From NCBI GenBank assembly GCA_019186945.1, contig JABAQJ010000007.1, positions 372,001 through 436,000 on the forward strand: DNA of 64,000 nt, read 5' to 3'. Under the pieces are notes generated by a model, which did not search any database, was not told where the DNA came from, and saw only the letters and a list, made by a program, of their open reading frames with translations. The position numbers were made by a program, and so were the translations under genes. The first letter of the stretch is position 1, and the number at the start of each line of letters is the position of its first letter. This stretch comes from Gemmatimonadaceae bacterium. Its GTDB lineage: Bacteria; Gemmatimonadota; Gemmatimonadetes; Gemmatimonadales; Gemmatimonadaceae. Below, piece by piece: positions 1 to 64,000 of the stretch.

Positions 1-26
1 GCTCCGATAGCAATAAGATATGGTGA

Positions 27-45
27 CGATATCGACATGATATCG
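27..45. repeat. Short perfect inverted repeat, possible operator
   Basis: CGATATC and GATATCG form a perfect 7-bp inverted repeat around a 5-base spacer. It lies about 135 bases before the likely start of the first gene. The AT-rich sequence around it stands out from its GC-rich surroundings. It could be a regulator site or chance; the window edge hides what lies upstream. Confidence 0.25.
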
Positions 46-178
46 GACGCGCAAGTGGGCGCTGCGTTCGTGTGCCGGAGATCGATCGCACGCGGGTGTG
101 GCCCGATACGTGCCCGAACTCGAACACTGCCCCTCACCCATCCTTGACAGCCCGACTCGATCGGCTCGATTCACGAGC

Positions 179-988
179 ATGACTGCATCCATTCATCTAG
201 GCACGCAGGGATGGAACTACGATGCCTGGGTGGGGCCGTTCTATCCGCCGGGGACCAGGTCCGCCGACTACCTCACGGTCTATGCAAGAGCGTTCGATAC
301 CGTCGAGGTGGATGCTACGTTCTATGCGATTCCGCCCGTCAAGACCATTCGAGCGTGGGGCGATCGTGTCCCGGACGGATTCACTTTCGCTCTCAAGATG
401 CCGCAGGAAGTCACGCACGAGAACCGGTTGCGGCATTCCGCCGATCTGGTCAGCCAGTTCTTCGATCGTGCCCGTGAGCTGGGTCCGAAACTCGGCCCGG
501 TTCTCCTGCAGATGAGCCCGGACTTTTCGCCCGTCGAGTTGCCGGCGCTGGCATCGTTTCTCCCCGGGCTGCCCAGCGACGTGAACGTTGCGATCGAGTT
601 CCGGCAGCGCGGATGGATTCACGACGGCATCCTCGCGCTGCTGGCTGAACATCATGTGGCGCTGGTGCTGAGCGACGCTCGCTGGGTTCCCCGGAAGACA
701 ATGTTGACGCTGGCGGAACGACCGACCGGAGCCTTCGCTTACATCCGATGGATGGGTCCCAATCGAGACATCGTCGACTACTCGCGCACGCAGGTTGACC
801 GCACCGCCGAGATCGACGCCTGGGCGCGGGTACTGCCGACGCTGGCAGCGCGCGTGCGGACCGTTTACGGCTACGCGAACAATCACTTCGCGGGACACAG
901 TCCCGCGACCGTCCGCGAGCTGCAACACCGACTCCGCCTTCCGGTGGTCGCGCCGGAACAGCTCGGCGAACAGATGTCGCTGTTCTAG
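179..988 (+). CDS. DUF72 (YecE-like) family protein
   Basis: This 269-residue protein belongs to the DUF72/YecE family of TIM-barrel-like proteins with unproven biochemical role. The family hallmark is visible near the N-terminus as HLGTQGWNYDAWVGPFYPP, followed by FDTVEVDATFYAIP and, at the C-terminus, VYGYANNHFAGHSP, which resembles the usual YxYFNNhxxGxA block. I chose the ATG at 179, not the upstream GTG at 98, because family members begin only a few residues before the GTxGW motif and the 27 extra residues look non-homologous. The length fits the family (about 240-280). It is followed after six bases by a small hypothetical gene on the same strand, so the two may be co-transcribed. Confidence 0.9.
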   Translation: MTASIHLGTQGWNYDAWVGPFYPPGTRSADYLTVYARAFDTVEVDATFYAIPPVKTIRAWGDRVPDGFTFALKMPQEVTHENRLRHSADLVSQFFDRARELGPKLGPVLLQMSPDFSPVELPALASFLPGLPSDVNVAIEFRQRGWIHDGILALLAEHHVALVLSDARWVPRKTMLTLAERPTGAFAYIRWMGPNRDIVDYSRTQVDRTAEIDAWARVLPTLAARVRTVYGYANNHFAGHSPATVRELQHRLRLPVVAPEQLGEQMSLF

Positions 989-994
989 GAAGAG

Positions 995-1357
995 ATGCGG
1001 ACGACTCGTGCACGCCTGCGGATGGAGCGACTGACGTTGGTCGCCATCCCGATCATGGCAGCTGTCGCGGCGGTCGCGACGCTGGATGCAGGCCGGCACG
1101 CGGTGGAAGCGGCCGGCAGACGGCTGGTGCGGCGGGCTCTGGTGCGGGAGAGCGACCGGGCCATCGCGCGGACGCTTCCGGACATCGATCGGGACCAGGG
1201 CTGTCGGGCGGTTCGCGCCTTCCCTGTCCCATACCGGCGATGCGTCGCCATGGTGCGGTGGGAACCGGGCGCGGTTCGCATCGCCGTCATGGTCGAACCA
1301 GCGAACCGGCTGATCGCGCCCGACTCGATGTGGCTGGTAGTTCACGAGATGCGGTAA
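995..1357 (+). CDS. Small membrane-anchored hypothetical protein
   Basis: A 120-residue protein that I do not recognise. Residues about 14-30 form one hydrophobic stretch (LVAIPIMAAVAAVATLD) after a basic N-terminus, so it is probably anchored in the inner membrane or exported. The rest is Arg-rich with two cysteines. An AGGAAGAG ribosome-binding site lies directly before the ATG, and the gene begins six bases after the DUF72 stop, which supports translation as a second cistron. A long antisense frame over the same DNA has no start signal or family resemblance and was discarded. Confidence 0.5.
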   Translation: MRTTRARLRMERLTLVAIPIMAAVAAVATLDAGRHAVEAAGRRLVRRALVRESDRAIARTLPDIDRDQGCRAVRAFPVPYRRCVAMVRWEPGAVRIAVMVEPANRLIAPDSMWLVVHEMR

Positions 1358-1411
1358 TGCCTGCCTGCGGCGGCACCGACGGTAACTTTGGTCGATTCCC
1401 GACCTCCTGCC

Positions 1412-2110
1412 ATGCCCCGTCGCACCATCGGTTTCGTCGTCTTCGCGTTCCTTATCTCGTTAGGCTGCATTCGGCTGGGCTTCTGGCAGCTGGCGCGTCT
1501 CGGTGAGCGGCGGGCCCGCAACGCCGTGGTCGAGGCGCGAATCGCGGCTGCGCCGGCGTCGTTCGATTCCCTCCCTCGCGATAGCAGCGCGCGATATCGG
1601 CGTACGAGGATCCCGGGCCGTTTCGATTACGACAACGAGTTCGCGTTGACGGGGCGGCCCCGCGGCGGATCGCCGGGCGTGTATCTGCTGACGCCGCTGC
1701 TCGTGGCCAACACCGACACGGCGGTACTGGTGGTGCGAGGATGGGTTTATGCCGCCGACTCCAAGTCCGTCGACCTTGACCAGTGGCGCGAGGCAGACTC
1801 GACGACGATCGACGGTTTCGCCGACATGTTCACGCTGGCGGCGGGCCCGGTTTCGGTTGTCGACTTTCCTCGAGGTATTCGGGTTGCCGACTACGACTCC
1901 CTCGGAACGCGCCTTCCGTATCCGATCGACCCGATCATGGTTGTGGAGACGGGTGACAGCACCCAGGCCGCGAACCGTCCGGCACGGCTCACGCTCCCCG
2001 CGCTGGGAGATGGTCCGCACAAGTCGTACGCCCTGCAGTGGTTCGCCTTCGCGGCAATCGCATGGGTGGGAATCGCCGCGGTCGTGCGCCGGCCGAAGCG
2101 GACGGCGTAG
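1412..2110 (+). CDS. SURF1 family cytochrome oxidase assembly protein
   Basis: A 232-residue inner-membrane protein of the SURF1/Shy1 family, which helps assemble haem-copper cytochrome oxidase. The architecture is the family one: an N-terminal membrane helix (about residues 4-22) ending in [15 protein letters not shown], a periplasmic middle domain, and a C-terminal helix led by [16 protein letters not shown], matching the conserved YxxQWF signature. The ATG at 1412 is preferred over a TTG at 1388 because it places a short basic segment before the first helix. No cox genes are adjacent, so the partner oxidase must be elsewhere. Leu-Gly in ISLGCIRL is encoded by TTAGGC, an example of the octamer bias described in the findings. 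Confidence 0.88.
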
Positions 2111-2216
2111 GCGGGACGCGGCTTGTCGGAAGCCGGTGCCTCGTGTCAGACTCAGGGCATGCGGGTCGCATTGCTACCCGCGTCGAAGATCACACCGTCA
2201 CAAGCGAGCGTTCAGC

Positions 2217-4139
2217 ATGACTGACTCGCCACGGATGGCCAGCGAACGGGAAGCGCGCGATGTAGCCGAAGCGGCGCGCGAAACCGAGTGGCAGTATCCG
2301 AGCTTCATCAAGGAACTCTTCCTCGGACGATTTCGACTCGACCTGATTCATCCGCACCCGGAGCGACACGATCCGGACGAACAGGCCGCGGCCTCGGAGT
2401 TCGTCGCGAGACTCCGTGCCTTCATGGAGGAACTCGATTCCGAGGAGATCGATCGAACTGGGGAGATTCCGGAGGCGGCCGTTCAGGAATTGCGCGAGAT
2501 GGGCGCGTTCGGCATCAAGATTCCGCGCGAGTATGGCGGTCTGGGGCTGTCGCAGATGACGTACATCCGCGCGTTGGAGATGGTGTCGGCGAAGGACGGG
2601 AGCTTGGCGGCGATGTTGTCGGCGGCGCAGTCGATCGGGGTGCCGCAGCCGCTGATGCTGTTCGGGACAGAGGAGCAGAAGCGGCGTTTCCTCCCGCGCC
2701 TGGCGAGGGGAGCGATCAGCGCCTTCGCCCTGACGGAAGTCCACGCCGGGTCCGATCCAGCCAATCTTGCGACCACGGCGACGCCAACGGAGGACGGAAC
2801 GCACTTTCTGATCAACGGCGAAAAGCTGTGGATCACCAACGGCACTCGAGCCGAGTTGTTCGTGGTAATGGCGCGCACGCCTGATCGTGTTCTGCCAGAC
2901 GGAAAGCGGCTTAGGCAGATCACGGCGTTCGTGGTCGACGAGGCGACACCGGGGATCGAGGTGCGGCACCATTGCCGGTTCATGGGGCTCAAGGCGATCG
3001 AGAACGGCTGGATCCGCTTCACCGACGTGAAGGTGCCACGCGAGAATATCCTGTGGGGGGAAGGGAAGGGCCTGAAGCTGGCGCTGGTCACGCTGAACAC
3101 GGGTCGCCTTACGATTCCAGCAGGATGCGCTGGCGTGGCGAAAGCGATGCTCGGCGTAGTCCGTGAGTGGGCGAACGAACGTGTTCAGTGGGGACAACCG
3201 ATCGGCAAGCACGACGCAGTCGCGCAGAAGATCGGTGCGATGGCCGCGGACACATTCGCCATGGAGGCGGTCGCTGAGCTGTCGACCGCGTTGTACGAGC
3301 GCGGCAACTACGATGTGCGGCTGGAGGCGGCGGTCGCGAAGTTGTGGAACACGGAGACGGGGTGGCGCCTCGTGGACGATGTGGTGCAAATCCGCGGCGG
3401 CCGTGGTTACGAGACGGCGGAATCGCTGGCAGCACGCGGCGAGCGGCCGGTTCCCGTCGAGCGGACGATGCGCGATTTCCGCATCAACCGGATCTTCGAA
3501 GGCTCGTCGGAGATCATGCGGCTGTTCATCGCGCGGGAGGCGGTGGATTCGCACTTCACGTTGGCCTACCCGATCGTGAACCCGGAGTCCACCATGGGGC
3601 AGCGGGTGCGCTCGTTAGGTCGCTCGGCGCCGTTCTACGCCACGTGGTATCCGTCGCGGTGGCTATCCGAACTGCGTCCGAAGGGCCACGGGGAGTTCGG
3701 ACCGCTCGCACGGCACCTGCGGTTCGCCGAGCGCGCGACGAATCGTCTGGGGCGGTCGATTTTTCATGCGATGGTGCGATTCGGTGCCGGCCTCGAACGC
3801 CGACAGGCTATTCTGTTTCGCGCGGTGGACATCGGCGCCGAGTTGTACGCGATCGCGGCGTCATGCACGAGGGCGCAGATGTTGGCGGCCCGCGGGCAAG
3901 CTGGCGCGTACGAGCTGGCGGATGTGTTCTGCCGTGGCGCGCGGGAGCGCATCGGTCGCAACTTTGTGACTCTGTTCGATCCGGCAGACCGTGCGCGGTA
4001 TCGGCTGGCGCAGCATGTGCTCCAGGGGGCGCACGCGTGGTTGGAAGAGGGCGTCGTGGCGTTGAGTGGACGGGACGCAGCATCGGTTGACGAGCGCGCC
4101 CGGCGCGACGAACCGGCAGCAGCGGGGGCAGGGCGATGA
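2217..4139 (+). CDS. Acyl-CoA dehydrogenase, long VLCAD/ACAD9-like form
   Basis: A 640-residue flavoenzyme of the acyl-CoA dehydrogenase family, which oxidises acyl-CoA to enoyl-CoA in fatty-acid beta-oxidation. Visible motifs are [11 protein letters not shown] (about residue 175), LWITNG, the GRGYE segment and [19 protein letters not shown]. In the VLCAD subgroup the catalytic base is the Glu of the IFEG segment, here near residue 428. About 190 residues follow the catalytic core, as in the VLCAD/ACAD9 subgroup with its extra helical C-terminal domain, and unlike 380-residue short forms. The ATG at 2217 starts MTDSPRM; the open frame upstream of it overlaps SURF1 and is not family-like. The stop overlaps the start of the next gene by four bases (ATGA). 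Confidence 0.93.
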
Positions 4140-5659
4140 GCGGCCGCGGGCGGCCCGTCGTTGTCGCTCTCGCAGTCCTCGCTGCGTGTGCGCGTCCGGT
4201 ATCGGTCGACACCGGACCACCTCCGGAGACACCTGCGTTCCGTGTACTCTCGATCAACGACGTCTACGTCGCCGACACGTTGCGCGACGGCAGCGGCGGC
4301 GTGGCGCGGGTGGCGGCGTTGCGCGATTCGCTGGCGCGCACGGCCCCGGTTCTGTTCATGCTGGCGGGTGACGTCCTCGCGCCCAGTTTGCTCACCAAGT
4401 GGTACGGCGGCGCCCAAATGGTGGACGTCCTGAATGCCGCACGACTGGACTTTGCGGCGCTCGGTAACCACGAGTTCGACATCAGCCAGGCCAGGTTCGA
4501 GGCGCGGTTGCGCGAATCGCGGTTTCGCTGGCTGAGCGCGAACTGCCGCCGGGCCGACGCCACGCCGTTTCCCAACGTGCGAGGCTGGGATACGGTGCGC
4601 ACCGGAGGCGTGCTCGTTGGGGTTGTCGGCGCCACGATCGCAAGCCGGTACCCGAGCTGGGTGTCATGCACGGACCCCGTGGCGGCGGTCCACGCGGCGA
4701 TCGACACGGCTGAGGCCTCGGGCGCCACGGCGATCGTGGCGCTCACGCATCTGGCGGTCTCCGCCGACTCGGCTCTCCTGGTGCGCGAGCCGCGGATTGC
4801 GTTCATTGCCGGCGGACATGAGCACACGGAGCAGCGCGTTGCGATCGGCGATCGGCTGGTGCGCAAGGCAGACTCGGATGCGCGTACGGCGGTGGTGGCG
4901 TCGTTCTACCGGCGGGGGTCCGGATGGCGCGTGCAGGACGAGTTGGTGCCGATCGATCGGCGGCTGTCTGACGCGGCCCCGGTTGCGGCTGTGGTGGCGC
5001 GATGGACGGACTCGCTGATCGCGCACCTGGGGCCGGTACGCGTGTTAGGCACATCGGCGTCCGCGATCGACGTTCGAGACGGCTCCGGTCGGAACGGAGA
5101 AAGCCCGTTTGGGAACCTGGCTACCGACGCTATGCGTGCCGGGACGCGGAGCGACGTTGCCCTGCTCAATGGCGGCGCCATGCGACTGGACGATGTCATC
5201 GCGGCCGGACCGATCACCAATCACCAGATGGAGTCGATCTTCCTGTTCCCGGACGAAACCCGCGTCGTCACGTTCCCGCTGACGGGCGCTGCACTGCGTG
5301 CACAGCTCACGCACAACGTCAAGACGCAGATCGGTGTCGGCGGTTACCTGCAGGTGTCGGGGATCCGGTATACATACGATGGAGGAGCCCCGCCTTCGCA
5401 GCGCAGTGTGTTGGCTCTGACGAGGGAGGACGGCCGGCCGATAGCCGACAGCGACACACTCGTCGTGAGTGCGGTCGGCTACATGGCGTGCAACGGCGGG
5501 GACGGCTACACGATGGTGGAGCAGTCCCGTTCGGCGTGCGCAAGGCTGTCGAGCGCGCCGCGAACGGTCGATCTGCTGATGGCGTATCTGGCAGCGATGC
5601 CGGGAGGGCAGATCGCGATGCCGCCGACCGGGCGGGTGTCGACCGGTGGTGTGCGTTAG
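4136..5659 (+). CDS. 5'-nucleotidase/metallophosphoesterase lipoprotein
   Basis: A 507-residue protein of the UshA/5'-nucleotidase family, predicted to release phosphate from nucleotides outside the inner membrane. Residues 1-18 are a lipoprotein signal ending in LAAC, so it is probably lipid-anchored. The calcineurin-like metal-binding domain shows [22 protein letters not shown] and a C-terminal-side GGHEH. The 5'-nucleotidase C-terminal domain shows [19 protein letters not shown] and a late CNGGDGYTM. In the first block the usual (N/H)DxHG has become NDVYVAD, so one metal ligand may be altered. The start overlaps the acyl-CoA dehydrogenase stop. The TAG stop is part of a CGTTAGGC octamer. 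Confidence 0.88.
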
Positions 5660-5723
5660 GCGCCTGGGACCGTTCGTCAGTCGCCCCCGTGGCGCGATCC
5701 GCCACGTCAGCCTTCACCTAACG
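5654..5723. terminator. Inverted repeats between convergent genes
   Basis: The convergent 5'-nucleotidase and EamA genes meet here. CGTTAGG at 5654-5660 and CCTAACG at 5717-5723 are perfect 7-bp inverted repeats, and a tighter hairpin GTGGCG-cgatc-CGCCAC lies inside at 5689-5705. There is no clear U-tract, so this is a candidate bidirectional termination structure by position and symmetry only. The outer arms are copies of the window's over-represented octamer. Confidence 0.4.
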
Positions 5724-6672
5724 GGGTAACGCCCGGTACGTCCCGGCGTTCGGTAGCACCTTGGCTGGTGGACTCGAGCTGCAGCATGACGATGGCCGCG
5801 ACAATGCAACTTCCGCCGACCAGTACGCCGGGCGTCAACGGCTGATCGAGCACCAGCGCTGCGAGAAGCGCCACGAAGAATGGCTCGACAGTGGAGACGA
5901 TGGCGGTGCGCATGGGACCCAAGGTTCGAAGTCCGGTCAGGAAGAGCGTGTAGGGGATGGCGGTCGCGATCACGCCGAGTGCGACGATCCAGAGCCAGGC
6001 GGCCGGTCCTGGCGGCGGCTCGAGAGTAGCGGCCACGGTCGCGCCCACCAGGCAGATCAGGGCTGCGCCCACAGCGATGAAGGCGGTAGCGGTCGCGGAG
6101 TGGAGCTGTCCCTGAATGCGGCGCACGAGTGGAAGGAACATGGCATAGAGCACGGACGAGCCGAGTGCCATCGCCACGCCTGTAGGATGCAATGCGTGCG
6201 TCGCACGCCAACCGACGGTGAGCGCGATACCGGCCATCGCGAGCACGAGCGCGATCGAGCGCCGTGTGGTGAGCGATTCCGCACCGCGCGCGACCGAGGC
6301 GAGCGTGACCCACACCGGGAACGTGTAGAACAGGAAGACCAGGGTGGCCGCGGAGATGTAGGCGAGGGCGGAGAGCGAGAGCCAGGCCACGGCTGCCTGG
6401 ATCCCGCCGCCGACTGCCGTCAGCTCAATGGCCTGTCGCCGCCGCACCGAGCGGAACGATGTCCAGCCGGCAGTGGCGACCAGCGGCCCGATCGCAACGA
6501 CGTAGCGGAGCACCAGAACGGTGGACAGCGTTGCACCCGCCCGGGTCGCCAGTTCCGTGAATATCGTGATGGTCGCGAATCCGAGGACAGCCGCGACCAC
6601 GAGCGCTTGCGCGCCCGGGGAGCGATCCGTCGCCGACCGCGTGCGGTCGTCGGTGTCGCGCGATGCCGTCAC
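5707..6672 (-). CDS. EamA-type (DMT superfamily) transporter
   Basis: A 321-residue inner-membrane protein of the drug/metabolite transporter superfamily, with two EamA repeats of about five helices each. The hydrophobic pattern begins at ALVVAAVLGFATITIFTELA and ends at GSCIVAAIVMLQL. The PFFVALLAALVLDQPLT block before the last helix is the usual signature of these exporters. Substrate cannot be told from sequence. The start is a GTG at 6672 whose bases overlap the TGA stop of mgtE (GTGA), so the gene is probably translationally coupled to the magnesium channel. The open frame extends upstream of this GTG, but there it runs inside mgtE and is Arg-rich and unlike a transporter. Confidence 0.87.
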   Translation of the reverse strand: MTASRDTDDRTRSATDRSPGAQALVVAAVLGFATITIFTELATRAGATLSTVLVLRYVVAIGPLVATAGWTSFRSVRRRQAIELTAVGGGIQAAVAWLSLSALAYISAATLVFLFYTFPVWVTLASVARGAESLTTRRSIALVLAMAGIALTVGWRATHALHPTGVAMALGSSVLYAMFLPLVRRIQGQLHSATATAFIAVGAALICLVGATVAATLEPPPGPAAWLWIVALGVIATAIPYTLFLTGLRTLGPMRTAIVSTVEPFFVALLAALVLDQPLTPGVLVGGSCIVAAIVMLQLESTSQGATERRDVPGVTPLGEG

Positions 6673-8051
6673 GCTATGTGGAGGATGTTGCGTGCGATCG
6701 TGAAATAGATGACCAGTCCGGTGACGTCCACGAGCGATGCGACGAACGGCGACGAGGCAACGGCCGGGTCGAATCCGAGCCGCCGGAACAGCAGCGGCAG
6801 GACAGCGCCAACGAGGGTCCCGACGAGCACGACAGCGACGAGCGAACTCGCGACTACGGCCGCCACCTCCGCCGAACTGCCCCACATCATGGCTCTGATG
6901 AAACCGATCGCACCGAGCGGGATGCCTAACGCCAGTCCCTGGCCGAGCTCGCGGACGAGGACGCGCAGGAAGTCGCCGACCTTCACATCGCCGACGGCCA
7001 GCGCTCGCGTGATGAGAGTCGCCGACTGCGAACCGGAGTTACCGCCCGAGGAGATGATCAGCGGAATGAACAGTGTGAGCGAGAGCGCGGCCGCCAGTGT
7101 GCTTTCGTAGTGACGCATCGCGGTGCCGGTGAACATCTCGCCGACAAAAAGGAACACGAGCCATCCCACGCGCTTCCGCGCCACGTGCCAGAACCCGGCG
7201 GCGAAATACGGTTCTTCCAGCGGTTGTACGGCGCCGAGCTTCTGGACGTCTTCCGTCTGTTCCTCCACGAGCGCATCGATGACGTCGTCGACCGTGATCA
7301 CGCCGACGAGCTTGCCGAAGCCATCCACGACGGGCAGGGCAACGAGGTCGTATTCCGAGGTCAGGGTGGTCACTTCGCTGCGCCCTGCCTGGGTGGTGAT
7401 CCTGACGACTTCGGACCGCATCGCGTCGGCGACGTGCGTGTCGTCGGCGGCCGCCACCAGTTCCCTCAGCGACATGACGCCCTGCAGCACGCCATCGGCG
7501 TCGGTGACGTAGATCGCGTGCATCGCCTCGCGCTGACCGGATCGAGCGGCTTCGCGCACCAGAGCCAGCGCGTCCTTGACCGTCAGGTCCGCCGACACCG
7601 CCACGAACTGCGTGGTCATCAGACCGCCGGCGGTATCCGGTTCGAACTGTAGCAGCCGCTCGGTCTCCTGCCGTGCAGCCGTCGGCATGTCCGAGAGGAT
7701 CTCGTCGGCGGTTTCCTCCTCCAGTTCGACGAGGACGTCGGCTCGCTCGTCAGGCGTCATGGCGCCGACGAGTAGCGCTGCCTGCTCGGGATTCATCGCC
7801 TCGAGCAGTTCGGCACGAAGTTGCTCGTCGAGGTACTCCAGGACTTCAGCGGCTCGCGCCTGAGGAAGTGTCCGCAGGAAGTCGGCGACCCGCTCCAGCG
7901 GCAGCACCTCGGCGACGTTCGCGAGATCCGCCGGGTGCATCTCCTCCGTATCGCGCGCGATGTCCTGCGGCGATTCATCGAGCGATGCCAGAATGTCCGG
8001 TGCAATGAGCGCCGCGACCGGGCGCTCGGGATTTCGAAGTGAAGGAGTCAT
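6669..8051 (-). CDS. mgtE: Magnesium channel/transporter MgtE
   Basis: A 460-residue MgtE-type magnesium channel, close to the usual length of about 450. Domains in order are a helical MgtE-N domain (about residues 25-125; HPADLANVAEVLP, LEYLDEQLRAELLEAM), a CBS pair (about 130-255; MTTQFVAVSADLTVKDAL, then SEYDLVALPVVDGFGKLVGVITVDDV), a connecting helix and a five-helix channel domain. The diagnostic SGGNSGSQSATLITRAL lies in the channel domain. The last helix carries PFVASLVDVTGLVIYF, whose Asp lines the ion path in characterised MgtE proteins. The ATG at 8051 is chosen because AGGAC lies a few bases upstream; an earlier in-frame start adds 12 unlike residues. I saw no recognisable M-box magnesium riboswitch before it. 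Confidence 0.95.
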   Translation of the reverse strand: MTPSLRNPERPVAALIAPDILASLDESPQDIARDTEEMHPADLANVAEVLPLERVADFLRTLPQARAAEVLEYLDEQLRAELLEAMNPEQAALLVGAMTPDERADVLVELEEETADEILSDMPTAARQETERLLQFEPDTAGGLMTTQFVAVSADLTVKDALALVREAARSGQREAMHAIYVTDADGVLQGVMSLRELVAAADDTHVADAMRSEVVRITTQAGRSEVTTLTSEYDLVALPVVDGFGKLVGVITVDDVIDALVEEQTEDVQKLGAVQPLEEPYFAAGFWHVARKRVGWLVFLFVGEMFTGTAMRHYESTLAAALSLTLFIPLIISSGGNSGSQSATLITRALAVGDVKVGDFLRVLVRELGQGLALGIPLGAIGFIRAMMWGSSAEVAAVVASSLVAVVLVGTLVGAVLPLLFRRLGFDPAVASSPFVASLVDVTGLVIYFTIARNILHIA

Positions 8052-8222
8052 TGCACGTCCTGCAGCGGGAATCGCACGCCTCGACACGCCGGGCGACGTA
8101 ATGGCGCGCGCAAGTTACAGGTGTCGTTCAGCACGAACAAGCGACCGCGATTCGGCGGGTGCCAACCTTTCGCATCGACGCGCTGTCGGAGTGGTCATTC
8201 CCGCAGCCGCGACACGATTCGA

Positions 8223-10820
8223 ATGCCCGACACTCGTCGAACCTCGGCACCTACGCGCTTCCTCATCGCGACGTTCGTTCTCGCTCTGTCTCCACCGAGC
8301 ATGCGGGCGCAGTCGTCGCAGCTACTCGCAACGCGTGGAGGTACGTCCCGTCCGCCGGCAGCCGCGGTAACGGCTAGCGCCGTCCGCGCCGATCGGCCGA
8401 TCGTGATCGACGGTCGCGGCACCGACGACGCGTGGTCTCGAGCGAGCGTCGTCGCCGATTTTCGACAATACGCCCCACAACAGGACGCCGATCCGTCGTT
8501 CGTGACCGAGGCGCGCGTAGCGTACGACGCGCGCAACATCTACGTGTTGGTGCGTGCCTTCGATCCGCATCCCGACAGCCTGATGGCGCAGCTCAGCCGT
8601 CGCGACGAGCGCACGCAGTCCGATTATCTGCGTGTGGTTATCGATTCGTATCATGACAAACGCACCGGGTACCAGTTCGCCGTGAACCCCGCGGGCGTCA
8701 AGCGCGACGTCTACGTCTACAACGATGGCGACGAGGACGTCTCCTGGGACGCAGTCTGGGACGTGCGGACCTCCATCGATTCGTCAGGCTGGATCGCGGA
8801 GTTCCGGATTCCGCTGAGCCAGCTCCGTTTCGCGCCGAAGGACTCCCATACGTTCGGGCTGGGCATACAACGCGAGATCGGCCGGCTCAACGAGCGTATC
8901 GCCTGGCCGCGGTTCAGTCGGGATGCGCCGGGGATCGTGTCGCAGCTGGGCGAGGTCCGCGGCATAGCGGGAGTGGCGACGCCGCGCCGCCTGGAGATTC
9001 TCCCCTATGCGGTGCAGCTGAGCGTCACCGAACAGCGTGGGCGTGACTACGCGCATCCACTGCGCGGTGCGATCGGGGCGGACATCAAGTACGGGCTGAC
9101 GTCGAACCTGACGCTCGATGCCTCAGTGAATCCGGACTTTGGTCAGGTCGAAGCCGATCCCTCCGTCCTCAACCTGAGCGCGTTCGAGCAGTTCTACGAC
9201 GAGAAGCGGCCGTTCTTCCTCGAGGGATCGGGCATCTTTCGATACGACATCAGCTGCAACGACGGGCGGTGCACGGGGCTCTTCTACTCACGACGCATCG
9301 GACGCGCTCCGCAGCTCGGTTGGCGCGCGAGCGACCCGAACGACGTACCGGTCGCTACGACGATTCTGGGGGCGGCGAAGCTGACGGGTCGGCTCAACAA
9401 CGGCCTGTCCGTGGGATTGCTCAATGCCGTGACCGCCCGCGAGCGCCTGTCCGATACTGCGACGCTGGAACCGCGGACGAACTACCTCGTCGGTTCGTTG
9501 CAGAAGGAGTATCGGCAGGGCAGGACAGGATTGGGCGCGATGGCGACGGCGGTGAACCGCGAACTGGATCTCTCCACCGCGGCGTACCTGCGTCGCGAAG
9601 CCTACTCGGCGGGTGCGGAGTTTCGACATCGTTTCGGCGGAGCGAGCGGACGGGACTACAGCCTGTCGGTACAGGCAGCGACCAGCACGGTTCGGGGAAG
9701 CCCGCAGGCAATCGCCAGCACGCAACGCAGTTCGGTGCACTACTACCAGCAGCCGGACGACGACCTGATCTACGACTCGACACGCACGTCGCTCTCGGGC
9801 ACGTGGATGCAGGTCGGCCTCAACAAGCAGGGCGGAAAACGAACGCGCTTCTGGACTGGAATCTGGGCGACCTCTCCGGGCTTCGAGATCAACGACGTGG
9901 GCTTTTCGTCGCGCCTCAATGCGCGAGGCCAGTCGAACTGGTTCGCGTTAGTGTTCAACGAACCGCACGGCTTCTACCAGCGGCTGCAGTTCAACCTGAA
10001 TCAGTGGAATAGCTGGACGTCGGCTGGCCGGCAGGTCGGCCGTGGCGGAAACGTGAACGCGAACGTGACGCTCAGGAACCAGTGGTTCATGTACGGCGGG
10101 CTCGGCGTGGACCTGAGCGCCTGGTGCGCAGTGTGCACACGAGGCGGTCCCTCCCTCTGGCAGAACCGGTCGACGTTCGTGTTCTCGGGTGTGACGAGCG
10201 ACCAGCGCAAGCCGCTGTCCTACGGTCTCAACATCAACGGCAATCGTGGCGACGATGGGCGCTCATCCAGCTTCAATATCGGACCGCAGGTGACGTGGCG
10301 TGTCGCGCCCGGCCTCAGCACCACTCTTCGCGGGACGTTTGCCCACTACGTGGACGAAACGCAGTGGCGAGGGAACTACGGCGAAGTCGCGAGCGATACG
10401 ACGCACTACACCTTCGCGCGCCTGGATCAGAAGCTCGTGTCCGTCACATCGCGTATCGACTACACCGTCTCGCCAGCGCTTTCGCTGCAACTGTACGCCG
10501 AGCCGTTCGCGACCAGCGGTGCGTACGCCGACTGGCGCGAGATCCGGAACGCCGCGGCGAAGGATCTCGACGATCGATTCAAGCCTTTCGTACAACAGGG
10601 CGACCCTGGCGGCTTCAACTTCAAGCAGTTCCGCTCGAATAGCGTGCTGCGGTGGGAATACCGCCCGGGGTCGACGCTATACCTGGTCTGGACGCAGGGT
10701 CGCCAACAGGATGGCGTCGATCCAGGCTCGTTTGAACTGCGCCGCGAATACCGGAATCTCTTCCGTGCGCATCCGATGAACACGTTCCTGATCAAGGTGA
10801 ACTACTGGTTCAGCCTCTGA
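8223..10820 (+). CDS. DUF5916 outer-membrane protein (first paralogue)
   Basis: An 865-residue secreted protein. A signal peptide (residues 1 to about 28, ending SMRAQ) precedes a carbohydrate-binding-like beta domain (PIVIDGRGTDDAWSRA, then FRIPLSQLRF) and a DUF5916 C-terminal part with outer-membrane barrel character. The family block NPDFGQVEADPSVLNLSAF followed by YDEKRPFFLEGS is clear. The protein ends in KVNYWFSL, with the terminal strand pattern expected for barrel insertion. Such proteins are abundant in Bacteroidota and Gemmatimonadota. Their function is unproven, although sugar or peptide handling at the surface is often assumed. The ATG at 8223 is chosen because it starts the signal peptide. 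A paralogue is encoded at 25406-28159. Confidence 0.88.
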   Translation: MPDTRRTSAPTRFLIATFVLALSPPSMRAQSSQLLATRGGTSRPPAAAVTASAVRADRPIVIDGRGTDDAWSRASVVADFRQYAPQQDADPSFVTEARVAYDARNIYVLVRAFDPHPDSLMAQLSRRDERTQSDYLRVVIDSYHDKRTGYQFAVNPAGVKRDVYVYNDGDEDVSWDAVWDVRTSIDSSGWIAEFRIPLSQLRFAPKDSHTFGLGIQREIGRLNERIAWPRFSRDAPGIVSQLGEVRGIAGVATPRRLEILPYAVQLSVTEQRGRDYAHPLRGAIGADIKYGLTSNLTLDASVNPDFGQVEADPSVLNLSAFEQFYDEKRPFFLEGSGIFRYDISCNDGRCTGLFYSRRIGRAPQLGWRASDPNDVPVATTILGAAKLTGRLNNGLSVGLLNAVTARERLSDTATLEPRTNYLVGSLQKEYRQGRTGLGAMATAVNRELDLSTAAYLRREAYSAGAEFRHRFGGASGRDYSLSVQAATSTVRGSPQAIASTQRSSVHYYQQPDDDLIYDSTRTSLSGTWMQVGLNKQGGKRTRFWTGIWATSPGFEINDVGFSSRLNARGQSNWFALVFNEPHGFYQRLQFNLNQWNSWTSAGRQVGRGGNVNANVTLRNQWFMYGGLGVDLSAWCAVCTRGGPSLWQNRSTFVFSGVTSDQRKPLSYGLNINGNRGDDGRSSSFNIGPQVTWRVAPGLSTTLRGTFAHYVDETQWRGNYGEVASDTTHYTFARLDQKLVSVTSRIDYTVSPALSLQLYAEPFATSGAYADWREIRNAAAKDLDDRFKPFVQQGDPGGFNFKQFRSNSVLRWEYRPGSTLYLVWTQGRQQDGVDPGSFELRREYRNLFRAHPMNTFLIKVNYWFSL

Positions 10821-10890
10821 CCGGGTGTGGGGCCTTCCCGGGAGAAGGATGTGGGGGCACTTTTCGCGCGTCCACATCAGCCCCGCGCAC

Positions 10891-11778
10891 ATGTCTGTCG
10901 CTTTCCTCGGACTGGGTGCCATTGGCGCACCCATGGCTTCGCATCTTGCGAAGACGGTCGATCTCGTCGTCTGGAACCGAACTGCCGAGAAGGCTATCGC
11001 CTTTGCGGCGCGGTACGGTGTGAGGACGGCGCCAACCCCCGCTGCTGCAGCTGCTGGCAGAAGCGCGATCATTACCTGTTTGCCGACATCGCGTGAGGTT
11101 GAGGCCGTGCTGGACGGCGCGGACGGTCTCCTGGCCGGGATGAGCCGGGGGAGTACGCTCATCGATTGCACCAGCGGCGATCCCGCGTCGTCACGTCGGA
11201 TCGCTGCGCGCCTTGCGGAACGCGGTATCTGTTTCATCGACGCGCCGGTGAGCGGTGGCGTCGTCGGCGCGGAGAAAGGCACGCTCACCGTCATGGTAGG
11301 TGGAGAACAGGCGACGCTCGATAGCGTCATGCAGCTTCTCGAGACGTTCGGGAAGAAGATCGTACTGGCGGGGCCAGTAGGCTGCGGCCACGCACTCAAG
11401 GCCGTGAACAACGCGCTGCTGGCGGTGCACATCTGGTCCGCCGGCGAAGGCCTCGCGGCTCTCGCCAGGGCCGGCGTCTCGCCCGCGGCGGCGCTCGATG
11501 TCATCAACGCCTCCAGCGGAAGATCGAATGCATCGGAGAACCTGATTCCACAGCGGGTGCTGACGCGCGCATTCCCGCGCACGTTCCGACTGGCGCTGCT
11601 CGAAAAGGATGTCGCGATCGCCGCCGATTTCCTCCGGGAGCAGGAGGTTCCGTCGCCGGTGTTGCAGCAGATCGCGGAACTCTTCCGGCTGGCGCGCGTC
11701 GAGCTTGGCGAGGAGGTGGATCATGTGGAGGCGGTGCGCCTGATCGAACGGCATGCTCGTCAGGAGATTCATGGCTGA
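10891..11778 (+). CDS. NAD(P)-dependent beta-hydroxyacid dehydrogenase
   Basis: A 295-residue enzyme of the 3-hydroxyisobutyrate dehydrogenase family, which oxidises beta-hydroxyacids or reduces the matching semialdehydes with NAD(P). The Rossmann motif GLGAIGAPMASHL is at residues 7-19. IDAPVSGGVVGAEKGTLTVM is the substrate-binding signature, and GHALKAVNNALL carries the Lys that is catalytic in the family. The length fits (about 290-300). The ATG at 10891 puts the Rossmann strand at the very N-terminus, as usual. The stop overlaps the start of the next gene (TGATG), which implies coupling to a SufS-like desulfurase; the metabolic reason for this pairing is not evident. Confidence 0.9.
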   Translation: MSVAFLGLGAIGAPMASHLAKTVDLVVWNRTAEKAIAFAARYGVRTAPTPAAAAAGRSAIITCLPTSREVEAVLDGADGLLAGMSRGSTLIDCTSGDPASSRRIAARLAERGICFIDAPVSGGVVGAEKGTLTVMVGGEQATLDSVMQLLETFGKKIVLAGPVGCGHALKAVNNALLAVHIWSAGEGLAALARAGVSPAAALDVINASSGRSNASENLIPQRVLTRAFPRTFRLALLEKDVAIAADFLREQEVPSPVLQQIAELFRLARVELGEEVDHVEAVRLIERHARQEIHG

Positions 11779-13049
11779 TGTCGAGCACAATGCAGCGGAC
11801 GGCGGCCAGGATCGATGAGGCTGACGATGTCCTGTCGGTTGACCGGATCAGGGACGCGTTTCCCGCGCTGGGCCGTCAACATGCAGGGCATCCGGTCGCC
11901 TATTTCGATGGTCCTGGGGGCACGCAGGTGCCGGCGCCGGTCGTGGACGCGATGGTCGACTACCTGTACCGTCACAACGCCAACACGCACTGGAACTATC
12001 CGACCAGCGCCGAGACCGATGCGCTGATCGCTGGCGCTCGCGGGGCGATGGCAGCCTTCTTCAATTCGCGAGCGGACGAGGTGGTATTCGGCAACAACAT
12101 GACCACGCTCACCTTCCACGTTGCCCGCGCGTTAGGCAGGCGGTGGGGGCCAGGCGACGAAGTCGTGGTTACGGAGTTGGACCATCACGCCAATGTCGCT
12201 CCCTGGCGGACGTTGGAGACGGAGCGAGGGGTGACGATTCGCACCGTTCCGTTCGATCCCGCGACCGGATTGCTGGACTGGGACGCGCTCGAGACGTTGC
12301 TCAACCGTCGGACGCGTCTGCTCGCCATTGGGGCCGCGTCCAATGCCATCGGCACCGTCAACGATGTGGCTGTGGCGACGGGACTGGCGCATCGAGCCGG
12401 CGCGTTGTGCTACGTGGACTGCGTCCATTCTGCCGCGCACGGCGTCACTGACGTGCGCGCGATCGGCTGCGACTTCCTCGCCTGCTCACCCTACAAGTTC
12501 TATGGCCCGCATGCCGGCGTCCTGTTCGCGAGGGCGGATGTGATGGCGGCGCTCGATGTGCCGAAACTGGATCCCGCGCCAAACGAAATCCCCGATCGAC
12601 TGGAAACCGGGACGCAGAATCACGAGGGGATCGCCGGTACCGCCGCGGCAGTTCATTTCCTTGCCTCGCTGGCGTTCGGCACGTCGATGCGCGAGCGCCT
12701 GGTTCGGTCGCTCAGCACGCTGCACGCGCGTGGCGACGAACTTGTCGGTCTGATGTGGGAAGGGCTTGCGGGCGTGCCCGGGGTTCGGTTGTATGGGCCG
12801 ATTCCAGGCACCGCACCGCGCACGCCGACCGTGTCCTTCACGATCGAGGGTCAGCCATCGGCACGCGTGGCCGAAAAGCTGGCGGAGCGTGGCATCTTCG
12901 CATCCCATGGCGACTTCTACGCCACAACGGTCATCGAACGCCTGGGTCATTTGGCGGATGGCGTGGTCAGGGCGGGATGCGCCTGCTATACGACTGCCGG
13001 TGAGATAGAGCGACTGGTGGGTGCGATCCGGGAAATCGCTGGCGAATAG
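11778..13049 (+). CDS. SufS-like cysteine desulfurase family protein
   Basis: A 423-residue class-V aminotransferase-fold enzyme of the cysteine desulfurase-like subgroup. It binds PLP through the Lys in SPYKFYGPHAGVLFA (about residue 240). Other recognisable segments are YFDGPGGTQVP near the N-terminus, NNMTTLTFHVARAL, ELDHHANVAPW with the His that stacks on PLP, and the LETGTQNHEG loop. These features match the SufS-like subgroup that usually sits outside suf operons, and no sufBCD genes are nearby. Desulfuration is therefore a family-based inference and another PLP lyase activity is possible. The start overlaps the preceding dehydrogenase stop. Leu-Gly in RALGRRWG uses TTAGGC. Confidence 0.87.
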   Translation: MSSTMQRTAARIDEADDVLSVDRIRDAFPALGRQHAGHPVAYFDGPGGTQVPAPVVDAMVDYLYRHNANTHWNYPTSAETDALIAGARGAMAAFFNSRADEVVFGNNMTTLTFHVARALGRRWGPGDEVVVTELDHHANVAPWRTLETERGVTIRTVPFDPATGLLDWDALETLLNRRTRLLAIGAASNAIGTVNDVAVATGLAHRAGALCYVDCVHSAAHGVTDVRAIGCDFLACSPYKFYGPHAGVLFARADVMAALDVPKLDPAPNEIPDRLETGTQNHEGIAGTAAAVHFLASLAFGTSMRERLVRSLSTLHARGDELVGLMWEGLAGVPGVRLYGPIPGTAPRTPTVSFTIEGQPSARVAEKLAERGIFASHGDFYATTVIERLGHLADGVVRAGCACYTTAGEIERLVGAIREIAGE

Positions 13050-13129
13050 GTCCGGGCTTTGCGTCAAACGGGAATCTGCGAGCTGTCGCTCCGTTTCGTA
13101 GATTTAACCGCACCGGTTCCGTTGCATCG

Positions 13130-14287
13130 ATGTTCACGCGTTTTCTGAAGTTTTCGCTTCCTACCATCCTGATAGCCGCCCTCGGCTGCGAGCGGTCGTT
13201 CTGGACGCCGCCGCAATCCGATCTCCTGGTGTCGGCGGGGGACTCGACGTACTGGGTGCGTTCCGACGGTCGAACGACCAGCGTGCGTGCGGCGTCCTTT
13301 CTGCTGGCGCACGTGGACGGCCGGTTTTCCGAGATTTACATCGTGGATCAGGATCGGTCTTTCGCGGACGCCGTGATCGTCGGACAGCGCGTGTACCAGC
13401 GTGACCTGATCACCGGCGATTCGGTGTTGCTGCTGGACGACAGCACGACTCGGGAAGTGGCCATGCGATATGCGCGGGAGCATCCTGGCGAAATGCCGTT
13501 GGCCATCGACGAAGCGGAGAACCCCGACGCGGCGACGATCGCTTATACGGACACCGAGATCGTCGACGTGCTCGGCCCCTACGTGACCTACGAGCAGCAC
13601 ATCGACATGGATGGGTCGTGGCTGAGTGGCTCGCACAGCAGCCGGCGTGGCGTCATCGACTTGCGCACGGCGCAACCGGTCAGGCTGGAGGATCTGGTGG
13701 GTAGGCGTGGGGCGACGACCCTGCGATTGCAGGGTGTGTCCATGCTTGGTTCGGCGAGCGATTCGATACGTGCCATCGGGGATGCGCGTGCGGCGCGGGC
13801 GAAGGAAGCGATCGCCGGCTTCGTTTTCGATTCCAGCAGTTTCTCGCTCGTCGAGAGTGCTGGCGTGCCGGCGATCGCGTTCTTCGTTCCGGGGCGGGGA
13901 GTTCGGGCTGCCGGTTATGCCTTCCCGCTGGCCCCGATCGACATTCCTCCGGGCACATGGTGGCAGGATGTCAGGGCGACTCTTCCCACTTCTGTGCCGG
14001 GAGGTGACGAGTTCTGGCCGGGCAGGGATCATGAGGTAGTCGCGCGCTACGATACTAGCGGGACGCGTGCGCGCATTCTGCTGCGGCGTCCGGGCAAGTC
14101 GCGCGAATGGCCGATTGCCGACGTACAGGCACCGGTTCGCCGCGTTCTTCGCATTCCGGCTGCCGGACCCGAGTCGACCGAAGCCTTGGGGCGCGCCTTC
14201 GATGACGCTGTGCTGTATAGCGGAGAGGCTCGCACTGCCAGCAACACGCGGAGTCCTGCCAAGGGCGCCGCACGACTTCGCACCTGA
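13130..14287 (+). CDS. Putative lipoprotein of unknown family
   Basis: A 385-residue exported protein that I cannot assign. Residues 1-20 form a lipoprotein signal peptide with the lipobox ALGC (Cys20). The mature part is rich in Asp, Ser and Arg with beta-strand-like periodicity. It contains a central stretch, VDVLGPYVTYEQHIDMDG, followed by RRGVIDLRTAQPVRLEDLVG, a pattern also seen in secreted proteins that store a summary of protein state; no catalytic motif is visible. It starts 80 bases after the desulfurase gene and ends 10 bases before the thioesterase gene. Codon use is ordinary for the window, so it looks like a lineage-specific envelope protein. Confidence 0.7.
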   Translation: MFTRFLKFSLPTILIAALGCERSFWTPPQSDLLVSAGDSTYWVRSDGRTTSVRAASFLLAHVDGRFSEIYIVDQDRSFADAVIVGQRVYQRDLITGDSVLLLDDSTTREVAMRYAREHPGEMPLAIDEAENPDAATIAYTDTEIVDVLGPYVTYEQHIDMDGSWLSGSHSSRRGVIDLRTAQPVRLEDLVGRRGATTLRLQGVSMLGSASDSIRAIGDARAARAKEAIAGFVFDSSSFSLVESAGVPAIAFFVPGRGVRAAGYAFPLAPIDIPPGTWWQDVRATLPTSVPGGDEFWPGRDHEVVARYDTSGTRARILLRRPGKSREWPIADVQAPVRRVLRIPAAGPESTEALGRAFDDAVLYSGEARTASNTRSPAKGAARLRT

Positions 14288-14297
14288 CCGTACTCGC

Positions 14298-14792
14298 GTG
14301 ACACTGACCGAACGTCCAAGCAAGACGTGCCGGGAGTCTCAGCACGAGACATCCGAACTGATGATGCCACAGCACGCCAACAACCTTGGCCACGTGTTCG
14401 GCGGCGTCATCCTGGCGATGATGGATACGACCGCTGCCGTCGCGGCAATTCGGCACGCCCGCTCCACCTGCGTCACGGCGTCGATCGATCGCGTCGATTT
14501 TCGCGAGCCCATCCACCTTGGCGACCTGGTTCTGATGAAGGCGTCCGTCAATTATGTGGGGCGCACGTCCATGGAAATCGGCGTGCGGGTGGAAGCGGAG
14601 GACGTGCTCTCGGGGAGGCGGCGCCACACGAACTCGTGCTACCTCACCTTCGTGGCGGTTGACCGCAACGGACGCCCGATGGATGTTCCATCGCTTCGGC
14701 CGGAGAGCGAGGATGAGATACGCCGGTTCAACGCGGCTGTCGAGCGACGTCGGCGCCGGCTCGAGGAACGCGAGGCGGAACGGAAGCGGTAA
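14298..14792 (+). CDS. Acyl-CoA thioesterase (hotdog fold)
   Basis: A 164-residue hotdog-fold acyl-CoA hydrolase of the YciA/BFIT type, which cleaves acyl-CoA to free acid and CoA. The segment ETSELMMPQHANNLGHVFGG is the conserved helix-start block, with Asn and Gly residues lining the site, followed by AMMDTTAAVAAIRHA. The VDFREPIHLGDLV and VNYVGRTSMEIGVRVEAED blocks complete one hotdog domain. The start is a GTG at 14298, which gives the N-terminal SKTCRESQ segment that aligns with family members. A start at the internal ATG would cut off the first strand. It begins 10 bases after the upstream lipoprotein and is followed after four bases by the DUF2203 gene. Confidence 0.87.
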   Translation: MTLTERPSKTCRESQHETSELMMPQHANNLGHVFGGVILAMMDTTAAVAAIRHARSTCVTASIDRVDFREPIHLGDLVLMKASVNYVGRTSMEIGVRVEAEDVLSGRRRHTNSCYLTFVAVDRNGRPMDVPSLRPESEDEIRRFNAAVERRRRRLEEREAERKR

Positions 14793-14796
14793 GCGG

Positions 14797-15195
14797 ATGA
14801 AGCGAACGTTTACCGTCGACCAGGCCAACCGCATGCTGCCGCTCGTCGAGCGGATCGTGCGGGACATCGTTACGCATCACGAGCGCTGGCAGCAGGTCGT
14901 GGGCGAGTTTGAACTGGCGAACCTGCCGGGAACCGTGCAGGGCTCCGCGGAGCGCGCGTTGCGGCTCCAGGAGGATGCGGAACGTCTTGCTGCCGATATT
15001 CAGGGTTTCGTCGGCGAGCTGGAGGAGCTGGGCGTCGAGTTCAAGAGCTTCGATCTTGGGCTGGTGGATTTTCCCAGTATCCGCGACGGCAGAGCGGTGC
15101 TCCTGTGCTGGAAGCTGAACGAACCAGCGGTAGCGCATTGGCACGAGATCTCAGACGGCTTCAGCGGGCGACAGCCCTTGCTGCGAGCCGTATAA
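14797..15195 (+). CDS. DUF2203 family protein
   Basis: A 132-residue cytoplasmic protein of the DUF2203 family, whose function is unknown. It opens with KRTFTVDQANRMLPLVERIVRDIV, the family start. A long, probably coiled-coil helix follows (about residues 45-80; ERALRLQEDAERLAADI), then the diagnostic GVEFKSFDLGLVDFPSIRDGR and VLLCWKLNEPAVAHWHE with its conserved Cys, Trp and His. The predicted fold is an antiparallel helical hairpin plus a small beta region. The ATG at 14797 lies four bases after the thioesterase stop, in a likely shared transcript. Confidence 0.88.
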   Translation: MKRTFTVDQANRMLPLVERIVRDIVTHHERWQQVVGEFELANLPGTVQGSAERALRLQEDAERLAADIQGFVGELEELGVEFKSFDLGLVDFPSIRDGRAVLLCWKLNEPAVAHWHEISDGFSGRQPLLRAV

Positions 15196-15220
15196 CCGGA
15201 ACAGGACCTATTCCTTGCGC

Positions 15221-15499
15221 ATGAAGACGTTTCGATCGCCTAACGGCACATGGTGGGGTGTGCGCGTGCAGTCACCCAGTCACAGCAGCGCGCTAGTGCT
15301 GTTCATGCATCCCGACGGCGCGACGTCGCGCCGCGATCGCTACGCGTGGCTCAACGCGTCGACGGCGGAAGCCAGCGATCCGACGGCGCGCCTGAAGCCG
15401 GACGCCGTCCTGGCGTCGCTCGATGAGCCTGCGATAGCGCGGCTGTTCCGGAGATCGATGCCGGTCGACACGCGGCGGCCATCGTACATCGTGTCGTAG
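15221..15499 (+). CDS. Small hypothetical protein
   Basis: A 92-residue soluble protein of no recognised family. It begins MKTFRSPNGTWWGVRVQSPS and contains VLFMHPDG and DRYAWLNAS, giving a short beta-rich N-terminal half and a helical C-terminal half (LASLDEPAIARLFRRS). The ATG at 15221 is preferred to a TTG two codons upstream; a GGAACAGGA stretch lies 12-20 bases before it. It follows DUF2203 after 25 bases, so it may be the last gene of that transcript. Third-position GC is high, which supports real coding. It converges on rnz. Confidence 0.6.
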   Translation: MKTFRSPNGTWWGVRVQSPSHSSALVLFMHPDGATSRRDRYAWLNASTAEASDPTARLKPDAVLASLDEPAIARLFRRSMPVDTRRPSYIVS

Positions 15500-15523
15500 G
15501 AAGGATCGGGCAACGGGACGCCT

Positions 15524-16456
15524 TCAGGGCGTTTCCTCGTCGCCGAACGGTATCGTCACCTCCATTCCATCGCGTGCCACCGAGGTGTTGGGGAAGACGG
15601 CGCGCGCCTCGCGCTCGAGCTGACTGGTATCGCGCGAGTAGCGTGCGGAAATGTGTGTCAGGAGGAGTCGACGGGTCCTGGCACCGAGGGCGACCAGGGC
15701 TGCCTCGCGGGCCGTCGAGTGTCCGGTTTCTGCGGCGCGAGCGGCTTCTTCTTCGGCGAACGTGGCCTCGTGTACGAGAACGTCCGCGCTCGTTGCCGCG
15801 TCGATGGTGGCGGCATGCGGACGCGTATCGCCGGTGAGGACGATGCGTCGCCCTTGCCTGGGAGGCCCGACCAGGGTCGTGGGATCGATGACGCGCCCGT
15901 CGTCGAGCGTGATCGTTTCCAGCCGGTGCAGTTTGCCCCAGAGCGGGCCCTCGGGCACACCTAACGAGCGCGCCATGTCCGGATGGAACCGCCCTCGTCG
16001 CTCGGCCTCGATCAGGGCATAGCCCAGCGACGGAGTTCCGCGGTGGTCGTGCTCGAACGCGACGATTTCGTAGTCCTGGCGCTGCAGTCGATCGCCCGGG
16101 GAGACGTCGCAGATGTCGATGGGAAACGTGAGGCGTTCGATGCCCATCAACTCGTTTCGCCGCAGGACGCGGGTTGCGCCACGGGGGCCATGGAGGCGCA
16201 GCGGCTCGGTGCGTCCCTGCAGCGACATCGTGCGCATCAGGCCAATCACGCCCAGGAAGTGATCCGTGTGGAAGTGCGTGAAGTAGATGTCCTGGATGTT
16301 GAAGCTGATTCCGTAGCGCATCATCTGGCGCTGGGTGCCTTCGCCGCAGTCGAACAGCATTGTCTCGCCCTCGCGGATGAGCGCTATCGCGGCGACTCCC
16401 CGTTCGATCGTGGGTCGCGATGCCGACGTGCCGAGGAAACGGAGGCTGAGGGGCAT
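15524..16456 (-). CDS. rnz: Ribonuclease Z
   Basis: A 310-residue zinc-dependent endonuclease that trims the 3' ends of tRNA precursors. It is a metallo-beta-lactamase-fold protein with the tRNase Z signature FDCGEGTQRQ (about residue 37) and the zinc motif THFHTDHFLG (about 59-68). Further ligands lie in VLTGDTRP, VHEATF and LLLTHISARY (HxS). The segment REAALVALGARTRRL is the usual helix before the last metal site. The ATG at 16456 is used because the family begins a few residues before the FLGTSASRPT strand. It converges with the small hypothetical gene. Leu-Gly in RSLGVPEG is encoded by TTAGGT. Confidence 0.95.
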   Translation of the reverse strand: MPLSLRFLGTSASRPTIERGVAAIALIREGETMLFDCGEGTQRQMMRYGISFNIQDIYFTHFHTDHFLGVIGLMRTMSLQGRTEPLRLHGPRGATRVLRRNELMGIERLTFPIDICDVSPGDRLQRQDYEIVAFEHDHRGTPSLGYALIEAERRGRFHPDMARSLGVPEGPLWGKLHRLETITLDDGRVIDPTTLVGPPRQGRRIVLTGDTRPHAATIDAATSADVLVHEATFAEEEAARAAETGHSTAREAALVALGARTRRLLLTHISARYSRDTSQLEREARAVFPNTSVARDGMEVTIPFGDEETP

Positions 16457-16777
16457 TGGCGCGCGCAATATAGGTCCGGCAGCCCCGTCTGTGACGTGGA
16501 TTGCAGCAGCGGGCTGAGCCGGCTCTCATGATTTCCCGGTCCGTAGCGCGGTACTGGCGTGGACGGATGGGAATCAGGGACAGATGAGGTCGCTTTGGCG
16601 CCGATCGAACGAGGTATTTCGCGCCGGAGACGATCGGCGTAGGATGCATTCCGTGGTATTGGGCTGCCCTGATGGCAGCAGTTGGTTTGTTTTACGGGCG
16701 CCGGGCGGGGCGCACGAAGGTCGTGACTTCCGTCGGCGTTAGGCGCGGGAATCCCGCAGCAGGGAGGAATCGCCGTT
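16457..16777. other. Intergenic region with GC palindrome
   Basis: About 320 bases separate divergent rnz and the KGG stress gene, and I find no gene in them. The notable structure is a perfect palindrome, GCGGGA-A-TCCCGC at 16745-16757, directly after a CGTTAGGC octamer (16737-16744) and just before the ribosome-binding site of the KGG gene. A weaker stem, CTGCC-ctgat-GGCAG, lies near 16663-16677. Both could be regulatory for the stress gene; neither is proven. Confidence 0.35.
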
Positions 16778-17131
16778 ATGACGGGAAAGAGCAGGCGCGG
16801 CTTTGCGTCGATGGATCCCGCGCGTCAGCGGGAAATCGCGAGCCGGGGCGGTCGAGCCGCCCACGAGAAGGGTACGGCGCACGAGTGGTCGCGCGATGAG
16901 GCCAGAGTCGCCGGTCGGAAAGGTGGCGAGGTGGTCAGTCGCGATCGCGAGCACATGTCGATGATCGGTCGCGAGGGTGGCGAAGCACGTGGACGGAACA
17001 ACGCGCGAGCGCGTAATGGGGGGCTGGCGGACCGCGAGTCGGCGATGGAGGTCGCGCGGGACGCGGTGCCGAGCAATGAATCGCTGAGGTCGCAGCCGCT
17101 GCCGAGTCGGGAGGATCGAGCGACCGTCTAG
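16778..17131 (+). CDS. KGG-repeat general stress protein
   Basis: A 117-residue, highly charged and probably disordered hydrophilin-like protein with repeated KGG-type units. The copies visible are GFASMDPARQREIASRGGRAAHEKG, then DEARVAGRKGGEVVSRDREHM, then IGREGGEARGRNN. The family (YciG/GsiB-like, KGG motif) is associated with desiccation, heat and starvation stress, and its exact role is unknown. The start is very well marked: AGGGAGGA lies nine bases before the ATG. A perfect palindrome sits immediately upstream of that site (16745-16757), which may regulate the gene. It is the last ordinary gene before the mobile-element region. Confidence 0.85.
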   Translation: MTGKSRRGFASMDPARQREIASRGGRAAHEKGTAHEWSRDEARVAGRKGGEVVSRDREHMSMIGREGGEARGRNNARARNGGLADRESAMEVARDAVPSNESLRSQPLPSREDRATV

Positions 17132-17349
17132 TGCGGTGTGTCTCCGGTTTTCCGCGTGAGGAGTCGGCGGCAAGCGCGTCAGGTTAGGTGCGACTAGCCG
17201 ACGCGCGGAAGCCGATATGGGCAGAAGATCTGCGCCGCTGCGTACCTTGGGGGCGCCGGGTCTGTCCCAAGGCTAGTTGAAGTTCAGGTGATGGCCTCGG
17301 TGTGAGCCGCTCAGGCAGCGGCAGAGCTCGTGATCATCTTCCGGGTGGA

Positions 17350-17487
17350 ACGTGTCGGGCCGAGGAGGTGGCGGACGGCATCTGGGCCGTGAACTTCTAC
17401 ACCTACCTTCTGGGCCACCTCAACGAACGTGAACGCCACGTCTACGGGATCCACCTCCGGCAGCACACCCCACCGCCAGACCGATGA
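17350..17487 (+). pseudogene. Transposase C-terminal fragment (IS481/IS3-like integrase)
   Basis: Only the last 45 or so residues of a DDE transposase remain. The segment EEVADGIWAVNFYTYLLG followed by HLNERERHVYG matches the C-terminal strand-rich tail of IS481/IS3-type integrase-core transposases, which commonly read E-VaDGiW-V-F---LLG-lnER. No catalytic domain or upstream inverted repeat is present. Beyond the stop, GTTACCTATG occurs twice (17510-17519 and 17534-17543), probably part of the old element end. The family assignment is from motif memory and is moderately secure; the truncation itself is certain. Confidence 0.55.
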
Positions 17488-17548
17488 CACAGCACCAATA
17501 CCTAACGATGTTACCTATGTCCTTGGACCAAGTGTTACCTATGCCTCG

Positions 17549-17646
17549 GCTCAACACAGAGGACGTTTGCTGCTGCCAGCCGAGGTTGGTCGGCTTGCTT
17601 CGCTCGCTTCATTGACCGGCTGCAGCAGAAACTGGTCCGGTTAGTC
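17549..17646 (+). other. attC-like recombination site upstream of toxin-antitoxin pair
   Basis: A 98-bp imperfect palindrome has the layout of an integron attC site. It begins with GCTCAAC (17549-17555, fits R'' RYYYAAC) and ends with GTTAGTC (17640-17646, fits GTTRRRY except one base). Between them GTTTgCTGCTGCcAGCCG pairs with CGGCTGCAGCAGAAAC, leaving unpaired extra bases as in real attC folds. The terminal TTAGTC nearly matches the complement of the R'' box (GCCTAAC) of the second site after the toxin gene, as expected for the two ends of one cassette. No integrase gene is in the window. Confidence 0.5.
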
Positions 17647-17771
17647 TTCACATCAAGTGTCGGCGTGCACCTTGAGAGCGAAGTCGGTCGATGCTGTCGC
17701 GAAAGCGTTGACCGGCGTCGCAGTGTCTCACCGACTTGCCTTCCACCGCTGGCCTGCTCAGTTTTCCGCTC

Positions 17772-17987
17772 ATGGCGTCGCCCCTGTTTGACTTCAGTCA
17801 TCTGACCCCTGAGGAGCGCATTCAGCTCGCTGAAGACCTCTGGGATAGCCTGCCAGAGCGACACGTCCAGCTCACCGATGCGCAACGCGCAGAACTCGAT
17901 CGCCGCTGGGCGCTCCAGAAGGCCGAGCCCAATCGCGGTCGGCCGTGGCGAGAGGTCCTTGACGAGATCGAGCGCTGTCACGGTTGA
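17772..17987 (+). CDS. Addiction-module antitoxin (Unstab_antitox type)
   Basis: A 71-residue antitoxin of the addiction-module family (Pfam Unstab_antitox), which neutralises a RelE/ParE-type toxin by direct binding. The family core LTPEERIQLAEDLWDSLPE is at about residues 11-29, and the C-terminal half LDRRWALQKAEPNRGRPWREVLDEI is the toxin-wrapping tail. The ATG at 17772 is preferred to an upstream in-frame start, because the extra 12 residues are not family-like. The stop overlaps the toxin start by three bases. No strong promoter is visible, which is usual for cassette-borne genes read from outside. The pair lies between two attC-like sites. Confidence 0.85.
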   Translation: MASPLFDFSHLTPEERIQLAEDLWDSLPERHVQLTDAQRAELDRRWALQKAEPNRGRPWREVLDEIERCHG

Positions 17988-18280
17988 CCCTCCCACTGGT
18001 CGTCAGTCCGGAGGCGGCCGCTGAGGTTGAGGAGGCGGTGGGATGGTACGAGACGCGGAGCCTCGGCCTTGGCACCGAGTTCGCGCGGGTCGTGCGCGCG
18101 ACCTTCGCGGTGATTGAACGGACCCCGTTCCAGTTTCCCGAAGCTGCACTTGGGATTCGGCGCGCCGTGATGCGTCGGTTTCCGTACGCGGCGTACTTCG
18201 CAATCGAGCCGAACAGCATCGCGGTGCTCGCCGTTTTTCATCATCGCCGGCATCCGGCGCACTGGCGCGCGCGCCGGTGA
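17984..18280 (+). CDS. RelE/ParE-family toxin
   Basis: A 98-residue toxin of the RelE/ParE superfamily, which either cleaves ribosome-bound mRNA (RelE) or poisons gyrase (ParE). The N-terminal helix EAAAEVEEAVGWYETRSLGLG and the late strands RRFPYAAYFAIEPNSIAVLAVFHHRR are the family blocks. The C-terminal RHPAHWRAR is the typical Arg/Trp-rich end. The start is TTG at 17984, inside the antitoxin stop, so translation is coupled. The attC-like site begins one base after the TGA stop, the same tight gene-to-attC spacing seen in integron cassettes. Target cannot be told from sequence. Confidence 0.85.
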   Translation: MTLPLVVSPEAAAEVEEAVGWYETRSLGLGTEFARVVRATFAVIERTPFQFPEAALGIRRAVMRRFPYAAYFAIEPNSIAVLAVFHHRRHPAHWRARR

Positions 18281-18281
18281 A

Positions 18282-18389
18282 GCCTAACAGAAATCTGCAG
18301 ACGCCGCATACTTCTATGGTGTGCTGCGCTGTCTGCGTCAGCGCAGCCATCTATTATGGATGCGGCGCAGCAGAAATCGAACGTTGATA
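18282..18389 (+). other. attC-like recombination site downstream of toxin gene
   Basis: A 108-bp palindromic region starts with GCCTAAC (18282-18288, a perfect RYYYAAC box). CTGCAGACGCCGCAT (18295-18309) pairs with ATGCGGCGCAGCAG (18360-18373) with a bulge. An inner hairpin TGCGCTG-tctgcgt-CAGCGCA lies between. It ends at GTTGATA (18383-18389), which keeps the GTT cleavage core but departs from GTTRRRY at the last two bases. The first site and this one share GCAGCAGAAA in the right arm. It could instead be a complex terminator of the toxin-antitoxin operon, or the left end of the adjoining IS. Confidence 0.45.
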
Positions 18390-18429
18390 TGACTGGGCTG
18401 GTGCCAAGAGGGAAGTTGGAAGCGGAGGT

Positions 18430-19180
18430 GGAACGGTGTGGGCGGGAGGCAGTATCGACGATGGATCCTGCTGATATACGCCGATTACCGACCGGCCGGC
18501 ATTGGTGATCGACCCTCGCCGCTCGAGTGCTCGCGCGAGACCAAGCCCAGGTAACTGGCGCGAGCTGCCGCGGATGTTCGAAGCGGCGCCGGTCGACGAT
18601 CTCGGTGGCCAGCACCAAGACGGAATGGAGCGAGATGCCGCGAAAGCACTGCAGCCGCTGGACCACGGGGGCAAGGGACGGCGTGAGGGCGAGCTGTTCG
18701 ATCGTCCGATCGAGGTCGTCGCGGCGCTGCAGTTCATACATGAACAACGCATGTTACTCTCGGAAGACGAGCCGATCGTGCGGGGCCAGGGGGGAGCCCT
18801 CGGTGGTGCGATGCAAGAGCCACCGCAGATGCGGGGTACGCCAGTTCGTGCCCTCGCGAAAGACGAAGCCCCGGCGGGCGAGGAACTTAAGGATGGGTGA
18901 GCTCCCGTCGCAGCGCCCCGCGTCCCGAGACGTAGAGCGATTGATAGATGGCTTCTGATGCGCATCGTCGGGTCGAGCGGGAGTCGCCGGGCAATCTGCT
19001 CCGGACTCCACGCGCGCCCAGCGTCGATGTTGCCGTCGCCCGCGCTTGCGTCCCGTACACGCCTTGGGGATCGGCGACTTACTCGCGAACGCTCTGGCGA
19101 AGGAGTTCCCGGATGAGTCCGTTCGGCGCTCGCACAGATCGAGGATGTGTTCGGCGATCTGGACTGGCGGCGATGTGACC
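18430..19180 (-). pseudogene. Degenerate IS110/IS1111-family transposase
   Basis: The minus strand reads, in successive broken frames, parts of an IS110-type transposase: RRGFVFREGTNWRTPHLRWL, then YELQRRDDLDRTIEQLAL, then LQCFRGISLHSVLVLATEIV with DRRRFEHPRQL, then after a frameshift LPGLGLARALERRGSITNAG. These match, in order, the middle coiled-coil and the C-terminal Transposase_20 domain (pGi...tA..l.aEigD..RF....lasYlGLvP.e.SSG......ItkaGn). The N-terminal DEDD catalytic domain is absent or unrecognisable, and at least two frameshifts interrupt the rest, so it is dead. Some members of this family insert specifically into attC sites, which is notable beside the preceding site. Confidence 0.7.
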
Positions 19181-19344
19181 AAGTCCGAGGCCTCTCGTCC
19201 TCTCACCGAATGTTGCCGGCGTCCGGGTTGACTTAGGGTCTGTGGGCACTAGCTTTCCGACCAACGCCGGCCCCGCTCACGGGGCCGTACGTTTTCAGCC
19301 GGGGTGCGACCGGTGGGAACTTTTGTGGCGCGCTCAAGGTTTCT

Positions 19345-19417
19345 GGGGCTGTAGCTCAGCTGGGAGAGCGCTGCAATCGCACTGCAGAGGTCAGGGGTTC
19401 GATCCCCCTCAGCTCCA
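19345..19417 (+). tRNA. tRNA-Ala (anticodon CGC)
   Basis: A 73-nt tRNA folds cleanly. The acceptor arm is GGGGCTG/CAGCTCC with the G3-U70 wobble that identifies alanine tRNA. The D-arm is GCTC...GAGC, the anticodon stem CTGCA/TGCAG with loop ATCGCAC (anticodon CGC), and the T-arm AGGGG-TTCGATC-CCCCT. The discriminator is A73 and CCA is not encoded. It lies at the edge of the mobile-element remnants. Confidence 0.96.
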
Positions 19418-19467
19418 TATAGTATAGAATGGGCGGTAGTTTCGCCGGGTTGTAGCCCGCCGCTGGT

Positions 19468-19541
19468 CGGTAGGACGTAGAGTTCCAATGACAGCGTGCG
19501 TGGCAATCCCTCATCGGACGGTAGGACGTAGAGTTCCAATG
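19468..19541. repeat. 23-bp direct repeat after tRNA-Ala
   Basis: The 23-bp sequence CGGTAGGACGTAGAGTTCCA followed by ATG occurs identically at 19468-19490 and 19519-19541, 51 bp start to start. It lies between the tRNA and the terminator. It may be a short tandem duplication or a footprint of integration beside the tRNA; its function is unknown. Confidence 0.75.
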
Positions 19542-19574
19542 TCGATGAACAGTGCGAGACTCCGCAACAGGCGC

Positions 19575-19603
19575 AGGCCGCTGACTCGTTCAGCGGCCTT
19601 TTC
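19575..19603 (+). terminator. Rho-independent terminator of tRNA-Ala transcript
   Basis: AGGCCGCTGA (19575-19584), a 5-base loop and TCAGCGGCCT (19590-19599) form a perfect 10-bp stem followed by TTTTC on the plus strand. It is the clearest intrinsic terminator in the window and ends the tRNA-Ala transcript. The U-tract is on the plus-strand side only, so it does not serve the facing minus-strand gene. Confidence 0.88.
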
Positions 19604-19644
19604 ATTTCCAAGCGGTCGCCCGGCGTCTTTCCGGGCTCCGTGAA

Positions 19645-20973
19645 CTAGCGGAACGTCCCAAGATCCTGCACGAGCGCCGTGAAAAGTTCCGCCAGATACC
19701 GGTTCTCCTCGGCTTCCGTCCTGTCCGCGAAATCGCTGAAAGCACTCGCGCCCAGGCCACCCAGCCATCGCATGATGGTGCTCTCCTGAACGGTAATGCG
19801 TCCGACGCGATAGCTCATGGCGCTTTCGCCCAAGTCGTCGCGGATACCCAGGCGGAACTCCGCGCCACGTCCCTGGAACGGTCGCCGCAATGGCGTCTTG
19901 ATCAGCTTGTCGACGGCAAGCGGAAAGTGCCAGGCAGGTTCCTGGCGGAATCTCCAGCTCCATGCCCTGTCGTGTTCGGACCGTTCGATGGTGAAGTCGG
20001 ATACGAGGTTGGTGAAACCCACGCGGAAGATCTTGAACTTCGCGGAAAAGTCGATCCGCATCAGGAGCGAGTCTGGTAGTTGGCGCAGCGATCCGTCGAG
20101 TGGCGCCAGTCGGCCCCCGCGCGCTCGCAGCCTAACGATGCATTTGCCATCCCGGCCGTCGATGTCCATGTATGGCGTCCCGTCCCGATCCATGAGCAGA
20201 ACGCGGTAGCGAGACGGCACGACGTACTTCAGCAGGTACGCGGCGTAGTTCGGGTACTGTGCGCGGATCGAGTCCGGCCGAAGTCGCAGCACGTATCGCG
20301 CGGATGTCGCTCCATCGGCGCCAAGCGTCGTCACCAGCGAATCGATGGCAATGAGCTGCCCCATGTGGCGCGCCGCACGGGGGAAAGCACCGCGCGTATC
20401 CTGCCTGAGCCGATCCGCGTCACGACCTTCAAAACCGGTAAACAGACGAAGCATGGCGGCGCCGGCGTCGCTCACGCGGATTGGTCCGACTGCGTGATCG
20501 ACGACCGAATACCAGTCGAACTCGTCGTCGCCAAGGCGTTTGAGCTGGAGGTAGTTGCGCTGGTCGCCGACGTGACGGGGATACGCGGCGCTGGTGACGG
20601 ACTGGAATTGATAGGCGGACGTCCGATAGGTTCCCGTGTACGCCAGTCCACGCGTGGAATCGCGATCGTCGATGACGGACCAGACAGACTTGTCGCCGAA
20701 GAGACGGCCGGGGATGAGCGCATACTTGGCCATGAGCGGGCGCGCGTGCGCGAACTTCGCGTCGCGGCGTACGGACGTGAATCGCCGGGCGAACGCGGTG
20801 AACAGCGAGTCGCTGTTCCGCACGGCTTCCTGTGCCGAACCGCCAAGGGCGGCGACCGCTGGCATACATGCGGTCGGTGCGACCAGCAGGGCGTAGAGAG
20901 TCAGGAGCGCCGCCAGAATACGGCGGAGTGGCTGGCGCGTACCGAGGCGCAACGTGAGAACGGGCTGAATCAT
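19645..20973 (-). CDS. Secreted protein of unknown family
   Basis: A 442-residue exported protein that I do not recognise. After a basic N-terminus the hydrophobic segment RILAALLTLYALLVAPTAC gives either a lipoprotein signal or a type-I signal peptide. Mature segments include GRLFGDKSVWSVIDDRDSTRG, a Tyr-rich central block, YRVLLMDRDGTPYMDIDGRDGK, and a late IRDDLGESAMSYRVGRITVQES; these suggest a beta-rich fold. The ATG at 20973 is chosen because it starts the signal sequence; the open frame continues 63 codons upstream through the tRNA-Gln gene, which cannot be coding. It faces the terminator of tRNA-Ala. Confidence 0.7.
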   Translation of the reverse strand: MIQPVLTLRLGTRQPLRRILAALLTLYALLVAPTACMPAVAALGGSAQEAVRNSDSLFTAFARRFTSVRRDAKFAHARPLMAKYALIPGRLFGDKSVWSVIDDRDSTRGLAYTGTYRTSAYQFQSVTSAAYPRHVGDQRNYLQLKRLGDDEFDWYSVVDHAVGPIRVSDAGAAMLRLFTGFEGRDADRLRQDTRGAFPRAARHMGQLIAIDSLVTTLGADGATSARYVLRLRPDSIRAQYPNYAAYLLKYVVPSRYRVLLMDRDGTPYMDIDGRDGKCIVRLRARGGRLAPLDGSLRQLPDSLLMRIDFSAKFKIFRVGFTNLVSDFTIERSEHDRAWSWRFRQEPAWHFPLAVDKLIKTPLRRPFQGRGAEFRLGIRDDLGESAMSYRVGRITVQESTIMRWLGGLGASAFSDFADRTEAEENRYLAELFTALVQDLGTFR

Positions 20974-21069
20974 GGTTGCGACGCCCCGGTGTGCGGGGTT
21001 GCCGCGCCAGTTTCGGACTCGGTATCTTAGTTGCCCCGAAGCGGCGGGTGGTAGCCGGCTCGGAATAGA

Positions 21070-21142
21070 TGCCCCTTGGTGTAACTGGCAACACGCCTGA
21101 CTCTGGATCAGGAGAGTCCTGGTTCGATCCCAGGAGGGGCAA
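21070..21142 (+). tRNA. tRNA-Gln (anticodon CTG)
   Basis: A 73-nt tRNA: acceptor arm TGCCCCT/AGGGGCA with the U1-A72 pair typical of glutamine tRNA, anticodon stem CCTGA/TCAGG with loop CTCTGGA (anticodon CTG), and T-arm CCTGG-TTCGATC-CCAGG. The discriminator is A73 and no CCA is encoded. It lies on the plus strand between two minus-strand genes, about 100 bases upstream of the secreted-protein start at 20973. Confidence 0.96.
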
Positions 21143-21243
21143 CTGGACTGGCGAGATTTCATTCGGCTGGCCGCCGCTTTCAGTCCATTGCAGGTCGCAG
21201 CCGCACGCGGGCCATCGCACCGAAGCTTGGAGACGGTGCTCCC

Positions 21244-22368
21244 CTAGAGACTTCCCAGCATCCGCAGGCCGAACCGTCGGCTCGCCGATGCTGGTGGTGC
21301 GTAGCGATAGAACCCCAGTACGAAGTCCTTCCCGACCTGCGTGATTTCGAAGTCGTGTGGCAGGAAGACGCGTGCGCGCCGAGCGCCATCCGTGCCGTAG
21401 ACCATCCACAGTCGATCGCCGTCGCTGTCTGGCGGTTCCTGAGACGAGACCCAGATATTCTCGTCCGGATCGATCACCAGCGCCTTCCAGAGCGGGACCA
21501 AACGATCTTGCGCCATAGCTTCCGCGAGTGCATCCCGCGCCTCGGATCCCAGGGCGGCGAGCCGCGGATCCAGGCTGGCGCTCAGTGCGGAGTCGATCTG
21601 CTCCCGTGTCACGCGTCTGCGATCCCGCACGATGTCGAAGCTCGTCAACTGCCGGCCGTTGGTCTGGAGTTCCTGGATCGTCGGCTCGGAGGTGTTCGCC
21701 AGATAGATCCGTGTCGGTCCAGCGGCGAAGCGCGTGGTCACGGCAAATGGCGGTTCTGTTCCGGAGTCCGCGGCGGATAATCTCAGCAGTTCACGGCCCG
21801 GAAACGCTCCGAGCGTATCTACCCTGCCCTCGCCGCTCAGGCGCAGAAGTGCCGCTCCCACGCGAACGAGTGCCGCGCCGGTCGATTGCGGGATCGTTCC
21901 ATCGACGAGGGCGATCAGGTCTCGACCGCTTTCGCATTGCATGCCGATGATCTTCCCGACGCTTGCGGGGACTCGCAGTGTTGGCGTGACGGCGCCGGAA
22001 CTGCCGATCGCGATGGCTTGGCGGTCGGGCTGCGTGACGACCACTATGCCACCCTGCGTGCACGGCGCAGCGAACGCAGGGCGCACGGTCCGAAGCGCCG
22101 CGGGGGGTTGCATCTGCACGCCGTTGCCCCTGACTGGGACCACCCCGCCCGGGGCCGAACTCAACACGACGATGACCGAGTCGTTCAGCTCAAACACGCC
22201 GAGCAGGTGTCCGGCACGCGCGATGACCGCCGGGACATTCAGGACCACCGAATCGCCGGCGGTGAATTGCGGGATGTTCGGCCGCTGGCCCGGCACTCTT
22301 GCTTCGCCGGGCCCGCATGCCACCGCTGCGAACAGGAGGCCAACCGACGCGAGCGTCGCGGGAGACAT
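21244..22368 (-). CDS. Lipoprotein with beta-propeller-like repeats
   Basis: A 374-residue lipoprotein. The signal peptide ends at the lipobox VAC (Cys18). The rest alternates short hydrophobic strands in a repeating pattern like a six-bladed propeller: LLGVFELNDSVIVVL, GGIVVVTQPDRQAIAI, RIYLANTSEPTIQEL, ALVIDPDENIWVSSQEP, and LWMVYGTDGARRARVFLPHDF. The last two are the most blade-like. I know of no assigned activity for this type. The ATG lies four bases after the stop of the upstream DsbA-like gene on the same strand, so the two are almost certainly one operon and the thiol oxidoreductase may act on exported partners. Confidence 0.65.
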   Translation of the reverse strand: MSPATLASVGLLFAAVACGPGEARVPGQRPNIPQFTAGDSVVLNVPAVIARAGHLLGVFELNDSVIVVLSSAPGGVVPVRGNGVQMQPPAALRTVRPAFAAPCTQGGIVVVTQPDRQAIAIGSSGAVTPTLRVPASVGKIIGMQCESGRDLIALVDGTIPQSTGAALVRVGAALLRLSGEGRVDTLGAFPGRELLRLSAADSGTEPPFAVTTRFAAGPTRIYLANTSEPTIQELQTNGRQLTSFDIVRDRRRVTREQIDSALSASLDPRLAALGSEARDALAEAMAQDRLVPLWKALVIDPDENIWVSSQEPPDSDGDRLWMVYGTDGARRARVFLPHDFEITQVGKDFVLGFYRYAPPASASRRFGLRMLGSL

Positions 22369-22371
22369 CGC

Positions 22372-23034
22372 CTAGCCGGCCAGCTGTTGCATGACCTGAC
22401 GGAACAGAGGTAACGGGATGGCGCCTTCGATCCGCTGGCCGTTAATGAAGAACGTCGGCGTCCCGCGGATATTCACGCGCCGCGCAACCTCGGTGTGCCT
22501 GCGCACGCGGAATCGAGCCTGGCCTCCAGCGGCGCACTTCGCGGCGGTCGAAAGGTTCAGGCCGATACTCCGCCCGATCCGGTTGAAGACGTCCTGAGGC
22601 CGGCGGGCTTTCATCCACTCCTTCCGGGACGCAAGCAGAGAATCGCTCATCGCTGCGAACTTGCCCTGTTCGTCGGCGCATTCGGCCGCGACCGCTGCGT
22701 CCTCCGAGTTGGGGAATTGGCCAGAGACGAATGGGACCGTCTTCCACCTCACCTTGCCTGTGCTGACGTACTCCTTCTCGATCGACGGGAACGTCTCCGT
22801 CACGAACTTGGCGCAGTAGCCGCAACCGAAATCCAGGAACTCCGCCACCCAATTCCGTGCCACCGCGATCCCGCGGTCGTGTCCCAGGCCGTCGAGCGAC
22901 ACGCCATCCGCTTGCTGCGATTGCCGTACCGGAGCTTGCAGCTCGATGGGAGTTTCCGGCGTCGCGACGCCTTGGCCACCGGTATTGAGAGCCATGATCG
23001 TCACGAGTGAAAGATGCCAGAAATCGAAAGTCAT
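22372..23034 (-). CDS. DsbA-like thioredoxin-fold oxidoreductase
   Basis: A 220-residue periplasmic-type thiol:disulfide oxidoreductase. The active site is CGYC in FLDFGCGYCAKFVTETFPSIE. The helical insertion (SEDAAVAAECADEQGKF) and the cis-Pro region RGTPTFFINGQRIEGAIP are those of the DsbA/DsbG-like thioredoxin_4 family. An uncleaved or cleaved hydrophobic N-terminus (MTFDFWHLSLVTIMALNTG) directs export. The ATG at 23034 has GAGGAAGG just upstream; an earlier in-frame start adds a basic, unlike segment. Extra cysteines occur at AECADEQ and AAKCAAGG. It shares an operon with the downstream lipoprotein. Confidence 0.88.
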   Translation of the reverse strand: MTFDFWHLSLVTIMALNTGGQGVATPETPIELQAPVRQSQQADGVSLDGLGHDRGIAVARNWVAEFLDFGCGYCAKFVTETFPSIEKEYVSTGKVRWKTVPFVSGQFPNSEDAAVAAECADEQGKFAAMSDSLLASRKEWMKARRPQDVFNRIGRSIGLNLSTAAKCAAGGQARFRVRRHTEVARRVNIRGTPTFFINGQRIEGAIPLPLFRQVMQQLAG

Positions 23035-23375
23035 GCCTTCCTCAGGATTTGTGTTCAGGGCGGTGTCGATCCGCGCGCGACGCCGATGGGAAAATAGCGG
23101 TTTCAATGGACGGCGCCGACTCGATTGCCGTGCGAACCAGTGTGAGCGCCAATCCCGATTCCAGAAAGTGGTCGTACGTCAGCCGTGAGTCGATCTTAAG
23201 GGCGAGTGCCCGGAGAGGAGGGCAAGCAAGGGCGATCCCGACTGCCTCAGTCGAGCTGGAATCTGCCGATACTTGGAGGAAGCGCGCTCGGGTGCCGACG
23301 GTGGCACGTTCTTCGCCAATAGAGGCGCGCTCGTGCTCTGCGTGACCGCGACGAGACGGTCCGCGTCCACCATCC
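23035..23375. other. Divergent intergenic region, no gene seen
   Basis: About 340 bases lie between the divergent DsbA-like and GGDEF-EAL genes. An antisense frame across it has no start signal and overlaps the GGDEF-EAL gene, so I see no gene here. It must hold both promoters, but I cannot point to convincing -35/-10 pairs. Confidence 0.4.
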
Positions 23376-25223
23376 GTGATTTCCCTGCTCACCGCCCAGG
23401 ATCTCCCGCTTTCCGCACCGGTCGCGCCACAGGACCGTACCCTCCTTGGAGGTACGCTGGCTGCATCGATGGAGCGGATGATCCGCATCGCTGTGGACGG
23501 CACGGGTGCGACCAGCGGGGTGATTGCGCTACTGGGCAACGACCGTCGCTGCTTTCAGTACGGGCATCCGGCCCTTCCATGGATGGCACATGACTGCGGT
23601 ACGCTAATCCGCTGCGGTCTGCTGTCGCTGACGGTCGAGAACGGAGGTGTGCTGTCGATCGGGGACGCGCACGAGTTCTCTCACGATGAGGACGTGCGTC
23701 GTGCCGCGGCTGCGCTGGGAGTCGGATCGTTGACGTCGATCGTCATGCCGCGTTCCGACGGAACGGTCCTGGGCATGCTTTGCGTCTTCGCGGACGCTCC
23801 CCGCGACTGGACCGAAGTCCGGATGCGGACGCTGCACGACGTTGCCGAAATGGCGTCCACGGAAGTGCACTTGCGGCGCGCGCTTGCCGAACGGGAATCG
23901 CGCGAACGCCAGCTCCAACACGATTCGCTGCACGACGGATTGACGGGGCTCCCCAATCGTTCACTGTTCATGCGCCGTCTTTCGGACGCGGCGCAGCGCG
24001 TGAAACGGGGGGACGACAGTCTGTTCGCGGTACTGTTCCTGGATCTGGACGACTTCAAGCAGGTGAACGACAAGTACGGTCACCGCGGCGGGGACGAGAT
24101 ACTGATCGAGACGGCGCGCAGGCTGGGAGACTGCATCCGTGGTGGGGACCTGGTTGCGCGCCTGGGAGGCGACGAGTTCGCGATCCTGCTGGAGCGCGTC
24201 TCGGACGCTCGCGACGGGGCGATGGTGGCGGATCGCGTACAGGCGGCGCTGCGCGAGCCGTTCGTGGTAGGCTCCTGTAGCCATGTCGCCACGGCGAGCA
24301 TCGGCGTGGTACTGAGTTCGTCCGGCACTTTCCAGCCGGATCAATTGCTGCGGAACGCGGACATGGCGATGTACCGGGCGAAGAGCGCCGGTCGAGCGCG
24401 CTTCGAGATGTTCGATCGCGCGATGCATGCGGACGCGCTCGCCCGCCTGCAGCTCGAACAAGACCTCCAGCGGGCGCTGGACGCCGACGAGTTCGAGCTG
24501 TACTACCAGCCGATCGTATCGCTGGCGACCGGCCGGATTGCCGGTGTGGAAGCGCTGGTGCGGTGGTGCCGGCAGGACGATGGTGTCGCCTCGCCGGGTG
24601 ACTTCATCCCGGTCGCCGAAGAGACGGGGTTGATCGTTCCGCTCGGTCGCTGGGTGCTGTCGGAGGCTTGCCGGCAGGTGCGCGCGTGGCAGTTGGCCAT
24701 CGGACAGGCGCAGTCGATCACGCTCGCAGTGAACCTGTCGGTTCGCGAGTTTTCCGAGCCGGAACTCGTATCACAGGTGTCGACGATCCTGGCGGACACG
24801 GGCATGGAGGCATCCGCACTGCGGCTAGAGATCACGGAAAGCGCGATCATCGGGCAGGGACACCCGGCGTTGCAGACCATAGCGGACCTGCGCGCACTGG
24901 GTGTGCAGATTCACCTCGATGACTTCGGTACCGGATACTCCGCCCTCAGCTATCTGCATCGCCTTCCTCTGGATGCGGTCAAGGTCGATCGCGGAACGAT
25001 CAGCATCATCGATCGCGAAGAACGACCGCTCAAAGTGGTGCAGTCGATCATTGGTCTGGTTCGGGCATTGGGGATGGGTGTGGTCGCCGAGGGGATCGCG
25101 ACGCCGGCGCAGCTCGACCTGCTGCGGGCCATGGGCTGCGACCTGGGACAGGGCTACCTGTTCTCGCCACCGTGCTCCGCGGCTGCGATGGGTCGTTTGC
25201 TATCCAGCGGGCAGACCTGGTGA
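23376..25223 (+). CDS. GAF-GGDEF-EAL cyclic-di-GMP enzyme
   Basis: A 615-residue cytoplasmic signalling protein that may both make and degrade cyclic-di-GMP. An N-terminal GAF-like sensor (about residues 25-170; GVIALLGNDRRCFQYGHPALP) is followed by a GGDEF domain (about 185-345; HDGLTGLPNRSLF, LDLDDFKQVNDKYGHRGGDE, ARLGGDEFAILLER) with an intact active loop. An EAL domain follows (about 360-610; GVEALVRW, LEITESAI, LDDFGTGYSALSYL, KVDRGTI, EGIATPAQ, GQGYLFSPP). The EAL motif and metal-binding Glu/Asp residues are present, with mild departures late on (EGIAT for EGVET). The start is a GTG with no strong ribosome-binding site, so the N-terminus is uncertain by a few codons. It has no TM helix. 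Confidence 0.92.
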   Translation: MISLLTAQDLPLSAPVAPQDRTLLGGTLAASMERMIRIAVDGTGATSGVIALLGNDRRCFQYGHPALPWMAHDCGTLIRCGLLSLTVENGGVLSIGDAHEFSHDEDVRRAAAALGVGSLTSIVMPRSDGTVLGMLCVFADAPRDWTEVRMRTLHDVAEMASTEVHLRRALAERESRERQLQHDSLHDGLTGLPNRSLFMRRLSDAAQRVKRGDDSLFAVLFLDLDDFKQVNDKYGHRGGDEILIETARRLGDCIRGGDLVARLGGDEFAILLERVSDARDGAMVADRVQAALREPFVVGSCSHVATASIGVVLSSSGTFQPDQLLRNADMAMYRAKSAGRARFEMFDRAMHADALARLQLEQDLQRALDADEFELYYQPIVSLATGRIAGVEALVRWCRQDDGVASPGDFIPVAEETGLIVPLGRWVLSEACRQVRAWQLAIGQAQSITLAVNLSVREFSEPELVSQVSTILADTGMEASALRLEITESAIIGQGHPALQTIADLRALGVQIHLDDFGTGYSALSYLHRLPLDAVKVDRGTISIIDREERPLKVVQSIIGLVRALGMGVVAEGIATPAQLDLLRAMGCDLGQGYLFSPPCSAAAMGRLLSSGQTW

Positions 25224-25405
25224 GATGACGTGAACGAATGACGAGAGAGGCAGCGAGACCGTTGGCGCTCCGCAGCAAGACTCGAGTGGGAACGACGGCC
25301 GTCCCTCGTGCGTAGTGAGTCGCGGGTCGAGCGCCAGCGTCGTGCCCCGCCTCATCGTTTCCCGTCACGTCGCCAGCTGCCGATGGCCTCTCCGTCCTCT
25401 CCCTG

Positions 25406-28159
25406 TTGACGCGCCCGCTCATTTCCGCCAGCGCGGCGCTTCTCGCACTCGCTGTCCTCGCGCCGCTGGCCAACGAGATAAAGGGGCAGGAGAGCAAGAC
25501 GCGCGCGCCTTTCGCGACGCAGCCTGGTACGTCGCGTCGCACTGTGCGCATCCACCCTCGCCCCTCGGACATCGTCCTCGACGGGCGACTCGACGACGAA
25601 GCGTGGAGCGCCGCTTCCGTCGCCACTGACTTCGTACAGCGCTACCCCCTCGAGGGGGTTCCCGCCGAGGCCCGGACGGAGGTACGCCTCCTGATGGACG
25701 AGTCCGCGATCTGGGTCGCAGCGCGGATGTACGACCACGAACCAGCTACGATTGCTCGCCAGCTCGTCCGGCGCGACCAGGACGCGCAGGCCGACCACTT
25801 CGAGGTCGCATTCGACTCCAACCACGACCTGCGAACCGGTTTCCTCTTTCGTGTGAGCGCTGCCAATGTGCAGCGAGACGACTACCTGTATGACGATAGC
25901 GAACGCGATCGCACGTGGGACGCCGTCTGGTCCTCAGCGGTCGCCTTCGACTCGCTGGGGTGGGCAACTGAGCTGAGAATCCCGCTGTCGCAGCTTCGCT
26001 ATCGCGAGCGCGACGGGGCACAGGTCTGGGGGGTGAACTTCGCGCGGTGGCGCGTGCGCTCCAACGAGGAATCTCACTTTTCGCTGGTGTCACGGTTGCA
26101 ACGCGGGCTGGTTTCCCAGTTCGCCGAACTGCATGGCGTCGAGTCGCGCACGGCGAGGCGTGTGGAACTGCGCCCGTATGCGTCAGGTTCGCTCTTTCGC
26201 GGGACTGCGGAGGCCGGCAATCCGTACCGCACCGGGCGCGACGGCTCGCTAAGGGTCGGGACCGACGTGCGCGTGGGGCTCGGAGGTCCGTTCACTTTGG
26301 ACGCGACGATCAATCCTGACTTCGGACAGGTCGAGGCGGATCCCGCGGTCATCAACCTGACGGCGTTCGAGCAGTTCTTCGAGGAGCGGCGACCGTTTTT
26401 CGTCACTGATGCCAGGATCTTCGACTTCTCGCTTTCCGGCGGGCGCAACAGGTTGTACTACTCGCGCCGACTGGGGCGCGCGCCGCGCGGCAGCGCCCCG
26501 GGGGAGGCGCTCTTCGCCGAGATCCCCGCGTCGGTCGACATCCTTGGTGCCGCCAAGGTTACCGGACGTACGCAGGGCGGATTGTCACTGGGTGTGCTCA
26601 TCGCCTCGACGCGTCAGGCAGACGGACGCGCGAATTTCTCCGATGCCGGCGCCGAGGAGCGCTTCCTGGCCGAACCGCGCGCCGAGCAGGGAGTGTTGCG
26701 TTTGCGGCAGGAGTTCAATGGCGGGGCATCGACGATCGGCGTGATCGGCACCGGGCTCCGGCGCCAACTACCCGGCGACCGATCGTTCGACTTCCTCCCC
26801 TCCTCCGCCTTGAACGGCGGCATCGACTGGGAGCATCAGTGGGGGAACCGGACGTGGGCCTTCTTCGGCTACGTGGCTGGGAGTCATGTACGCGGCGATT
26901 CGACGGCGATGATCGCGCTGCAGCGGGCGAGCAACCACTTCTTCCAGCGCCCAGACTATCGCGGTGCGAAACTGGACTCATCGGCGCGGACGATGTCGGG
27001 CTACGATTGGCGTATGACCGTGGAGAAGCGGCGCGGCGAGCATTGGACGGGATCGGTATGGGCCGCCGAGGTGACGCCGGGGTTCGAGGTCAACGATGCA
27101 GGTTTCAGCACTCGGCAGGAGGTTCTGGACGGTGGGGCGCGGGTGCAGTATCGCGAGATCAGACCGGGACGCTGGTACCGGTCGTACAACGTGTCGCTAT
27201 CGACCTTCCACAATTGGAGTCATGACGCGGTCACCGGGCGTTTCAGCCTGGACGCCTGGGGGCGTGCGCACGTGGCGGGATCGGTGGGCGTCAGCTCAAA
27301 CCTCGAGTTCACCAATTTCTGGCGGCTCGAGGTCAACACGCAGTGGCATCCCGAAATGATGGATCGCACAGGAACCCGCGGCGGGCCGCTCATGCTCCAG
27401 CCGCGTTGGGGTGACGTGCGACTCCAGCTCAAGACGGATGCGCGAGCGGCGCTCTCGATGGAACCGATGTTGTATGTGCGGCGCGGGGCGCTGCGGAGCG
27501 GAAGCGAGGTGCAGACCGGCGTGCAGCTGAATGTGCGGCCTACGTCGCGCCTGGAAGTCGAAGTCGAACCGCGCTTCACACGATCGAGCATCGGTGCGCA
27601 GTACGTGGGCCAGGTGGCCGATATCTCGTTTACGCCGACGTATGGCAGGCGCTACTTCTTTGGCGATGTGGCCCGAAGGGAGCTGGCGATCCCGATGCGC
27701 GTGAACGCGGCGGTGTCGCCAACCCTTTCCTTCCAGCTTTTTGCACAGCCGCTGCTGTCGTCCGGCGATTTCTCCAACTACAAGCAGCTTTCCGCGCCCG
27801 GAACGTTCGACTTTGCATCCTTCGGCGAGGGGACAGCCGTGGTGACTGACGGTGCCGTACACTGCCAGGGAGGACGCACGTGTCGGGACGGCGAGGTCCG
27901 CTGGTTCGACTTCGGCGGCGATGGCGTTCCCGATTACTCCACGGCCGAGCAGGACTTCAACGTCCGCTCGCTCGTCGGTAACGCGGTGGTCCGCTGGGAG
28001 TACAGACCGGGCGCGGCGCTCTTCGTGGTGTGGCAGCGGCGTCAGCGAAGTGACGTCGTGCTCGGCGACTTCGCGATGTCACGCGACTGGGTGGCCCTGA
28101 TGCGCGCGCCGACAGACAACACATTCCTCGTCAAGCTCAGTTACTGGCTGTCGTTGTGA
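25406..28159 (+). CDS. DUF5916 outer-membrane protein (second paralogue)
   Basis: A 917-residue paralogue of the protein at 8223-10820. Order: signal peptide (to about residue 27, ASAALLALAVLAPLANE), carbohydrate-binding-like domain (DIVLDGRLDDEAWSAASVATD, then LRIPLSQLRYRERDG) and the DUF5916 part with NPDFGQVEADPAVINLTAFEQ and FEERRPFFVTD. The barrel region ends KLSYWLSL, almost the same tail as the first copy (KVNYWFSL). A late insertion with two Cys (GAVHCQGGRTCRDGEV) may form an extracellular disulfide loop absent from the first copy. The start is a TTG at 25406, since no ATG or GTG precedes the signal peptide in frame. The cargo or substrate is unknown. Confidence 0.86.
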   Translation: MTRPLISASAALLALAVLAPLANEIKGQESKTRAPFATQPGTSRRTVRIHPRPSDIVLDGRLDDEAWSAASVATDFVQRYPLEGVPAEARTEVRLLMDESAIWVAARMYDHEPATIARQLVRRDQDAQADHFEVAFDSNHDLRTGFLFRVSAANVQRDDYLYDDSERDRTWDAVWSSAVAFDSLGWATELRIPLSQLRYRERDGAQVWGVNFARWRVRSNEESHFSLVSRLQRGLVSQFAELHGVESRTARRVELRPYASGSLFRGTAEAGNPYRTGRDGSLRVGTDVRVGLGGPFTLDATINPDFGQVEADPAVINLTAFEQFFEERRPFFVTDARIFDFSLSGGRNRLYYSRRLGRAPRGSAPGEALFAEIPASVDILGAAKVTGRTQGGLSLGVLIASTRQADGRANFSDAGAEERFLAEPRAEQGVLRLRQEFNGGASTIGVIGTGLRRQLPGDRSFDFLPSSALNGGIDWEHQWGNRTWAFFGYVAGSHVRGDSTAMIALQRASNHFFQRPDYRGAKLDSSARTMSGYDWRMTVEKRRGEHWTGSVWAAEVTPGFEVNDAGFSTRQEVLDGGARVQYREIRPGRWYRSYNVSLSTFHNWSHDAVTGRFSLDAWGRAHVAGSVGVSSNLEFTNFWRLEVNTQWHPEMMDRTGTRGGPLMLQPRWGDVRLQLKTDARAALSMEPMLYVRRGALRSGSEVQTGVQLNVRPTSRLEVEVEPRFTRSSIGAQYVGQVADISFTPTYGRRYFFGDVARRELAIPMRVNAAVSPTLSFQLFAQPLLSSGDFSNYKQLSAPGTFDFASFGEGTAVVTDGAVHCQGGRTCRDGEVRWFDFGGDGVPDYSTAEQDFNVRSLVGNAVVRWEYRPGAALFVVWQRRQRSDVVLGDFAMSRDWVALMRAPTDNTFLVKLSYWLSL

Positions 28160-28352
28160 CGCGGTTTCGGTGGCGCGGGGCGGCGTGACGCACGCGGCCT
28201 TGCGCGCGGTTGTCGCTCGCGACCGCCAGGGTACCGGGGGATACCTCACGCGCAAGGGAGTTGTCTGCCGACAGACGGTGCGCGCTACGGGGCCTATGAT
28301 GCTCCACAGCGAGCATCGAGACGTGTACTCCTGTTGCCGATCGGAGGGACGA

Positions 28353-28958
28353 ATGTTGAGCATTTCCGAAATCATGACCCGGGACGTCGTCTCCGTGTCA
28401 CCCGATCTGGGGCTGCGTGACGCTATGGAATTGTTTGTGCGCGAGCACGTATCGGGGGCTCCGGTGATCGAAGGAACGCGAGTCGTCGGAGTCGTTACCC
28501 TGAGCGATCTGGTGGGCGCGGCAGCTTCGATTCCTCCGGCGCCGGCGATCCGCCCGGAGGTTGGTGAGCCGGGTATGCAGGAGTCGTTCGACTCCGACGA
28601 CGAGGCCGACGAGGCCGTTGCCAGTTTCTTCACGGAATACTGGGACGATGCTGGCGTGGATGTGGTGGCAAGGATGGAATCCTCCGAGCCGTCGGAGTGG
28701 AACGCACTGGAGACGATGACAGTGCGAGACGCGATGACGGCGGACGTGTTGCGGATGTCGCCGGACACCGGGGTTACGCGGGCCGCGGCATACATGCAGC
28801 AACACCGAATCCACCGCGTGCTGGTGATGGATGGCGACAAGCTGGAGGGGATCCTCACTACGAGCGACATCACGCGCGCGGTTGGCGAACATCGGCTCTC
28901 GAAGCGGCAATTCGTCTTCGGTGCGCCGCAATTGAGGGACGATGGCTCGTGGTGGTAG
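28353..28958 (+). CDS. CBS-domain pair protein
   Basis: A 201-residue soluble protein made of one CBS pair, a module that binds adenosyl ligands and regulates partner proteins. The first CBS reads ISEIMTRDVVSVSPDLGLRDA, then GAPVIEGTRVVGVVTLSDL. The second reads TVRDAMTADVLRMSPDTG, then HRVLVMDGDKLEGILTTSDI. An acidic linker of about 55 residues (SFDSDDEADEAVASFFTEYW) separates them. The ATG at 28353 has a textbook GGAGGGA site; the long open frame upstream has none. It is followed by a gene-free stretch, so it appears monocistronic. Confidence 0.88.
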   Translation: MLSISEIMTRDVVSVSPDLGLRDAMELFVREHVSGAPVIEGTRVVGVVTLSDLVGAAASIPPAPAIRPEVGEPGMQESFDSDDEADEAVASFFTEYWDDAGVDVVARMESSEPSEWNALETMTVRDAMTADVLRMSPDTGVTRAAAYMQQHRIHRVLVMDGDKLEGILTTSDITRAVGEHRLSKRQFVFGAPQLRDDGSWW

Positions 28959-29276
28959 GGATGCTGGATTACTGATTACGCTCGATTCATGCGCCGTGGG
29001 GGGTTGCCGCGCTGCTCCCCACGTGCAGGCTTTGTGACGCGCCACGTTGGGTAGGCAGTCCCTTCGACTGCCGTACGTGCGTGAGCGGAAGCGCCCGGGC
29101 AGCGCTCGGCGCGCTTTCTTGTGTGGGCGAAGGTCGCGCGAGCAGGGTTGCGTATGCGTTCGAGCGGGCGACGAGGGTGCGCCGTCCAGACTACATTCCC
29201 ACCTTGACGGCGCCGTAGCTTATCGGACCGTGCCTGAGGACAGGGCTTGGCTACAATCCTCAACCCTAATCCAGCC
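28959..29276. other. Intergenic region with 7-bp hairpin
   Basis: About 320 bases without a supported gene. GGCAGTC-ccttc-GACTGCC (29054-29072) is a perfect 7-bp hairpin downstream of the CBS gene. It lacks a U-tract, so it may be a weak terminator or processing site. The remaining short frames show no family resemblance or ribosome-binding site. Confidence 0.4.
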
Positions 29277-29690
29277 ATGGCGTGGAAGGGATTCTTCATC
29301 CGGTTGATCGCGTCGGTGGCGCTGGTGTACGCGACGTTCAACCCGACGGGAGTGTCGTACTATCACTGGGCGCTGGCGCCGCTAGTGAGGCAGTTGGACA
29401 GCTTCGATGCACTGAAGTTCCTCATCGGAGTGGTCCTGTTTGCTGGGTGGGTGGTGTTTCTGCAGGCGACTCGGCGTTCGATCGGCTGGAAGGGGGCGCT
29501 GCTGGTGGCGGCCGTGTGCGCGGGCTTGATCTGGCTCCTGGCGGAACAGCACATGCTGAACACGGCGAGCGGGACCGTGTTGACGCACCTGGGCCTGGCA
29601 GTGGCCGCGATCATCCTTGCGATCGGTATGAGCTGGTCGCACGTGAGTCGTCGGGTGACCGGGCAGGCGGACACGGACGTTGTGGGGTGA
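29277..29690 (+). CDS. DUF6524-like small membrane protein
   Basis: A 137-residue integral membrane protein with four predicted helices (about residues 5-22, 47-63, 73-90 and 102-122). It begins MAWKGFFIRLIASVALVYATFNPTG and has VSYYHWALAPL directly after the first helix. The NPTG-SYYHW arrangement recalls the DUF6524 family of unknown function. The ATG at 29277 is preferred to a TTG ten codons upstream, because family-type proteins begin just before the first helix. No catalytic residues are evident. Confidence 0.7.
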   Translation: MAWKGFFIRLIASVALVYATFNPTGVSYYHWALAPLVRQLDSFDALKFLIGVVLFAGWVVFLQATRRSIGWKGALLVAAVCAGLIWLLAEQHMLNTASGTVLTHLGLAVAAIILAIGMSWSHVSRRVTGQADTDVVG

Positions 29691-29791
29691 GGTTCGGCGC
29701 AGAGCGGCGGAAGAGCGGCCCGAGTCGTGACTTCGGTTATGCTGGCGACGTCTCTTTTCAGGCTGCCGCCACCCGCTCCACTCCGCGTCAC

Positions 29792-31627
29792 GTGACATCG
29801 TCGCTCTCTCCGGTCGTCCTGTACGCGCCACCAGATCCCATTCACGGGAAGGTCAGCCGTGCGGGTGGCGCGATTGCCGTCCTGATCGGCGCCACCGTAC
29901 TGCTCGGATGGGCTGTGGACAGTGCGCTGCTCCGGGCGCTCGGGCCGGGATCGAGCGCGGCAATGAACCCCACAAGTGCGTTCCTGCTCGTGCTCAGCGG
30001 GATGGCGATCTGGTTGTTGTCCGTGGCGCCGACGCTGTACACGCGCAGCGTGGGACGCGGCATCGCCATCGTGGTGATGGTCGTGGGGATTGGGCGCTTG
30101 GCCCGTGAGTTCGCGGCGTCCCCGCTACCCGTGGATGCGCTGCTTTTTCCGGAGGCAATGCGTCAGACGGCAGACGGTCGATCGAACGCGATGGCTCCGA
30201 ACGCCGCGTTCGATTTCGTGTTGATCGCGATTGCCTTGCAGCTGATGGGGCGAAGGTCGGCGCGAGCCGTCGTCGCAGCCCAGGCGATGGCGGTAGTGGT
30301 ACTGCTTTCGAGCATGATTGCGCTCACTGCTTACGTCTACGAGAGCGGGTGGTTCGAGACCATCGGCCGGTTCAACCGCATGGCGTTCGGGACGGCGATA
30401 GCGTTCCTGGCGCTGTCGATCGGGACGATTGCGTTGCAGGACGAGCACGGTCTGCTGTCCGTGGTCCTGAGCGACGGTCCCGGCGGTACGCTGGCCAGGA
30501 GCCTGTTGCCGGCGGGGTTGTTCGTACCGGCGCTCTTCGGCTGGCTGACGCTGGAGAGCCGGCGTCAGGGCCTCGTGGGCACGGACGCTGCCAACATGGT
30601 CTTCGTCGCGGCGATAACCGTGGTGTTCGCGGCGCTGATCTGCTGGAACGCGATTCAATTGCACGAAAGCCACACGGTTCGGCTCCGTACGGAGGCGGCG
30701 CTTCGGGAGAGCGAGGAGCGTTTCCGGTTGATCGCGGAGAACGGCAACGACGTCGTGATGTTACTCGATCTGGGCGGCCGGGTAGCGTACACCAGTCCGT
30801 CCTGCGAACGCGTGATCGGTTTCCTGCCGGATGAACTGCAGCGCATGACGCCGTTCGCGCTGGTGCACCCGGACGACGCCGAGCGGCTGCAACGGCAGTT
30901 CGACGCGCTGATTCGCGGTGAGCCGTTACCGCTCCAGGCGTATCGCGTGCTGCACAAGAATGGGCGTTACGTCTGGCTGGAGACGACGTGGCGCGCGATC
31001 GCTGGGAAGGACGGGCAGGTGACGCGACTACAGGCGAGCGCGCGCGACATCGGCGAGCGGAAGGAGTACGAACGGCAGTTGGAGATGGCGCAACGCAAGT
31101 TGACGATCCAGCAGGAGCGGCTCCTCGAAGCCAACGCTCATTTGGAACGCCTTGCCACAGTCGATGGGCTGACCGGATTGAAGAACCGGCGGGCGTTCGA
31201 AGAGCGGCTTACGGAAGAGATCGCGCGATCCCGGCGCACCGGTCGGCCGTTGTCGTTGCTGCTGCTGGACATCGATCACTTCAAGCAGTACAACGATTCG
31301 TTCGGACACCCTCGTGGCGACGAGGTGCTGCGGAGCATGGCTCGGCAGCTCACGCGCACGATGCGCGACAGCGACTGCGCCGCGCGGTACGGTGGTGAGG
31401 AGTTCGCGCTGCTTCTGCCGGACGCGGACAAGGCCGGGGCGGTGCAACTGGCGGAGCGCCTGCGCGAGTCGGTGGAGCGTACCTCATGGGAGGGTCGTTC
31501 GGTGACGGTAAGCATCGGGATCGCGACCCTCTCGGACGCGATCGCGAGCGCCGACCTGTTGGTAGAGCACGCCGATCGCGCGCTCTACCGCTCCAAGCAG
31601 AACGGCCGGAACCTGGTTTCCGCCTAG
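29792..31627 (+). CDS. Membrane PAS-GGDEF diguanylate cyclase
   Basis: A 611-residue sensor enzyme. The N-terminal third (about residues 20-285) holds around seven to eight TM helices (GGAIAVLIGATVLLGWAVD through MVFVAAITVVFAALICW) forming an unassigned membrane sensor. A PAS domain (about 305-425; SEERFRLIAENGNDVVMLLD, PDELQRMTPFALVHPDD, then QASARDIGERKEYE) and a coiled-coil linker lead into a GGDEF domain (about 450-611) with VDGLTGLKNRRAF, LLLDIDHFKQYNDSFGH and an intact YGGEEFALLLP. It therefore probably synthesises cyclic-di-GMP. The GTG at 29792 is chosen; the upstream open frame runs over the preceding membrane-protein gene. Confidence 0.88.
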   Translation: MTSSLSPVVLYAPPDPIHGKVSRAGGAIAVLIGATVLLGWAVDSALLRALGPGSSAAMNPTSAFLLVLSGMAIWLLSVAPTLYTRSVGRGIAIVVMVVGIGRLAREFAASPLPVDALLFPEAMRQTADGRSNAMAPNAAFDFVLIAIALQLMGRRSARAVVAAQAMAVVVLLSSMIALTAYVYESGWFETIGRFNRMAFGTAIAFLALSIGTIALQDEHGLLSVVLSDGPGGTLARSLLPAGLFVPALFGWLTLESRRQGLVGTDAANMVFVAAITVVFAALICWNAIQLHESHTVRLRTEAALRESEERFRLIAENGNDVVMLLDLGGRVAYTSPSCERVIGFLPDELQRMTPFALVHPDDAERLQRQFDALIRGEPLPLQAYRVLHKNGRYVWLETTWRAIAGKDGQVTRLQASARDIGERKEYERQLEMAQRKLTIQQERLLEANAHLERLATVDGLTGLKNRRAFEERLTEEIARSRRTGRPLSLLLLDIDHFKQYNDSFGHPRGDEVLRSMARQLTRTMRDSDCAARYGGEEFALLLPDADKAGAVQLAERLRESVERTSWEGRSVTVSIGIATLSDAIASADLLVEHADRALYRSKQNGRNLVSA

Positions 31628-31636
31628 CGCTGTCCG

Positions 31637-31662
31637 CCAGCGCCATCACTGGATGGCGCTGG
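31637..31662. terminator. 10-bp hairpin between convergent genes
   Basis: CCAGCGCCAT-cactgg-ATGGCGCTGG is a perfect 10-bp stem at the meeting point of the convergent GGDEF and VPS10-like genes, and it includes the last codons of the latter. There is no run of T on either side, so it would act as a bidirectional structure; this is by position and stem strength only. Confidence 0.5.
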
Positions 31663-34600
31663 GAATCGGCGGCTTGATCGACAGCGTTGGAGCACCGAGG
31701 GCGGTGGCCATGCGGTTGTAGGCGGCGACATCGTCCGCCAGCAAGCGGTCGAATGCCGCGCGGTACTCGGTCAGTTGTTTCGTCAGCGCTGCGCCGACTT
31801 CGCGGTGCTGGTCGGTGGGACGGAAGTCGGCGCTGCTGGCGCCCACGTCGCTGGCCAGCGACAGGAAACGCTCGTAAAGCTGGTTCGGGTTCCGGAACGC
31901 ATCCTCGCGGGCTCCCGTCAGGTTGACGTCGTACAGCTTTCCCTCGATCGCAAGCACCTTGTCCTCGAGCGATTTGACCATCCGGAGCACGCTGTCGGCG
32001 ACTGCGGCCTGGCGGGCGGAATCGCCCGGTGCGCCAGCGAATCGGGTCTGGCGCCGGCGCTCCGTAAACAGCGTAGACGCATCCGCGAGCTGGCGGCGAA
32101 TCCACTCGGCCTCGTCGATGAGATCCGTGGTGGCGTTGACTTTTCCGCGCAGGTCGAGCGACAGGGCGACCTGCTGGCGGATGTCGTCGGCCGTGCCGGC
32201 GGCATTGGGATCCTTGCGCACCTCGACCGAACCCCGGAGGGTATCGCCAGCCACAACGACCGCGATCGTGTACGTGCCTGGTGGGGCGAGCGGGCCCGCC
32301 AGGCCACCGAACAGGTCGAGATCCCACGGAACGAGCGGGCGCCAGCCGCCTGACGGGATGCGCACGTAGTCGATGCCTGGCGGCGTGGTACGCAGACGCG
32401 GCGTGCGTGGCGGGTCGTAGCGGAGATCCCACCAGAGACGATTGATTCCATCCCGCGGTGGAGGGGCACCAAACCTGCGGATCACGACACCCGCCGGATC
32501 CTGCACGATCACCAGCATGGTATCCCGCATGGGATTCCGTCCGCCAGCCGCACGCCCGGCGCTGTCCGTGCCGGTCCGGACCCAGACGTTGATGTCCGCG
32601 CCGTAACGCGGATCGTCGCCATCGACCAGCGTACCAACCTGTTTCGTGGGTTGGAGCCGCCGGAAACGATAGGCAGCCCGGATCGGCAGGAGGGCGGTTC
32701 GCTTCGCGAGCAACGATTCGTTCAGTTCGCGGAGCGGCGTGATATCGTCGAGGATGTAGAAGCCGCGACCGTAGGTCGAGACGACGAGGTCGTGGAAAGT
32801 TCCCTGGACTTGCAGCCACGAGACTGGTGCGTGCGGAAGATTGTTCTGCAGCGGGTGCCAGTGCGCCCCATCGTCGAGCGAGAAGTAGAGCCCGTTCTCC
32901 GTGCCGGCGTAGAGCATCCCTCGCCGCACCGGGTCCTCGCGGACGACATGGACGTAGCTGAAGACGGTCTTGGGGATGCCGTTGGCGCCGTCGGTGAGGC
33001 GCTTCCACGTCTTTCCGTAGTCCGCGGTCTTGTAGATGTACGGATCGCGATCGTTCACCTGGTGACCGTCGATCGCGATGTACGCCGTGCCGGCATCGTA
33101 CTTCGACGGCTCGATGGCGATGATGTTCGAGAGCCTGGGAAGCCCGGGGACGTTGGCGGTGAGGTTCGACCAGTTGGCGCCACCGTCGCGCGTCAGATGC
33201 AACAGCCCGTCCATAGTCCCCGCCCAGATCAGACCTTTCTCGAGTGGCGATTCCGCGATCGAGAAGACCACGTTCGAGTTTTCGACGAAGAGGTTGTCTA
33301 CCACCACGCCGCCCGAGTTGCCCTGGGTGAGCGTGTCGTTCGTTGTGAGATCCGGGCTGATGATCGTCCAGCTCTGTCCGCCGTTCGACGTCTTGTGGAC
33401 GAACTGGCTCCCGACATACACGGTGTTATGGTCGTGCGGGCTGATGGTTATCGGAAAGGTCCACTGGAAGCGGTACTTCAGCTGCTTTGGCGGGACGCCG
33501 TAGCCGGCCTCGGGCCACGGCTCGACCGCTCGCGACATCCGGGTTTCGACATCGGTGACTTCGAGTCCGGCGTCGTAGCAGCCGGACCACACGGTACGGT
33601 TGTCGATCGTGTCCGGCACCGCCCAGCCGCTTTCGCAACCCCCGATGGCTTGCCAGTGCGAAAGCGAACGCTCCTCACGGGAGTTGGACGGGCCACGATA
33701 CGAGTAGCCGTCCTGCCGGTTGCCGTACACATAGTACGGGACGCGATTGTCCGCCCACACGTGGTACATCTGGGCATTCGGCAGCACGCCGCGTCGCCAG
33801 CTCTTGCCGCGGTCGACCGAAATGCTGATACCGCCGTCGTCGGCAAGGATGATGCGCTGAGCATCAGCCGGATCGATCCAGATGTCGTGGCAATCGCCGC
33901 AACCGCCGCGCACGCCGGCAGTAGCCTTGGTCGTGCCGCCGTCGAAGGACGTGATGTGCCGCACGCCCATGAAGTAGATCCGGTTCTCGTCGTCAGGCGC
34001 AACCGCGAAACGAGTGTAGTAGCGCGGGCGCTCGAGCAGGTCGTGGTCCTGGTTCACCTCGCGCCAGCTCCGGCCGCCATCGTCCGATCGGAAGAAACCG
34101 GGGTGCGTCTTTTCGATCAGCGCATACACTCGGCTGCCGTCGCTCGCCGCCACCGCCACGGCGATCTTTCCCACTCGCTCGCTTGTCGGAAGCCCGCGCC
34201 CTTCGCCGCGACGATCGGGTCCGCCATCCAGCCGTTTCCATGTGTCGCCACCGTCCCGCGATACCCAGATCCCGCTGCCCGTGCCGCCGCTTTCGATCGA
34301 CCAGGGGTAAATCGTCACCTGCCACATGGCGGCGAACAGGATAGAGGGATTGGACGGATCCATCGCCAGGTCGATCCCGCCCACGGAATCGCCGGCGAAC
34401 AGGACACGCACCCACGTCTTCCCGCCATCTCTGGTGCGGTAGATGCCGCGATCCTGCTGAGGCCCGTACGAGTGGCCTAGCGCCGCTGCGAAAACGATGT
34501 CGGGATCCCGCGGGTCGATGACGATCCGGCCGATGCGGCCGGTGTTCTCCAGCCCCATTCGCCGCCAACTCCCGCCCGCGTCCGTCGAGCGAAAAATGCC

Positions 34601-34999
34601 GTTCCCGATCGAGATGTTGCTGCGAATGAAGGTCTCGCCGGTCCCTGCCCAGACGATGTTTCGGTCGGATGGCGCCACCGCCAGCGATCCGATCGACTGC
34701 ACATCGAGCGAGTCGCCTACCGCTTCCCAGTTGTAGCCGCCGTCCGTCGACTTCCAGATTCCTCCGGATGCGGCGCCCGCATAGTACGTCCGCCAGTCGC
34801 CAGCTACGCCCGCCACGGCGATCACCCGATTGCCATCGGGACCGATGAACCGGTAGCGGAGCTGGGAGAGCCATCCGGGGTCGATTTGAGCTGACGGTGC
34901 GGGCGCGACGCGCCGAGCCTGCGCGAAGGCGTCGCGGGCAGCAGCGACGACAAGGACGAGAGCCGGAACCAGCCGGGACGACGTATGCAGAAAACGCAT
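31646..34999 (-). CDS. VPS10/BNR-repeat secreted beta-propeller protein
   Basis: A 1117-residue exported protein of the sortilin/VPS10-like, BNR-repeat type common in Gemmatimonadota and Acidobacteriota. A signal peptide of about 26 residues (ending DAFAQA) precedes a large propeller. At least ten Asp-box copies are visible, such as STDGGYNW, STDAGGSW, TRDGGKTW, SRDGGDTW, SDDGGRSW, SVDRGKSW, TSNGGQSW, TRDGGANW, TADYGKTW and SLDDGAHW. The last 300 residues form a separate region with a Pro-rich linker and a helical end (TKQLTEYRAAFDRLLADD). No sialidase Arg triad or acid catalyst is recognisable, so a binding role is more likely than hydrolysis. It may be cell-surface or secreted. Confidence 0.85.
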   Translation of the reverse strand: MRFLHTSSRLVPALVLVVAAARDAFAQARRVAPAPSAQIDPGWLSQLRYRFIGPDGNRVIAVAGVAGDWRTYYAGAASGGIWKSTDGGYNWEAVGDSLDVQSIGSLAVAPSDRNIVWAGTGETFIRSNISIGNGIFRSTDAGGSWRRMGLENTGRIGRIVIDPRDPDIVFAAALGHSYGPQQDRGIYRTRDGGKTWVRVLFAGDSVGGIDLAMDPSNPSILFAAMWQVTIYPWSIESGGTGSGIWVSRDGGDTWKRLDGGPDRRGEGRGLPTSERVGKIAVAVAASDGSRVYALIEKTHPGFFRSDDGGRSWREVNQDHDLLERPRYYTRFAVAPDDENRIYFMGVRHITSFDGGTTKATAGVRGGCGDCHDIWIDPADAQRIILADDGGISISVDRGKSWRRGVLPNAQMYHVWADNRVPYYVYGNRQDGYSYRGPSNSREERSLSHWQAIGGCESGWAVPDTIDNRTVWSGCYDAGLEVTDVETRMSRAVEPWPEAGYGVPPKQLKYRFQWTFPITISPHDHNTVYVGSQFVHKTSNGGQSWTIISPDLTTNDTLTQGNSGGVVVDNLFVENSNVVFSIAESPLEKGLIWAGTMDGLLHLTRDGGANWSNLTANVPGLPRLSNIIAIEPSKYDAGTAYIAIDGHQVNDRDPYIYKTADYGKTWKRLTDGANGIPKTVFSYVHVVREDPVRRGMLYAGTENGLYFSLDDGAHWHPLQNNLPHAPVSWLQVQGTFHDLVVSTYGRGFYILDDITPLRELNESLLAKRTALLPIRAAYRFRRLQPTKQVGTLVDGDDPRYGADINVWVRTGTDSAGRAAGGRNPMRDTMLVIVQDPAGVVIRRFGAPPPRDGINRLWWDLRYDPPRTPRLRTTPPGIDYVRIPSGGWRPLVPWDLDLFGGLAGPLAPPGTYTIAVVVAGDTLRGSVEVRKDPNAAGTADDIRQQVALSLDLRGKVNATTDLIDEAEWIRRQLADASTLFTERRRQTRFAGAPGDSARQAAVADSVLRMVKSLEDKVLAIEGKLYDVNLTGAREDAFRNPNQLYERFLSLASDVGASSADFRPTDQHREVGAALTKQLTEYRAAFDRLLADDVAAYNRMATALGAPTLSIKPPIPSAIQ

Positions 35000-35032
35000 G
35001 GGGGAGTGGGAAGGAAGTCAGCGTGCCGCAGC

Positions 35033-35080
35033 ATCCTGCACACGGCGCACAGGCGGTGCAAGGTCCGCGCTGTGCAGGAT
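35033..35080. repeat. 10-bp inverted repeat in leader of VPS10-like gene
   Basis: ATCCTGCACA (35033-35042) and TGTGCAGGAT (35071-35080) are perfect inverted repeats around a 28-base spacer. They lie 34 bases upstream of the VPS10-like start, between two divergent genes. Depending on where transcription starts, this is an operator for a dimeric regulator or a hairpin in the 5' leader. Confidence 0.5.
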
Positions 35081-35237
35081 CGCGTGGAATCCCCGGGTAA
35101 TGGAGAGGCCATTTCTCGCACGCGATGGCCCGCGGGCGGCCCTCGGACGCGCCACCGGGTGGCCGACGCACGTCGCTGGGGCTAGAATCGCGCAAATCAC
35201 CGGAGCAGGATACGGGTACACGGCACTCCGAACCCCC

Positions 35238-36272
35238 ATGAGCGTGCGAGGCGAGCAACTGGGCGATGACGCGGCCACGCAGCGCGTGGCCATCGTCGGA
35301 GCGGGAGACAGCCTTGGCATGCTGGTGATCGACCGCCTCATTGCCAAGGGGCCTCCGAGCCAGACCATCCTCGCCATCGATGCCGGGGAGTTCCCCAGTG
35401 AATCGAGGCGGGATGGCGTGATCTACGAGGCGCTCGATGTCCGGTCCGCCGAGCTTTCGGAAAGGCTGCGCTTGCATGGCATCCAGTCCGTGGCGCACCT
35501 GGCAGCCACGCGGAGTCCGGTGCCGCGCATGTCGGCGCACGACCACTACTCGATCGACGTAGATGGAACACATAACGTGATGGAGGCGTCCCTGATGGCG
35601 GACGTATCGCACGTAGTCGTCCTTGGCAGCTCGGCGGCGTACGGTTTTCGCGCGGACACTCCGCAACCGGTGCCGGAGGACATGCCGCTCAGGGGAAACG
35701 ACGCGTTCGTGTTCGCCCGCCACAAGCGTCTGATCGAGGAATCGCTGTCGCGCTTTCGAGCCGCGCATCCGGAACTCGTTCAGCTGGTGTTCCGTGCGGG
35801 GACGATTCTCGGTGAGGACACTGCGGATGCCGACGCTCGCCCTTTCCTCGCTCCAGTCATGATTGGGGTGTCCGGGTACGAGACGAAGTACTCGCTGGTG
35901 CTCGACGCTGACGTTGCCGAGTGCATCGTCCTGGGGATACGGGAGCGCCGACACGGCGTGTTCAATCTGGCGGCCGACGGAGTGGTCACTGCGCGCGACG
36001 TCGCACGGTTGACCGGCGCACGGTACTACGACATGCCGGCTGCGTTGCTCGCCGCGGGTCTGGCGCTTTCGAAAACATGCCGGCTGACCTCGTATGGCGC
36101 CGAGTACCTGTCGTTCCTCATAAACCGCCCCGTGCTGTCCAATGTTGTGCTCAAGCGCGATTTCGGTTTCACGCCGACACTGACCGCCCAAGAAGTGTTG
36201 GACGTATGGTGGCGAGGTCGCGAGCGCCGCCGGGCCAGCGCGAGCGACAGGGAAGCGCGGCCCGGGGCGTAA
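35238..36272 (+). CDS. Atypical NAD-dependent epimerase/dehydratase
   Basis: A 344-residue extended short-chain dehydrogenase-fold protein. The dinucleotide motif is VAIVGAGDSLGMLVID, with the spacing of GxxGxxG. HLAATRSPV and VVVLGSSAAYGF correspond to the NAD-ribose and Ser/Thr blocks. The catalytic YxxxK position reads FVFARHKRLIEE, so Lys is kept but Tyr is Phe. This would block the usual proton transfer and suggests a binding, regulatory or altered-chemistry role. The C-terminal half (HGVFNLAADGVVTARDVARL) matches the substrate-binding part of NAD-dependent epimerases. The ATG at 35238 is chosen; the long upstream frame spans the intergenic repeat. The C-terminus is unusually Arg-rich. 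Confidence 0.82.
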   Translation: MSVRGEQLGDDAATQRVAIVGAGDSLGMLVIDRLIAKGPPSQTILAIDAGEFPSESRRDGVIYEALDVRSAELSERLRLHGIQSVAHLAATRSPVPRMSAHDHYSIDVDGTHNVMEASLMADVSHVVVLGSSAAYGFRADTPQPVPEDMPLRGNDAFVFARHKRLIEESLSRFRAAHPELVQLVFRAGTILGEDTADADARPFLAPVMIGVSGYETKYSLVLDADVAECIVLGIRERRHGVFNLAADGVVTARDVARLTGARYYDMPAALLAAGLALSKTCRLTSYGAEYLSFLINRPVLSNVVLKRDFGFTPTLTAQEVLDVWWRGRERRRASASDREARPGA

Positions 36273-36370
36273 TCACCCGTCCGGTATGCAGCCAGACGCC
36301 ATCACCCGTCAGCCGCGGTAAAGCTCAACTAGATTCAAGCGCGTCTTCACACCGGAAACGGAGCCACCTC

Positions 36371-38377
36371 ATGACCGCTCGCCGACTTCTCCCCATCGCG
36401 CTCCTGTTGTCGGTTCAGTCGGCGCTGCCGATGCACGCACAGACGGGACGGCCGCTGCGCCTTGAGGATCTGTACCGGGTACGGACCGTGCGAGATGCCC
36501 GGCTTTCTCCGGATGGCGAGTGGGTCGCGTACGTCGTCTCCCAGCTGGACTCGGTTCGCGACCGTGGCAACAGCGACATCTACATGACGAGCTGGGACGG
36601 GTCGCGCACCATCCAGCTGACGCACTCTCCGGATGGCGAGAGCAGTCCACGCTGGAGTCCCGATGGCAAGTACCTCTCCTTTGTGGCTTCGCGTGGGGAG
36701 TCGCGGGGCGGCGGCCAGATCTGGCTGCTCGATCGACGCGGTGGCGAGGCGTTCAAGCTGACGGAACACAAGGGTGGCGTCGGTTCGTACGCGTGGTCGC
36801 CTGACTCGAAGCGCATCGTGTTCGTGTCGCAGGATCCGGAGCCGGAGCCACCGAAAGACACCTCGGCCGCCAGGACGCCGAAACCGATCGTCATCGACCG
36901 CTACGCGTTCAAACGTGACGTGGAAGGGTTCCTTGACGAGCGTCGCAGCCATGTCTGGGTGTTCGACGTTGCCACCAGGAAGGAGGAGCAGATCACGACT
37001 GGTCCGTTCGACGACTCGAATCCATCGTGGTCGCCGGACGGGACGCGCATCGCCTTCGTGAGCGAGCGCGGAGCCGATCCGGATCGACACAACAATTCGG
37101 ACATTTTCGTGGTGGCGGCTCGGGCAGGGGCGCCGATCACTCAGCTCACGACGTGGAGCGGTCCGGATCAGGGGCGCCCCGCGTGGTCTCCCGATGGCAA
37201 GTGGATTGCCTATCTCCAGGGAAGCGAGCCGGAGCTGTACGCGTACTCGCAAGGCATGCTGGCGATCGTACCGGCTGATGGTGGCGCCCCTAGCGTGCTC
37301 ACCGCGGCACTGGATCGTCCAGTGAACTCGCCGGAGTGGGCAGCCGACGGACAGTCGATCCACGTTCTGGTGACCGACGATCGCGTGCAGTACGTGGGTC
37401 GAGTGCGCGTTGCCGACGGCAGCATGCAACGGCTGACAGATGGACGACGTGTCGTGTCGGAGCTGACGCTTCGGCCGGATGGTCGGATGGCGGTGGTGGA
37501 GGGGACTGCAACGCGGCCGAATGAGGTTGCAGCGCTGGAGGGCGGCCAGCTCCGCCAGCTGTCGCACGAGAACGATGCCTGGATTGCCGACGTGCGGTTC
37601 GCGACCACGGAGGACTTCACCGCCAAAGGGAAGGATGGCACCACAGTGAACGGTCTGCTCGTGAAGCCGGCTGGGTACCAGGGGGGAACGCGGATCCCGA
37701 CGCTGCTGCGCATTCACGGTGGCCCGAATGGGCAGGACCAGCATTCGTTCTCGTTCGAACGCGAGCTGTTCGCAGCGAACGGGTACGCGGTGATCAATGC
37801 CAATTATCGGGGCTCGTCGGGGCGCGGACAGGATTTCCAGAAGGCCATCTTCGCCGATTGGGGGAACAAGGAAGTGCAGGATCTGCTCACGGCGGTCGAT
37901 CACGTGGTGGCACTCGGCGTCGCGGATCCTGACCGGTTAGGAATCGGCGGATGGAGCTACGGCGGAATCCTTACCGACTACACGATCGCAACCACGACAA
38001 GGTTCAAGGCCGCGACCAGCGGCGCGGGAAGCGCACTGCAGACCACGATGTACGGGACAGATCAATACATCTACCAGTACGAGCACGAACTCGGCGCGCC
38101 ATGGAAGAATGCGAAAGTGTGGGAGAAGGTCTCCTACCCGTTCTGGCATGCGGATCGGATCAAGACGCCGACTCTGTTCATGGGTGGGGAGAAGGACTTC
38201 AACGTTCCGATCCAGGGGAGCGAGCAGATGTACATGGCTCTCAAGAGCCAGGGGATCGATACGCAATTGATCGTGTATCCCGGCCAGTTTCACGGCATCA
38301 CGACACCGAGCTTTCAGAGGGACCGGTTGCAGCGTTATGTGGCGTGGTACGACAAGTACCTCAAGCCGCGGATGTAG
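36371..38377 (+). CDS. S9 family serine peptidase (prolyl oligopeptidase type)
   Basis: A 668-residue secreted peptidase of family S9. Signal peptide about residues 1-24 (LLPIALLLSVQSALPMHAQ). A seven-bladed PD40-type propeller (about 40-390) shows repeated DARLSPDGEWVAYV, PRWSPDGKYLSFV, YAWSPDSKRIVFV, PSWSPDGTRIAFV and PAWSPDGKWIAYL. The alpha/beta hydrolase domain (about 420-668) has the oxyanion HGGPNGQ, nucleophile GGWSYGGI, Asp in FMGGEKDFNVP and His in PGQFHGI, so the triad is complete. Likely substrates are short peptides in the periplasm. The ATG at 36371 starts the signal peptide. It begins about 100 bases after the epimerase and is followed after 17 bases by a thioesterase. Confidence 0.93.
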   Translation: MTARRLLPIALLLSVQSALPMHAQTGRPLRLEDLYRVRTVRDARLSPDGEWVAYVVSQLDSVRDRGNSDIYMTSWDGSRTIQLTHSPDGESSPRWSPDGKYLSFVASRGESRGGGQIWLLDRRGGEAFKLTEHKGGVGSYAWSPDSKRIVFVSQDPEPEPPKDTSAARTPKPIVIDRYAFKRDVEGFLDERRSHVWVFDVATRKEEQITTGPFDDSNPSWSPDGTRIAFVSERGADPDRHNNSDIFVVAARAGAPITQLTTWSGPDQGRPAWSPDGKWIAYLQGSEPELYAYSQGMLAIVPADGGAPSVLTAALDRPVNSPEWAADGQSIHVLVTDDRVQYVGRVRVADGSMQRLTDGRRVVSELTLRPDGRMAVVEGTATRPNEVAALEGGQLRQLSHENDAWIADVRFATTEDFTAKGKDGTTVNGLLVKPAGYQGGTRIPTLLRIHGGPNGQDQHSFSFERELFAANGYAVINANYRGSSGRGQDFQKAIFADWGNKEVQDLLTAVDHVVALGVADPDRLGIGGWSYGGILTDYTIATTTRFKAATSGAGSALQTTMYGTDQYIYQYEHELGAPWKNAKVWEKVSYPFWHADRIKTPTLFMGGEKDFNVPIQGSEQMYMALKSQGIDTQLIVYPGQFHGITTPSFQRDRLQRYVAWYDKYLKPRM

Positions 38378-38394
38378 CTGGCGGCGATCTTCCG

Positions 38395-39297
38395 ATGCCA
38401 GGCACACTCAACCAGTTGCTGGCGCTGCTCGACCTGGAGCCGCTCGAAGTCAACATCTATCGGGGACGCAACCGCGACCTCGGTTCCGGACGCGTCTTCG
38501 GCGGACAGGTGTTCGCGCAGGCCCTGGTGGCAGCGCGTCGGACCGTGGATGCGCCCCGGGAGGCGCACTCGGTGCATGGGTACTTCATCCTGCCGGGAGA
38601 CTTGGCGGCACCGATCGTCTACTTCGTTGACCGGCTACGTGACGGGAACAGCTTCACGACGCGTCGCGTGACAGCGATTCAGCACGGCCAGGCGATCTTC
38701 AACCTGTCGGCCTCGTTTCACCGGGCGGAAGCCGGGCTGGAGCACCAGTCGGAGATGCCGGACGTACCGCCGCCCGAGAACCTGCCGTCCGAGCTTGATC
38801 TGATTCGGAGCGCGGCGGACCGCATTCCCGAGCCGCTCCGGGCAGTGCTGACGCAGGACCGGCCACTCGATCTGCGACCGGTCGATGCCGGAGATCCGTT
38901 GCATCCGGGCAAGGGACCGCCGGTACGGCACGTGTGGTTCCGGACCACGGCCCCACTCCCCGACGACGTGTTGACGCACCAGGCGGTGCTAGCCTATGCG
39001 TCGGATTACCGGTTGCTGCCGACCGCGTTGCAGCCGCATGGGATATCGTTCCGAACACGTGAGTTGCAACTGGCGAGCCTGGACCATTCCGTCTGGCTGC
39101 ACCGGTCGTTCCGAGCCGACGAGTGGCTGCTGTACACCATGGACAGCCCGCTCGCCGCCGGGGCGCGTGCCTTCACCCGCGGCGCCATCTACACGCGAAA
39201 CGGTACGCTGGTGGCCTCGGTCGCCCAGGAAGGGTTGGTGCGCATGCGAGACGCGGCGGTACAGTCGAACGCACCATCGCCATCGCTACCCAGGTGA
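38395..39297 (+). CDS. tesB: Acyl-CoA thioesterase II
   Basis: A 300-residue double-hotdog acyl-CoA thioesterase of the TesB family, which hydrolyses medium- and long-chain acyl-CoA. Family blocks are YRGRNRDLGSGRVFGGQVFAQAL near the N-terminus, EAHSVHGYFILPGD, DGNSFTTRRVTAIQHG, and in the second domain VLAYASDYRLLPTAL with the catalytic Asp, LDHSVWLHRSFRADEWLLY, and GAIYTRNGTLVASVAQEGLVR with the catalytic Gln. The ATG at 38395 is followed by PGTLNQLLALLDLE as in homologues. It may be transcribed with the peptidase upstream. No partner beta-oxidation gene is adjacent. Confidence 0.92.
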   Translation: MPGTLNQLLALLDLEPLEVNIYRGRNRDLGSGRVFGGQVFAQALVAARRTVDAPREAHSVHGYFILPGDLAAPIVYFVDRLRDGNSFTTRRVTAIQHGQAIFNLSASFHRAEAGLEHQSEMPDVPPPENLPSELDLIRSAADRIPEPLRAVLTQDRPLDLRPVDAGDPLHPGKGPPVRHVWFRTTAPLPDDVLTHQAVLAYASDYRLLPTALQPHGISFRTRELQLASLDHSVWLHRSFRADEWLLYTMDSPLAAGARAFTRGAIYTRNGTLVASVAQEGLVRMRDAAVQSNAPSPSLPR

Positions 39298-39343
39298 AGC
39301 GATCCGGGCGTGCGGATCGACCAACCGGACAGAACGATCTCGT

Positions 39344-39871
39344 TCATCCCGGGCGTGACGCGTCGTAGATCGTTAGCGAGGTGTCTTCCAGGACATGACA
39401 TTCGCGCCCGGCGGGAATTCGGTGCGACGTCGCGTGCTCCACGACGAGTACGCGGGCCCAGCGTATGCGCTGCCATGACTCGATGAGCCGGTCGAGCATG
39501 CGCGAAGAATACGGCGGGTCAGCGAATGCGACGCTGTAGCGATCCGGAGCCAGCGCGTCCGCGAACGGGAGCGCATCGCGGACGAACACGCGGGTTCGCC
39601 GGATCAGCCGTAGAGCGGCGATATTCGCGCGCAAGGAGTGGAGTCCGCCACGGCTGATTTCGACGAAGTCCGCCGACTGTGCACCACGGGAAATCGCCTC
39701 GAGGCCGATCGCGCCGGTCCCGGCAAACAGGTCGAGCACACTTGCGCCTCTGAGTGTGTCTCCAAGGATGTCGCCGATTGCAGCGCGGACTAGTTCGCCT
39801 GTCGGGCGGATGCGGGAATCGAGCGGCGACATGAGGTCGCGTCCGGCAAACTCCCCGCCGACTATTCTCAC
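39344..39871 (-). CDS. rsmD: 16S rRNA (guanine(966)-N2)-methyltransferase RsmD
   Basis: A 175-residue SAM-dependent methyltransferase that modifies guanine 966 of 16S rRNA. It starts MRIVGGEFAGRDLMSP, then PTGELVRAAIGDIL, with the SAM-binding LDLFAGTGAIGLEAISRGA and the catalytic FADPPYSS (DPPY) motif. The length matches the family (about 180-200), at the short end. It converges with tesB, with about 45 bases between stops. coaD, its usual partner in many bacteria, is not next to it here. Confidence 0.92.
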   Translation of the reverse strand: MRIVGGEFAGRDLMSPLDSRIRPTGELVRAAIGDILGDTLRGASVLDLFAGTGAIGLEAISRGAQSADFVEISRGGLHSLRANIAALRLIRRTRVFVRDALPFADALAPDRYSVAFADPPYSSRMLDRLIESWQRIRWARVLVVEHATSHRIPAGRECHVLEDTSLTIYDASRPG

Positions 39872-40020
39872 GATTCTGTCGCGACGTACCGCGTCGCGTC
39901 AGGCGGAGCCACTACGCTCGCCGGCTGGTCCCAGACCGTCGCTCGCGCGACGTTCATCCACACAGCAACTCACCCAAGGCTCGGGTGCCCATGTGAGGAG
40001 AATCCGATTCCACACATGGC

Positions 40021-41286
40021 TCAGGAGGAGAGCGGTTCAGCATGCCGTTCCGGGAACGCCATGATCAGCGCGGCCCCGGTCACGAAGAACGCCGAGGTCA
40101 GCGCCAAGGCGGATCCGATCCCGACTCGCGGCAGCGTCGCCAGGTAGCCGATGGTAAACGGCGCCAGCGCTCCCATCCCCCTGCCCAGGTTGTACGTAAG
40201 GCCTTGTCCGGTGGCGCGCAGATGTGTCGGGAACAGCTCGGCCAGGAACGAGCCGAACAGGCTGAAGTAGCCGTAGCCGACAAACCCAAGCACGGGGCCT
40301 AACGCGAGAAGCACCGCCGGACTCCTCGCCATCTGCCCGTAGATGGGGACGAGAATGGCGGCAACCAGTACATAGGTAACGAACGTCCGTCGGCGTCCGA
40401 ATCGGTCGGCGATGAAGCCAAACGACAGGTAACCGACATAAGCCCCGATCTGTGTGGGGATGATCCAGGCAGCGGAGCGGACGATCGACATGCCGGCCCC
40501 GCCAAGATCGACCGGACTGGCCAGAAAGCTCGGCAGCCAGAAGAAGAGACCCCAGTTGGCGAACTGCACGGCCGCGGACAGCAGGGTGGCGAGGATCGTC
40601 CGTGTGCGAAGTTCGGCGCCGAACAACTCGGCGAACGGGTTTGCGCCGGTATGGGTGCGGGTGCGTCGCGTCCACGCCGAAGGCTCGGGCACGCTGCGCC
40701 GGATCCAGAATGTCAGCAGAGCGGGGAGGACGCCCAGGGCAAACAGCCAACGCCACGCCGAGTCACCTAACGAGAAAACGTCCAGGACGAGGGCAGCCAA
40801 CACCGCGGCGAGGATGTAACCGAGCGCCCAGCCCGACTGCATGATGCCGATGGCTTTCGTGCGATGCTCCGCGGGCCAGGTCTCGCTGACGAGGACGGCG
40901 CCCGATGCCCACTCCCCGCCCATGCCAAGCCCGAGCAGGATGCGCCAGAACATCAGCTGCAACACGCTTTGCGACGTTGCCGCTCCCAGGGAGCAGAGGG
41001 AAAAAATCAGGATAGTCGCGCGCAGCGCGCGAGCACGGCCGATGCGGTCGGCGACCACACCGAACAGGATTCCGCCGCCTGCCGACGTCAGCAGCGTCAG
41101 TGTGCCGAGGAGGCCAGCGGTTGCATCGTCGAAACCGAAGGCGGCTTTGAGCTGGCCGATCGCCATGACGTACAGCAGGAAATCCATTGCGTCCAGCATC
41201 CAGCCGAGCTTTGCCGCGGCCAGTGCGCGCCACTGCTCGCCGGTGATAGTCCGGTACCACGGCGTCAGGGCGACAGGTGCGGTCAT
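40021..41286 (-). CDS. MFS metabolite transporter
   Basis: A 421-residue, 12-helix inner-membrane transporter of the major facilitator superfamily. The loop between helices 2 and 3 reads GVVADRIGRARALR, and its second-half equivalent is GFIADRFGRRRTFV. LGLGMGGEWASGAVLVSETWP is characteristic of the sugar/aromatic-acid:proton symporter groups. MLDAMDFLLYVMAIG in helix 1 carries the Asp typical of the aromatic acid:H+ group. The ATG at 41286 has AGGAGA immediately upstream. The exact substrate is undetermined. Two Leu-Gly pairs use TTAGGC/TTAGGT codons. Confidence 0.88.
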   Translation of the reverse strand: MTAPVALTPWYRTITGEQWRALAAAKLGWMLDAMDFLLYVMAIGQLKAAFGFDDATAGLLGTLTLLTSAGGGILFGVVADRIGRARALRATILIFSLCSLGAATSQSVLQLMFWRILLGLGMGGEWASGAVLVSETWPAEHRTKAIGIMQSGWALGYILAAVLAALVLDVFSLGDSAWRWLFALGVLPALLTFWIRRSVPEPSAWTRRTRTHTGANPFAELFGAELRTRTILATLLSAAVQFANWGLFFWLPSFLASPVDLGGAGMSIVRSAAWIIPTQIGAYVGYLSFGFIADRFGRRRTFVTYVLVAAILVPIYGQMARSPAVLLALGPVLGFVGYGYFSLFGSFLAELFPTHLRATGQGLTYNLGRGMGALAPFTIGYLATLPRVGIGSALALTSAFFVTGAALIMAFPERHAEPLSS

Positions 41287-41414
41287 GCGGTCTCCTGCGG
41301 GAATCGGTGGGTAGGCATCTGTCGGGGCTGGAACGCGGTCACCTTGCACCGTGGCGCGGGAAAACGCGAGGGTCCGTGAAGCGCGATCGATGGCGTCTCA
41401 CACCGGGCGACACG

Positions 41415-41564
41415 ATGCGCGAATGGCCAGCCGATCCGCCGGTACACCGGTGCCGGAACTGCCTGGGTCGCGAACGTCCGGCACGACGTAAGGCCAAATC
41501 CCTGAACTGCCCGGACGGGACGCCACCGTCCTGTGTTCCTCCGTCGGCCTGGGGGCAGGAGTGA
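41415..41564 (+). CDS. Possible small Cys-rich protein
   Basis: A 49-residue reading frame starting at ATG 41415 contains HRCRNCLGRERP, then SLNCPDG and PSCVPPSAW, that is CxxC plus two more Cys, the layout of a small zinc ribbon. It would end one base before the convergent DUF2723 stop. Third-position GC is only modest and no clear ribosome-binding site is visible, so it may be a chance frame. Confidence 0.22.
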   Translation: MREWPADPPVHRCRNCLGRERPARRKAKSLNCPDGTPPSCVPPSAWGQE

Positions 41565-44021
41565 TCAGGGTCGATCCAGACGCATCACGGTCGATAGCTG
41601 GCGCACTGTATCGTAGATGCGGGCGGCCGACAGGCTGTCTCCCCCGTGGTCCAGGGAGCGCGCGAGGTACGAACCGGCGACGAAGTAGGCGAACGGTGTG
41701 CTCAGCGAGGGACGGTCGATCCAGTGCCCGTTGGCGACCAGTGCCGCGGGACCCAGGTAGACGTCGTTCCAGAGGAGCGATGAGGTGGAAACATCGAACC
41801 AGCCGTCGTCTTCGATCCGTACCACTTCCGTTGACGCGGACTCCGGCGACGATACCAGTGCCTGGGCAAGACCGCGAGTTATGACATACTCACCCAGTCC
41901 AATGCGTTGCGCGAAGCGGCCAGTAGTGCGACTGATGTATATCGGCCGCGACGGCCAGGCATCGGTAATCATTCGCAGCACGAGGATGTCAGCGCGTTCG
42001 AGTATCCCGCCGCCTGCGCCGTCGGGCTCGAGGTTGCGCGGATCTATCGTCGTCTCGATTCCTCCGGCGCGAAAGACGACAGGTGTATTGAGCGACACGA
42101 ACTGCGGGAGCGAGTCGACCTCCGCCAGGGTCATTCTTAACGGCGGTGTCGCAGGCTTTGGCCACGTTCGACCGCGGTAGAGAGCCGGCCCCCGCGACTC
42201 GTCATACGTGTAGATGGGTCTTCGGACCAGGCTGCGTGCGAACCAGTCCGTGTTCATGAGGGACAGCACGGCCACAGTGACGTCTCGTCGGATGCCCTCG
42301 ACCTCCTGTGCGTACCAGAGAGGGAACGTGTCGTTGTCTCCTCCCGTCACGAGGACGCCGTAGGGTTCCACGGAGTTGAGCAGGTCATGGGCGAACGCCA
42401 GCGTCGTGCGGTCGCCGTGTCGCGATGCGCTCCTCCAGTTTCCGGCGAAGGGGACGACCGGGATCGCTGCAAGCAGCGGCAGCGTTACAAGCGCCGCGCG
42501 GGTCGGGGAGACAGGTAGCAGCGCCATCAGACCACGCCAGATTACGCCAAGTCCCAGAGCGATCCAGACACTCAGCGCGGAGAAGCTCCAGAGAAAGAAG
42601 TAGTCGCGGTCTCGCACCTCGCGAGGAACGTCGAGTCGCGGCGCCTGCGATGCGCCATACCTGAAATTGAGGTAGAAGACCAGTCCGACGGTGAGGATGC
42701 CAACGAAGGAACCGAAATACCAGAACGTCCGGCGATCCCGCTGGAAGTGGACCCAGCCGCCAAGGCCGATGATGGCGAGGAATCCCATTGCTACCGTCAA
42801 TTGCAGCCCGGGACTCTCGTCACCTGCATCGCGGAGCCACTGCCACTTGAAGTAGAGCCACCACATCCCGAGCTGTGCTGTCCACGGTGCCTGGCGGTCC
42901 GTCAGTTCGGGCTTGCCGTACTGCGATCGGTTGAGATTGTAGAGAAAGGCATCGAGCGTTCCGCGCGAAAACGTGCACTCCAGGGCCAGGCCGTTGCGAC
43001 AGGCGGTGGGCTCGCCCTCGTTGATGGGCGGGTTGAATGCCGACCGGATCGGCTGGGTGGCGAACGGTGTCATCCCGAGGAGCATCAGACCTGCGCCCGC
43101 CAGCAGCAACCGCCAGCGCAGCAGCGTGCGCGGGCGGCGGGCGAGTATGGCCACGAACATGGCCGGTACGGGGATCATGCCCGCGATGTGATTGGCGTAG
43201 CCAAGGCCGCACAGGTACGCCGCGAGCAGCAGTCGCCGGTCGGACTCGTCTCCATCGGGATGAGCTGACCATCGCACCATGAGCCAGGAGACAATCGCCA
43301 GGCCGACGAGCGAGACGGTGTAGACCTTCTCGTTCACGACCGACTGGTTCCAGACCGTGAACGCAGTGGCTCCCGCCAGCGTCCCGAGCGTGGCGAGCGC
43401 CATACGTTGCCACCGTCGCTCGATCCATGTGGATGAGACCCGTTCGATCGTGACGAACCACAGGCTGGCCGAGGCGGCGCTGCAGATTGCCGCGAGCAGA
43501 TTGATCCTCACAGCCACATCCCGGGCAATGGGGAGGACAGAGAATACGCGCCCGATCAGGACGAACAGGGGATTGCCCGGAGGATGGGGGAGTCCGAGAG
43601 TATAGGCTGCCGTCATGTACTCGCTGGTGTCCCACATGGCGGTGGATGGTGCCAGCGTCGCCAGATACAACAGCAGGACGGTGATCCCGAGGCCGAATGC
43701 GATGCGCCACGGTGGTTCGGCGTTTCGATCGGCGTCGGCCTCAGTCGTACGATCGCTGGCGCGGCGCCAGTGCCGGATCGTCACCGGGATGGCGAGACAG
43801 TAGGCGAACACGAGGAGGAAGGGAGCGAGCGTGATTCCTCCGCGCACGAGGTCCGCATAGCCGACGACGAGTGATGCGAACGCGAGGGTCAGCGCCCACG
43901 CACCGCCAGGCGAACGCGCTCGGTCGGATTTGGCGGATGGCTGATTCCATGGCTCCGGTGACAGGAAACCTTCTCGCGTCGCAGCAGCGATTCGGGCAGT
44001 CGTAAGATAAGATTTTGTCAC
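41565..44021 (-). CDS. DUF2723 membrane protein (O-mannosyltransferase-like)
   Basis: An 818-residue membrane protein of the DUF2723 family, distantly related to lipid-linked-sugar glycosyltransferases of the GT-C fold. About 12 TM helices occupy residues 40-520. The diagnostic block AMWDTSEYMTAAYTLGLPHPPGNPLF carries the Asp and Glu typical of GT-C first loops. The C-terminal half is soluble, with VLVTGGDNDTFPLWYAQEVEGIRRDV, a strongly conserved motif of the family. The start is the GTG at 44021, because no other start occurs in the first 100 codons. The first codons overlap a near-copy of the BlaI-type operator (44006-44019). It is 42 bases after the M56 gene and probably shares its transcript. 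Confidence 0.85.
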   Translation of the reverse strand: MTKSYLTTARIAAATREGFLSPEPWNQPSAKSDRARSPGGAWALTLAFASLVVGYADLVRGGITLAPFLLVFAYCLAIPVTIRHWRRASDRTTEADADRNAEPPWRIAFGLGITVLLLYLATLAPSTAMWDTSEYMTAAYTLGLPHPPGNPLFVLIGRVFSVLPIARDVAVRINLLAAICSAASASLWFVTIERVSSTWIERRWQRMALATLGTLAGATAFTVWNQSVVNEKVYTVSLVGLAIVSWLMVRWSAHPDGDESDRRLLLAAYLCGLGYANHIAGMIPVPAMFVAILARRPRTLLRWRLLLAGAGLMLLGMTPFATQPIRSAFNPPINEGEPTACRNGLALECTFSRGTLDAFLYNLNRSQYGKPELTDRQAPWTAQLGMWWLYFKWQWLRDAGDESPGLQLTVAMGFLAIIGLGGWVHFQRDRRTFWYFGSFVGILTVGLVFYLNFRYGASQAPRLDVPREVRDRDYFFLWSFSALSVWIALGLGVIWRGLMALLPVSPTRAALVTLPLLAAIPVVPFAGNWRSASRHGDRTTLAFAHDLLNSVEPYGVLVTGGDNDTFPLWYAQEVEGIRRDVTVAVLSLMNTDWFARSLVRRPIYTYDESRGPALYRGRTWPKPATPPLRMTLAEVDSLPQFVSLNTPVVFRAGGIETTIDPRNLEPDGAGGGILERADILVLRMITDAWPSRPIYISRTTGRFAQRIGLGEYVITRGLAQALVSSPESASTEVVRIEDDGWFDVSTSSLLWNDVYLGPAALVANGHWIDRPSLSTPFAYFVAGSYLARSLDHGGDSLSAARIYDTVRQLSTVMRLDRP
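44006..44019. promoter_or_regulatory. Second operator-like palindrome before DUF2723
   Basis: GATAAGATTTTGTC at the DUF2723 start matches 12 of 14 bases of the perfect palindrome GACAAGATCTTGTC in the BlaI promoter (45751-45764). No -35 element accompanies it, so it may let the repressor tune DUF2723 on its own or be a decayed copy. Its overlap with the start codon is unusual. Confidence 0.5.
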
Positions 44022-44063
44022 ATTCGGGTGCGGCTTCTGGCCGCTGTTGCGCGGGTTGACCGA

Positions 44064-45317
44064 TTAGTGCTGCTTCGACAGGATGGCGAGGAGATCCCGT
44101 CCGGACGGCTGCGCGAGCGCGAAACGCGCCCAGGCTCGCACCCGTGGATTCGGGTCGGTGGCGGCTGCTGCCCTGGCCACGTCCACCGAATCGCGCCGCT
44201 GGGCCAATCCGGTTGCGGCGTAGGCGCGGGACGCCCAGTGCGAATCCGCCATCAGAGTAGTGAGCGTACGACGCGACGGCATCAGTTGCACCGAGCTGAC
44301 CAGGGGAGCGGTCGCCAGTACGGCCGACGCGACCAGCGTGGCGATGCGGCGCGGAACCGGCCGATCGAGCGGCTCTGGCGAGACGATGCGCATCAGGCGA
44401 TCGCGCAAGCCGCCGCCGGCAACTAGTGCCGCACCTGCCGGCGGCAGCGGCCAGAGCCCGCGAAACCGACTGCTCGCCAGTAGCAACAATTCGGCGTAGT
44501 CGCTGCGGCGTACCCCGTGTGCCAGCACGCACGCATCGCAGCTCAGCTCGCTCTCGGCAGCGAGAGCGCGGGCGACCCACCATACACCCGGATGAAACCA
44601 GAACAGGGCGCAGCTGATGCGGGACAGCAGGAGGAACAGAGGGTCGCGACGCCGGACATGGGCGAGTTCATGCAGGAGAACGGCGCGCTGCTGCTGGCGG
44701 CTCCATCCCATGACCGCCAACGGCAGGAGGATCGTCGGCCTGAGGACGCCCCACGTGCGCGGCGCGACCGGGTCACTGGTCAGTAGCAGCTGGATCGGTC
44801 TCCGGACGCCGATGTCGCCGCGCAGCGTTGCGAGCAGTTCTTCCCAGTGCGGGTTTCGCAACGGTTTCGCGCGCCGCGCGATCCCCGGTCCCAACAGGAG
44901 TGTCCGGACAAGCGGCGCAAGAAACAGCGCCACGCCGACCCAGTAAACGATGAGGACGAACGGCAGCGCGGTCGCGATTGCACCGGGGCCCAATCCCTCA
45001 GATGGGGAAGACGAGCCTTCGCTCACCGCCAACTGCAACACACCCAGTTCCACGAGTGGCGTCGAGAGTCGATCGGGAAGGCTCCAGGCAAACCACTGGA
45101 CGGGTTGGGCGCGGCCAACGTAGACCACGAGCAGGGCGATCGTGGCGGCGCGCCAGATCAGGGATCGGACCTTCGAACAGGCAGTCCGACACGCCAGCGC
45201 GCCTCCGATGGCGATCGCGAGCGGCAGTGTCGCCAGCAGCAAAGAGGAGTAGGCGTGTGCCGCCAGACGGACGCTGTCGGCCGGGGTCAATGGCAACGCA
45301 ACTCCGCCGCCGTCCAT
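44064..45317 (-). CDS. M56 family sensor metallopeptidase (BlaR1-like)
   Basis: A 417-residue membrane-embedded zinc protease of family M56, the kind that senses envelope damage and cleaves its paired BlaI-type repressor. Hydrophobic helices lie at about residues 18-43, 53-70 and 115-140. The protease loop carries VLLHELAHVRRRD with the HExxH-type motif and, further on, AAESELSCDACVL with the third ligand Glu. The extracytoplasmic penicillin-binding sensor of BlaR1 is missing. Instead the C-terminus ends in about 90 residues with HEAT-like helical repeats (DSHWASRAYAATGLAQRRDS, then DPNPRVRAWARFALAQ). The sensed signal is therefore unlikely to be beta-lactams. The start lies four bases after the BlaI gene stop. 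Confidence 0.88.
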   Translation of the reverse strand: MDGGGVALPLTPADSVRLAAHAYSSLLLATLPLAIAIGGALACRTACSKVRSLIWRAATIALLVVYVGRAQPVQWFAWSLPDRLSTPLVELGVLQLAVSEGSSSPSEGLGPGAIATALPFVLIVYWVGVALFLAPLVRTLLLGPGIARRAKPLRNPHWEELLATLRGDIGVRRPIQLLLTSDPVAPRTWGVLRPTILLPLAVMGWSRQQQRAVLLHELAHVRRRDPLFLLLSRISCALFWFHPGVWWVARALAAESELSCDACVLAHGVRRSDYAELLLLASSRFRGLWPLPPAGAALVAGGGLRDRLMRIVSPEPLDRPVPRRIATLVASAVLATAPLVSSVQLMPSRRTLTTLMADSHWASRAYAATGLAQRRDSVDVARAAAATDPNPRVRAWARFALAQPSGRDLLAILSKQH

Positions 45318-45321
45318 GGCT

Positions 45322-45714
45322 CTACTTCCCTTCCGCCCGCAGGCGACGGATCACGGCATCCATCTCTGTCCGCTCGGTCTCCGTGAGTGGGCGAGCGTCA
45401 TCCTCGACCAATGCGGCCAGGGCCGCGGCGCGAGAGCCGTTGAAGAACGTGCTGATCAGGTGACGGAGCGCCGATCGCTGCGCGACGCTGCGTGGCGTCG
45501 TCGGCAGGTAGACGTGGCGCGGTCCGTCCTTGATGTGGCGCAGTTGCCCCTTCTCTTCGAGGATGCGTATCAGTGTGCGAACCGCCGCCGGATGCGGCGG
45601 ATCCCGCAACTGGCTGCGGACTTCGGCTGCAGTTGCCCGACCGGAACGATAGACGACATCCATGATCTCTCGTTCGCGACGGCTGAGATTCGGCGGATGC
45701 GATGACGATGGCAC
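45322..45714 (-). CDS. BlaI/MecI/CopY-family repressor
   Basis: A 130-residue winged-helix repressor of the BlaI/MecI/CopY family. LSRREREIMDVVYRSGRATAAEVRSQL is the DNA-binding start, and AAVRTLIRILEEKGQLRH is the recognition helix and wing. The C-terminal dimerisation helix includes SALRHLISTFFNGSRAAALAALVED. In the family, cleavage by the partner M56 protease lifts repression. The gene is first in a three-gene minus-strand unit, and its own promoter contains a perfect 14-bp palindrome (45751-45764), so it probably represses itself and the genes behind it. Confidence 0.93.
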   Translation of the reverse strand: MPSSSHPPNLSRREREIMDVVYRSGRATAAEVRSQLRDPPHPAAVRTLIRILEEKGQLRHIKDGPRHVYLPTTPRSVAQRSALRHLISTFFNGSRAAALAALVEDDARPLTETERTEMDAVIRRLRAEGK

Positions 45715-45750
45715 GAGGCGACCTGCTCTTCGGTACGGGTGCGGCGATAG

Positions 45751-45785
45751 GACAAGATCTTGTCTCTTTGCCTACGCCGTGTCAA
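45751..45785 (-). promoter_or_regulatory. Promoter and palindromic operator of BlaI-M56 unit
   Basis: On the minus strand a perfect -35 hexamer TTGACA (45785-45780) is followed by exactly 17 bases and a -10-like CAAGAT (45762-45757). The -10 lies inside a perfect 14-bp palindrome GACAAGATCTTGTC (45751-45764), 36 bases upstream of the BlaI-type start codon. Binding there would block the polymerase, so this is the likely autoregulatory operator. The spacing and symmetry are read directly; the binding is inferred. Confidence 0.72.
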
Positions 45786-45855
45786 GACGTCAGGTGCCCC
45801 GAGGCGAACCGGACCATGCTGCCGCTCGCCTGCACCGCGATCGACCGAGACGACA

Positions 45856-47102
45856 TCAGCTTCGCGCCAGGACTCCGCTCAACAGCTGCGATACGACGGC
45901 CCCCACGACGCTCATCGACAAGCCCCAGATGAGCAATGCCTTGAAGAGGAGGCGCGATTCGCGAAGATCACCTACCGTCGAAACGCAGAGCGCACCCAGC
46001 GTCGAAAGCGGCGAAACGTCCACGAGCGCCGAGCCGATGTTGATGCTGAGCGCGACAGCCAGAGGGTCGCCACCGCCAACCTTGGCAACCAGCGATGGCA
46101 CGGCGGGAAGGAAGGCTGGCAGGACGACTCCCGATGTGCTGCTCCAGGTCGAGATGAGCCCGGTGACGAAGGCGATCACGCCGTTGATCGTGGGCGGCTC
46201 AGCGAGCCGGGCCAGCATGCTGGAGAAGAGCTCCATGCCGCCGGTCTCGTCCAGCACGGCGATGAGCACGGTCACGCCGCACACCATGACGATCACGCCC
46301 CATGGCACCTTCTTCATGGCCGAACCCTCGTCACCCCGTCCGGCAACCACGAGAAGCACGGCGGCGCCGAACGCCGCCATCCCCACATTCAGCTTCAACG
46401 CGACCACGCCAATGATCCACGCTCCGATGACCGCGAGCGTGAACCAATGCCGTGCATCGAATCCCGCCACGTCAGGCGGTGTCGCCGAGGCCACTACCGT
46501 GGGCGCCGGCGGACGTCGGATCAGCACGGCGTAAGCCACCAGCGACACCACGGCGTGCGCAACCAGGTTGGCGAACCAGACCTTCCCGGCATGACCGCCG
46601 ATCCCCGCCTCCGCCATCTTCATGTTGGCGATGATGCCGACGGAACTGACCGGTGACAGGTTCCCGGCGTTGGCGCCATTGGCGACCATCAATGACGTAA
46701 GGAATCGCGACACCCCGGCGCGAGTGCAGATCGGCATGGCGAGGGGAATCAGGAGCGCGACGCTGGCGATGGCACCGGGTCCCACGGAGGAAATCGCGAA
46801 CGCAAGCGCGAAGAACATCAGCGGCAACGCGCGCACGTTCCCGCCGGCTGCGCGAACCGCTCGCTGCGTCAGTCGCTCCAGTGTCCCATTGGCATCGGCC
46901 AGCGCGAACAGCAGGCCGACGCCGGCAAGCGTGAGAAACAGCGTGGTCGGGAACCCCGCGGCGACCTGCTCAGGCTTCCATCCAGCGACGTAGACGCCGA
47001 TCAGCCACGCGAACGCGATCGACAGCACACCGACGTTGAGCCGCGACACCATGCTGAGGAGGATGGCGACGAGCAGCGCGACGAGGGAGGCGACGGCAGG
47101 AG

Positions 47103-47106
<4 letters not shown>
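45856..47106 (-). CDS. matC: MatC-type dicarboxylate (malonate) carrier
   Basis: A 416-residue inner-membrane carrier with about 11 to 12 helices, related to the MatC/SLC13-type dicarboxylate transporters that import malonate. It opens VASLVALLVAILLSMVSRLNVGVLSIA and has AISSVGPGAIASVALLIPLAMPICTRAG and the re-entrant-loop-like GNLSPVSSVGIIANMKMAE. The second half holds TSGVVLPAFLPAVPSLVAKVG and SALVDVSPLSTLGALCV. The ATG at 47106 overlaps the matB stop as ATGA, so the two are coupled. The matB link is the main reason for calling malonate as substrate; other small dicarboxylates remain possible. Confidence 0.83.
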
Positions 47107-48593
<1,487 letters not shown>

Positions 48594-48651
48594 GGCGGGC
48601 AAAGATGCGTGTCATGCGCTGCCGGTCGCTAGGCGCCCGAGGGAGGAATGC

Positions 48652-49461
48652 TCATCGTATTGCCGCGCGTGTGCCCGCGGCCAGACGCTCGCCCAGCATG
48701 TTGATGGCCAGCACGGCGACAAAGATCATCAGGCCCGGGAACAGAGCCAGCCACGGTTCCGTCGTCATCGTGGTCTGGGCCTGGTAAAGCATGTTCCCCC
48801 AGCTGGCATCAGGCGGTTGCACGCCGACACCGAAGAACGAGAGCGCCGATTCGAGCAGGATGGCTCGGCCGACGGCGAGCGTTGAGCTGACGGCCAGCGC
48901 CGGCGCTGCGTTGGGAAGGATATGCACCGGTACGATGCGCCAGTCGCGGGCGCCGCTGGCGCGTGCGGCCTCGACGAACGGCCGCTGGGAGAGCGACAGG
49001 ACATCGGCGCGCACGACCCGCGCGGTTTCCATCCAGCCTACGGTCCCCACGAGTACGATCAGGAGAGGGATCGAGGGCTGGAGGATGGCGGCGGCGATCA
49101 TCAGCAGCGGCAGTCGTGGTACGGCAAGCATCCCGTCCGTCAGCCGCATCAGGATGGCATCCATCCAGCCACGCCGGTATCCGCCGACGCCGCCGACGAG
49201 CGCACCGAGTGCGGTCGCCAGTAGCGCCGACAGGACTCCAACCGCGAGCGACACGCGAGCGCCGTACCACACGCGGGTGAGGACATCGCGGCCCAGCTCG
49301 TCGGTGCCGAACCAGTGCACGAGAGACGGAGCCTGACGCCGATCTGCCAGGCTGACGGCGTCCGGAGCGAACGGCGCCGCCACCGGCGCGAGGACAGCCG
49401 CCAGGAGCAACCCGAGCACCAGCCAGAGCGGCCACCAGTTCCGCAAGCCGCGAACGGTCAT
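48652..49461 (-). CDS. Dipeptide-type ABC transporter permease (DppC-like)
   Basis: A 269-residue membrane permease of the Dpp/Opp group. LVHWFGTDELGRDVLTRVWYGARVSLAVG is the DppC signature near the N-terminus, followed by about five helices. The cytoplasmic EAA loop reads FVEAARASGARDWRIVPVHILPN and contacts the ATPase. ALSFFGVGVQPPDASWGNML is a second well-conserved block. The N-terminal extension of many DppC proteins is short here. The start overlaps the DppB-like stop by four bases. The matching ATPase genes (dppD, dppF) are not next to it; matB follows instead, after about 60 bases. Confidence 0.9.
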   Translation of the reverse strand: MTVRGLRNWWPLWLVLGLLLAAVLAPVAAPFAPDAVSLADRRQAPSLVHWFGTDELGRDVLTRVWYGARVSLAVGVLSALLATALGALVGGVGGYRRGWMDAILMRLTDGMLAVPRLPLLMIAAAILQPSIPLLIVLVGTVGWMETARVVRADVLSLSQRPFVEAARASGARDWRIVPVHILPNAAPALAVSSTLAVGRAILLESALSFFGVGVQPPDASWGNMLYQAQTTMTTEPWLALFPGLMIFVAVLAINMLGERLAAGTRAAIR

Positions 49462-50426
49462 GCCGCCACCCGGGGGTCGAGCTGGCGATAAACCGCGTCG
49501 GCAAGGAGGTTGAGCACGATCACGGTGGCGGACGAAATCATCAGGAACGCCATCAGGACGGTGTAATCGCGACGCGCCAGCGCCTCCGTAAACAGTCCGC
49601 CAAGACCCGGCCAGGCGAAGACGCTCTCGGTAACCACGGCGCCGGAGACCATGATCGCCGCATCCAGCAGCACGACGGTAACGAAGGGAAGGAGCGCATT
49701 ACGTAGCGCGTGCCGGAGTACCACCTGACGCTCCGGTACGCCGCGCGCCCGCACAGATATCAGAAAACGCTGGCCGAGGACGTCGATCATGCCGGCGCGT
49801 ACATACCGGGACCAGGCTGCCGCGTGCACCGCCGCGAGCATGATGGCCGGTAGGATCATGTGCCGGAGGCGGTCCACTAACCCTCCGTCGAGCACCGAGC
49901 TCCGACCGGAGGAAGGCAGCCAGCCTAACGCGACAGCAAAGACCAACTGCAGCACCAACCCGAACCAGAAGACAGGAAGCGAGATCCCGGCCAGCGAGAT
50001 CGCAGTCACGGTCCCATCCGGAAACCTGCCACGGCGAACGGCGCTCACCACTCCCGCGGGCACTGCGGCGATGGCGGCCAGAAGCAGCGACACGGCCATC
50101 AATTCGATCGTTGCCGGCACCCGTTCGGCCAGGCGTTCCGCGACCGGTCGTCCGTCCGAGAAGGAATAGCCCCACTCGCCAACCACGAAGCCGCGGAGCC
50201 ACGCGATGTACTGTTCGGCCAGCGAGCGATCGAGGCCAAGCGCCTTCTTCAGCCTGACGATGTCCTCTGGCCTCACGTTGGGGTTCTCGAGATACATCGT
50301 CAGCGGTCCGCCTGGCGCCGCATGGATCAGCGCAAACACCAGAACGGACACGACGAGGAGGAGCACGACGGCGGCGGCGATGCGCCGAAGGATGGTCACG
50401 GCTGGCGATGCGAACGGAATCGACAC
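49458..50426 (-). CDS. Dipeptide-type ABC transporter permease (DppB-like)
   Basis: A 322-residue permease pairing with the downstream DppC-like protein. The N-terminal helix and APGGPLTMYL loop, LGLDRSLAEQYIAWLRGFVVGEWGYSF, six helices in all, and the EAA loop (SVRARGVPERQVVLRHALRNALLPFVT) are as in DppB/OppB. VVTESVFAWPGLGGLFTEALARRDYTVL is the usual late signature. It lies 88 bases after the substrate-binding protein gene and overlaps the DppC-like gene. Gly-Leu pairs again include TTAGGC. Confidence 0.9.
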   Translation of the reverse strand: MSIPFASPAVTILRRIAAAVVLLLVVSVLVFALIHAAPGGPLTMYLENPNVRPEDIVRLKKALGLDRSLAEQYIAWLRGFVVGEWGYSFSDGRPVAERLAERVPATIELMAVSLLLAAIAAVPAGVVSAVRRGRFPDGTVTAISLAGISLPVFWFGLVLQLVFAVALGWLPSSGRSSVLDGGLVDRLRHMILPAIMLAAVHAAAWSRYVRAGMIDVLGQRFLISVRARGVPERQVVLRHALRNALLPFVTVVLLDAAIMVSGAVVTESVFAWPGLGGLFTEALARRDYTVLMAFLMISSATVIVLNLLADAVYRQLDPRVAA

Positions 50427-50514
50427 GTGGCGGCAGGGGATCGGGCTGGGGAATGCTACGATGCGCCCGAAGACCCTGCCACTCGGTCGACGAGTGTGTC
50501 AGTCGGAGGATGTC

Positions 50515-52182
50515 CTATCTGAGCTGCCACTCGTGCACGTTCCAGAAGATTCCCGTGTTCGTGGGGTTCCCCTTGAAGTTCTCGAGCGTGGCTGGAATGG
50601 CGTCCAGCCGTGTCACATTGTAGAGCGGGAGTTCGGGCACCAGTTCGGCGAGGCGTTGTTGTGCGGCAACCAGGTAGCGACGGCGTTCTACCTGCCGGAC
50701 GGTGCGATCGGCGGCATAGACGAGACGTGTGAGCGAGTCGTCGGCGATATAATTGATGTTGCGACCGGCGGGAGGCGTCCTGTCGCTGGCGAAGAAGGAC
50801 ACCAGTTCCGGATCCGATGGCATGTGCCACCAATGCAACATGGCGTCGAACTTTCCCTCGAACCAGAGGTTGCTGATTGCCGTGCCATCGACGAGTTGGA
50901 TCTTCGCGTCGACGCCGGCGTCGCGCCACTGTCGCTGGAGGGCTTGAGCAACGTTTTCGCGAATCGCGAAACCGGCCTGCGTCATCAGGGTGAACGAGAG
51001 CGGCCTGCCGTTCCGCTCCCGGATGCCGTCTCGATCGGCATCCGTCCAGCCCGCGGTGTCCAGCTGGGCCCTGGCTGCCGCCAGGTCAAACGGGTACCGA
51101 CGGACGCTGTCCGTATATGCCCAGGAGATCGGCTGGATTGCGCCGTCGGTCACTGGCGCCAGACCGTCGAGGATCGTGCGCGCGATGAGTTCGCGATCGG
51201 TGGCGAGCAGCAGCGCACGGCGCACCCGGACATCGCGGAACGCCTCGACCTGCCGCTCGTTGAGCGTCACGTGCTCGTAGGAGTTCCCCATCGTGGAATG
51301 GATGGACAGGCCGGGGACATCCTTCAGTTCACGGTACTTGTCCCATGGCACCAGCGCGACCACGTGCACTTCTCCTGCCTTGAGCTGATTGATTCGAGTG
51401 TTGGTGTTGGGGACGAACTTGAACAGGATGCGCTTGATCCTGGGGTACTCGGGGCCGCGCCAGTAGTCGTTCACCTTGTCGAGGAGGATGTATTCGCCGG
51501 TCTTCCACTCCGCGACGCGGTATGGGCCGGTGCCTAACGGATTTCGATTGTATTCGGTTGCGCGATCGATGTCCTTTCCCTCCAGCATGTGTCGCGGAAG
51601 AGCGCCGCGAATGAACTGGATGGCGTACGGTGCGTACACCTCCCGGTAGTGGATTACAGCCGTGAGCGAGTCCGGCGTGTCCACGGAGGCGATCCGGTCG
51701 AACCCCTCGGTGCTCTCCGGATTGTAGTCGGGGCTGTTGATGGTCTCGACGGTGAACTTCACGTCGGCGGACGTGAACGGCACGCCGTCGTGCCACTTGA
51801 TGCCGGGGCGGAGTTTCCACGTCACATCCATGCCGCCGTCCGGCCGAAGCCTGACGCCACCGTTCTCCGGCGACGGCACTTCGCTCGCCAGCAGAGGGAT
51901 CACATTCATCTTCTCGTCGGTAGTCGTCAGCCCTTCCACTACGCAGCTCTGGATGTCCTCGAGGATATGCGTGCTGAACCTGTTGAGCGTATCGGGCTCG
52001 CGGTCGTAGCCGACGATCAGCAGCTCGCCCGACGGTGCCCTGCCGGCGCGACCGTCCCCGCCACACGCAAGCATCGTCGCCCCAAGGGCCATGGCCGAGA
52101 TGCGACGGCTGGCGTTGGAGACCCGGTCCCGCATCCGGCGTGCGGGCAGGAAGGGAATGCGCTGCGTCGTGGGGAGTGACAT
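50515..52182 (-). CDS. Peptide-type ABC substrate-binding lipoprotein (SBP_bac_5)
   Basis: A 555-residue solute-binding protein of the family-5 extracellular type, which delivers peptides, nickel or oligosaccharides to Dpp/Opp-like permeases. The lipobox MLAC ends a long N-terminus (Cys40, or Cys24 if the internal ATG at 52134 is used). Family landmarks are DTLNRFSTHILEDIQSCVVEGLT, VTWKLRPGIKWHDGVPFTSADVKFT, NPLGTGPYRVAEWKTGEYI, KRILFKFVPNTNTRINQLKAGEV and FRDVRVRRALLLATDRE. Ligand cannot be called. The gene begins nine bases after the DUF885 stop, so it is in the same transcript as the DUF885 and oxidoreductase genes. Confidence 0.92.
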   Translation of the reverse strand: MSLPTTQRIPFLPARRMRDRVSNASRRISAMALGATMLACGGDGRAGRAPSGELLIVGYDREPDTLNRFSTHILEDIQSCVVEGLTTTDEKMNVIPLLASEVPSPENGGVRLRPDGGMDVTWKLRPGIKWHDGVPFTSADVKFTVETINSPDYNPESTEGFDRIASVDTPDSLTAVIHYREVYAPYAIQFIRGALPRHMLEGKDIDRATEYNRNPLGTGPYRVAEWKTGEYILLDKVNDYWRGPEYPRIKRILFKFVPNTNTRINQLKAGEVHVVALVPWDKYRELKDVPGLSIHSTMGNSYEHVTLNERQVEAFRDVRVRRALLLATDRELIARTILDGLAPVTDGAIQPISWAYTDSVRRYPFDLAAARAQLDTAGWTDADRDGIRERNGRPLSFTLMTQAGFAIRENVAQALQRQWRDAGVDAKIQLVDGTAISNLWFEGKFDAMLHWWHMPSDPELVSFFASDRTPPAGRNINYIADDSLTRLVYAADRTVRQVERRRYLVAAQQRLAELVPELPLYNVTRLDAIPATLENFKGNPTNTGIFWNVHEWQLR

Positions 52183-52191
52183 GTCGATGAT

Positions 52192-53907
52192 CTAACGGGA
52201 ACCGTGGTTATTGCCGTCAGTGCGGGCGGCAAATCGGCGAAGCACGATCTCGTGCGCCACCGCGACCGGAATCGCGCCGACGCAAAGAACCGTGTCGTGA
52301 AAGCGACGGAGCGAGAACGACTCGCCCGATACACTCGCGCATTCTGCGCGCAGGCGATGCAGGGCTTGCGTGCCCAGCCAGTACATGCTCGCGGTGCCGG
52401 GGAACATGCTGTTCTTGACTGTTTCCGACAACGCTGCCTCGGCCGGCATTCCTGCCTCCCGTTCGTAGAATCGCACGCCTTCCGCGAGAGGAATGCGCCC
52501 GGTGTGCAATTCGATATCGACGATCGCCCGCGCCAGCATTCGGACGCGCGAGTGCTGCTCGGCGACGGACTCGAATGGCGTGAGGAAGCCGACTTCGTCC
52601 ATGAGATCCGTTGCATAGCACGCCCATCCTTCGGTCATCGTTCCGCCAGAGAACATCCCGATGCGACTGGCGCAGTCGACGCCAGCGATCTGCCCAATGC
52701 GAGACGGGGAACGGAAGGCATGGAAGTTCTGCACGTGATGACCGATCGCGCCGTGATGCACGACGTGATTGAGCTTGATGACGCTGTCGTTCCATGCGCG
52801 CAGGTGTCGCGTGCGGGATGCTTCATCGGGGAGCGCGTCGAGCGGTGTGACCACGTAGTCGGTCACCCCGACCCTGTCGAAGGGCGCTGGAGAACGATAG
52901 AAGAGGTAGTAGAGGGAGGGCGCCGCGTCCCGGGTCCATTCCGGGATCGGCACATAGCGGATCGGATAGTCCGGCCACGTCAGCAGTTCGTGCGCCACGG
53001 CGACGTCTCGACACGCGCGCCACGTAGCTTCGAAGGCCGCGTAGTAGCCCTCCGCTGTCGGATGTCGGAGCGCCAGTTCGTCGCGAACACCGGCCCAGCC
53101 GTCGGAGTGCACTGAGCGGGCTCGGTCGTCCAGCCGCGCCTGCTCCTGGACGAGGAGCGCTCGCAGCGTCTTTCGCAGGTCATCGACCGGAGTGGCAATG
53201 CGATGGCCGCGGGTCATCAGCAGCTCAAACAAATCGGCGCCACATGCGTAGTCGTCGTTCGTCGCTGCGGGCGCGCTCCTCAGCCAGTCGGCGAATGCCT
53301 GGACGGCCGCAAGAGCGATCGGTGCTGCATCGAGCACGGCCCGTGCGGCAGTGCCACTTCCTTCGCGGGCGATCCATCGCTCGATCCCGTGTACGAGAAG
53401 TGTCCGCGCACCGCCCAGTTCCGTGAGCGCTTTCTGACGCCACGCTGCGCGGACGGGTCGTTCCAGGAGCGAAGCCTGCGCGCCCTCGAGGAAGCGCGGC
53501 AGCGCGAGCAGACGGGCCGCTGCGCTTTCCATCCTGTCAGCGGCCGGAGCGAACGGGCGAGTCATCAGCGAGATGATTCCGAATACCGCCTCGCCGACCG
53601 CAAGCGATGGGTTTCCGCGCTGGAAATGCCACCCGTCGAGTTCCCGGAGCTGGATTGCGAGGAAGTCGTCAGCGAGGTCCGCATCAACTTCAGCCCAGCC
53701 GATACCGGCGTGCCCCTCGTCAGAACCCAGCCGAGGTACGGGATGCAGCTGGCGGCGCAGCGACTCCATTTCTGCGCGCGCGCGCTGGACGCCATCCGGC
53801 GACCAGTCCGGATACGCGCCGTCGAAGTCATGGACTCCGGTGAACGTGGCGTTGACCGGACGTAGCCGGTAGTACGACTCGAAGAACGCGTCGAGCGGGC
53901 TGCCCAT
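52192..53907 (-). CDS. DUF885 family protein with altered metal motif
   Basis: A 571-residue protein of the DUF885 family, helical proteins with a presumed zinc site. The usual HExxPGHH motif reads HHGAIGHHVQ here: both flanking His pairs are kept, but Glu is replaced by His and Pro by Ile. The partner motif EGWACYATDLMDE is intact. No signal peptide is visible, so it appears cytoplasmic, although many relatives are exported lipoproteins. Without the Glu it may be inactive or may use a different mechanism. It starts one base from the upstream oxidoreductase stop (TGATG) and ends nine bases before the substrate-binding protein gene, so all belong to one operon. Confidence 0.88.
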   Translation of the reverse strand: MGSPLDAFFESYYRLRPVNATFTGVHDFDGAYPDWSPDGVQRARAEMESLRRQLHPVPRLGSDEGHAGIGWAEVDADLADDFLAIQLRELDGWHFQRGNPSLAVGEAVFGIISLMTRPFAPAADRMESAAARLLALPRFLEGAQASLLERPVRAAWRQKALTELGGARTLLVHGIERWIAREGSGTAARAVLDAAPIALAAVQAFADWLRSAPAATNDDYACGADLFELLMTRGHRIATPVDDLRKTLRALLVQEQARLDDRARSVHSDGWAGVRDELALRHPTAEGYYAAFEATWRACRDVAVAHELLTWPDYPIRYVPIPEWTRDAAPSLYYLFYRSPAPFDRVGVTDYVVTPLDALPDEASRTRHLRAWNDSVIKLNHVVHHGAIGHHVQNFHAFRSPSRIGQIAGVDCASRIGMFSGGTMTEGWACYATDLMDEVGFLTPFESVAEQHSRVRMLARAIVDIELHTGRIPLAEGVRFYEREAGMPAEAALSETVKNSMFPGTASMYWLGTQALHRLRAECASVSGESFSLRRFHDTVLCVGAIPVAVAHEIVLRRFAARTDGNNHGSR

Positions 53908-55064
53908 CAGTTGCTGGGTGGGCTAACCGCCGGCGCTGCCGCGTCGAGTGGCAGCGATACCCAGCGTCGGTCGCGGAACGAGAGTTCCACAGCGTTGATG
54001 ACTTCCTGTACGCGCGCACCGTCGAGGAAGTCGCCCTCGCTGGCGTCGCCGGCGGCGCGCACTTCCGTCACGAACGACGACACCAGATTCGCGTAGAAGA
54101 GCGAGCGCCAGCTTTCGGTCGGGTTGCCTCCGGGCGGATAGAACTCTCGCGGGACGTCGATCGGGACGAACTCCACGGCATCCGGCTTTGCGCCGCGCAG
54201 CACCTCGCAAACGCCGAACTCCTCGACGAGCCGGCAGATAAGTGCTCCCTCCCGGCCATATACCCGGGCTTCGATACCCGGGTAGTTGCCGACTGTGACG
54301 AAACTCGTCTGCACGCTGCCTAACGCGCCGTTCGCGAACTCGCCGATGAAGATGTCGCCGTCGTCGATGTTCATGCGCATCGGGGCAGGATACCCGCGCA
54401 CCATCCGCTCGGGTATGAAGTTGCGCATCGTTCCTACGACTTCGCTGAAAACGCTGCCCACCATCCACATGCCAATGTCGATGATCGGCGCTCCGTAACC
54501 TTCCAGCGATGACACCTGGATTCGGGATTGATCCGCGGATGCATCGGCTTGCCGCAACGGATTCGACGGATCCAGCCATTGCGAGTTCTGCTCGTAGCCG
54601 TTGAAGATGAACGGCTCCCCGATGTAGCCGGCGTCGATGAGATGCTTCATGTATCGCATGGCCGGTGCATACCGGAACGTGAAGCCCAGCTTCGTCTTCA
54701 GCCGACGCGACCGCGCCAACGCGTGCGCCCGAAGCGTGTCACGGTAGTCGTACGCCACCGGTTTCTCGCACAAGACGTGTTTCCCGGCTTCGAGCGCCGC
54801 CCACGCCAGATCGAAATGCGTGGCCGATGGCGTGCACACGTCGACGAGATCGATGTCATCCCTGGCAAGCAATTCCTCGTGGCTGCGATAGACCGAGGGA
54901 ATGCCGAAGGCAAGGGCGGCCGCGTTGGCGAGTGCTGGTTGCGGATCGGCAATCGCGACCACCTCGCAGCGTTCGTCACGGCGAAAGCCAGGGAGGTGCG
55001 CGAAGCTGGCCCATGCGCCGGCGCCAAGGACGCCGACTCGGGTCTTTCTTCCGGTTGAGGTCAC
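53907..55064 (-). CDS. Gfo/Idh/MocA-family oxidoreductase
   Basis: A 385-residue NAD(P)-dependent oxidoreductase of the Gfo/Idh/MocA family, which acts on sugars, inositol and related compounds. The Rossmann motif is VGVLGAGAWASFAHLPGF. The family signature VLCEKPVAYDYRDTLRA holds the catalytic Lys, and the C-terminal alpha/beta domain begins at KTKLGFTFRYAPAM. A His and an Asp in APIIDIGMWMVG replace the more common DxxxH (DIGMW instead of D-G-H), so one catalytic His appears missing. Start is GTG at 55064. It is the first gene of an operon with DUF885 and an ABC transporter. Confidence 0.9.
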   Translation of the reverse strand: MTSTGRKTRVGVLGAGAWASFAHLPGFRRDERCEVVAIADPQPALANAAALAFGIPSVYRSHEELLARDDIDLVDVCTPSATHFDLAWAALEAGKHVLCEKPVAYDYRDTLRAHALARSRRLKTKLGFTFRYAPAMRYMKHLIDAGYIGEPFIFNGYEQNSQWLDPSNPLRQADASADQSRIQVSSLEGYGAPIIDIGMWMVGSVFSEVVGTMRNFIPERMVRGYPAPMRMNIDDGDIFIGEFANGALGSVQTSFVTVGNYPGIEARVYGREGALICRLVEEFGVCEVLRGAKPDAVEFVPIDVPREFYPPGGNPTESWRSLFYANLVSSFVTEVRAAGDASEGDFLDGARVQEVINAVELSFRDRRWVSLPLDAAAPAVSPPSN

Positions 55065-55335
55065 ACGAGTGGAGTGGATGGGATCCTGCAGGAGCCGACC
55101 GTTACAGCCAGCAAGCGGCTGACGTCAGTAAGGCGGGTGCAAGCGACGCGAATCTACGATTACGGCGGCCGGACACAATCAACTGGCCAACGACTGGGGA
55201 ATACTGTCGTGGCAGGTACGGGTTTCGGGGCCGGGCTCGGCAGGGTACTATTCCTAAACCTTGGCCCTGTCTAACGTGTGGGCACGAAAGTAGCGCGGTC
55301 CGGGTTCTGGCTAACGTGCGATCGAGGCGTTGAGA

Positions 55336-56100
55336 ATGCGGGAACTCACGAAGTGGGAGTTCGGAGGCCGGACGACTAGCGCTCGCGGGGCGCTGATCGC
55401 GTTTCCGGTCGCCGCATTTCTCGCTAGCGGGTGCGGAATCGGGAAGCTCGATCGCGGATCCCGGAAGGACGTCAACACCGCCAGCGCGCAGGTCCAGGCT
55501 GTGTCGGACGCGTACAAGAAGAAGATGGGAACTGTCGCTGCACTCCCTAAAGGCGGTCCGGGGAGTGGGGCGCCGCCGAAGCGGAGCGCGCCGCCGCCGA
55601 ATGTCGACGCGAAGGCCGCGGTAGACACTTCTGCCGGAGGCAAGAGTCTGCGGGCGCGAGTCGTGTCCATCTTCAAGGGCCCCAAGAGAAAGCGCCAGCC
55701 GGGTGAAGAGGAGCAGAAGCCGAGCATGATTCGTGGCCGGTATGCCCAGAGCGACTCCGGCGAGTTCTTTGTTCCCTGCAATGACACGACGCGCTACCGA
55801 GTGCAGGCAACGGTGGAAGCGCGCTACCTCATGGACGAACGGTTGCGGTTCATCGTTCGATCGCCCAAGACTCCGGTGTACGCCGTTTTCACGGGGAAGT
55901 ATGTGCTTCCGAATCCGCAAGCGAGCGCCGATGCTGCTCCTCGGGCCGGGTCAAGGAACGGAGCTGGCCGAAGCCGACCGGCGGCTACCAACCCTGCGCC
56001 CGAAGGGAAATCCGTCTTCATCAGCAAGGTCGATACGTTGACGACGTCGTTTCCGCCGGCCTGCCGCCCTCCGTCCCCGAACCGTTCTGCTGGCGACTGA
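55336..56100 (+). CDS. Putative lipoprotein of unknown function
   Basis: A 254-residue probable lipoprotein (lipobox ASGC at about residue 33). Its first 32 residues are longer than typical signals. The mature part is basic and Pro/Ala-rich (GGPGSGAPPKRSAPPPN, KGPKRKRQPGEEEQKPS), then a more ordered block RYRVQATVEARYLMDERLRFIVRS, and a low-complexity tail. No family is recognised. The ATG at 55336 has GAGG about 12 bases upstream. It converges on the VanZ gene with 15 bases between stops. Confidence 0.6.
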   Translation: MRELTKWEFGGRTTSARGALIAFPVAAFLASGCGIGKLDRGSRKDVNTASAQVQAVSDAYKKKMGTVAALPKGGPGSGAPPKRSAPPPNVDAKAAVDTSAGGKSLRARVVSIFKGPKRKRQPGEEEQKPSMIRGRYAQSDSGEFFVPCNDTTRYRVQATVEARYLMDERLRFIVRSPKTPVYAVFTGKYVLPNPQASADAAPRAGSRNGAGRSRPAATNPAPEGKSVFISKVDTLTTSFPPACRPPSPNRSAGD

Positions 56101-56115
56101 TCGGCGCTTGCCGCC

Positions 56116-57435
56116 TTAGAGATCCCTGGGAATCGGCCGTGGGTCTCGCGTTTCGCGTGAGACGGCGATGACGTGTTCGAGCTGTAACCGATAGAGCCAG
56201 CCGCCGTAGAGGGCCGCCGAGATGACGAATCCCCACTGTGCCACGCTCGCGCCGCGTCCAGCCCGGTAGCCGAGCGCGATTTCGGCTGCTGTAGCCGCCG
56301 CGACGGTCCACCGAAGGACGCGCGGCACGGCGTTTGCCAGCCGCTGTTCCTCGCGGCCGCGATATTCCGCGATCATGTAGCCGAGGAGCGTGAATGCCGC
56401 GACGCGGACGAGGAACCGAAGGATTTCGACCTTGTCCCACGACTGCGCCGTGCCCGGAAACCCCGCGCCGAGCGACCATGGGGCTACACCATCGGCCAGC
56501 GACAGTGCAACCATGAGGACCAGGAACATCGCATAGAACGGTGCGGATGCCCGCAGGACCGGAACCTCGAAGCGACGGTTCCACATCGGCGATCGTTCCT
56601 GACGTGTGGCCACGAGACGTGTCGTGAGGAATGCCACGCTGGCGCCGATGGCGATCGCCAGCGGGGCGCGGGACAGCGCCGGGAGCATCCCGATCACGAT
56701 CGCGGCGGCCGCGAACGCACCGGCGCGCTGTGGAGGGACCGCGCTACGCACGTGGTGAAGTACGCCACCAAGAAGCGACCCGCCGAAAGCGGCCAGTGGA
56801 ATGGAGAGCCATGCCCATTGCGGTGCAGCCACCGAGACGAGCGCCGTCAGCCAGATCAGAGGAAACGTCAGATAGAGCAATCCCATCAACGGAAGCTCGA
56901 GAAACAGCCGGCCGATCACGGTCACGTCGGGCCGCTGTCGACGGAACGCCCGATCGCAGACGATCGCACCGATGAGCGCACCGAGTCCGTTCGCTGCCAC
57001 GTCGAGCACAGAGCTGTAACGTTCAGCCTCGAACAGCTGGAGGGCTTCGATGACCATGCTGACGAGCACACCGGCGGCGAGCGCACCCATCACGGCGTGC
57101 CGTCGGGAGAGTCCGGTTGCTATCCGAAAGAGCACGCCAAGGGGGACGAAGAGCAGGACGTTGGCGGCAACGTCGATGGCGTTTCCCGTCGTCATGACCC
57201 GCCATTGATCGGGCCAGGAGAACTGGAACGGCAGCAGGGTGATGATAAGCGTCACCCCAACCATGTACAGCAGCGCTGCGATACCAAGACGCGTTCCTGA
57301 ACGCTCTGAGGGAAGACCGCCTACTGCGTCCGTAGGATCCAGGTCTCCGGCATCGGAAACGAGCGGGAGCGTGTCGGAGAGCAGCGATTCGACGCTCCAC
57401 CGATGCGAATGGCCGGGGTTTCGAACTCTCAACAT
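56116..57435 (-). CDS. VanZ-family membrane protein
   Basis: A 439-residue membrane protein with an N-terminal VanZ-like domain and about ten helices. The VanZ block reads LIITLLPFQFSW, DVAANVLLFVPLGVLF, then SMVIEALQLFEAERYSSVLDVAANGLGALIGA, with the conserved Asn, Glu, Gln and Asp residues. VanZ proteins are often encoded beside exosortase or polysaccharide genes, as here; the domain function is unclear. The C-terminal 200 residues add several more helices of unknown type. The start at ATG 57435 is tentative, since the 40 residues before the first helix are not family-like. Confidence 0.8.
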   Translation of the reverse strand: MLRVRNPGHSHRWSVESLLSDTLPLVSDAGDLDPTDAVGGLPSERSGTRLGIAALLYMVGVTLIITLLPFQFSWPDQWRVMTTGNAIDVAANVLLFVPLGVLFRIATGLSRRHAVMGALAAGVLVSMVIEALQLFEAERYSSVLDVAANGLGALIGAIVCDRAFRRQRPDVTVIGRLFLELPLMGLLYLTFPLIWLTALVSVAAPQWAWLSIPLAAFGGSLLGGVLHHVRSAVPPQRAGAFAAAAIVIGMLPALSRAPLAIAIGASVAFLTTRLVATRQERSPMWNRRFEVPVLRASAPFYAMFLVLMVALSLADGVAPWSLGAGFPGTAQSWDKVEILRFLVRVAAFTLLGYMIAEYRGREEQRLANAVPRVLRWTVAAATAAEIALGYRAGRGASVAQWGFVISAALYGGWLYRLQLEHVIAVSRETRDPRPIPRDL

Positions 57436-57630
57436 CTGCAATCCAACTCTTGAGGCGCTGCACTATGGCTGACCGCCCTGGCCTGCCGATGATTAGTATC
57501 GACCGGTGCTCTCAAGAACTGGCGTCATCCGATCGCAGCGCAGTGAGCGCGGACGAGCGTTTGATCCTGAGATAAGCTCTACCGCTCAACTTTTCTTGCC
57601 TGATGTCATGAGCGAGCAGACGAAAGTGAA

Positions 57631-58512
57631 ATGCAGGTGCGTGCGTTCATGACCACGTCGGCGTTCGTACGCGATCGTTCGCTGCTTTTGTTGTGGACGA
57701 TCACAGGTATGGCGTTTCTGCTCCTGTTTCGCTCGCCGATGGCGGGAATCGCGTCGGCATGGTGGAACGACCCGGAGGCTGGTCACGGGCTGCTGCTGGC
57801 ACCGGTAGCGTTCTGGCTCGCCTACCGCAGCGGGATAGTTCCGGGGGCGCGCCCCCAGCTGGCGCTGGGGTCTGTTCTGGTGGCGCTGGGTGTGAGCACG
57901 CGCGTCGTCGCGGCGCTGGCGGCGGAAGCGTTCGGCGGAAGGCTCGCGCTGATCCTGTGCATCGCCGGGCTGGTCATTGCTGGCTGGGGAGTCAGGCAGT
58001 TGCGCGCCTGGTGGCTTCCGGCGGTCCTGCTTGCGCTCGCGGTACCGTTGCCGGACATCATCGTAGGGTCGCTTGCGCTACCCCTGCAGTTCGAGGCGTC
58101 GCGACTGGGCGCATCGCTGCTCGAACTCCGTGGGGTGCCAGTACATCTCGACGGCAACGTGATCCGGCTTCCCGGACGAGAGCTGTTCGTTACGGAGGCT
58201 TGTAGCGGACTGCGTTCGCTGACGGCGCTGTTGAGCCTTGGCGTGCTGCTCGGGGGGCTGTGGCTCGAGCATCCCGCATTGCGCATCGTGTTGTTGGCGC
58301 TGACGCTGCCGATAGGTGTGGCGATCAACGGGGTGCGCGTATTCCTGACGGGTTTTCTCTCGCTTTTCGTGGGTCCGCAAGCCGCCGAAGGGTTCACGCA
58401 TCTCACACAGGGATGGCTGATGTTCGTCGTTGCGTTTGCGCTTCTTGCCGCGATCGCCTGGTTTCTTGCGTGGCTGGAGTCCCGACTGCCACGAGTCGAG
58501 CGACATGCCTAG
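57631..58512 (+). CDS. Exosortase (archaeosortase/exosortase family)
   Basis: A 293-residue, roughly eight-helix membrane cysteine protease/transpeptidase of the exosortase family, which cleaves PEP-CTERM-type tails. The catalytic Cys is in FVTEACSGLRSLTALLSLGV. The Arg is in LPIGVAINGVRVFLTGF, and the His is in EGFTHLTQGWLMFVV. The order Cys-Arg-His and its spacing are the family hallmark. The ATG at 57631 is used; the ATG six codons later is also possible. The last eight bases overlap the EpsI gene. It is divergent from VanZ. No PEP-CTERM-tailed protein is visible in this window. Confidence 0.9.
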   Translation: MQVRAFMTTSAFVRDRSLLLLWTITGMAFLLLFRSPMAGIASAWWNDPEAGHGLLLAPVAFWLAYRSGIVPGARPQLALGSVLVALGVSTRVVAALAAEAFGGRLALILCIAGLVIAGWGVRQLRAWWLPAVLLALAVPLPDIIVGSLALPLQFEASRLGASLLELRGVPVHLDGNVIRLPGRELFVTEACSGLRSLTALLSLGVLLGGLWLEHPALRIVLLALTLPIGVAINGVRVFLTGFLSLFVGPQAAEGFTHLTQGWLMFVVAFALLAAIAWFLAWLESRLPRVERHA

Positions 58513-59167
58513 ACCGATCGCGTATCTGCCCGCAGCGCTTCTGCTCGCCGGGAGCGTACTGGTGTCTCGGGCGCAGCGCCAGCAGTCGCCGTCGCTTGTC
58601 AGGCCGCTGGCGCAGCTTCCCGCGAACGTGGCTGGGTATCGCGGTGTCGAGCGCCCGATCGACAGCGCATCAGTGGCCGTAGCGGGGATGACCAGCTACA
58701 TCTTTCGCGTGTATGGTCGCGACTCGGTGAATGCGTTTTCCCTGTACGTGGGCTACTACGACAACCAGACGACGGGTCGCACGATCCACTCGCCGCGGAA
58801 CTGTCTTCCCGGGGCTGGATGGCAGGTTGTGCAGTCGGAACCGGTACAGGTCCATGGTTCGACAGTGAATCGGTACATGCTGGCGAACGGCGATGCGCAG
58901 GCGCTCGTCTACTACTGGTATCAGGGGCGCGGGCGCGTGGCGTGGAACGAGTACGCTGTGAAATGGGATCTGTTGCGCGATGCGGCTCGACGGGGACGCA
59001 CGGAGGAGGCGCTGGTGCGCATCGTGGTCCCGATGATCCCGGGCGGCAAGGTTGGCGCCGAATGGGCGGCCCGGGTTGCCCGTGCGGATTCGCTCGCGCA
59101 GACCGTCGCCAGCTCAATCATTCCCGCCGTCGATCTCGCGCTCCCTCCGTGGGTGGGGACACCGTAG
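58505..59167 (+). CDS. EpsI-family protein
   Basis: A 220-residue exported or membrane-anchored EpsI-type protein that nearly always accompanies an exosortase. The signature is TIHSPRNCLPGAGW, with a preceding YVGYYDNQTTGR and a following YYWYQGRGRVAWNEYAVKW. The N-terminal hydrophobic helix AYLPAALLLAGSVLVSRA targets it to the membrane. It overlaps the exosortase gene by eight bases, so the two are co-translated. Its role in exopolysaccharide biosynthesis and sorting remains unresolved in the literature I know. Confidence 0.88.
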   Translation: MPRPIAYLPAALLLAGSVLVSRAQRQQSPSLVRPLAQLPANVAGYRGVERPIDSASVAVAGMTSYIFRVYGRDSVNAFSLYVGYYDNQTTGRTIHSPRNCLPGAGWQVVQSEPVQVHGSTVNRYMLANGDAQALVYYWYQGRGRVAWNEYAVKWDLLRDAARRGRTEEALVRIVVPMIPGGKVGAEWAARVARADSLAQTVASSIIPAVDLALPPWVGTP

Positions 59168-59304
59168 CGTCGGAAGGAGAGGCTACCCGTCCCCCATGTG
59201 CTGCCGACCATGGTGCCGAAGGGTCAAGGAAGGCACGTGGGGGGCCGATACTTCCCTGTGGTAGCGCCACGCAGGCGTTTCGTCACCCCGGCGGGGTTCT
59301 GCGC

Positions 59305-60033
59305 ATGGCTTTCACTCAGCGGATGGATATGCGTGCAACGTTCGGCCGTCGTGCGGTCTCCTGGGGACTGCGGGCGGGAGCAGCGACAGGGCTGTTGGTG
59401 ATTCTGACGGCGGGCTGCGGCAAGGTCGTCGAAGCGGATCCTGTACCGGGATCGCTCTCCCTCGTGCAGGGCGACCAGCAAAGCGCACAGGCCGGGCTCG
59501 AGCTTCCGAACGCCATCGTGGTGCGGTTGATGGATGCGGACGGCCGGCCGCTGGCGAAGTTCCCCGTCGGCTTCAACGTGATCAGGGGTGGGGGCGCGGT
59601 CGCTCCGGCGAGCGCCGTGACGGACGAGAATGGCGAAGTGAAGACGAAGTGGACGCTGGGACCCGCGGACATGCTGCAGAGCCTCAGGGCCAGCGTGGTT
59701 GGTCTGGATCCGCTGGAGGTCACGGCCATCGGTCTCCTTCCCGCGGACCTGATCATCGCTCAAGGGAACAACCAGTTCGCCAAGCCAGGCTCGGCGTTGC
59801 CCAATCAGGTTGTGATTCGCGTGGTGGGAGAGAACAACATCCCGATGAAGGGGATAGCGGTGGCGTTTCAGGTGACTGTCGGCGGTGGACTGATTTCGCC
59901 GGCGTCTGCCCTGACCAACGCTCTGGGCGAAGTGCAGGCGCGCTGGACGCTTGGACCGCAACCGGGCACGAACACGATCGTGGCGTCATCTGGGCGGCTC
60001 CAGGCCGTCGTCCTGAACGCCTTCAGCCAGTAG
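59305..60033 (+). CDS. Ig-like (Big_1-type) repeat lipoprotein
   Basis: A 242-residue lipoprotein (lipobox TAGC, Cys38) carrying two tandem Ig-like beta-sandwich repeats of the bacterial invasin/intimin Big_1 type. The copies read LPNAIVVRLMDADGRPLAKFPVGF with SAVTDENGEVKTKWTLGP, and LPNQVVIRVVGENNIPMKGIAVAF with SALTNALGEVQARWTLGP. Their near identity in the TD/TN-GE-WTLGP part marks a clear duplication. It is the last gene of a plus-strand group after EpsI, from which it is 137 bases away, and its end overlaps the facing glycerophosphodiesterase by 11 bases. It could be a surface adhesin or structural lipoprotein. Confidence 0.82.
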   Translation: MAFTQRMDMRATFGRRAVSWGLRAGAATGLLVILTAGCGKVVEADPVPGSLSLVQGDQQSAQAGLELPNAIVVRLMDADGRPLAKFPVGFNVIRGGGAVAPASAVTDENGEVKTKWTLGPADMLQSLRASVVGLDPLEVTAIGLLPADLIIAQGNNQFAKPGSALPNQVVIRVVGENNIPMKGIAVAFQVTVGGGLISPASALTNALGEVQARWTLGPQPGTNTIVASSGRLQAVVLNAFSQ

Positions 60034-60805
60034 GTCGGCTGCGCGCGGCCAGGATCGCAGGCACGTCGTTGGTAAGAATTCCGCGGACGCCCTTGCGCCA
60101 CAGACGACGCGCGACCGCAGGGTCGTCGATGGTCCACACGTGAACGGGCACGCCTAACGGTTCCAGAACTCGCGTCCAGCCCGCGATGGGCAAGGGGAAG
60201 AACCGGTGCGACCGTGGGGTACTGACGCACTGAAAGGGAACCCGCAAGATCCCGCGTCGCAGGACGCCGCGCCAGAGCAGCGCAGCGAGTTGTCGTGTCG
60301 AAGCGCTCAGCGCCAGACCGGTACCTTCGAATGCCGCCAGCGCGTCGTCGACGAACGAGCCCACGACGCAGCGTTCGGCCGCGTTCCGCTCGCGCACGAT
60401 CCGAAGTACTTCTGGGGCAGCCTCCTTCGTCTTGAGTTCGATGATGCACGGTGTCGACGGGAAGGCATCGAGCACATCTTCGAGCAGTGGGGCGTAGACG
60501 CCGCGTCCGGCGTAAGGCGCGGGCGCGTCAGGTTTCGCGAAGCGCGCGCCGGCGTCTAACGTGCGAATCCGGTCGTAGGTCAGGTCGGCGACGAGGCCTG
60601 TGCCGCTGGTCGTGCGATCGACCGCCGGATCGTGCATCACGATGGCGCGGCCGTCGCGCGTCAGGCGGACGTCGAACTCGATGCCATCGGCGCCGAGCGC
60701 GATCGCCTGCCGAAATGCCTCGATGGTGTTTTCCGGGGCATGGGCCGAGTTACCGCGATGAGCGATCACCAGGGGTCCCGACTGGGTGGACAGCAGCGGA
60801 TTCAC
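60023..60805 (-). CDS. Glycerophosphodiester phosphodiesterase
   Basis: A 260-residue TIM-barrel enzyme that hydrolyses glycerophosphodiesters to glycerol-3-phosphate and an alcohol. Motifs are LVIAHRGNSAHAPENTIEAF, GADGIEFDVRLTRDG and IVMHDPAVDRTTSGTG, which supply the metal-binding Glu and Asp and the catalytic His pair. Later blocks are CIIELKTK and VHVWTIDD with a final VRGILTNDVP. No signal peptide is seen, so it is cytoplasmic. I prefer the GTG at 60805, because the GTG at 60835 touches a strong hairpin (60836-60863) and leaves no room for a ribosome-binding site. Confidence 0.87.
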   Translation of the reverse strand: MNPLLSTQSGPLVIAHRGNSAHAPENTIEAFRQAIALGADGIEFDVRLTRDGRAIVMHDPAVDRTTSGTGLVADLTYDRIRTLDAGARFAKPDAPAPYAGRGVYAPLLEDVLDAFPSTPCIIELKTKEAAPEVLRIVRERNAAERCVVGSFVDDALAAFEGTGLALSASTRQLAALLWRGVLRRGILRVPFQCVSTPRSHRFFPLPIAGWTRVLEPLGVPVHVWTIDDPAVARRLWRKGVRGILTNDVPAILAARSRPTG

Positions 60806-60835
60806 GACGGCCGTTCTCTGCAGGTTGGACAGCAC

Positions 60836-60863
60836 GACGGCCAGGCATCCGAGCCTGGCCGTC
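60836..60863. terminator. 11-bp hairpin after the TonB receptor gene
   Basis: GACGGCCAGGC-atccga-GCCTGGCCGTC is a perfect 11-bp stem. It lies 32 bases past the TonB receptor stop and directly before the glycerophosphodiesterase. It lacks a T-run on the minus strand, so it is a strong candidate terminator or transcript end by stem strength only. Confidence 0.6.
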
Positions 60864-60895
60864 TCAAGATCAGATTGGGCAGCGGCGTGGAGCGA

Positions 60896-63775
60896 TCAGA
60901 AGGCGTACTGCACGCGCGACATGATCATGCGGCCAAGAAGCGGAGCGCCAGGCAGCGTCCGGTATCCGTGATTGAGGAGGTTGTCCGCGTTGATCGACCA
61001 CATGAACTCCCTGGCTGACGTGAACGGCAGCCGCCAGTTGAAACCTACGTCGACGAGTCCCGAGGAGTGGATCGACTCGTAGCGATAGAACTGGCCCGCC
61101 TGTGTAGGGCTCGGGAAGTTGAAGTCCGTGGCATACACGCCCGAGTTCACGGGGAAGCCGTTGAAGTACCGGCCGCGGATGTCGAAGCCCCAGCCTTTCG
61201 CATCGTCACGGAAGCGGAACGCTGCCGTGGCTTTGTGATTCGGCGCATTGAGCATGAGTGCCAGGCCGTTGCTGCTGCGGATATCGTCGAACACGAGCTT
61301 GCTGACCCAGCTGTAGCTTGCGCTCAGCGTCACCTTGTTCGACGCCACGTAGTCGGTGGCGACGTCTAGGCCGTTAACGGTCAGTTCCTTGTTGTACGAC
61401 GTGTACGTGGCGTAGATGTCGGTCGCACTGGCGAAGGCGTCGCTGTTGAACGACACGATGCCTAACGGTACGACCTTCGCGGTGTTTGCCACGCTCCGGC
61501 CAATACCGGCCGCGAGGACGGGTGCGAGTTGCCCGACGCCCGGTACGTTTGCGAGGACCGGCCCCAATTGCTGCGCCAGATAGTTCGCGAGCGTGGTGCT
61601 GTCCGCGTAAACCGTGGGTGTGGCCAGTCCGGCCGGGTTCCCGACGTCACCGCGCTTTTCCGTCCAGAAGTCCGCCGCGATGCGCAGCCGGTTGCCGATA
61701 ATGCCCTTGTATCCGAACTCGTAGGTATTGTTGAAAGACGCCTTGAGTGGCGCGATGTCCTGAATTTCGCTCGGCGCGAGGTTGGTGCTGAGCGATGACG
61801 AGAGGAAGGCCAGCCGCGTACCGACCTGCGTTGGCGTCGGGGCAAGCGTTTTCAGGTAGTTCACCGCGACGGCGGCAATCGCGTCTGCGTTCGGCTTCGG
61901 GAGGTTCGCCGGCGCTGCCTGCAATGCGCCGCTTATTCCTGCGGTGAGCGCGGCCGCGTTGCCGTTGATCAAGCCTGGCAATGCAGCCGTCGACGTCGCG
62001 GGCAGCCACGTCTTGGCGTTCGCGGCTCCGGCGAAGAAAGTCCGCATGCACAGCCCGCCGCTGACGGCGGCGTTGCAACTGCGGTTGAACGTCCATCCCT
62101 GTTTCGGCGGATTGCCGACGGCCCGGATGTTGTAACCGAGGCCGCCGAGGTTCGCGGCCTGAATGAGATCCAGGAAATAGCTGAAGTTCGCGGGCGTCGA
62201 AAACGCGCGGTTGAACGTCACCCGGAAGTTCTGCGTCTGGCTGGGCTTGAACACCAGGGCCACGCGCGGCGAGAACTGGCTCCCGTCGATCTGGTCGTTA
62301 TTGTCCAGTCGGAGCGCAGCGATGAAGTCCCACATGCTCGACAGCTTCGTCGTGCTCTGGACGTACCCGCCAAGCTCGCGAACGTCGTCGACGTCCTCAT
62401 TCCGGCCATTGATGGTATGCGCCGTTCGGGGGTTCGTCTTGATGAAGTCAAAACCGTACACGAAGTCCTGTCGACCGTCGCCGAACGCTATCCCGTGCTG
62501 GATCTGGGCAGCGAAGACGCGCGACTTGTCGACGATCGGCTGGCCGCTGCGCAGCAGGTAGGTACCTGACAAGTCGGAGCCATCGGAGTTGCCTGCATCC
62601 GACAGATTCGCGAACACCTGCGCAAATAGCCGGCCGATGCGCGCTCGCTGCTGCAGGCTCGTATACGTCCAGTTCTTGATCAGCGCCGTGCCATTGGCGC
62701 CTGTGAACTCCATACCGCTCCCGACCCGCGTCATTCCGACCGTGCTGACGAACTCGCTGTTGTCGGTCGGGCGAATGTCGACCCGGGCTTCGCCGGCCAT
62801 GCGCTCGAGATCGTAGTTTCGGTTGTTCGGGGTTCCGGCACGACCCGCCGGAGCGGAGGCCGGAAACGTTGGTGGTTCGGCGGGATCCTTGTACTCCCAA
62901 TCCGTGGCCGTAAAGTACTCGCCGGAGAACTTGTACCCGACCTTCTGGTTGATCAGACCGGCGTGCCGGAACCCACCCCGAAACAGCGAGCGGGTCCCGC
63001 CATCCACGGTCAACGTGGTTCCCTGCGACGTGAAGGGCGACTTCGTGAGCACGTGCAATACGCCGTGCGATGAGTTCGGTCCGTATAGGGCCGAAGCCGG
63101 GCCGAGCAGTACCTCGACCCGTTCCACGTCCTCGTTCGTCGAAGTGGATAGGAACGGCACATTCACACGCAGTGACGGGACACCCGCGAACCGGTAGTCC
63201 TGCAGCATCAGGATAGAGCCGGAAAACGCATTGTTGAATCCGCGCGCCACGATCGCGTTCGCGGCAACGCCGTTGCGGCTGACGTCTACGCCGGGGAGAC
63301 CCTCAACCTGGTTGGCGACCGTCGTCGCGACCCGTTCCTGGATGTCGCGCACATCGATGACAGCCACGGACGCCGGTGCGTCCAGCGCCTTCTCCTCCCT
63401 TCGCGATGCCGACGTCACCACCGGGTTGAGCTCCGTAACGACCTCGCTCATTTGCACGTCGACCGCTGCCGTTCCACCCGCGGTGACCTGAACGTTCTCC
63501 GTGCGTTTGGCGGCGAAGCCGATTCGCACCACCGCGACGGTGTACGTGCCCGGCGGTACGTTGACCAGCCGATATGTGCCGTCCTCGCGGGAGTTGGTGG
63601 CCGCGACAGTACGGTCAGCGCCTGTCTGCGCCACGACACGTGCCGCTACGATCGGAGCGCCAGATGCCGCGTCCGTGATCTTGCCGGCGATCGTACCGGT
63701 CTGTGCGGCTGCCGGCTGCGCCAGCAAAGTCGCCAATAACGCCGGGGCGAACCACCTGAGGCGAATATCAAACAT
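60896..63775 (-). CDS. TonB-dependent receptor with regulatory-like N-domain
   Basis: A 959-residue outer-membrane receptor. After a signal peptide (about 1-25) comes a carboxypeptidase-regulatory-like domain (about 27-105; GTIAGKITDAASGAPIVAARV, SREDGTYRLVNVPPGTYTV). The plug follows (about 130-240; LDAPASVAVIDVRDIQERV, EGLPGVDVSRNGVAANAIVARGF, EDVERVEVLLGPASALYGPNSSHGVL), then a beta-barrel to the terminal SRVQYAF. Long central inserts such as ASGGLCMRTFF hold paired Cys. The barrel suggests import of a siderophore, glycan or peptide; the ligand is unknown. The ATG at 63775 with GAGGTG a few bases upstream is preferred over the GTG two codons before it. It is divergent from a secreted protein gene. 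Confidence 0.92.
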   Translation of the reverse strand: MFDIRLRWFAPALLATLLAQPAAAQTGTIAGKITDAASGAPIVAARVVAQTGADRTVAATNSREDGTYRLVNVPPGTYTVAVVRIGFAAKRTENVQVTAGGTAAVDVQMSEVVTELNPVVTSASRREEKALDAPASVAVIDVRDIQERVATTVANQVEGLPGVDVSRNGVAANAIVARGFNNAFSGSILMLQDYRFAGVPSLRVNVPFLSTSTNEDVERVEVLLGPASALYGPNSSHGVLHVLTKSPFTSQGTTLTVDGGTRSLFRGGFRHAGLINQKVGYKFSGEYFTATDWEYKDPAEPPTFPASAPAGRAGTPNNRNYDLERMAGEARVDIRPTDNSEFVSTVGMTRVGSGMEFTGANGTALIKNWTYTSLQQRARIGRLFAQVFANLSDAGNSDGSDLSGTYLLRSGQPIVDKSRVFAAQIQHGIAFGDGRQDFVYGFDFIKTNPRTAHTINGRNEDVDDVRELGGYVQSTTKLSSMWDFIAALRLDNNDQIDGSQFSPRVALVFKPSQTQNFRVTFNRAFSTPANFSYFLDLIQAANLGGLGYNIRAVGNPPKQGWTFNRSCNAAVSGGLCMRTFFAGAANAKTWLPATSTAALPGLINGNAAALTAGISGALQAAPANLPKPNADAIAAVAVNYLKTLAPTPTQVGTRLAFLSSSLSTNLAPSEIQDIAPLKASFNNTYEFGYKGIIGNRLRIAADFWTEKRGDVGNPAGLATPTVYADSTTLANYLAQQLGPVLANVPGVGQLAPVLAAGIGRSVANTAKVVPLGIVSFNSDAFASATDIYATYTSYNKELTVNGLDVATDYVASNKVTLSASYSWVSKLVFDDIRSSNGLALMLNAPNHKATAAFRFRDDAKGWGFDIRGRYFNGFPVNSGVYATDFNFPSPTQAGQFYRYESIHSSGLVDVGFNWRLPFTSAREFMWSINADNLLNHGYRTLPGAPLLGRMIMSRVQYAF

Positions 63776-63879
63776 CGGCACCTCGAACTTGAAGAGGAGG
63801 AAGGAAAGGACGCCAAGGGAGAAATTGTGCCTGCCACAGCAGTTGCGCCATAGATTCCGGGCAGGAGAAAAGCCGTGCT

Positions 63880-64000
63880 ATGTCTAATCGATTCATACCT
63901 GTCGCCACACCGCGCTTTGCCAGGTTTCGACTCGCTGCGTCCATTTTCGCGGCGTCGCACATGCTCGCCACCGACGGCGGTGCGCAGCCGGCTTCCCAGC
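63880..64000 (+). CDS. Exported protein, 5' end only (runs off window)
   Basis: An open frame starts at ATG 63880 with an AGGAGA site 11 bases upstream and reaches the last base without a stop. The 40 visible residues begin MSNRFIPVATPRFARFRL, followed by a hydrophobic stretch AASIFAASHML and a Ala/Gln cleavage-like region GGAQPAS, so this is a signal peptide. The mature protein lies outside the window. It is divergent from the TonB receptor, and the 104-base gap must hold both promoters. Confidence 0.55.
   Translation, partial: MSNRFIPVATPRFARFRLAASIFAASHMLATDGGAQPASQ

Follow-up and report, generated by a model that had tools for sequence, protein, structure and literature searches.

The three genes and their products

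Three genes on the minus strand of the window, by which we mean the whole 64,000-nucleotide stretch of Gemmatimonadaceae DNA that was analysed, encode a BlaI-type repressor (45322..45714), an M56 (BlaR1-type) membrane zinc protease (44064..45317) and a DUF2723/TMEM260-like polytopic membrane protein (41565..44021), the last being a putative GT-C glycosyltransferase. The repressor is assigned to PF03965 (E 1e-24; 87.6 bits against a gathering threshold of 22.6) and carries the recognition helix HPAAVRT. Its scores against the NCBIfam models BlaI_of_BCL (31.8 bits, cut-off 180) and CopY_TcrY (37.7 bits, cut-off 122) fall below both cut-offs.

The protease matches PF05569 (E 4.9e-28; 98.6 bits) and the BlaR1 structures 8exs and 8exp (E 1e-3), and its zinc-protease motif, HELAH...E here, is invariant as HExxH...E in the alignment of 13/13 M56 orthologues. 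Consistent with the original prediction, no penicillin-binding sensor domain was found in it, and it scores 61.7 bits against the NCBIfam BlaR1 equivalog, for which the cut-off is 400. The protein extends for approximately 70 residues beyond its last membrane helix, and only HEAT_2 was detected there (about residues 349–417, minus strand 44064..44270; E 1.8e-5). The HEAT-like repeats proposed for this protein are thus upheld in part: the segment is kept in all 13 orthologues, but its HEAT_2 score lies just below the cut-off (25.4 against 27.7 bits). In an AlphaFold model the tail forms four short helices up to residue 400 (pLDDT 67–88); the model, built from two sequences, is poor overall (mean pLDDT 46.7) and was used solely for this helical tail.

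The DUF2723 protein matches PF11028 (E 6.3e-47; 160.1 bits against a gathering threshold of 24.2) and the solved structure of human TMEM260 (9rql, E 6.7e-16), with which it shares the D and E of WDTSE as well as HPPG. These similarities suggest a probable TMEM260-type membrane glycosyltransferase.

The same trio is found in 12 further Gemmatimonadaceae genomes from three other genera. Within this clade the linkage of DUF2723 to the BlaI-M56 pair thus passed the check set in the original description, and the flanking genes differ. DUF2723 itself is present in 179/179 genomes of the family and the trio in 13 of these, most DUF2723 genes of the family being without BlaI linkage. The BlaI proteins of the trio form one clade (support 100/100). 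On the DUF2723 tree the trio label requires two changes, since the trio copy in genus g28 has unlinked duplicates beside it.

Two operators in a probable operon

The promoter preceding blaI consists of a perfect TTGACA (45780..45785, minus strand, read from 45785 to 45780), a spacer of exactly 17 bases and CAAGAT (45757-45762), a weak −10 box with only 3/6 matches to TATAAT. The −10 is enclosed by the perfect palindrome GACAAGATCTTGTC (45751-45764), so this arrangement stands as originally described. A consensus derived from the relatives refined the palindrome to the 18-mer GAGAYAARWWYTTRTCTC, which overlies the −10 region of the TTGAC promoter before blaI and recurs at the 5′ end of DUF2723 in 13/13 loci. 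In the window the first copy, operator 1, reads GAGACAAGATCTTGTCCT on the minus strand (45749..45766). The site is present upstream of the orthologous BlaI genes of the clade in 11/11 loci with sequence there, and TTGAC lies 14–19 bases upstream of it in 10 of these 11. The second copy, operator 2, reads GTGACAAAATCTTATCTT on the minus strand (44004..44021) and covers the GTG start of DUF2723; the predicted 12-of-14 copy of the palindrome at this start, GATAAGATTTTGTC (44006-44019), was found as described. All 29 trio sites are GAGAYAA-N4-TTRTCTC-like.

When the 3.95-Mb genome containing the window was scanned by pattern, exactly two matches to the 18-mer were obtained, namely operators 1 and 2. 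Five genomes (G000, G082, G151, G152 and G153; ∼21 Mb) hold exactly two sites each, both in the trio. Without mismatches the 14-mer occurs only once in the 3.95-Mb genome. With up to two mismatches allowed, it matches at 14 places and its reversal at 7. The pattern is therefore not rare, and the weaker copy on its own is only mildly surprising; for this reason the 14-mer was judged too loose as a genome-wide probe and the 18-mer was used instead. A control palindrome with shuffled half-sites gave 1–8 matches per genome, and 49 against 74 for the motif over 13 genomes. In G116 the counts were 18 for the motif and 1 for the control, and in G117 they were 25 and 6. Counts were therefore not accepted as sole proof: outside these two genomes abundance means little, and it is position that constitutes evidence. 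Because both operators are kept in the 12 related genomes, the sequences indicate that a two-operator switch on DUF2723 is very probably real.

Operator 2 is kept in 13/13 trio loci, where it lies in the gene junction (16–43 bp where measured) or in the first codons of DUF2723. It overlaps or adjoins the start codon in every locus, and in most it is found at that codon or no more than 31 bases past it. Since operator 2 is part of the DUF2723 coding frame in almost every locus, the letters at the DUF2723 start could in principle reflect conservation of the protein, their likeness to operator 1 being due to chance. This explanation is excluded for practical purposes, as the site occupies two codon phases encoding differing peptides (VTKSYL/ETKNYL and GDKILS/RDKFLS), five genomes hold exactly two sites, both in the trio, and paralogous operons repeat the layout with other letters. 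The position over or beside the start codon would also suit an mRNA hairpin controlling translation. We rejected such a hairpin as very improbable: 9 of the 13 sites lack pairing at mirror position 5/14, half-site changes are uncompensated even though each half-site individually follows its consensus (12.5 of 14 positions), and the same motif occurs untranscribed at the blaI −10. The two codon phases, together with the lack of conserved RNA pairing, identify operator 2 as a DNA site.

Any reading of the second palindrome as a second promoter-operator requires correction. No −35 match of at least 5/6 lies within 24 bases upstream of operator 2 in any of the 13 loci, in a search that other sigma types would escape, and the site is situated in the gene junction or first codons. 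By its sequence, operator 2 is therefore an operator inside one transcription unit. A separate DUF2723 promoter in the final stretch of the M56 gene, under the same kind of control as that of blaI and with operator 2 as its site, would resemble the classical bla and mec targets, which have their own promoters; in the g28 and g32 genomes, moreover, a promoter together with an operator is found at ADOP permease genes and at a DUF2723 paralogue. In the trio, however, the −35 box is missing at all 13 loci although blaI has its TTGAC in 10 of 11, and a site up to 31 bases past the start codon, as in most loci, is too far down for a blaI-like layout. We thus consider a separate promoter unlikely.

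Slightly less likely still is DNA looping, in which BlaI dimers bound at the two operators would be joined and operator 2 would serve as an auxiliary site like lac O2. Two sites approximately 1.7 kb apart in one operon, the second of them promoterless, are compatible with a loop. However, the distance between them (1673–1786 bp in the trio loci) shows no helical phasing and in the paralogous operons widens to ∼1.9 to 3.3 kb, operator 2 is always located where the target gene begins and keeps no fixed distance to operator 1, and BlaI is not known to form tetramers. The spacing is neutral on looping in general; phased looping is not supported.

Proposed mechanism and its paralogous counterparts

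Our results favour the reading, at a probability of roughly 0.72, that the trio is one autoregulated operon in which BlaI acts on both operators, operator 2 is a roadblock and signalling by the M56 protease frees DUF2723. Judged from sequence, the features underlying this reading are the unit itself, both operators conserved as DNA, a promoterless operator 2, a changed recognition helix and a kept protease motif. A BlaI-type dimer on operator 1, over the −10, would repress the operon promoter, and a second dimer on operator 2, most likely acting as a roadblock, would stop RNA polymerase that has already passed blaI and the M56 gene. Repression of DUF2723 would thus be stricter than that of the regulator pair, for which basal expression is required because the sensor must be in place. 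An envelope signal, originally supposed to be a stress, may be received by the extracytoplasmic parts of the protease (the loop between helices 2 and 3 and the HEAT-like tail); the protease would then inactivate BlaI, both operators would be released and DUF2723 would be made, with glycosylation as its presumed outcome. BlaI of S. aureus is cleaved between Asn101 and Phe102. Asn-Phe is absent at this place from the alignment of the trio BlaI proteins and is therefore not conserved, so that cleavage is proposed here by analogy only.

The operator was also sought near other BlaI genes in the family, where it is absent and other letters are used (AGAYAA in the trio against TGCTAA for paralogous BlaI). 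In the alignment the recognition helix reads [HV][AP]AAVRT in the trio, as opposed to SYSAVRA in the paralogues. The proposed control of DUF2723 by the BlaI-M56 pair is to be qualified accordingly, as most DUF2723 genes of the family are unlinked and other BlaIs use other operators. The two-operator layout nevertheless reappears in operons that differ in operator letters and third gene (L196/L197, L200, L205, L209 and L215), and in several paralogous BlaI operons the second operator precedes the third gene.

Relation to known systems

As in the BlaI-BlaR1 and MecI-MecR1 systems of S. aureus and B. licheniformis, a BlaI-type repressor adjoins an M56 HExxH...E membrane protease in an operon, probably autoregulated in the trio, with an operator over the promoter. 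The trio differs from them in the HEAT-like tail that its protease has in place of a penicillin-binding sensor domain; in its target, which is DUF2723 rather than a beta-lactamase or PBP2a; and in the placement of that target, which is third in the same operon instead of divergent and whose start carries an additional operator that lacks a promoter. A promoterless operator inside the repressed unit, near the 5′ end of the coding region, is familiar from lac O2 inside lacZ and from roadblock repression. Operator 2 shares these properties, but it lies at the start of the third gene, in a layout conserved across paralogous repressors with different letters. The published BlaI/MecI operator type is TACA-NN-TGTA (PMC7253601), in contrast to GAGAYAA-N4-TTRTCTC in the trio, and none of the 29 trio sites is of the published type.

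The copper repressors CopY/CopR, with the consensus RNYKACANNTGTMRNY (PMC7253601), belong to the same DNA-binding family as the trio BlaI, and CopY has tandem operators in pneumococcus (two 21-base repeats). In the trio, however, the partner is a protease and not a copper exporter, and the Cys-X-Cys tail is absent, the C-terminal part of the BlaI-type protein being without cysteine in the alignment. The protein O-mannosyltransferase TMEM260 (9rql) resembles the DUF2723 protein in PF11028, in the first-loop D and E, in HPPG and in a further, weak match within the soluble portion; the trio copies are bacterial and have an extra N-terminal membrane segment, and their O-mannosyltransferase activity is putative.

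A literature search found no work on BlaI in Gemmatimonadota, on BlaI paired with M56 in contexts other than resistance or on a regulated DUF2723, and to our knowledge BlaI/BlaR1 is known almost solely from the beta-lactam resistance of Gram-positive bacteria. The trio represents a member of this family with another sensor part, operator and target, traceable through 13 genomes by sequence, and gives the first hint known to us of how a bacterial TMEM260-like protein is regulated. It is also a testable case of an in-operon operator separating expression of the regulator from that of its target. Tentatively, and with the odds somewhat short of even, this may be a design of the Gemmatimonadota, in which a BlaI-M56 pair and its target share one transcript, a second, promoterless operator holds the target off, and helix and operator letters change together, so that many pairs could coexist per genome without cross-talk, with glycosyltransferases, hydrolases and ADOP permeases among their targets. 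Such natural helix-operator pairs could reveal the rules by which BlaI-family proteins read DNA.

Conservation of the three-gene unit and its probable sensor

In the window, the BlaI-type repressor gene (blaI, PF03965), the M56 protease gene (PF05569) and the DUF2723 gene (PF11028, now named TMEM260-like) form a trio on the minus strand, and Pfam confirms the three identities given in the original prediction. The promoter described upstream of blaI was re-read as proposed: TTGACA (45785-45780, minus strand), then a spacer of 17 bases and a -10 sequence, CAAGAT, that falls within the perfect palindrome GACAAGATCTTGTC (operator 1, 45751-45764); the 12/14 copy (operator 2, 44006-44019) was likewise found, overlapping the GTG start codon of DUF2723. 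The perfect 14-mer occurs only once in the whole genome of 3.95 Mb, yet looser matches are not rare, and these two sites, taken alone, are therefore suggestive rather than proof.

DUF2723 is present in all 179 family genomes searched and near relatives of the window BlaI and M56 in far fewer, but wherever the latter occur their coordinates place the trio adjacent on the same strand. This is the case in G082 (genus g13), G113-G118 (g28) and G150-G154 (g32), with a contig end interrupting the trio in G113 and G152, and the gap upstream of DUF2723 is 16-43 bp where both gene ends are called. The flanks differ wholly between genera, g32 having a galactokinase-like gene, g28 genes for a reductase and a helicase, and the window transporter genes (all but the last named by eye from translations); the constant part is the three genes only.

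The HExxH motif and downstream E are kept in 13/13 trio M56 proteins, and the last membrane helix is followed by ∼55 conserved, HEAT-like residues; a structure model that is poor elsewhere predicts four short helices there, with fair local confidence. Of the HEAT-like repeats proposed for M56, the conserved tail stands, while the HEAT_2 match in the window is slightly under the Pfam cut-off. BlaR1 itself cleaves BlaI and has both its termini outside the cell membrane (PMC9834060); by analogy, the tail would face outward. Unlike BlaR1, the trio M56 proteins contain no penicillin-binding sensor domain, the HEAT-like tail standing in its place, which makes a beta-lactam an unlikely signal, as had been suspected.

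Two operators and their probable repressor

The palindrome recurs in the relatives: GAGAYAARWWYTTRTCTC, with few changes, lies upstream of each trio blaI with sequence available, as a tandem pair spaced 21-22 bases in g28, and at the 5' end of each trio DUF2723. G3, A6, A7, T12, T13, T15 and C16 are invariant over 29 trio sites. Allowing up to two mismatches, G000 (the window's genome), G082, G151, G152 and G153 each contain two sites and no more, both within the trio; a control palindrome built from these half-site letters has 1-8 scattered matches per genome, and the argument thus rests on operator position, not count.

In 10 of 11 loci a TTGAC box lies 14-19 bases ahead of the blaI operator, whereas in none of 13 loci does the DUF2723 operator have a -35 match of 5/6 in the 24 bases ahead of it; operator 2 thus lacks a recognisable promoter of its own. 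Its start ranges from the DUF2723 start codon itself to 31 bases past it. Conservation of a peptide is ruled out by the codon phase, since the window and g28 read the site in phase 0 (VTKSYL, ETKNYL) but g32 and g13 in phase 1 (GDKILS, RDKFLS), so that the conserved element is DNA; an RNA hairpin is also ruled out, with mirror pair 5/14 mismatched in 9/13 sites.

The strongest support for operator 2 having a function comes from the independent recurrence of this layout elsewhere. In two genomes from another family of the class (G341 and G356; loci L196 and L197), a BlaI 60% identical to that of the window and an M56 whose tail is HEAT-like precede not DUF2723 but a secreted metallo-beta-lactamase-fold hydrolase, which scores far under the cut-offs for true beta-lactamases; operators of the form GTGCCA-N6-TGGCAC lie at blaI and directly ahead of the third gene. 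Among 18 paralogous BlaI loci, four BlaI-M56-X loci (L200, L205, L209 and L215) likewise repeat their operator, each with its own letters, directly ahead of the third gene X.

The trio BlaI proteins form a single clade (support 100/100) with the recognition helix [HV][AP]AAVRT, whereas most BlaI paralogues of the family have SYSAVRA, and many of these have TGCTAA-N4-TTAGCA-type operators over promoters, often in tandem. Since the trio differs in both respects, helix and operator letters change together. The letters also seem to track the helix in L200, L205, L209 and L215 (VRA, TGCTAR; VRS, TGNTGA; VRG, TGTCAA). Besides the trio copy, the window's genome has a single BlaI-family gene (G000:C7:181448-181792, L125); its helix, AQTTIATLL, is different, and it has neither trio-type nor paralogue operators.

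Further candidate targets and the probable main target

Operators are more widespread in g28 (9 sites in G115, 18 in G116 and 25 in G117 by genome-wide pattern scan). Tandem or single operators with a TTGAC box precede ADOP-family duplicated permease genes in four g28 genomes (L149, L173, L187 and L191), the G115 copy scoring 715 bits against the TIGR03434 cut-off of 622 (L149), and two related genes in g32 (L192 and L193). Because the four g28 genes are orthologues (54-67% identical), the trio BlaI of this genus likely has the permease gene as a second target. In G118, a second DUF2723 gene, an unlinked paralogue (L188:918-3026), has TTGACG and an operator directly ahead of its ATG; BlaI and DUF2723 are thus connected beyond the operon as well. 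Many single sites within coding regions may be due to chance. An operator-like site at an identical place in a chromosome-segregation (SMC-like) gene of two g28 genomes (L159:3030, L184:3050) is probably inherited coding sequence. Tandem operators 21 bases apart in G117 (L185:3069-3107, L172:3064-3102, L169:2974-3012) appear to be intragenic, one in an apparently mreC-like gene, with no obvious promoter.

DUF2723 has a match (E 6.7e-16) to human TMEM260, a protein O-mannosyltransferase of solved structure, and shares with it HPPG as well as D and E in the first loop; that DUF2723 is a glycosyltransferase is a reasoned guess. We infer this enzymatic role, the signal, and a roadblock in which BlaI on operator 2 would halt RNA polymerase arriving from blaI and M56. 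Taken together, the sequence comparisons indicate that the BlaI/M56-type control unit with two operators, acting on the TMEM260-like gene, is real and conserved, and control of this gene by such a unit would be a new variation on the known BlaI/M56 theme.
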